This document shows positions 1 through 17,563 of a stretch of 17,563 nt of DNA, piece by piece; the stretch's first letter is position 1; every line of letters starts with the position of its first letter. The DNA comes from an uncultured Bacilli bacterium. Lineage in GTDB: Bacteria; Bacillota_I; Bacilli_A; RF39; UBA660. The stretch spans positions 1-17,563 of the forward strand of contig CALVSV010000070.1 of assembly GCA_944359595.1 (NCBI GenBank). Reading direction: 5' to 3'. The translations under genes were made by a program, and so were the position numbers. The notes beneath the pieces were generated by a model. The model was not told where the DNA came from, did not search any database, and saw only the letters and a list, made by a program, of their open reading frames with translations.

Positions 1-1246
1 TATATTGATAATATTAGCGATACAGTTGAAATAGATGATATAGTACCAATATATGATACTGAAATAAAGGAAAAAGCAAATAAATTTGCATTTAATATTG
101 ATAATACTGGAACATCACTAGCATATGTAGATATAAAATTAACAGATATAGTAATGGATCCAGAATTATCGAATTTAGAATTTAAATGGGCGCTATATTC
201 TGGAGATACAAAGATAAGTAATGGTAACTTTAGAAATGTCGCAAACAATGAATTATTACTAACAAAAAATATAGAGTTACCACAATTGGATAATAAAAAT
301 TACGAGTTATATATTTGGATAAGTGAAAATGATTTAGACCAAAGTATATTAATGAATAAAACATTTAGTTCTAAAATAACAGTAGAAGGTAATCAAGAAA
401 AGAGCGCAGACCTTTTATCAACAATAATAAAAAATAACAACAGTCCAATAGTTGAGACAACACCAAACTTTAACACTACAGCAACAACAGATGAAGGATT
501 AATAAAAGGTATTGATGACGATGGAGAAACATATTACTTTAGAGGAGCGGTAGAAGATAATTATGTAAAAATAGGGAATATGGAAACATTATGGAGGATA
601 GTCAGAGTAAACGGAGATGGCACAACAAGAATAATATCTGATGAAAAAGTAGGAAGTATTCAATTCAATTCAAGTTATAATAATGAAAAATATGTAGGCT
701 ACACATATGATAATAGCGCACCAAATGTGCAAGACGGAACAAATAGTAGGATTAAAACATATTTAGAAAATTGGTATACAACAAATTTAAGCGAATATGA
801 TAGTTTAATAGCTAATACTAGGTATTGTAACGATACTTCAGTATCAAGTGTATCAGGAAGCGAAATATATTATGGAGCATACGGAAGATTAGTTGATAAT
901 AAAACGCCACAATTTATGTGTCCGAACACAACAAAAACATATGGAGGAGAATATGATTTAAAGATCGGATTATTAACAGCGGACGAGGTAGCATTTGTAG
1001 GCGGAAAAATTTGGTTCTTATAACACTGACTACTATTTACAAAAAGGAAGCTATTATTGGCTGGGGACGCCTCTTTACTTCAGCGGTAGTTATGCTGGTT
1101 AGTTCGGTATCAATTATAATGGTCGTTGGGTCAGCGGTACTGTCGATATTGATGGCGGCGTGGTGCCAGTTATTAACTTAAAATCTGATGTTTTATATTC
1201 ATCTGGAGATGGCACTATTGATAACCCGTATATTTTATCTATATAA
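1..1246 (+). pseudogene. Surface protein with lectin-like C-terminal domain, 5'-truncated by the window and frameshifted
   Basis: The reading frame is open from base 1, so the gene begins before the window. The first ATG, at 154, is internal. An N-terminal beta-rich domain (to about 400) resembles the protein at 14950-15534. A second domain (about 480-1000) has the pattern of DUF6273/C-type-lectin-like surface domains: YYFRGAVEDN, then WRIVRVNGDG, then GLLTADEVAFVGG. The frame stops at 1021-1023. The rest of the domain continues in the next frame: YWLGTP, then PVINLKSDV, then GDGTIDNPYIL, with a stop at 1244-1246. Removing one A from the A5 run at 1005-1009 joins the frames as GGKFGSYN. A second lesion, TAG, lies at 1100-1102. 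Two lesions suggest a pseudogene, although A-run slippage or sequencing error could explain the first. Family naming is from memory of patterns. Surface location is inferred, as no signal peptide is visible in this fragment. Confidence 0.7.
1058..1169 (+). other. Candidate hypervariable segment (DGR variable-region-like)
   Basis: Read in the frame that restores the protein (codons at 1058, 1061 and so on), the 30 codons from 1070 to 1159 include 28 ending in C or T. The exceptions are TAG at 1100 and TGG at 1127. Elsewhere in the gene most codons end in A. By my count, 1058-1168 has 57 G+C of 111 bases and only 18 adenines. The 3' edge, 1154-1169, is very GC-rich (13 of 16) and precedes the conserved PVINLK segment. 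Adenine-specific mutagenic retrohoming turns AAY codons into NNY and removes adenines, which fits. No reverse transcriptase or template repeat lies in the window, so this is an inference. Confidence 0.45.
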
Positions 1247-1274
1247 AATGTTAATGTTATATTAACATTTTTTT
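1245..1274 (+). terminator. Rho-independent terminator after the surface-protein gene
   Basis: A perfect 11-bp stem, AAAATGTTAAT paired with ATTAACATTTT, has a 5-base GTTAT loop and ends in a T-rich run. It overlaps the restored stop codon of the upstream gene (1244-1246), which supports that reading frame as the original end of the gene. Confidence 0.85.
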
Positions 1275-1322
1275 ATACTTTATGTTAAAATAATATTATA
1301 GTTATTTAAGGAGGTAATATGC

Positions 1323-2549
1323 ATGGATAAAGTTTTTGATATAATTGAAAAAGAAAGAAGAAGACAAGAAGATAATATTGAATTGATTGCTAGTGAAAAC
1401 TTTGTAAGTAATGATGTATTAAAAGCACAAGGCTCTGTTATGACAAATAAATATGCAGAAGGATATAGTTCTAAACGATATTATGGAGGATGTACATATA
1501 TAGATGAAGTAGAAGAGTTAGCTATTGAACGTGCCTGTAAATTATTTGATGTTAAATATGCAAATGTACAGCCTCATTCTGGTAGTAGTGCCAATATGGC
1601 AGTATATAAAGCGTTATTAAATATTGGTGATACTGTTTTAGGTATGGATTTAAATGCTGGCGGACATTTAACACACGGTTATAAAATAAGTTTTTCTGGA
1701 AAAGAATATAATATAATAAGTTATAAAGTAGATGATAATGGATTTATAGACTATGATAATGTTAATGAATTAGCTATGAAGTATAAACCTAAAATGATTA
1801 TAGCTGGTGCTAGTGCATATCCAAGAAAAATAGATTTTAAAAAATTTCGTGAAATTGCTGATAAAGTAGATGCATATTTAATGGTCGATATGGCACATAT
1901 TGCTGGATTAGTTGCTACTGGTTTACATCAAAATCCATGTGATTACGCAGATGTTGTTACTTCAACTACACATAAAACGTTGAGAGGTCCTAGAGGTGGA
2001 ATTATATTAACAAATAATGAGAATATTATTAAAAAAATAAATAGCGCAATATTCCCTGGAATACAAGGGGGTCCACTTGAACATGTCATTGCGGCTAAAG
2101 CTGTTGCTTTTAATGAAGCTTTAATGCCAGAATTTAAAACATATATGATGCAAGTTGTTAAAAATATTAATGCAATGGCAAATAAATTTATAAGTATGGG
2201 AAAAACTTTAGTTACTGGTGGAACTGATAATCATTTATTATTATTAGATGTATATGAATCATATAAAATTACTGGATTAGAGGCACAACAAATATTAGAA
2301 TCTGTAAATATTACAGTTAATAAAAATACTATTCCTAATGAGAAATTAAAAGCAAGTGTTACTTCAGGTATAAGAATAGGTTCTCCTGCTATGACTTCAC
2401 GAGGATTAGTTGAAGATGATTTTATAGAGATTGCTGAATTAATTGACTCTGTTTTATGCGATAGTAGTGAAGAAAACAAAGATAGAATACGAAAACATGT
2501 AGAAAAAATTACTAGAAAATATCCTTTATGGTATAAGGAAGTGATATAA
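1323..2549 (+). CDS. glyA: Serine hydroxymethyltransferase
   Basis: Cytoplasmic PLP enzyme that interconverts serine plus tetrahydrofolate with glycine plus 5,10-methylene-tetrahydrofolate. At 408 aa it is close to the usual 410-420. The PLP lysine is Lys218 in [14 protein letters not shown]. Asp189 and His192 lie in VDMAHIAG, and the N-terminal [11 protein letters not shown] motif is intact. AAGGAGGT (1308-1315) sits 7 nt before ATG 1323. The ATG at 1319 in another frame stops at once, so 1323 is the start. It opens a tightly packed operon with folD and fmt, which use its methylene-folate product. The promoter is probably in 1272-1302 but has only weak boxes. No lesions seen. Confidence 0.97.
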
Positions 2550-3398
2550 GTGAATAAAATTATTGATGGAAAAATGATAAGTAATCAATTAAAAAATGAA
2601 TTGAAGTTGGAAATTGATAAATTAGATAGAAAACCATGTGTTGTTGATATACAAATTGGTGAGAACGATGCTAGTAATATTTATATTAGAAATAAAAAAA
2701 GAGAAGCTGAAAATATAGGTATGAAATTTATTCATATTAAATTTGATGAAAATATAGATGAAGAAACTATTATAAATAAAATATATGAACTTAATAAAGA
2801 TGATAGTGTTAATGGTATTTTGATACAATTACCTATACCCGATAAATTTAATCAAAAAAAGTTGATTAATTGTATTGATCCTATTAAAGATGTAGATGGT
2901 TTAACAACAGAAAATATTGGTAGATTATTTTTAAATGAAGAAGGACTTATTTCATGTACACCAAACGGTGTATTGAAACTTTTAAAAATTAATAACGTGG
3001 ATATTAGTGGTAAGCACGTGGTAATAGTAGGAAGAAGTAATTTGGTTGGTAAACCTTTAATAGAATTATTTTTAAGAGAAGATGCTACTGTAAGCGTTTG
3101 CCATAGTAAAACTATAAACTTAAAAAAATATACTAGTGATGCAGATATATTAGTTGTTGCTTGTGGTGTACCTAAAATTATAAAAAAAGATATGGTTAAA
3201 GAAGATGCAATAGTTATTGATGTTGGAATAAATAAAATCGATGGAAAAATATCTGGTGATGTCGATTTTGATCAAGTATATGATAAGGTAAGTTTAATAA
3301 CAAAAGTACCTGGAGGAGTTGGACCTATGACTGTTACAATGCTTTTATATAATACATTTTACTCTTATAAAAAAATGAATGGATTATATGATGAATAA
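2550..3398 (+). CDS. folD: Bifunctional methylene-THF dehydrogenase / methenyl-THF cyclohydrolase
   Basis: Converts 5,10-methylene-THF to 5,10-methenyl-THF (NADP-dependent) and then to 10-formyl-THF in the cytoplasm. Family signatures are present: the catalytic tyrosine and lysine in YIRNK (Tyr45, Lys49), the DVDGLT segment, the nucleotide-binding VGRSNLVGKPL, and PGGVGPMT at 254-261. The length of 282 aa is normal. The start is GTG, immediately after the glyA stop codon (TAA at 2547-2549). The likely ribosome site, AAGGAAGTGA, lies inside the end of glyA, so translation is probably coupled. Its 10-formyl-THF feeds Fmt, the next gene. Confidence 0.97.
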   Translation: MNKIIDGKMISNQLKNELKLEIDKLDRKPCVVDIQIGENDASNIYIRNKKREAENIGMKFIHIKFDENIDEETIINKIYELNKDDSVNGILIQLPIPDKFNQKKLINCIDPIKDVDGLTTENIGRLFLNEEGLISCTPNGVLKLLKINNVDISGKHVVIVGRSNLVGKPLIELFLREDATVSVCHSKTINLKKYTSDADILVVACGVPKIIKKDMVKEDAIVIDVGINKIDGKISGDVDFDQVYDKVSLITKVPGGVGPMTVTMLLYNTFYSYKKMNGLYDE

Positions 3399-4323
3399 AA
3401 GAATAGTTTTTATGGGAACACCATTATTTGCTGTACCAGTACTTGAAGGTTTAATAGAACATTATAATGTAGTGGGTGTTGTAACACAACCAGATAAAAT
3501 AGTAGGTAAAAATAAAGTCAAAACTCCAACTGAAATAAAAAAAATAGCTTTAAAACATAATATTAAAGTATTCCAGCCAGAAAAAATCAAACTTGAATAT
3601 GAAGATATATTAAATTTAAATCCAGATATAATAATAACTTGTGCATATGGACAAATAATACCTAAAGCTATATTAGATTATCCAAAATATGGCTGTATAA
3701 ACGTACATGCATCCCTATTACCAAAATTAAGAGGAGGAGCACCAATACATCATGCAATAATAGATGGATATAGCGTTACTGGTATAACAATCATGTATAT
3801 GGATATCCGTATGGATACTGGTGATATTATATCTCAAGAAAGCATTAAAATAGAAGATAATTATACAACATCTATATTACATGATAAATTGAGTTTAATG
3901 GGTAAAAATCTATTATTAAAGACCCTACCATTAATATTTGATGGTAATATAAATAAAATAAAACAAGATGATAATGAAGCAACATATGGCTATAATATTA
4001 GTAAAAATGAAGAATTAATTGATTTTAATAAGAGTAGTAGAGAAGTATATAATCAAATAAGAGGATTATGTGAATATCCTGGGGCTTATACTTCTTTAGA
4101 TGGCAAAATAATCAAAGTATATGAATCTAAAATAGGTGAAAATATATGTAATAAACCAGGTGAGATAATAAAAATATATAAAGATGGAATAGGTGTATCA
4201 TGTAAAGATGGAGAAATTATTTTAACTAAAATAAAACCATTTGGTAAAAAATTAATGTATTGTAAAGATTATTTAAATGGTATTAAAGATAAAGATAAAT
4301 TAGTAGGTAAGAGGTTTATATAG
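3391..4323 (+). CDS. fmt: Methionyl-tRNA formyltransferase
   Basis: Transfers the formyl group of 10-formyl-THF to Met-tRNA(fMet) for translation initiation. Numbered from the chosen start, the active-site residues are Asn104 and His106 (CINVHASLLPKLRGGAPIH) and Asp142 (MDTGDI). The N-terminal IVFMGTPLFAVP motif is intact. In-frame ATGs lie at 3379, 3388 and 3391. I chose 3391 because it gives MNKRIVFMGTP, the usual family N-terminus, and 310 aa. The gene overlaps the end of folD by 8 nt and has no clear ribosome site, so it is probably coupled to folD. Together glyA, folD and fmt make and spend formyl-folate. No peptide deformylase gene is visible in the window. Confidence 0.95.
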   Translation: MNKRIVFMGTPLFAVPVLEGLIEHYNVVGVVTQPDKIVGKNKVKTPTEIKKIALKHNIKVFQPEKIKLEYEDILNLNPDIIITCAYGQIIPKAILDYPKYGCINVHASLLPKLRGGAPIHHAIIDGYSVTGITIMYMDIRMDTGDIISQESIKIEDNYTTSILHDKLSLMGKNLLLKTLPLIFDGNINKIKQDDNEATYGYNISKNEELIDFNKSSREVYNQIRGLCEYPGAYTSLDGKIIKVYESKIGENICNKPGEIIKIYKDGIGVSCKDGEIILTKIKPFGKKLMYCKDYLNGIKDKDKLVGKRFI

Positions 4324-4917
4324 ATGAAAAATATATATAAATATATTAAAAATAATTGGGAAAATAAAAGAGTTAGAGCGACTATTATCTTAATATTCTA
4401 TTTTATATTTATTAGTTCTATTGTTATTTTTATTAGATTAAATAGTGATAAGATAGAAAGTAATTTAAATAATAATAATAATAAAGAAGAAGTAGAAAAA
4501 ATAAATATAAATAATTTAAAATATTATGATAATTATAAATATGAATATGAAATAACTTTATCTGATAATAGTAAATATAAAATAAGTAATAATAATTTAG
4601 AAAATGTAGTACAATATTATTTTTTTAACACAAATACAAATATATATGATATAATAGTAAGTATTCCAGAACAAATATATATTTTAGATTTGGATTATAT
4701 ATTATATTTAATTAATACTAATAAAGAAGAATATATTACTAATTATAAAGATAATACTGTTTTAGCTAATTATAATATTAAGATTAATAATGTAGACAGT
4801 GAAATTATCATAAAATATGATAATAATAAATATATTAATAATATGAAGTTAGATATTAATAATATTAAATATAATATAAATATTATAGAAAGCAGGGGAA
4901 ATGGAAATGGATATTGA
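4324..4917 (+). CDS. Membrane-anchored protein of unknown function
   Basis: The ATG follows the fmt stop directly. The 197-aa product has a basic N-terminus (about 1-19), one hydrophobic segment at about 20-40 (IILIFYFIFISSIVIFI), and then a hydrophilic region rich in Asn, Lys, Ile and Tyr, presumably outside the membrane. I recognise no domain. The gene is extremely AT-rich, with many AAT and AAA codons and asparagine runs. It ends in TGA and overlaps the next gene, which places it in the glyA operon by spacing. A role in folate metabolism is not implied. It could be a small envelope or division accessory protein, but nothing in the sequence proves it. Confidence 0.75.
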   Translation: MKNIYKYIKNNWENKRVRATIILIFYFIFISSIVIFIRLNSDKIESNLNNNNNKEEVEKININNLKYYDNYKYEYEITLSDNSKYKISNNNLENVVQYYFFNTNTNIYDIIVSIPEQIYILDLDYILYLINTNKEEYITNYKDNTVLANYNIKINNVDSEIIIKYDNNKYINNMKLDINNIKYNINIIESRGNGNGY

Positions 4918-5446
4918 TAAATTTATAAATTTTGAAGATCAAAAAAGAGATGGTAGGTTTTATAATATTGTTTTAAACTGGGGAAGTAGATATTTTAAAT
5001 TAGAAGGAAAGTTATATGAAAATACTCTATTTAAAGATAGAAAAAGTAATGAGATTTTAGGATATTTAGTAAGTGAAGGTACAGGAGATGAATATTTAGT
5101 TAAGGGTAAAACTAAATATTCAAATAATGATTGCTTTAATTTAACATTGATACCAACAAGTAGAAAACGTGGAGCAAAGTTAATGTTAGAATTAAATAGA
5201 ATGAATAAAACTAATTTATATTCTATCGATATGTTTACAAGTTGTATTAAACATCAATATGGCGAAGAATATATAGATCACGAAATTAAACCTAATGATT
5301 TAGTAGTAAAAATAGAAGAATTTAAATATAGAAATGTTTCTGAAACAACTTATAAATATATTTTATCTCAAGATAAATTTAACAATGTACAACAAGATAT
5401 TATAAAAAGAAAAACTTATTATAATTATAATAAAATTTATAAATAA
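4907..5446 (+). CDS. Conserved-looking soluble protein of unknown function
   Basis: A soluble product of 179 aa with no signal peptide or membrane segment. It opens MDIDKFINFEDQKRDGRFY, has mixed alpha/beta character, and contains LIPTSRKRGAKLMLELN in the middle. I do not recognise it. An in-frame ATG at 4901 would add two residues, but it lies only 2-3 nt from the AGGGGA ribosome site. ATG 4907 has normal spacing and is preferred. The gene overlaps the end of the preceding gene by 11 nt, so they are probably translated together as the last genes of the glyA operon. Pairing with a membrane protein hints at a shared role. Confidence 0.7.
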   Translation: MDIDKFINFEDQKRDGRFYNIVLNWGSRYFKLEGKLYENTLFKDRKSNEILGYLVSEGTGDEYLVKGKTKYSNNDCFNLTLIPTSRKRGAKLMLELNRMNKTNLYSIDMFTSCIKHQYGEEYIDHEIKPNDLVVKIEEFKYRNVSETTYKYILSQDKFNNVQQDIIKRKTYYNYNKIYK

Positions 5447-5486
5447 TTTATTGATTTAAGTTAAAACTAAATAAGAGAGTGATATT

Positions 5487-6584
5487 ATGAAGAATAATCT
5501 TTTATTTAGTTTTTTTACGTTTTTATCATTTCTTGGTAAAAATATTATAGAATGTTTTATACCTATAATATTATATAATAATCATTATAATATAAATCAA
5601 ATATTTATATATTTATTAATACAATATATATTTTCTATAATATTTTTACTTATTATTCCTAAAATTAAAAATAAATATAAAATAAAGAGTTTAATATTAA
5701 TAAATGTATTGTTTTATATATTAACTTATTTAATATTATTTTATATGTATAATAATATATATAAATTAATATTAGTATCAATATTTTATGCAGCACACTC
5801 TACAATTTATTGGGTACTAAGACATAGTTATATAATTGATATATATCAAAAAGATAATATGTCAAAATATATGGGTAATATATTAATTATTACTGAAATA
5901 TCTTTTATAATATCATCTATTATTGGAACATATTTATTAGATAAATCAAATAATTTACTTTTATTAATAATTTCAAGTATACTTCTTATAATTAGTAATA
6001 TATTTTTATATAAAATTAAATTAGAAGATGATAAAAATAATTATATAGATTTTAGTATTTTAAAGAAGTTGGATAATACTAATATATTATTTTTTATAAT
6101 TGAACAATTTAAAGTTTTAGCGATAACTATTTTTCCATTATATATTTATATATATTTAAATACTAATTATAAGTTTATAGGTATACTTAATATAGTTATT
6201 AGTATATCTAGTATAATTGTTTTATTTATATATTCTAGAATTATGAATAGGAAGAAGAAATCATATTTATATATTGTTGCTCCCATATATTTTTTATTGT
6301 GGATACTTAAGATTAATATTAAAATAAAGTTATTAGTTATTATAATAACGTTTATAGAAGGTATTAGTGCGAAAATATATCAGCTTATTATTTCTAGGTT
6401 TTTATATGCGATAGGGAAGTATTATAATGCATTTAATTATTCTATTATAACTGAAATACTATTTAGTTTTATTAGATTTATTATTATAGTAATTTATTTA
6501 ATATTTATTAAAGATTTAAAAACATTTATAATAATTTGTAGTTTATTTTTATTGGCATCAGGTTTTATTAAAATTAAGGACTAA
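5487..6584 (+). CDS. Polytopic membrane protein, probable MFS-type transporter
   Basis: The 365-aa product is dominated by Ile, Leu, Phe and Tyr, with about ten to twelve hydrophobic segments along its whole length. It has the layout of a major facilitator: two halves separated by a charged loop (about 177-195, KIKLEDDKNNYIDFSILKKL). The segment MGNILIITEISFIISSIIG resembles the TM4-TM5 region of MFS proteins. No substrate can be inferred. The ribosome site AGAGAGTGAT precedes ATG 5487. A 40-bp gap with no obvious terminator separates it from the glyA operon, so read-through is possible. A polysaccharide-type flippase is the main alternative. Confidence 0.65.
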   Translation: MKNNLLFSFFTFLSFLGKNIIECFIPIILYNNHYNINQIFIYLLIQYIFSIIFLLIIPKIKNKYKIKSLILINVLFYILTYLILFYMYNNIYKLILVSIFYAAHSTIYWVLRHSYIIDIYQKDNMSKYMGNILIITEISFIISSIIGTYLLDKSNNLLLLIISSILLIISNIFLYKIKLEDDKNNYIDFSILKKLDNTNILFFIIEQFKVLAITIFPLYIYIYLNTNYKFIGILNIVISISSIIVLFIYSRIMNRKKKSYLYIVAPIYFLLWILKINIKIKLLVIIITFIEGISAKIYQLIISRFLYAIGKYYNAFNYSIITEILFSFIRFIIIVIYLIFIKDLKTFIIICSLFLLASGFIKIKD

Positions 6585-6585
6585 T

Positions 6586-6614
6586 TTGCGTTATTTATAA
6601 TTTTGTGTTATAAT
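6586..6614 (+). promoter_or_regulatory. Sigma-70-type promoter
   Basis: The -35 box TTGCGT (6586-6591) and the perfect -10 box TATAAT (6609-6614) are separated by 17 bp. They stand just upstream of the gene at 6640, whose ribosome site is GAGGGGGAT. The -35 box begins two bases after the stop codon of the transporter gene. Confidence 0.75.
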
Positions 6615-6639
6615 ATTTGGCAAAGAGGGGGATTTTAAT

Positions 6640-7404
6640 ATGGAATTGGTTGAAATACATAAGAAAAACATGAAAAATGTTGAGAGAAGAGATGTAGCTA
6701 TTTACTCTATAGCTGAAAGTATATTATATGAATATTTGCGTAAATCAAGTGATCACTATTTACCATATAATATATCTATAAGACCTCTTGATGATGTTAT
6801 AAAAAATTATAGTGCGATTAAAAATAGTGAAAACAAAAAATTATATGAAGATATATTAGATAGATATGGTTTTAATTATAAAGCATCTATACAAAATGCA
6901 TTATACAAATTGTATAATAGAAATTTTGTTGAAATGTGGCCTGGAATAAAAGAGTGTAGAAATGAAAATAACTTATATAAAATTAGAACAAGTGTAGGAG
7001 ATATTGTTGTTAATAGGGCAAGTGATATGTTTAAAAACACTAAATTATCCCATATATTTGATAAACAATTAGCTGGTGAATGTTTTGCTAGATCATATGA
7101 TTTTATAAAAGAATATAATGATTGTAATGTTATATTAGTAGAATTACCATATATTTTAAATGGAACATATTATCATGCATTTATCGAATGTGAAGATTAT
7201 TTTTTAGATATTGCAGCTAACTATTGTTATGATAAACAATATAGTAATATATTAAACAATGGTAGAATAATTAAAAAATTAAATTATCATGAGTTAAAGT
7301 GTGAATTACAAAAAATACAAGATGAGTACGGTAGTATTGGTTCATTACATGAACTATATTCAATTATTTTACATCATGATAAAGAAATAATATTACAAAA
7401 ATAG
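6640..7404 (+). CDS. Possible papain/transglutaminase-fold protein with Cys-His-Asp triad
   Basis: 254 aa, soluble, no signal peptide. The N-terminal half (about 1-140) is charged and probably helical. The C-terminal half contains LAGECFARSYDF (Cys148), then YYHAFIECEDYFLDIAAN (His179, Asp190). The order and spacing (Cys before a helix, then His and Asp on neighbouring strands) match the transglutaminase-like/papain-like triad, so it may be a cysteine peptidase or acyl-transfer enzyme. This is motif reading only, and I cannot name a family. Strong GAGGGGGAT ribosome site and its own promoter. It ends in a terminator shared with the convergent RNHCP gene. Confidence 0.6.
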   Translation: MELVEIHKKNMKNVERRDVAIYSIAESILYEYLRKSSDHYLPYNISIRPLDDVIKNYSAIKNSENKKLYEDILDRYGFNYKASIQNALYKLYNRNFVEMWPGIKECRNENNLYKIRTSVGDIVVNRASDMFKNTKLSHIFDKQLAGECFARSYDFIKEYNDCNVILVELPYILNGTYYHAFIECEDYFLDIAANYCYDKQYSNILNNGRIIKKLNYHELKCELQKIQDEYGSIGSLHELYSIILHHDKEIILQK

Positions 7405-7424
7405 ACACTCACGTGTCTATTTTT
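7397..7424. terminator. Bidirectional terminator between convergent genes
   Basis: A perfect 12-bp stem, AAAAATAGACAC paired with GTGTCTATTTTT, has a 4-base loop (TCAC). It has A and T runs on both sides, so it can act in both directions. The TAG stops of both convergent genes (7402-7404 plus, 7417-7419 minus) lie inside the stem. Confidence 0.9.
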
Positions 7425-7722
7425 CAACATTTGATATTCTTATTATTTCGTCCATATTATCATCACTAGCCATTATATTCTTATGTATTTGTCCACATTT
7501 AATACACTTATATATAATTTTATATGTATGTTTATATTTTTCTATTCCTATGGGTTTAAGTAATCCATGACAGTTATTTTTTCTATCTCCAGGATTTATA
7601 TCTATATGTAGCGAGTATAAGCAATTTGGACAGTGATCTCTAGAAGTATAGTTTAGTGGTTTTACTTCATATTTACAATTTTCACAAATAAATCCATTAT
7701 CATTTTTTACAAAACTTTTCAT
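7417..7722 (-). CDS. RNHCP-domain zinc-ribbon protein
   Basis: A small 101-aa protein with four Cys/His clusters: CENC, HCPNC, a C in NNCHG, and CIKCG. They lie in the order typical of the RNHCP domain (here RDHCPNCLYSLHIDINPGDR, then ASDDN near the end). The function of the family is not established; zinc binding is likely from the cysteines. A GTG at 7731 would overlap the upstream stop. I prefer ATG at 7722 because AAGGTGA lies at proper spacing in front of it. It follows the FemAB-like gene by 5 nt and is surely co-transcribed with it. Confidence 0.85.
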   Translation of the reverse strand: MKSFVKNDNGFICENCKYEVKPLNYTSRDHCPNCLYSLHIDINPGDRKNNCHGLLKPIGIEKYKHTYKIIYKCIKCGQIHKNIMASDDNMDEIIRISNVEK

Positions 7723-7727
7723 ATATT

Positions 7728-8969
7728 TCACCTTGATCTATATTTAGTTACTAATTTATATATAGGATAGTTGATTAGTAGATCAAATTCACCAACATAT
7801 TCAATAACATTACTATTAAAGCCTAGTTTAAATTTATTTAATCCATAATATTTATTATTTGTTTTTTTAAAGTTACCAACTATTCCATTTAAATCTATAT
7901 AATAATATTTTGAATTTATACATTCTTTAATTACATTCCATTTTAATAAATGATTAGGATTAAATGATTTATAGGCTGGATCTATACCATCTATTAAAAA
8001 TTGGGCTTGTTTATTATATTTAATTACCATAGAGGAAGCTATTATAAATCCATTAGGATAATTTTTTAATAGTTGTGTTGCTATTTTAATATCATTTTTA
8101 TAAACTGTAATTAATTTATCAGATTCTATTTTTCTATTTACTATTTTCTTGTTTGTTTTATTGGCATTTTTCCATATATATTCTACATATTTATTGTTTT
8201 TTTCTATTTCTTGTTCATATAATTTTTTAGAGTTTTCCAAATATTTAATTGTATTAACTTTTACCATATAAATATCTAACATATCTTTTTTCTTAAATAT
8301 ATCATAATAGTCATAATAATAATCTATTGGTCTATTATAATTATTTTTAACTAAGTTATAAAATATTTTAATATCATCTCTAGTACCTTTATATACTTCT
8401 AAGCCTTTTCTTTTAGCGTTATTAATTTTATTTCTAATATCTTTATTAAATGATTTATACATATCATATTCACTTTTATCTAATTTTATAACTGCATTCC
8501 ATCTAGGTTTTAATGATTCAAAGTATAAATTGAATCCACAATGTTTGTAACCTAGACTTTCCATTTTTTTAATAAATTTTGTGCTGTCTTTACCATATTT
8601 AATTATATTACCTGATTTATCTCTAGATTTATTTATTATTGCAGGATCAAGTTTTAAATATGCAAAATTATTTTTCTTTAAATAATCCTTTAATAAACTT
8701 GTAAATTTTTCAAATATATTTTCATCATAATAATCAATTAAAAAACCTCTAGGTGCATAGCCATACTTATATTTACCAAAAACATTTTTATATATTATTA
8801 ATGTTTGAGCATATACTATATTTTTATCATCAATCATAGCTAAATATAATGTATTAAAGCCACGTCTCTTCATCCAATCACCATAGTAACTAGTTTGATA
8901 AAAATTTCTTATATGGTTTTTTCTAGGAAAATCGTCAAACACTTCTTTTGGTATTTCGTATAATTTCAT
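7728..8969 (-). CDS. FemAB-family aminoacyltransferase (peptidoglycan bridge formation)
   Basis: FemA/FemX/MurM-type enzymes add amino acids from aminoacyl-tRNA to the stem peptide of peptidoglycan precursors at the inner membrane face. Visible family features are the N-terminal SYYGDWMKRRGF, GYAPRGFLIDYY, a central basic, coiled-coil-like insertion (about 240-295, lysine- and asparagine-rich), and the C-terminal LLKWNVIKECINSKYYYIDLNGIVG and NKFKLGFNSNVIEYVGEFDL. The length of 413 aa is normal. A GTG at 8978 is in frame, but the AAGGGGAA ribosome site lies only about 2 nt away. ATG 8969 has about 9 nt spacing and is preferred. It is divergent from murD, with overlapping promoters. The added amino acid cannot be told from sequence. 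Confidence 0.88.
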   Translation of the reverse strand: MKLYEIPKEVFDDFPRKNHIRNFYQTSYYGDWMKRRGFNTLYLAMIDDKNIVYAQTLIIYKNVFGKYKYGYAPRGFLIDYYDENIFEKFTSLLKDYLKKNNFAYLKLDPAIINKSRDKSGNIIKYGKDSTKFIKKMESLGYKHCGFNLYFESLKPRWNAVIKLDKSEYDMYKSFNKDIRNKINNAKRKGLEVYKGTRDDIKIFYNLVKNNYNRPIDYYYDYYDIFKKKDMLDIYMVKVNTIKYLENSKKLYEQEIEKNNKYVEYIWKNANKTNKKIVNRKIESDKLITVYKNDIKIATQLLKNYPNGFIIASSMVIKYNKQAQFLIDGIDPAYKSFNPNHLLKWNVIKECINSKYYYIDLNGIVGNFKKTNNKYYGLNKFKLGFNSNVIEYVGEFDLLINYPIYKLVTKYRSR

Positions 8970-8999
8970 TAATATCACTTCCCCTTAAAAAATTAATAT

Positions 9000-9028
9000 A
9001 TTATACCACAAATTTGTTAACAAATCAA
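9000..9028 (-). promoter_or_regulatory. Promoter of the FemAB-RNHCP operon
   Basis: On the minus strand, TTGATT (-35, 9023-9028) and a perfect TATAAT (-10, 9000-9005) are separated by exactly 17 bp. Its -35 box abuts the -35 box of the murD promoter on the other strand. Confidence 0.8.
9012..9025. promoter_or_regulatory. Candidate shared operator, perfect palindrome
   Basis: ATTTGTTAACAAAT is a perfect 14-bp palindrome. It covers the whole murD -35 box and half of the FemAB -35 box, a position where a bound dimeric regulator would block both promoters. Short AT-rich palindromes also arise by chance, so this is inference from position. Confidence 0.5.
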
Positions 9029-9045
9029 AAAAAATAGAGTATAAT
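9017..9045 (+). promoter_or_regulatory. murD promoter
   Basis: TTAACA (-35, 9017-9022) and TATAAT (-10, 9040-9045) are separated by 17 bp. The region overlaps the divergent FemAB promoter. Confidence 0.8.
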
Positions 9046-9065
9046 AAGAAGAAACGGGTGATTTT

Positions 9066-10403
9066 ATGTTTGAAAATAAAAAAATATTTATATTGGGAAT
9101 GGCAAGAAGTGGATATGAAGCAGCTAAGTTTTTATCTCAATATAATAATGAAATAGTTTTAAATGATGGAAATGAAAAGCAGGACGAAAAACATATTAAA
9201 GAATTAGAAGAGTTGGGGGTTAAAGTAGTATTAGGTAAACATCCAGATGAATTATTAACAGATGATTTTGATTATATAATTAAAAATCCTGGTATTAAAG
9301 ATACTCATAAATATATTGAATATGCATATAAACATAATATTAAAGTTATTAATGAGATGGAATTAGCATATTATTTTTTATCAAAAAAAGATATAAAATT
9401 AGTTTCTATTACAGGAACTAATGGTAAAACAACTACAACAACATTAATATATGAAATTATAAAAAGAAGTAAAAGAAAAGTTCATTTAACGGGTAATATT
9501 GGATATCCACTTATTAGTTTTTTAAATGATATTAGTAATGGTGATATAGTTGTATCGGAAGTATCTATACAACAATTAGTAAATTTAGATAAATTTAAAC
9601 CTGATATAGCAGTTATAACTAATATTAGTGAAGCTCATATTGATCATGTTGGATCATTTGAAAACTATATTAAAACAAAAGCTAAAATATTTAGGAATCA
9701 AACTAAAGATGATTATGCAATAATAAATATGGAAAATAATTATTGTATGGATATAACAAAAGATATAAATAGTAATAAAATGTATTTTTCTAGTAAAAAT
9801 GTTGCAGATATATATATAAATAATAATAGTATTTATTATAAAAATAATAAGTATTTAGAGTTAGATGAAATTGGATTAATAGGTATGCATAATTATGAAA
9901 ATATAATGTGTGCGATATTAGCTTGTAAAATAATAGGTGTAGAAGATAAATACATTAAAGAAGTTATTAGGACGTTTAATGGAGTAGAACACAGATTAGA
10001 ATATGTATGTAGTAAAAATAAAAGGAAATTTTATAATGATTCAAAAGCTACTAATAATAAATCTACTATGATAGCTTTATCGTCATTTAAAAGTTCAACG
10101 ATATTAATTATGGGTGGTCTTGATAGGGGACAAAGTTTTGATGAATTATATCCATATATGAAAAATGTAAAGCTTGTAGTAGCTTATGGTCAAACAAAGA
10201 ATAAAATAAAAGATTTTTGTAATAAATATAATATAAAGTGTAATGTTTTTGATAATTTATTAGAATCTACACATAATGCTTATGATAATTCTATTGAAGG
10301 TGACATCATATTACTTAGTCCAGCTTGCGCTTCATGGGATCAATATAAAAAATTTGAAGATAGAGGCTTAGAATTTAAAAAAATAGTAAATGATATAAAT
10401 TAA
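9066..10403 (+). CDS. murD: UDP-N-acetylmuramoylalanine--D-glutamate ligase
   Basis: Cytoplasmic ATP-dependent ligase that adds D-glutamate to UDP-MurNAc-L-Ala in peptidoglycan synthesis. The 445-aa length is normal. Family features in order: the N-terminal GMARSGYEAAKFL nucleotide-sugar site, ATP loop GTNGKTTT at 117-124, EAHIDHVG (about 190-197), NDSKATN (about 323-329) and GGLDRGQ, with SPACASWDQY near the C-terminus. The usual SSFQL stretch reads VSIQQL here, a substitution worth noting but not disabling by itself. The ribosome site GGGTGAT precedes ATG 9066. The gene stands alone downstream of a strong promoter and opposite the FemAB gene, which acts later in the same precursor pathway. 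Confidence 0.96.
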   Translation: MFENKKIFILGMARSGYEAAKFLSQYNNEIVLNDGNEKQDEKHIKELEELGVKVVLGKHPDELLTDDFDYIIKNPGIKDTHKYIEYAYKHNIKVINEMELAYYFLSKKDIKLVSITGTNGKTTTTTLIYEIIKRSKRKVHLTGNIGYPLISFLNDISNGDIVVSEVSIQQLVNLDKFKPDIAVITNISEAHIDHVGSFENYIKTKAKIFRNQTKDDYAIINMENNYCMDITKDINSNKMYFSSKNVADIYINNNSIYYKNNKYLELDEIGLIGMHNYENIMCAILACKIIGVEDKYIKEVIRTFNGVEHRLEYVCSKNKRKFYNDSKATNNKSTMIALSSFKSSTILIMGGLDRGQSFDELYPYMKNVKLVVAYGQTKNKIKDFCNKYNIKCNVFDNLLESTHNAYDNSIEGDIILLSPACASWDQYKKFEDRGLEFKKIVNDIN

Positions 10404-11719
<1,316 letters not shown>

Positions 11720-11748
11720 TTTACATTTAAGTAATACTATGATAAAAT
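11720..11748 (+). promoter_or_regulatory. secG promoter
   Basis: TTTACA (-35, 11720-11725) and TAAAAT (-10, 11743-11748) are separated by 17 bp. They begin right after the eno stop codon, so secG need not depend on eno transcription. Confidence 0.7.
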
Positions 11749-11772
11749 AACTAAAGAAATGAGGGAAGTACT

Positions 11773-11997
11773 ATGGATATAGTTTTAATGATAATTTCAA
11801 TACTATTAATAGCTATATGTCTTCTACAAAGTAGTAAAGCAGAAAGTGCATCAAATATATTACAAGGTGGAGGAAGCGAGCTATTCAGTAATAGAAAAGA
11901 ACGTGGTGGAGAACTTATTATTACACGTATAACATTTATTTTAGGAATGCTTTTCTTTGTTGTATCATTTCTATTATCAACTGGAATTATTAAATAA
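11773..11997 (+). CDS. secG: Preprotein translocase subunit SecG
   Basis: A small (74 aa) accessory subunit of the SecYEG protein-export channel. It has the standard layout: a first membrane segment (about 2-18, IVLMIISILLIAICLLQ), the conserved glycine-rich loop GGGSELF followed by RKERGGE (about 32-46), and a second segment (about 50-72). The length is typical. The ribosome site GAGGGAAG precedes ATG 11773. Position after eno is a frequent arrangement in low-GC Gram-positives (known context, here seen). It ends in a shared terminator. Confidence 0.95.
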   Translation: MDIVLMIISILLIAICLLQSSKAESASNILQGGGSELFSNRKERGGELIITRITFILGMLFFVVSFLLSTGIIK

Positions 11998-12024
11998 AAA
12001 AATTGAGTAAAATCAATTTTTTTT
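11996..12024. terminator. Bidirectional terminator between secG and the convergent gene
   Basis: AAAAAAATTGA pairs with TCAATTTTTTT in an 11-bp stem with a 6-base loop (GTAAAA), flanked by A and T runs. The secG stop (11995-11997) touches one arm and the minus-strand stop TGA (12013-12015) lies in the other. Confidence 0.8.
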
Positions 12025-12939
12025 ATTTAATATCCAAGATATTTCTGGAATGTAATAGTTTTTAGATAAATATATATATACATCTTTTAAAAATATTTCA
12101 TATTCTTTATTCCTAACAATAATTTTATTTAATTCATTTTCATTTGATTTTTCATCTATAATATCTTCAAATATATCAAAATAATATGTAGGATATAATA
12201 ATCTTGCATAAAACATTCTAACTTCAAAATTATTAGGTCTAATAATATTAAAGAAGTTATCAATCTTATCTATTAAATTATTTTTATTATTAAAAAAACA
12301 AGATTTGATATATTCTGCTATATCTCTTACTCTATAATCTATAATAAACTCTAATGGATTAAATAAATCTAATAAAGTATTATTAGTATTTAATCTTCTA
12401 TGACATAAAGATAAATTTATTTTATCTTTATTTTCTAATAATGTGTTTCTAGCATAACTTATTGCATTTTCAGCAAGTCCTATATAATAACTAAAGCTAT
12501 TAGCAATATCTTTATATTTTATACCAAATTGACTTATTTGATATTCTAAGTAATCATTTTTAATTTCCCATAGTGTTGCCCAATCTTTTTGTATTAATAT
12601 ATCTTCTTGTTTCTTTATAAGTGTATTATTAGTTAAATATGATATAGAACTTATATCAATAAATTCATTTTCTTTTATATATACTTTTAATAATATATAC
12701 ATAATATTATCTATTATTGTAATAATATTATTATCTTTATTTAATATTATTTCATGCACATATATATTTTTTCTTTTTAATTCTATATTTATTTTATATA
12801 ATGAATTTACTTCTTTTATATCTCTATAATATGGGTATAAATAATATCTACTATTATTTATTTTAAAATAATATACTCCATCTTTTTGATGTATATTATC
12901 GGGATTTAAATTATAATAAAATATACATGCATTTTTCAT
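12013..12939 (-). CDS. Possible degenerate APH/CotS-YutH-like kinase-fold protein
   Basis: 308 aa, soluble. An N-terminal beta-rich lobe (about 1-100) is followed by a helical C-lobe containing DWATLWEIKNDYLEYQI (119-135) and YYIGLAENAISYA (151-163). Then comes LCHRRLN at 178-184, followed by NPLEFIIDYRVRDIAEYI at 194-211. In aminoglycoside-phosphotransferase-fold proteins a HGDxxxxN motif and a later D precede an RDxA segment. Here the catalytic Asp position reads Arg, so it may be catalytically dead. A relation to spore-coat kinase-like proteins (CotS/YutH) is from pattern memory only. No spore genes are seen in the window. AGGTGAGG lies in front of ATG. Convergent with secG, divergent from the next gene. 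Confidence 0.5.
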   Translation of the reverse strand: MKNACIFYYNLNPDNIHQKDGVYYFKINNSRYYLYPYYRDIKEVNSLYKINIELKRKNIYVHEIILNKDNNIITIIDNIMYILLKVYIKENEFIDISSISYLTNNTLIKKQEDILIQKDWATLWEIKNDYLEYQISQFGIKYKDIANSFSYYIGLAENAISYARNTLLENKDKINLSLCHRRLNTNNTLLDLFNPLEFIIDYRVRDIAEYIKSCFFNNKNNLIDKIDNFFNIIRPNNFEVRMFYARLLYPTYYFDIFEDIIDEKSNENELNKIIVRNKEYEIFLKDVYIYLSKNYYIPEISWILNKKN

Positions 12940-13011
12940 AACCTCACCTATAAAATTATATTTATATTTATATCTAAATATGATACTATGAAATAATAGG
13001 AGTGAAAAATA

Positions 13012-13813
13012 ATGTTAATAAATATTAAAAAAATAATTGGTTTAATTTTGATTTCTTTTCTTTTGTTATTTATTCCCTTTAAATGAGCGTATGCTAAAAA
13101 TTTATCGTTTGAAGATGTTGTTAATGCTTTAAAAAATAGTGATACATATTCTTCTCTTGAAAGTAGTGGTGTTAGTTTAAATATTAGTTCCACAAATAAT
13201 AAGATAACTATTACAGCAAATACGTATGTAACAGAATTTACCTTTGGCGGAAAATGGACTTGAAGTAACTACATTTGATTATTCATATACTACAGCAAGC
13301 GGTACAGCACAAGGTACTGCATGTGATACATTTAAAATAAATATTAATTATTTAGATCTAGATTTGGGCTCAGGATCAGAATCAAGTTCAGGAACAACAC
13401 AAACTACTACAGTAAAACCAACTATTGAATTTGATAACGTAAAATATAATTCAATTACTGTAACAGTAAGCGCTAATGTTGAAGCTGGTAAGACATGTAA
13501 TTTATATAAATCTACAAATGGTAGTAACTATGAACTTTTAGCGCAAGTAGATTGTAAAAATGGTGCTAGCTATACAGATAACAATATTGAAGCAAATAAA
13601 ATATATTATTATAGAGCAGATGTTGGTGGTAATGCAAATTATAGTGGTGTTATACTAGCTACGACTCCAGGAGTTACAAGTAATGAAGAAAAAATGGAAA
13701 AGAGTCCAGATACTGGTATTTCTTATCCTATTCTTGGTATAGTTATACTACTTACTACTAGTATTTTTACTATAGTTTATTTAAGAAAGAAAAATTTATT
13801 TCATAAAGTATAA
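13012..13813 (+). pseudogene. Decayed wall-anchored surface protein with SPDTG sorting signal
   Basis: ATG 13012 follows a strong AGGAGTGA ribosome site. It begins a signal peptide (MLINIKKIIG, then a hydrophobic stretch to about residue 23) broken by TGA at 13084-13086, just before AYAKN, a likely signal-peptidase site. That frame stops at 13261-13263. The rest continues one frame over, from near 13244 to 13813; removing one T from 13243-13245 restores ...TEFTLAENGLEV. The C-terminal part has a serine/threonine-rich linker, a fibronectin-III-like domain (PTIEFDNVKYNSITVTV to SGVILATTPG), then SPDTG, a hydrophobic segment and RKKNLFHKV. That is a sortase-type wall anchor. Two independent lesions argue for real decay. 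The TTG at 13244 would give a leaderless fragment and is not a likely real start. Confidence 0.75.
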
Positions 13814-13817
13814 ATCA

Positions 13818-13850
13818 AAAAGACTCATGAATTTTATTTATGGGTCTTTT
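13818..13850 (+). terminator. Rho-independent terminator
   Basis: AAAAGACTCAT (13818-13828) pairs with ATGGGTCTTTT (13840-13850) including one G-U pair, with an 11-base loop and terminal T run. Confidence 0.8.
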
Positions 13851-13908
13851 AAATATAATAAATGTATAAAATACTTAATTTCTATAATAATAATATTGGA
13901 GGGATATC

Positions 13909-14340
13909 ATGAAAAAAGAAGAGATAGATGTTTTAGATGAATTAAATAAAGGTGCTTGTATGGGTATTGACGCTATTAATTTTATTATGGACAAAGTTAA
14001 AGATAAAAAATTAAAAAAAGAACTAAGAATACAATATGATACATATAAAAATATAATAGAAAAAATAAAAGAATTATATCCAGACTACAGCACTAAAGAA
14101 CCACACGAAACAAATGTTATAAATAAAGCTATGACTTGGTATGGAATAGAGATGAAAACACTTGTAGATGATAGTACTTCAAAAATAGCAGAATTATTGC
14201 TTCAAGGCACTAATATGGGCATCATAGAGGGTAGGAAACTATTAAATCATAAAGATACTAATAAAGAGATAAATGATATTATTGAAGAGTATGTAGCTAT
14301 GCAAGAAAGAGCAGTAGAAAACTTAAAAAAATTCTTATAA
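13909..14340 (+). CDS. Four-helix-bundle protein, ferritin-like/DUF2383-type (tentative)
   Basis: 143 aa, soluble, strongly helical and charged, with no signal peptide. It appears to have four helices: LNKGACMGIDAINFIMDKV, then ELRIQYDTYKNIIEKIKEL, then KAMTWYGIEMKTLVDD, then IIEEYVAMQERAVENLKKFL. The layout recalls the PA2169/DUF2383-like or ferritin-like bundles common as unnamed genes in Clostridia and Bacilli. I see no clear di-iron motif pair (ExxH), so metal binding is not claimed. The ribosome site GGAGGGAT precedes ATG 13909. It stands alone after the terminator of the decayed surface gene. Confidence 0.6.
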   Translation: MKKEEIDVLDELNKGACMGIDAINFIMDKVKDKKLKKELRIQYDTYKNIIEKIKELYPDYSTKEPHETNVINKAMTWYGIEMKTLVDDSTSKIAELLLQGTNMGIIEGRKLLNHKDTNKEINDIIEEYVAMQERAVENLKKFL

Positions 14341-14380
14341 TAATATAAATAAAAAAGTAATAATATATATTGGTGATACT

Positions 14381-14839
14381 ATGAAAATCAATTTTAAAAA
14401 ATTACTAATATATATATTTATTACTTTTTTAATTGCTAATTTATTTTCTATATTTATAGTAAATTCAAATACATATAATAATTTAAATACTATAATAGAT
14501 GTTCCTAAATTTATATTTCCTATAGTATGGAGTATTTTATATTTAATAATGGCTATATCTTTATATGTTATATCAGAATCGTATGATAAAGATAAAAATA
14601 AAGCAATAAAAATATATTTTATTCAATTAATAGTTAATTCATTATGGACATTAATATTTTTTGGATTAAATTTATATACATTATCTTATATTTGGATAAT
14701 ATTATTAATATTATTAGTTATAATTATGATAATAAAATTTTATAATATTAATAAAATTATTGGATTAATAAATATACCATATTTATTATGGCTATTATTT
14801 GCTTTATATTTAAATTTTACAATATCTTTAATAAATTAA
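14381..14839 (+). CDS. TspO/MBR family membrane protein
   Basis: 152 aa with five hydrophobic segments, the TspO topology. Conserved features are FPIVWSILYLIMAISLYV (about 45-62), FIQLIVNSLWTLIFFGLN (about 77-94) and IPYLLWLLFALYLNF near the end. The family binds porphyrins and related ligands and affects stress and tetrapyrrole metabolism; the role in this organism is unknown. The ribosome site GGTGAT precedes ATG 14381. It lies 40 bp after the helical-bundle gene with no clear terminator between, so the two may be co-transcribed. A hairpin follows. Confidence 0.88.
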   Translation: MKINFKKLLIYIFITFLIANLFSIFIVNSNTYNNLNTIIDVPKFIFPIVWSILYLIMAISLYVISESYDKDKNKAIKIYFIQLIVNSLWTLIFFGLNLYTLSYIWIILLILLVIIMIIKFYNINKIIGLINIPYLLWLLFALYLNFTISLIN

Positions 14840-14878
14840 GTATAGTATATGTCTACTTACTTAATTTATTTATTTTTT
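14833..14878 (+). terminator. Probable terminator after the TspO gene
   Basis: AAATTAAGTA (14833-14842) pairs with TACTTAATTT (14858-14867) in a 10-bp stem with a 15-base loop, followed by a T-rich stretch ending about 14878. The stem covers the stop codon of the upstream gene. Confidence 0.65.
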
Positions 14879-14880
14879 AA

Positions 14881-14909
14881 TTGATTAAAAATAAATATTA
14901 TGTTAATAT
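14881..14909 (+). promoter_or_regulatory. Possible promoter of the surface-protein gene at 14950
   Basis: TTGATT (14881-14886) and TAATAT (14904-14909) are spaced 17 bp. The -10 box is imperfect, and alternatives such as TATACT lie slightly downstream at poor spacing. Confidence 0.4.
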
Positions 14910-14949
14910 TATACTATAGAAGTATAGAAAGGAGATATTATTATTAATT

Positions 14950-15534
14950 ATGGAAAAAGTAAGAAATAAAAATAAAAAAGTATTAATAATTTTATCTTTA
15001 ATAATATTTTTTATGATATGTGTGTTTACAACTTTAGCATATTTTAGGTATACATATAAATCTGAACCAATTATCATAACTACTACTGATTTAAAACTTA
15101 ACATAACAATTAATGATATTATTAACAATAAAAATATACAACCAACTACATGGTCTAGTAACATGGATGAAAACAATAATAATACAAATATAGCGCAAGT
15201 AGATTTAAATGTTAATAGTAATTCAAAAATAAACGCTACATATACTGTAAATATTAATGGCGATATTGTTAAAAATCCATCATATACTGGTGGAGAGATA
15301 TCTGATATAAAGTATAAGGTATATGATAATAATAATAATTTTATTAGTGAAGGAGAATTTACTGATACAACAAACATTAAGATAATAGATGGTATGATTA
15401 CTACTGATGGCAATTTAAACAAAGATTATATTATATATATTTATATAGATGAAACAGGAGAAGTACAAAATAGTTTAAAAGATATTAGTTTTAATATAAA
15501 ATTCACTGGAGAAGCAAATCAAATAGAAGAATAA
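14950..15534 (+). CDS. Membrane-anchored extracellular beta-rich protein (TasA/camelysin-like, tentative)
   Basis: 194 aa. A basic N-terminus (MEKVRNKNKK) precedes a hydrophobic segment at about 11-30, ending in TLAYFRYTYKSEP. The rest is a Thr/Asn/Ile-rich beta-type ectodomain, the general form of TasA/camelysin-like exported proteins. Residues about 115-190 match the N-terminal domain of the gene at 1-1246: KVYDNNNNFISEGEF against ALYSGDTKISNGNF, and LNKDYIIYIYIDETGEVQNS against LDNKNYELYIWISENDLDQS, both ending in a GEANQ/EGNQ motif. So this is a stand-alone copy of a domain that elsewhere carries a lectin-like head. AAAGGAG lies about 15 nt before ATG, longer than usual; no better start is seen. 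Confidence 0.7.
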   Translation: MEKVRNKNKKVLIILSLIIFFMICVFTTLAYFRYTYKSEPIIITTTDLKLNITINDIINNKNIQPTTWSSNMDENNNNTNIAQVDLNVNSNSKINATYTVNINGDIVKNPSYTGGEISDIKYKVYDNNNNFISEGEFTDTTNIKIIDGMITTDGNLNKDYIIYIYIDETGEVQNSLKDISFNIKFTGEANQIEE

Positions 15535-15566
15535 AAACATGAGCTAAGTTAAGCCCATGTTTTTTT
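15534..15566 (+). terminator. Rho-independent terminator
   Basis: AAAACATG pairs with CATGTTTT. After one A-C mismatch, GCT pairs with AGC, with an AAGTTA loop and a T run to 15566. It directly follows the stop codon. Confidence 0.8.
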
Positions 15567-15590
15567 AATTTGTGCGAAAAATCACAATAT

Positions 15591-15645
15591 ACATTCAACC
15601 TAGTTAATTACACGAATAAAACATTCAACTTGCTTAATCGAATAA
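15591..15645. repeat. Imperfect direct repeat in the leader of the pilin array
   Basis: Two copies (15591-15619 and 15621-15645) share ACATTCAAC at the start and CGAATAA at the end, with a 4-base length difference between. The rest of the 15567-15761 leader holds TCCTCTCTCAC (15663-15673), the reverse complement of a sequence at the module junctions, and no gene I can support. Confidence 0.5.
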
Positions 15646-15747
15646 TATAAAGTGATAAACTGTCCTCTCTCACGAACGCATTAGTTCAGGAATGATCACG
15701 TTATATATCGCACTAATAGTAAATTTAATTTACATTTATATGATACC

Positions 15748-15809
15748 AGGAATGATAGTTAATGAAAGAAGCGACTGGTGAATTAAATATGACTGTTATT
15801 GTTGTAATT
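15748..15809 (+). repeat. 5' end of pilin module 1, identical to 16599-16660
   Basis: 62 bp identical to 16599-16660 (offset 851). It covers the ribosome site AGGA, the spacer and the first 16 codons of the small pilin-like gene, after which the two copies diverge sharply. Outside both ends, similarity is lost at once. Confidence 0.95.
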
Positions 15810-16004
15810 ATAATTGCAGCACTTGCTGGTATAGGAACCTTAATTATTGTGCCTGCTGTATCTACTGGGGTTCGTAGTTCTTCTTGTAGATCAATATTAA
15901 ATGATGAAGGCGCAAGAGCGTTAAAAGATGGGGCAGGCGATTATTATTGTTGTCCTACAGGTACATCTGTAGTTGGTCCAACTTGTCAAATTATGGAAGA
16001 ATAA
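15762..16004 (+). CDS. Small pilin-like membrane protein, module 1
   Basis: 80 aa. A short N-terminus, MKEATG, is followed by a hydrophobic helix (about 9-31), then a small exposed domain with CCPTGTS and further Cys residues (Cys at about 42, 63, 64 and 75), probably disulphide-linked. The shape is that of Flp/type-IV-like pilins. No prepilin peptidase or ATPase gene lies in the window, so assembly into a pilus is inferred. The first 16 codons are identical in DNA to those of the gene at 16613. The ribosome site is AGGA about 10 nt upstream. It is followed 24 bp later by a TadE-like partner. The exposed parts share only the CCPxGxxxxxxxC pattern with the second copy. Confidence 0.7.
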   Translation: MKEATGELNMTVIVVIIIAALAGIGTLIIVPAVSTGVRSSSCRSILNDEGARALKDGAGDYYCCPTGTSVVGPTCQIMEE

Positions 16005-16028
16005 AAATATATGAGGAGATGATTATAT

Positions 16029-16501
16029 ATGCGTGAAGCAATTGGGAGTACTTTTATTTTTAAAATAGCAATATTTTTCATCTTCTTTTTTGTTGCATTT
16101 TTATCTATTGCAATAAATTATTCACAAGCGTTTAGAACAAAAAATGATATTATTAATCATATTGAACAGAGTGAAGGTATAAATAATACATCAAGAAAAA
16201 AATTTCTGATTTAGTGCTTGATAATGGTTATTATCGAGATGTAAGTTGTAATTGTGATGATATAAATTGTGAAGGCAAAATCGGTGAAAATCTTAATGGT
16301 ATTCATATTACCAATTTAGATGGAGCAGAAATTAATGGGGTATGTATTAGAAGATATAATGTTGATGTTGCAAGTAGTACTAGCGCTTATTATAAAGTAA
16401 CAACTTATGTTCATTTTAAATTGCCTATTATTGGAGAACTCTTTTCTATACCAGTAAATGGTGAAACAAAACTAATTGTTAATGATAATTATGAGCCTTA
16501 G
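16029..16501 (+). pseudogene. TadE-like pseudopilin, module 1, frameshifted in an A7 run
   Basis: The first part (16029-16214) reads MREAIGSTF, a hydrophobic segment (about 10-30), then INYSQAF and IEQSEGINNTS, closely matching the intact paralogue at 16956. It then stops early at TAG (16212-16214). The remainder lies in another frame: SDLVLDNGYYRDVSCNCDD, then INGVCIRR, then PIIGELFSIPVNGETKLI, ending at 16501. Adding one A to the A7 run at 16196-16202 restores one protein of about 158 aa. The GTG at 16214 is probably not a real start. The run may be a switchable tract, a decayed site, or a sequencing error. TadE-like naming rests on shape (one N-terminal helix, short ectodomain) and on the PIIG..PVNGET motif. 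Confidence 0.72.
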
Positions 16502-16502
16502 A

Positions 16503-16531
16503 TTTTACATGTAAAGAAAAACCATGTAAAA
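16503..16531 (+). terminator. Hairpin after module 1, possible terminator
   Basis: TTTTACATG (16503-16511) and CATGTAAAA (16523-16531) form a perfect 9-bp stem just after the stop codon. The tail is only moderately T-rich, so it may attenuate rather than fully terminate. Confidence 0.55.
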
Positions 16532-16546
16532 ATTATTTGAAAACTA

Positions 16547-16575
16547 TTGATTTAATTTTATTAATATTGTATTAT
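16547..16575 (+). promoter_or_regulatory. Promoter for pilin module 2
   Basis: TTGATT (16547-16552) and TATTAT (16570-16575) are spaced 17 bp, upstream of the gene at 16613. The same promoter is copied at 17445-17473. Confidence 0.65.
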
Positions 16576-16598
16576 TAGATTGTAAATAATTGTGAGAG

Positions 16599-16660
16599 AG
16601 GAATGATAGTTAATGAAAGAAGCGACTGGTGAATTAAATATGACTGTTATTGTTGTAATT
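16599..16660 (+). repeat. 5' end of pilin module 2, identical to 15748-15809
   Basis: Second copy of the 62-bp ribosome-site-plus-16-codon segment. It abuts the end of the 153-bp cassette, sharing the bases AG at 16599-16600, which defines the module junction. Confidence 0.95.
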
Positions 16661-16876
16661 GCCATAGCTGCCATAGCTGCAATATTCTATGTTTTTATTT
16701 GGCCAGCAATTCAAAGACAATTAATGACTAATACATGCGAAGCTACTTATGGTGCCGGATATCACGCTGAAGAAAGTGGCACTGATTATGATAGTGATGG
16801 AGCTGTTGTTCATACATGGGTATGTTGTCCTGAAGGTGAAACTAGTGGATCGAATTGTAAAGAAATGGCTGATTAA
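16613..16876 (+). CDS. Small pilin-like membrane protein, module 2
   Basis: 87 aa. It has the same MKEATGELNMTVIVVI N-terminus as the module 1 protein and a hydrophobic helix at about 9-31 (alanine-rich here). A different exposed domain contains TYGAGYHAEESG and DSDGAVVHTW, then CCPEGETSGSNC. The DNA is identical for 16 codons and then unrelated except for the CCP cysteine pattern. That suggests the exposed domain is replaced or diversified while the membrane part is kept. It is transcribed from the promoter at 16547-16575 and followed by an intact TadE-like partner. Pilus assembly is inferred from shape only. Confidence 0.72.
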   Translation: MKEATGELNMTVIVVIAIAAIAAIFYVFIWPAIQRQLMTNTCEATYGAGYHAEESGTDYDSDGAVVHTWVCCPEGETSGSNCKEMAD

Positions 16877-16955
16877 CGATTCATATAATAAATTGTGAAA
16901 AATTATTAAGTTCTATTACTTAGAAATTTAGAGTTATATTAGGAGATGAATAAAT

Positions 16956-17399
16956 ATGAGGGAATCAATTGGTAGTAGTTTTTTATTTCAAATTATGATA
17001 GTATTCATCTTCTTTTTTGCTGCATTTTTAGCTATAGCTATAAATTATTCACAAGCTTTTCAAATTAAAAATAAAGTAATAAACGCAATAGAACAGTCTG
17101 AGGGGTATAATGCTACATCACAAGAACGTATAGCTTCAATTAAAGAATCGAGTAGTTATTTTAGAGATATAAATCAAGCACAATGTGAAGCAAAACTAGG
17201 GAGTGATGCATTTGTACCACAAAATGAAGGCACTGCATTAAATGGAATATGTATATTAAGACATGATAATGGAGATGGGAAAGCATATTATACTGTTCAA
17301 ACTTATGTATGGTTTAATGTACCTATAATTGGTGATATTGCAACAATACCAGTAAATGGTGAAACAAAACTAATTGTTAATGATAATTATGAGCCTTAG
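16956..17399 (+). CDS. TadE-like pseudopilin, module 2 (intact)
   Basis: 147 aa. MRESIGSSF precedes a hydrophobic segment (about 10-32, with FIFFFAAFLAIAINYSQAF), then a short ectodomain with NKVINAIEQSEGYNATS, a FRDINQAQ stretch, INGICILRH-like LNGICILRH, and VPIIGDIATIPVNGETKLIV before the C-terminal NYEP. It is the intact counterpart of the broken gene at 16029; the last 18 codons are identical in DNA. AGGAGATGAATAAAT precedes ATG 16956, the same leader type as in module 1. The N-terminal M[KR]E[AS][TI]G pattern is shared by all four array proteins, including the partner pilins, which suggests one processing or export route. Confidence 0.72.
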   Translation: MRESIGSSFLFQIMIVFIFFFAAFLAIAINYSQAFQIKNKVINAIEQSEGYNATSQERIASIKESSSYFRDINQAQCEAKLGSDAFVPQNEGTALNGICILRHDNGDGKAYYTVQTYVWFNVPIIGDIATIPVNGETKLIVNDNYEP

Positions 17400-17400
17400 A

Positions 17401-17429
17401 TTTTACATGTAAAGAAAAACTATGTAAAA
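17401..17429 (+). terminator. Hairpin after module 2, possible terminator
   Basis: TTTTACATG (17401-17409) with TATGTAAAA (17421-17429). It is the same stem as in module 1, but with a G-U closing pair at its inner end. Confidence 0.5.
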
Positions 17430-17444
17430 GTTATTTAAAAACTA

Positions 17445-17473
17445 TTGATTTAATTTTATTAATATTGTATTAT
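17445..17473 (+). promoter_or_regulatory. Orphan copy of the module promoter
   Basis: TTGATT (17445-17450) and TATTAT (17468-17473), 17-bp spacing, identical to the module 2 promoter. No gene follows within the window; a short hairpin comes next. Confidence 0.55.
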
Positions 17474-17498
17474 TAGATTGTAAATAATTGTGAGAGAG

Positions 17499-17525
17499 AC
17501 TTGCTAACCAAAATCAAGTGTTTTT
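17499..17525 (+). terminator. Weak terminator at the end of the array
   Basis: ACTTG (17499-17503) and CAAGT (17515-17519) are followed by GTTTTT. The stem is only 5 bp. The last 38 bases of the window are AT-rich, with nothing I can name. Confidence 0.45.
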
Positions 17526-17563
17526 AATAAAAAAAATTAAAAAATTATACAAAATATTTTGTA

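Follow-up and report, generated by a model that had tools for sequence, protein, structure and literature searches.

The start of the 17,563-nucleotide stretch of DNA analysed here (the window), from an uncultured Bacilli bacterium, raises the question of whether a short segment poor in A is the variable region (VR) of a target of a diversity-generating retroelement (DGR) and, if so, where the template repeat (TR) and reverse transcriptase (RT) that would rewrite it are to be found. The pattern that first drew attention to the segment was borne out by recounting: 28 of 30 codons from position 1070 end in C or T (Y-ended), the exceptions being TAG and TGG; positions 1058-1168 are 51.4% GC and 16.2% A, compared with 23.6% GC and 40.5% A in the whole window; and 1154-1169 is a GC-rich run, GGCGGCGTGGTGCCAG. 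The 111-mer at 1058 is joint second-lowest of the window in A (the lowest starts at 1057) and joint second-highest in GC (the highest starts at 1059), and the base composition of 1058-1168 is extreme for the window. The upstream open reading frame has 42% Y-ended codons; at that rate the binomial tail of 28 in 30, taken for this single stretch, is 5e-9. Among the 34,946 starts on both strands, this count is reached on the plus strand by the start at 1070 only and on the minus strand by 12 starts, so the Y-ending alone is not decisive.

The original prediction had placed the Y-ended codons in the frame that continues the protein, and here it needs correction, because translation in the frame that is open from base 1 ends at 1021-1023, while the Y-ended codons belong to a different frame, itself interrupted by a TAG. 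The features of the gene are the following.

1-1023, plus strand: target gene, truncated at its 5' end, with an N-terminal stalk and the conserved part of a lectin-like domain; reading stops at 1021-1023
1003-1023, plus strand: frame break, where the Y-ended frame of the VR differs from that of the upstream open reading frame; paralogs open at this point exist
1049-1169, plus strand: VR, in register with paralogs L002-L007; the 5' edge is uncertain and the 3' edge is the CCAG of the GC-rich run
1100-1102, plus strand: in-frame TAG within the VR, missing from all six in-register paralogs
1154-1169, plus strand: IMH-like, GC-rich 3' edge of the VR; in relatives, TR and VR cease to be identical at the equivalent place
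1170-1246, plus strand: conserved C-terminal tail after the VR, followed by a stop

The VR lies near the 3' end of its gene, as in DGR targets, with the GC-rich edge at 1154-1169 and the tail ending at 1246. The piece at 1-1023 has no Pfam match at E 0.001. The genes 3' of this copy are what we take to be housekeeping genes, namely serine hydroxymethyltransferase and FolD. Elsewhere in the window, 15748-16600 and 16599-17498 form a tandem duplication of blocks 76-88% identical, holding a pair of small membrane-anchored genes that appear pilin-like by eye.

In-register copies in the same genome

The draft genome that holds the window (1,187,218 bases in 166 contigs, 92% complete) matches the region 900-1250, in whole or in part, at no fewer than 20 places including the region itself (at least 20; 40 scored of 58 candidates). 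Six other copies, L002-L007, keep the register of the VR and are open there, each on a different contig, so that with the window copy there are seven in-register targets on seven contigs. L003-L007 align without gaps to the window copy across 41 codons, and L002 is one codon short. The remaining 13 of the 19 other matches, among those listed, are divergent or else cut or partial, and do not keep the register in full. In 15 of the 20 listed matches a contig end is no more than 1.1 kb away, a crowding that is expected because repeats break assemblies. Two of the genome's loci, L013 (488-1612) and L020 (1267-2610), carry a prepilin-type N-terminus fused to the same lectin-like domain, and the variable head may thus also be borne on type IV pilus-like subunits.

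Ordinary divergence places most change at third codon positions, and an AAY template miscopied at A does the opposite. Pairwise differences in the VR at codon positions 1, 2 and 3 are 0.385, 0.320 and 0.068 (five copies, L003-L007), while the same measure over the upstream conserved domain gives 0.139, 0.108 and 0.275 (six copies: L001, L002, L005, L006, L008 and L009, with L003, L004 and L007 left out because contig ends cut them there). Among the invariant columns of the VR, A stands in only 4 of 71.

Against this shared register the window copy is the one that departs most. It differs at six of 67 columns that are invariant and other than A in L003-L007, one of the six creating the TAG, and L003-L007 themselves depart at 0 to 4 of 67-71 such columns, two sets of counts that are not strictly comparable, as each of L003-L007 was judged against four references and the window copy against five. 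The frame break near 1003-1023 and the TAG leave the window copy broken. Having lost the frame and acquired a stop, it is probably a relic, a target no longer taking part in the cycle of rewriting. An in-frame stop just upstream of the VR, like that of the window copy, is also seen in L010 (1501-1844), and in a target of another genome, G099 (locus L071), the frame changes just upstream of the VR so that the target lies in two frames.

Templates and reverse transcriptases in related genomes

Physical templates, along with Avd and IGxxxSQ RTs, go with homologous targets in Bacilli, some of them of the window genome's own family. When GTDB genomes were scanned with the alignment of targets, 110 stretches were confirmed, of which the best 79 loci were taken; 66 of these 79 come from Lapin-named MAGs titled Bacilli (a name presumably taken from the French for rabbit), and 17 from a single MAG, CANQEJ01. 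DGR RTs bear an IGxxxSQ motif as their hallmark, and three of the best 79 loci (L088, L118 and L149) encode such an RT; a fourth candidate, L131, was rejected as its motif is not that of an RT. L088 runs from target through TR and Avd-like protein to RT, and its VR differs from its TR at 20 of 37 A and at none of 76 other bases. The corresponding figures for L118 are 13 of 37 A and one of 66 other bases, the one non-A change lying near the edge, where a difference between IMH and IMH* would fall, and in L149 the scan found no TR. TR/VR identity in both L088 and L118 ends at the same CCAG, which belongs to the GC-rich edge marked in the original prediction. The accessory protein Avd is a common but not universal neighbour of DGR RTs; the L088 protein scores 17.9 bits against the NF033474 Avd model, below its cut-off of 80. 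The TR of another locus, L086, resembles the template inferred for the window genome and has the same run of AAY codons.

A wider set of templates was gathered with a motif that follows the TR, CCAGATTCCTACTA, allowing at most one mismatch. In the fetched loci this motif picked out nine TRs, and a further four distinct TRs (L192, L195, L197 and L202) brought the total to 13; L198 also matches the motif and was set aside as not TR-like. Nine ungapped TR-VR pairs, in which the VR lies in the same locus with at most four non-A changes and a place known under two locus handles is counted once, together show changes at 142 of 312 A (59 to T, 60 to G and 23 to C) and at six of 534 other bases, the low non-A count being due in part to how pairs were selected and the A changes not. 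The ungapped L209 pair was left out owing to an indel. All nine paired targets match the profile of the domain found in the window gene. For the TRs of L064, L102, L192 and L197 no VR was found at the ungapped setting of at most four non-A changes; the VR of L102 seems by eye to be off by one codon, and the contigs end close to L192 and L197. In six loci (L061, L064, L071, L076, L088 and L118) conserved sequence follows the TR, CCAGATTCCTACTA/C and then, roughly 100-140 bases on, GATTGGAAACAAGAT. These post-TR elements, which are probably part of the template RNA, are missing in nine of 17 RT loci examined, and the motif has no match in 11 of 20 target-bearing genomes; the DGRs in G115 and G106 came to light by other routes.

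RT matches of the expected kind occur in most of the target-bearing genomes. Of 291 same-family genomes, taken from a larger group, 166 have an RVT_1 match, and 14 of the 20 RT stretches fetched from the family, chosen as the kind that matches from about profile position 8, have an IGxxxSQ-type motif, compared with none of 31 other RT loci (L021 and L030-L059). A profile of DGR RTs matches in 16 of the 20 target-bearing genomes at E 0.001, although the weaker matches among the 16 include some that may be RTs of another kind, and several of the 16 are broken; the remaining four (G316, G320, G323 and G328) have no match at that threshold.

We therefore consider it very likely that 1049-1169 is the VR of a DGR target, forming the tip of a DUF6273-like (C-type-lectin-like) domain on a membrane- or pilus-anchored surface protein and derived from template AAY codons copied with errors at A, and that the window copy is probably a relic. 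The original proposal, that a lectin-like surface protein carries here a head targeted by a DGR, is supported by the six in-register paralogs, the nearly A-only TR-VR changes in homologs, the DGR-type RT matches in 16 of 20 target-bearing genomes, and the DUF6273-like fold. For the window VR itself no template was found, and its assignment draws indirectly on its agreement in register with the six paralogs. By analogy with the relatives, a TR with AAY codons would be copied by an error-prone RT that miscopies A, yielding NNY codons, few A and a high GC content, and the cDNA would overwrite the homologous segment of the gene as far as the CCAG of the GC-rich edge. The seven genes on seven contigs would have been rewritten from templates of one register, and the window copy would later have lost its frame and gained its stop; we infer that the same process made the window VR.

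Whereabouts of the core machinery

The original prediction held that template and RT lie outside the window, and a search of the genome for a near-identical copy differing only at A, with an RT nearby, found neither in the 166-contig, 92% complete draft. Neither was found anywhere in the assembled genome, so that a location outside the window is presumed. A search for the register pattern matched six VRs and no all-A copy. BLAST with the inferred template gave 33 matches in this genome, among them the seven VRs; the next best spans 31 bases (E 0.0056) in plain A+T-rich sequence that lacks the conserved G and C of a TR. The post-TR motif occurs at two places at two mismatches, compared with three for the reversed control. 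A profile of 11 DGR RTs had no match at E 1, and an Avd profile that finds matches in G106, G115 and G318 had none here. Because core parts were not found in this draft, the VR is filed as a DGR target only, and a complete DGR in the window genome is not established.

The only RT found in the window genome, the single match to PF00078, is a retron-type enzyme resembling retron Ec107 (PADLOC model), with QGAPTSS where DGR RTs have IGxxxSQ. It lies on contig C98, apart from the window on C70, with no target gene among its listed neighbouring reading frames, and was ruled out as the enzyme for this VR as both its motif and its neighbours differ. Its locus (L021, 1-2187) also encodes an 86-amino-acid protein and then a protein with an HELFH motif, neither with a match in Pfam or PADLOC at E 0.001, and is possibly a retron with an unusual effector.

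The arrangement in relatives suggests how a target could be rewritten by parts located elsewhere. The 1.0-Mb genome G318 has TR-target cassettes without a local RT on contigs C8, C11 and C17 (L194, L200 and L202), with an ungapped VR match for the C11 and C17 cassettes only, while its sole DGR RT match, accompanied by Avd (L167), is on C16, a contig on which the search for the post-TR motif gave no match. Two of the three TRs of G318 are one base apart over 100 compared. The register pattern itself occurs, among 386 genomes of the family, in the window genome, G106 and G115 only, and in IMG/VR not at all by exact matching, which may miss near records. In G106 the TR lies on C2 at about 219.2 kb, the matching VR on C1 at about 246.5 kb, and the Avd-RT pair on C2 at about 36 kb; TR (L214) and VR (L213) differ at 15 of 31 A and none of 81 other bases, and the RT keeps its FMDD motif. 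All 15 of these changes are from A to G, unlike the spread over T, G and C in the nine other pairs. In G115, one contig begins with a locus that combines VR, TR, Avd and RT, and other contigs carry three further VR-like stretches. Because TR, VR and Avd-RT lie apart in G318 and G106, action in trans appears likely in this family, as judged from sequence. We infer that in the organism of the window, too, template and RT act in trans, and are unassembled or lost. More tentatively, and with somewhat less than even confidence, the DGR could be split genome-wide, with one Avd-RT operon serving in trans several solo TR-target cassettes as well as many targets that lack a template and differ in their anchor (stalk or prepilin), giving each cell a whole panel of variable heads.

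A variant of the VR reading, which we regard as quite conceivable if on balance doubtful, is that the core (RT, Avd and TR) has been lost from the lineage and that all VRs are now drifting relics, the window copy being the furthest gone. Several searches of a 92% complete draft found no core part, the window copy is broken and other paralogs have lost the register, four of 20 target-bearing relatives have no DGR RT match, and Treponema denticola isolates with targets but without RT and TR have been described (PMC4891356). However, L003-L007 have so few non-A departures (0 to 4 of 67-71 columns) that rewriting seems recent, and with 15 of 20 listed matches near contig ends, where repeats broke the assembly, a TR locus is just what such an assembly would lose. 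It is rather unlikely that living cells hold an intact version of the window copy and that its break and stop are assembly errors arising from mixed VR variants; the contig end truncates the gene, populations carry mixtures of DGR target variants and paralogs could conceivably be confused in assembly, but the break and the stop are separate, the six non-A departures, one making the TAG, are what decay gives, and L010 and L071 show a stop and a split frame of their own. An ordinary paralog family that owes its diversity to positive selection and gene conversion, with no retroelement involved, is highly improbable, for although no DGR RT or TR was found in the window genome and the conserved blocks flanking the VR could convert, selection acting on amino acids does not hold the third base constant in column after column, the upstream control region of this gene family changes most at third positions, and homologs carry physical templates with nearly A-only change.

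The variable head and its known counterparts

The target domain is DUF6273-like by both sequence profile and predicted fold, and a C-type-lectin fold for it is putative. A long model gave no fold match at E 0.001, and a trimmed model gave one in the PDB and 18 in a viral library; lectin-fold matches besides 9qa6 have middling Z scores, in a range where chance matches are common. Mtd and TvpA are DGR target structures, and none of their type is among the fold matches listed. A sequence search of PDB chains returned nothing at E 1.

A comparison with described systems shows that the kind of system is known and its host lineage new. Treponema denticola, of a different phylum from the Bacilli of the window, reportedly has fewer DGR targets per genome. 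Its DGR shares C-type-lectin-fold targets, remote targets, several TR variants and isolates with targets but without RT or TR (PMC4891356). Gut-phage DGRs with DUF6273 targets, the tentaclins, likewise bear the VR on a DUF6273-like domain resembling a C-type lectin (PMC10743442). Those are receptor-binding proteins of phage genomes (PMC10743442), whereas here putative housekeeping genes follow the window copy and the paralogs have stalked or prepilin-like N-termini. Dispersed CLec paralogs are shared with Thiohalocapsa PB-PSB1 (PMC10907252) and cyanobacterial DGRs (PMC7517822); there the targets are proteins of conflict and signalling, found in multicellular bacteria and in cyanobacteria, in contrast to the Bacilli drafts of about 1-1.5 Mb considered here. 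Thiohalocapsa PB-PSB1 has incomplete DGR loci with trans action inferred from a perfect non-A match (PMC10907252), and cyanobacteria have remote DGR targets (PMC7517822). One TR with many VRs is also on record (PMC6642488), and a global DGR survey states that remote targets escape its detection (PMC8144416). The suggestion that this is an undescribed system was therefore too strong, DGRs, remote targets and DUF6273 targets all having been published. Literature searches found no paper combining a diversity-generating retroelement with TasA and, among the matches listed, none on both DGRs and RF39 and no description of DGRs of this lineage.

The interest of the system lies in the number and dispersal of its targets and templates. 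Surveys that require a VR beside an RT miss such targets, and a broken or lone VR can be recognised, even when neither template nor RT is found, by the codon register it shares with paralogs. The head presumably recognises a ligand that varies, whether on host cells, on neighbours or on phages. If one RT does serve a panel of dispersed surface lectins in Bacilli of about 1 Mb, part of a small genome would be spent on a variable surface repertoire.
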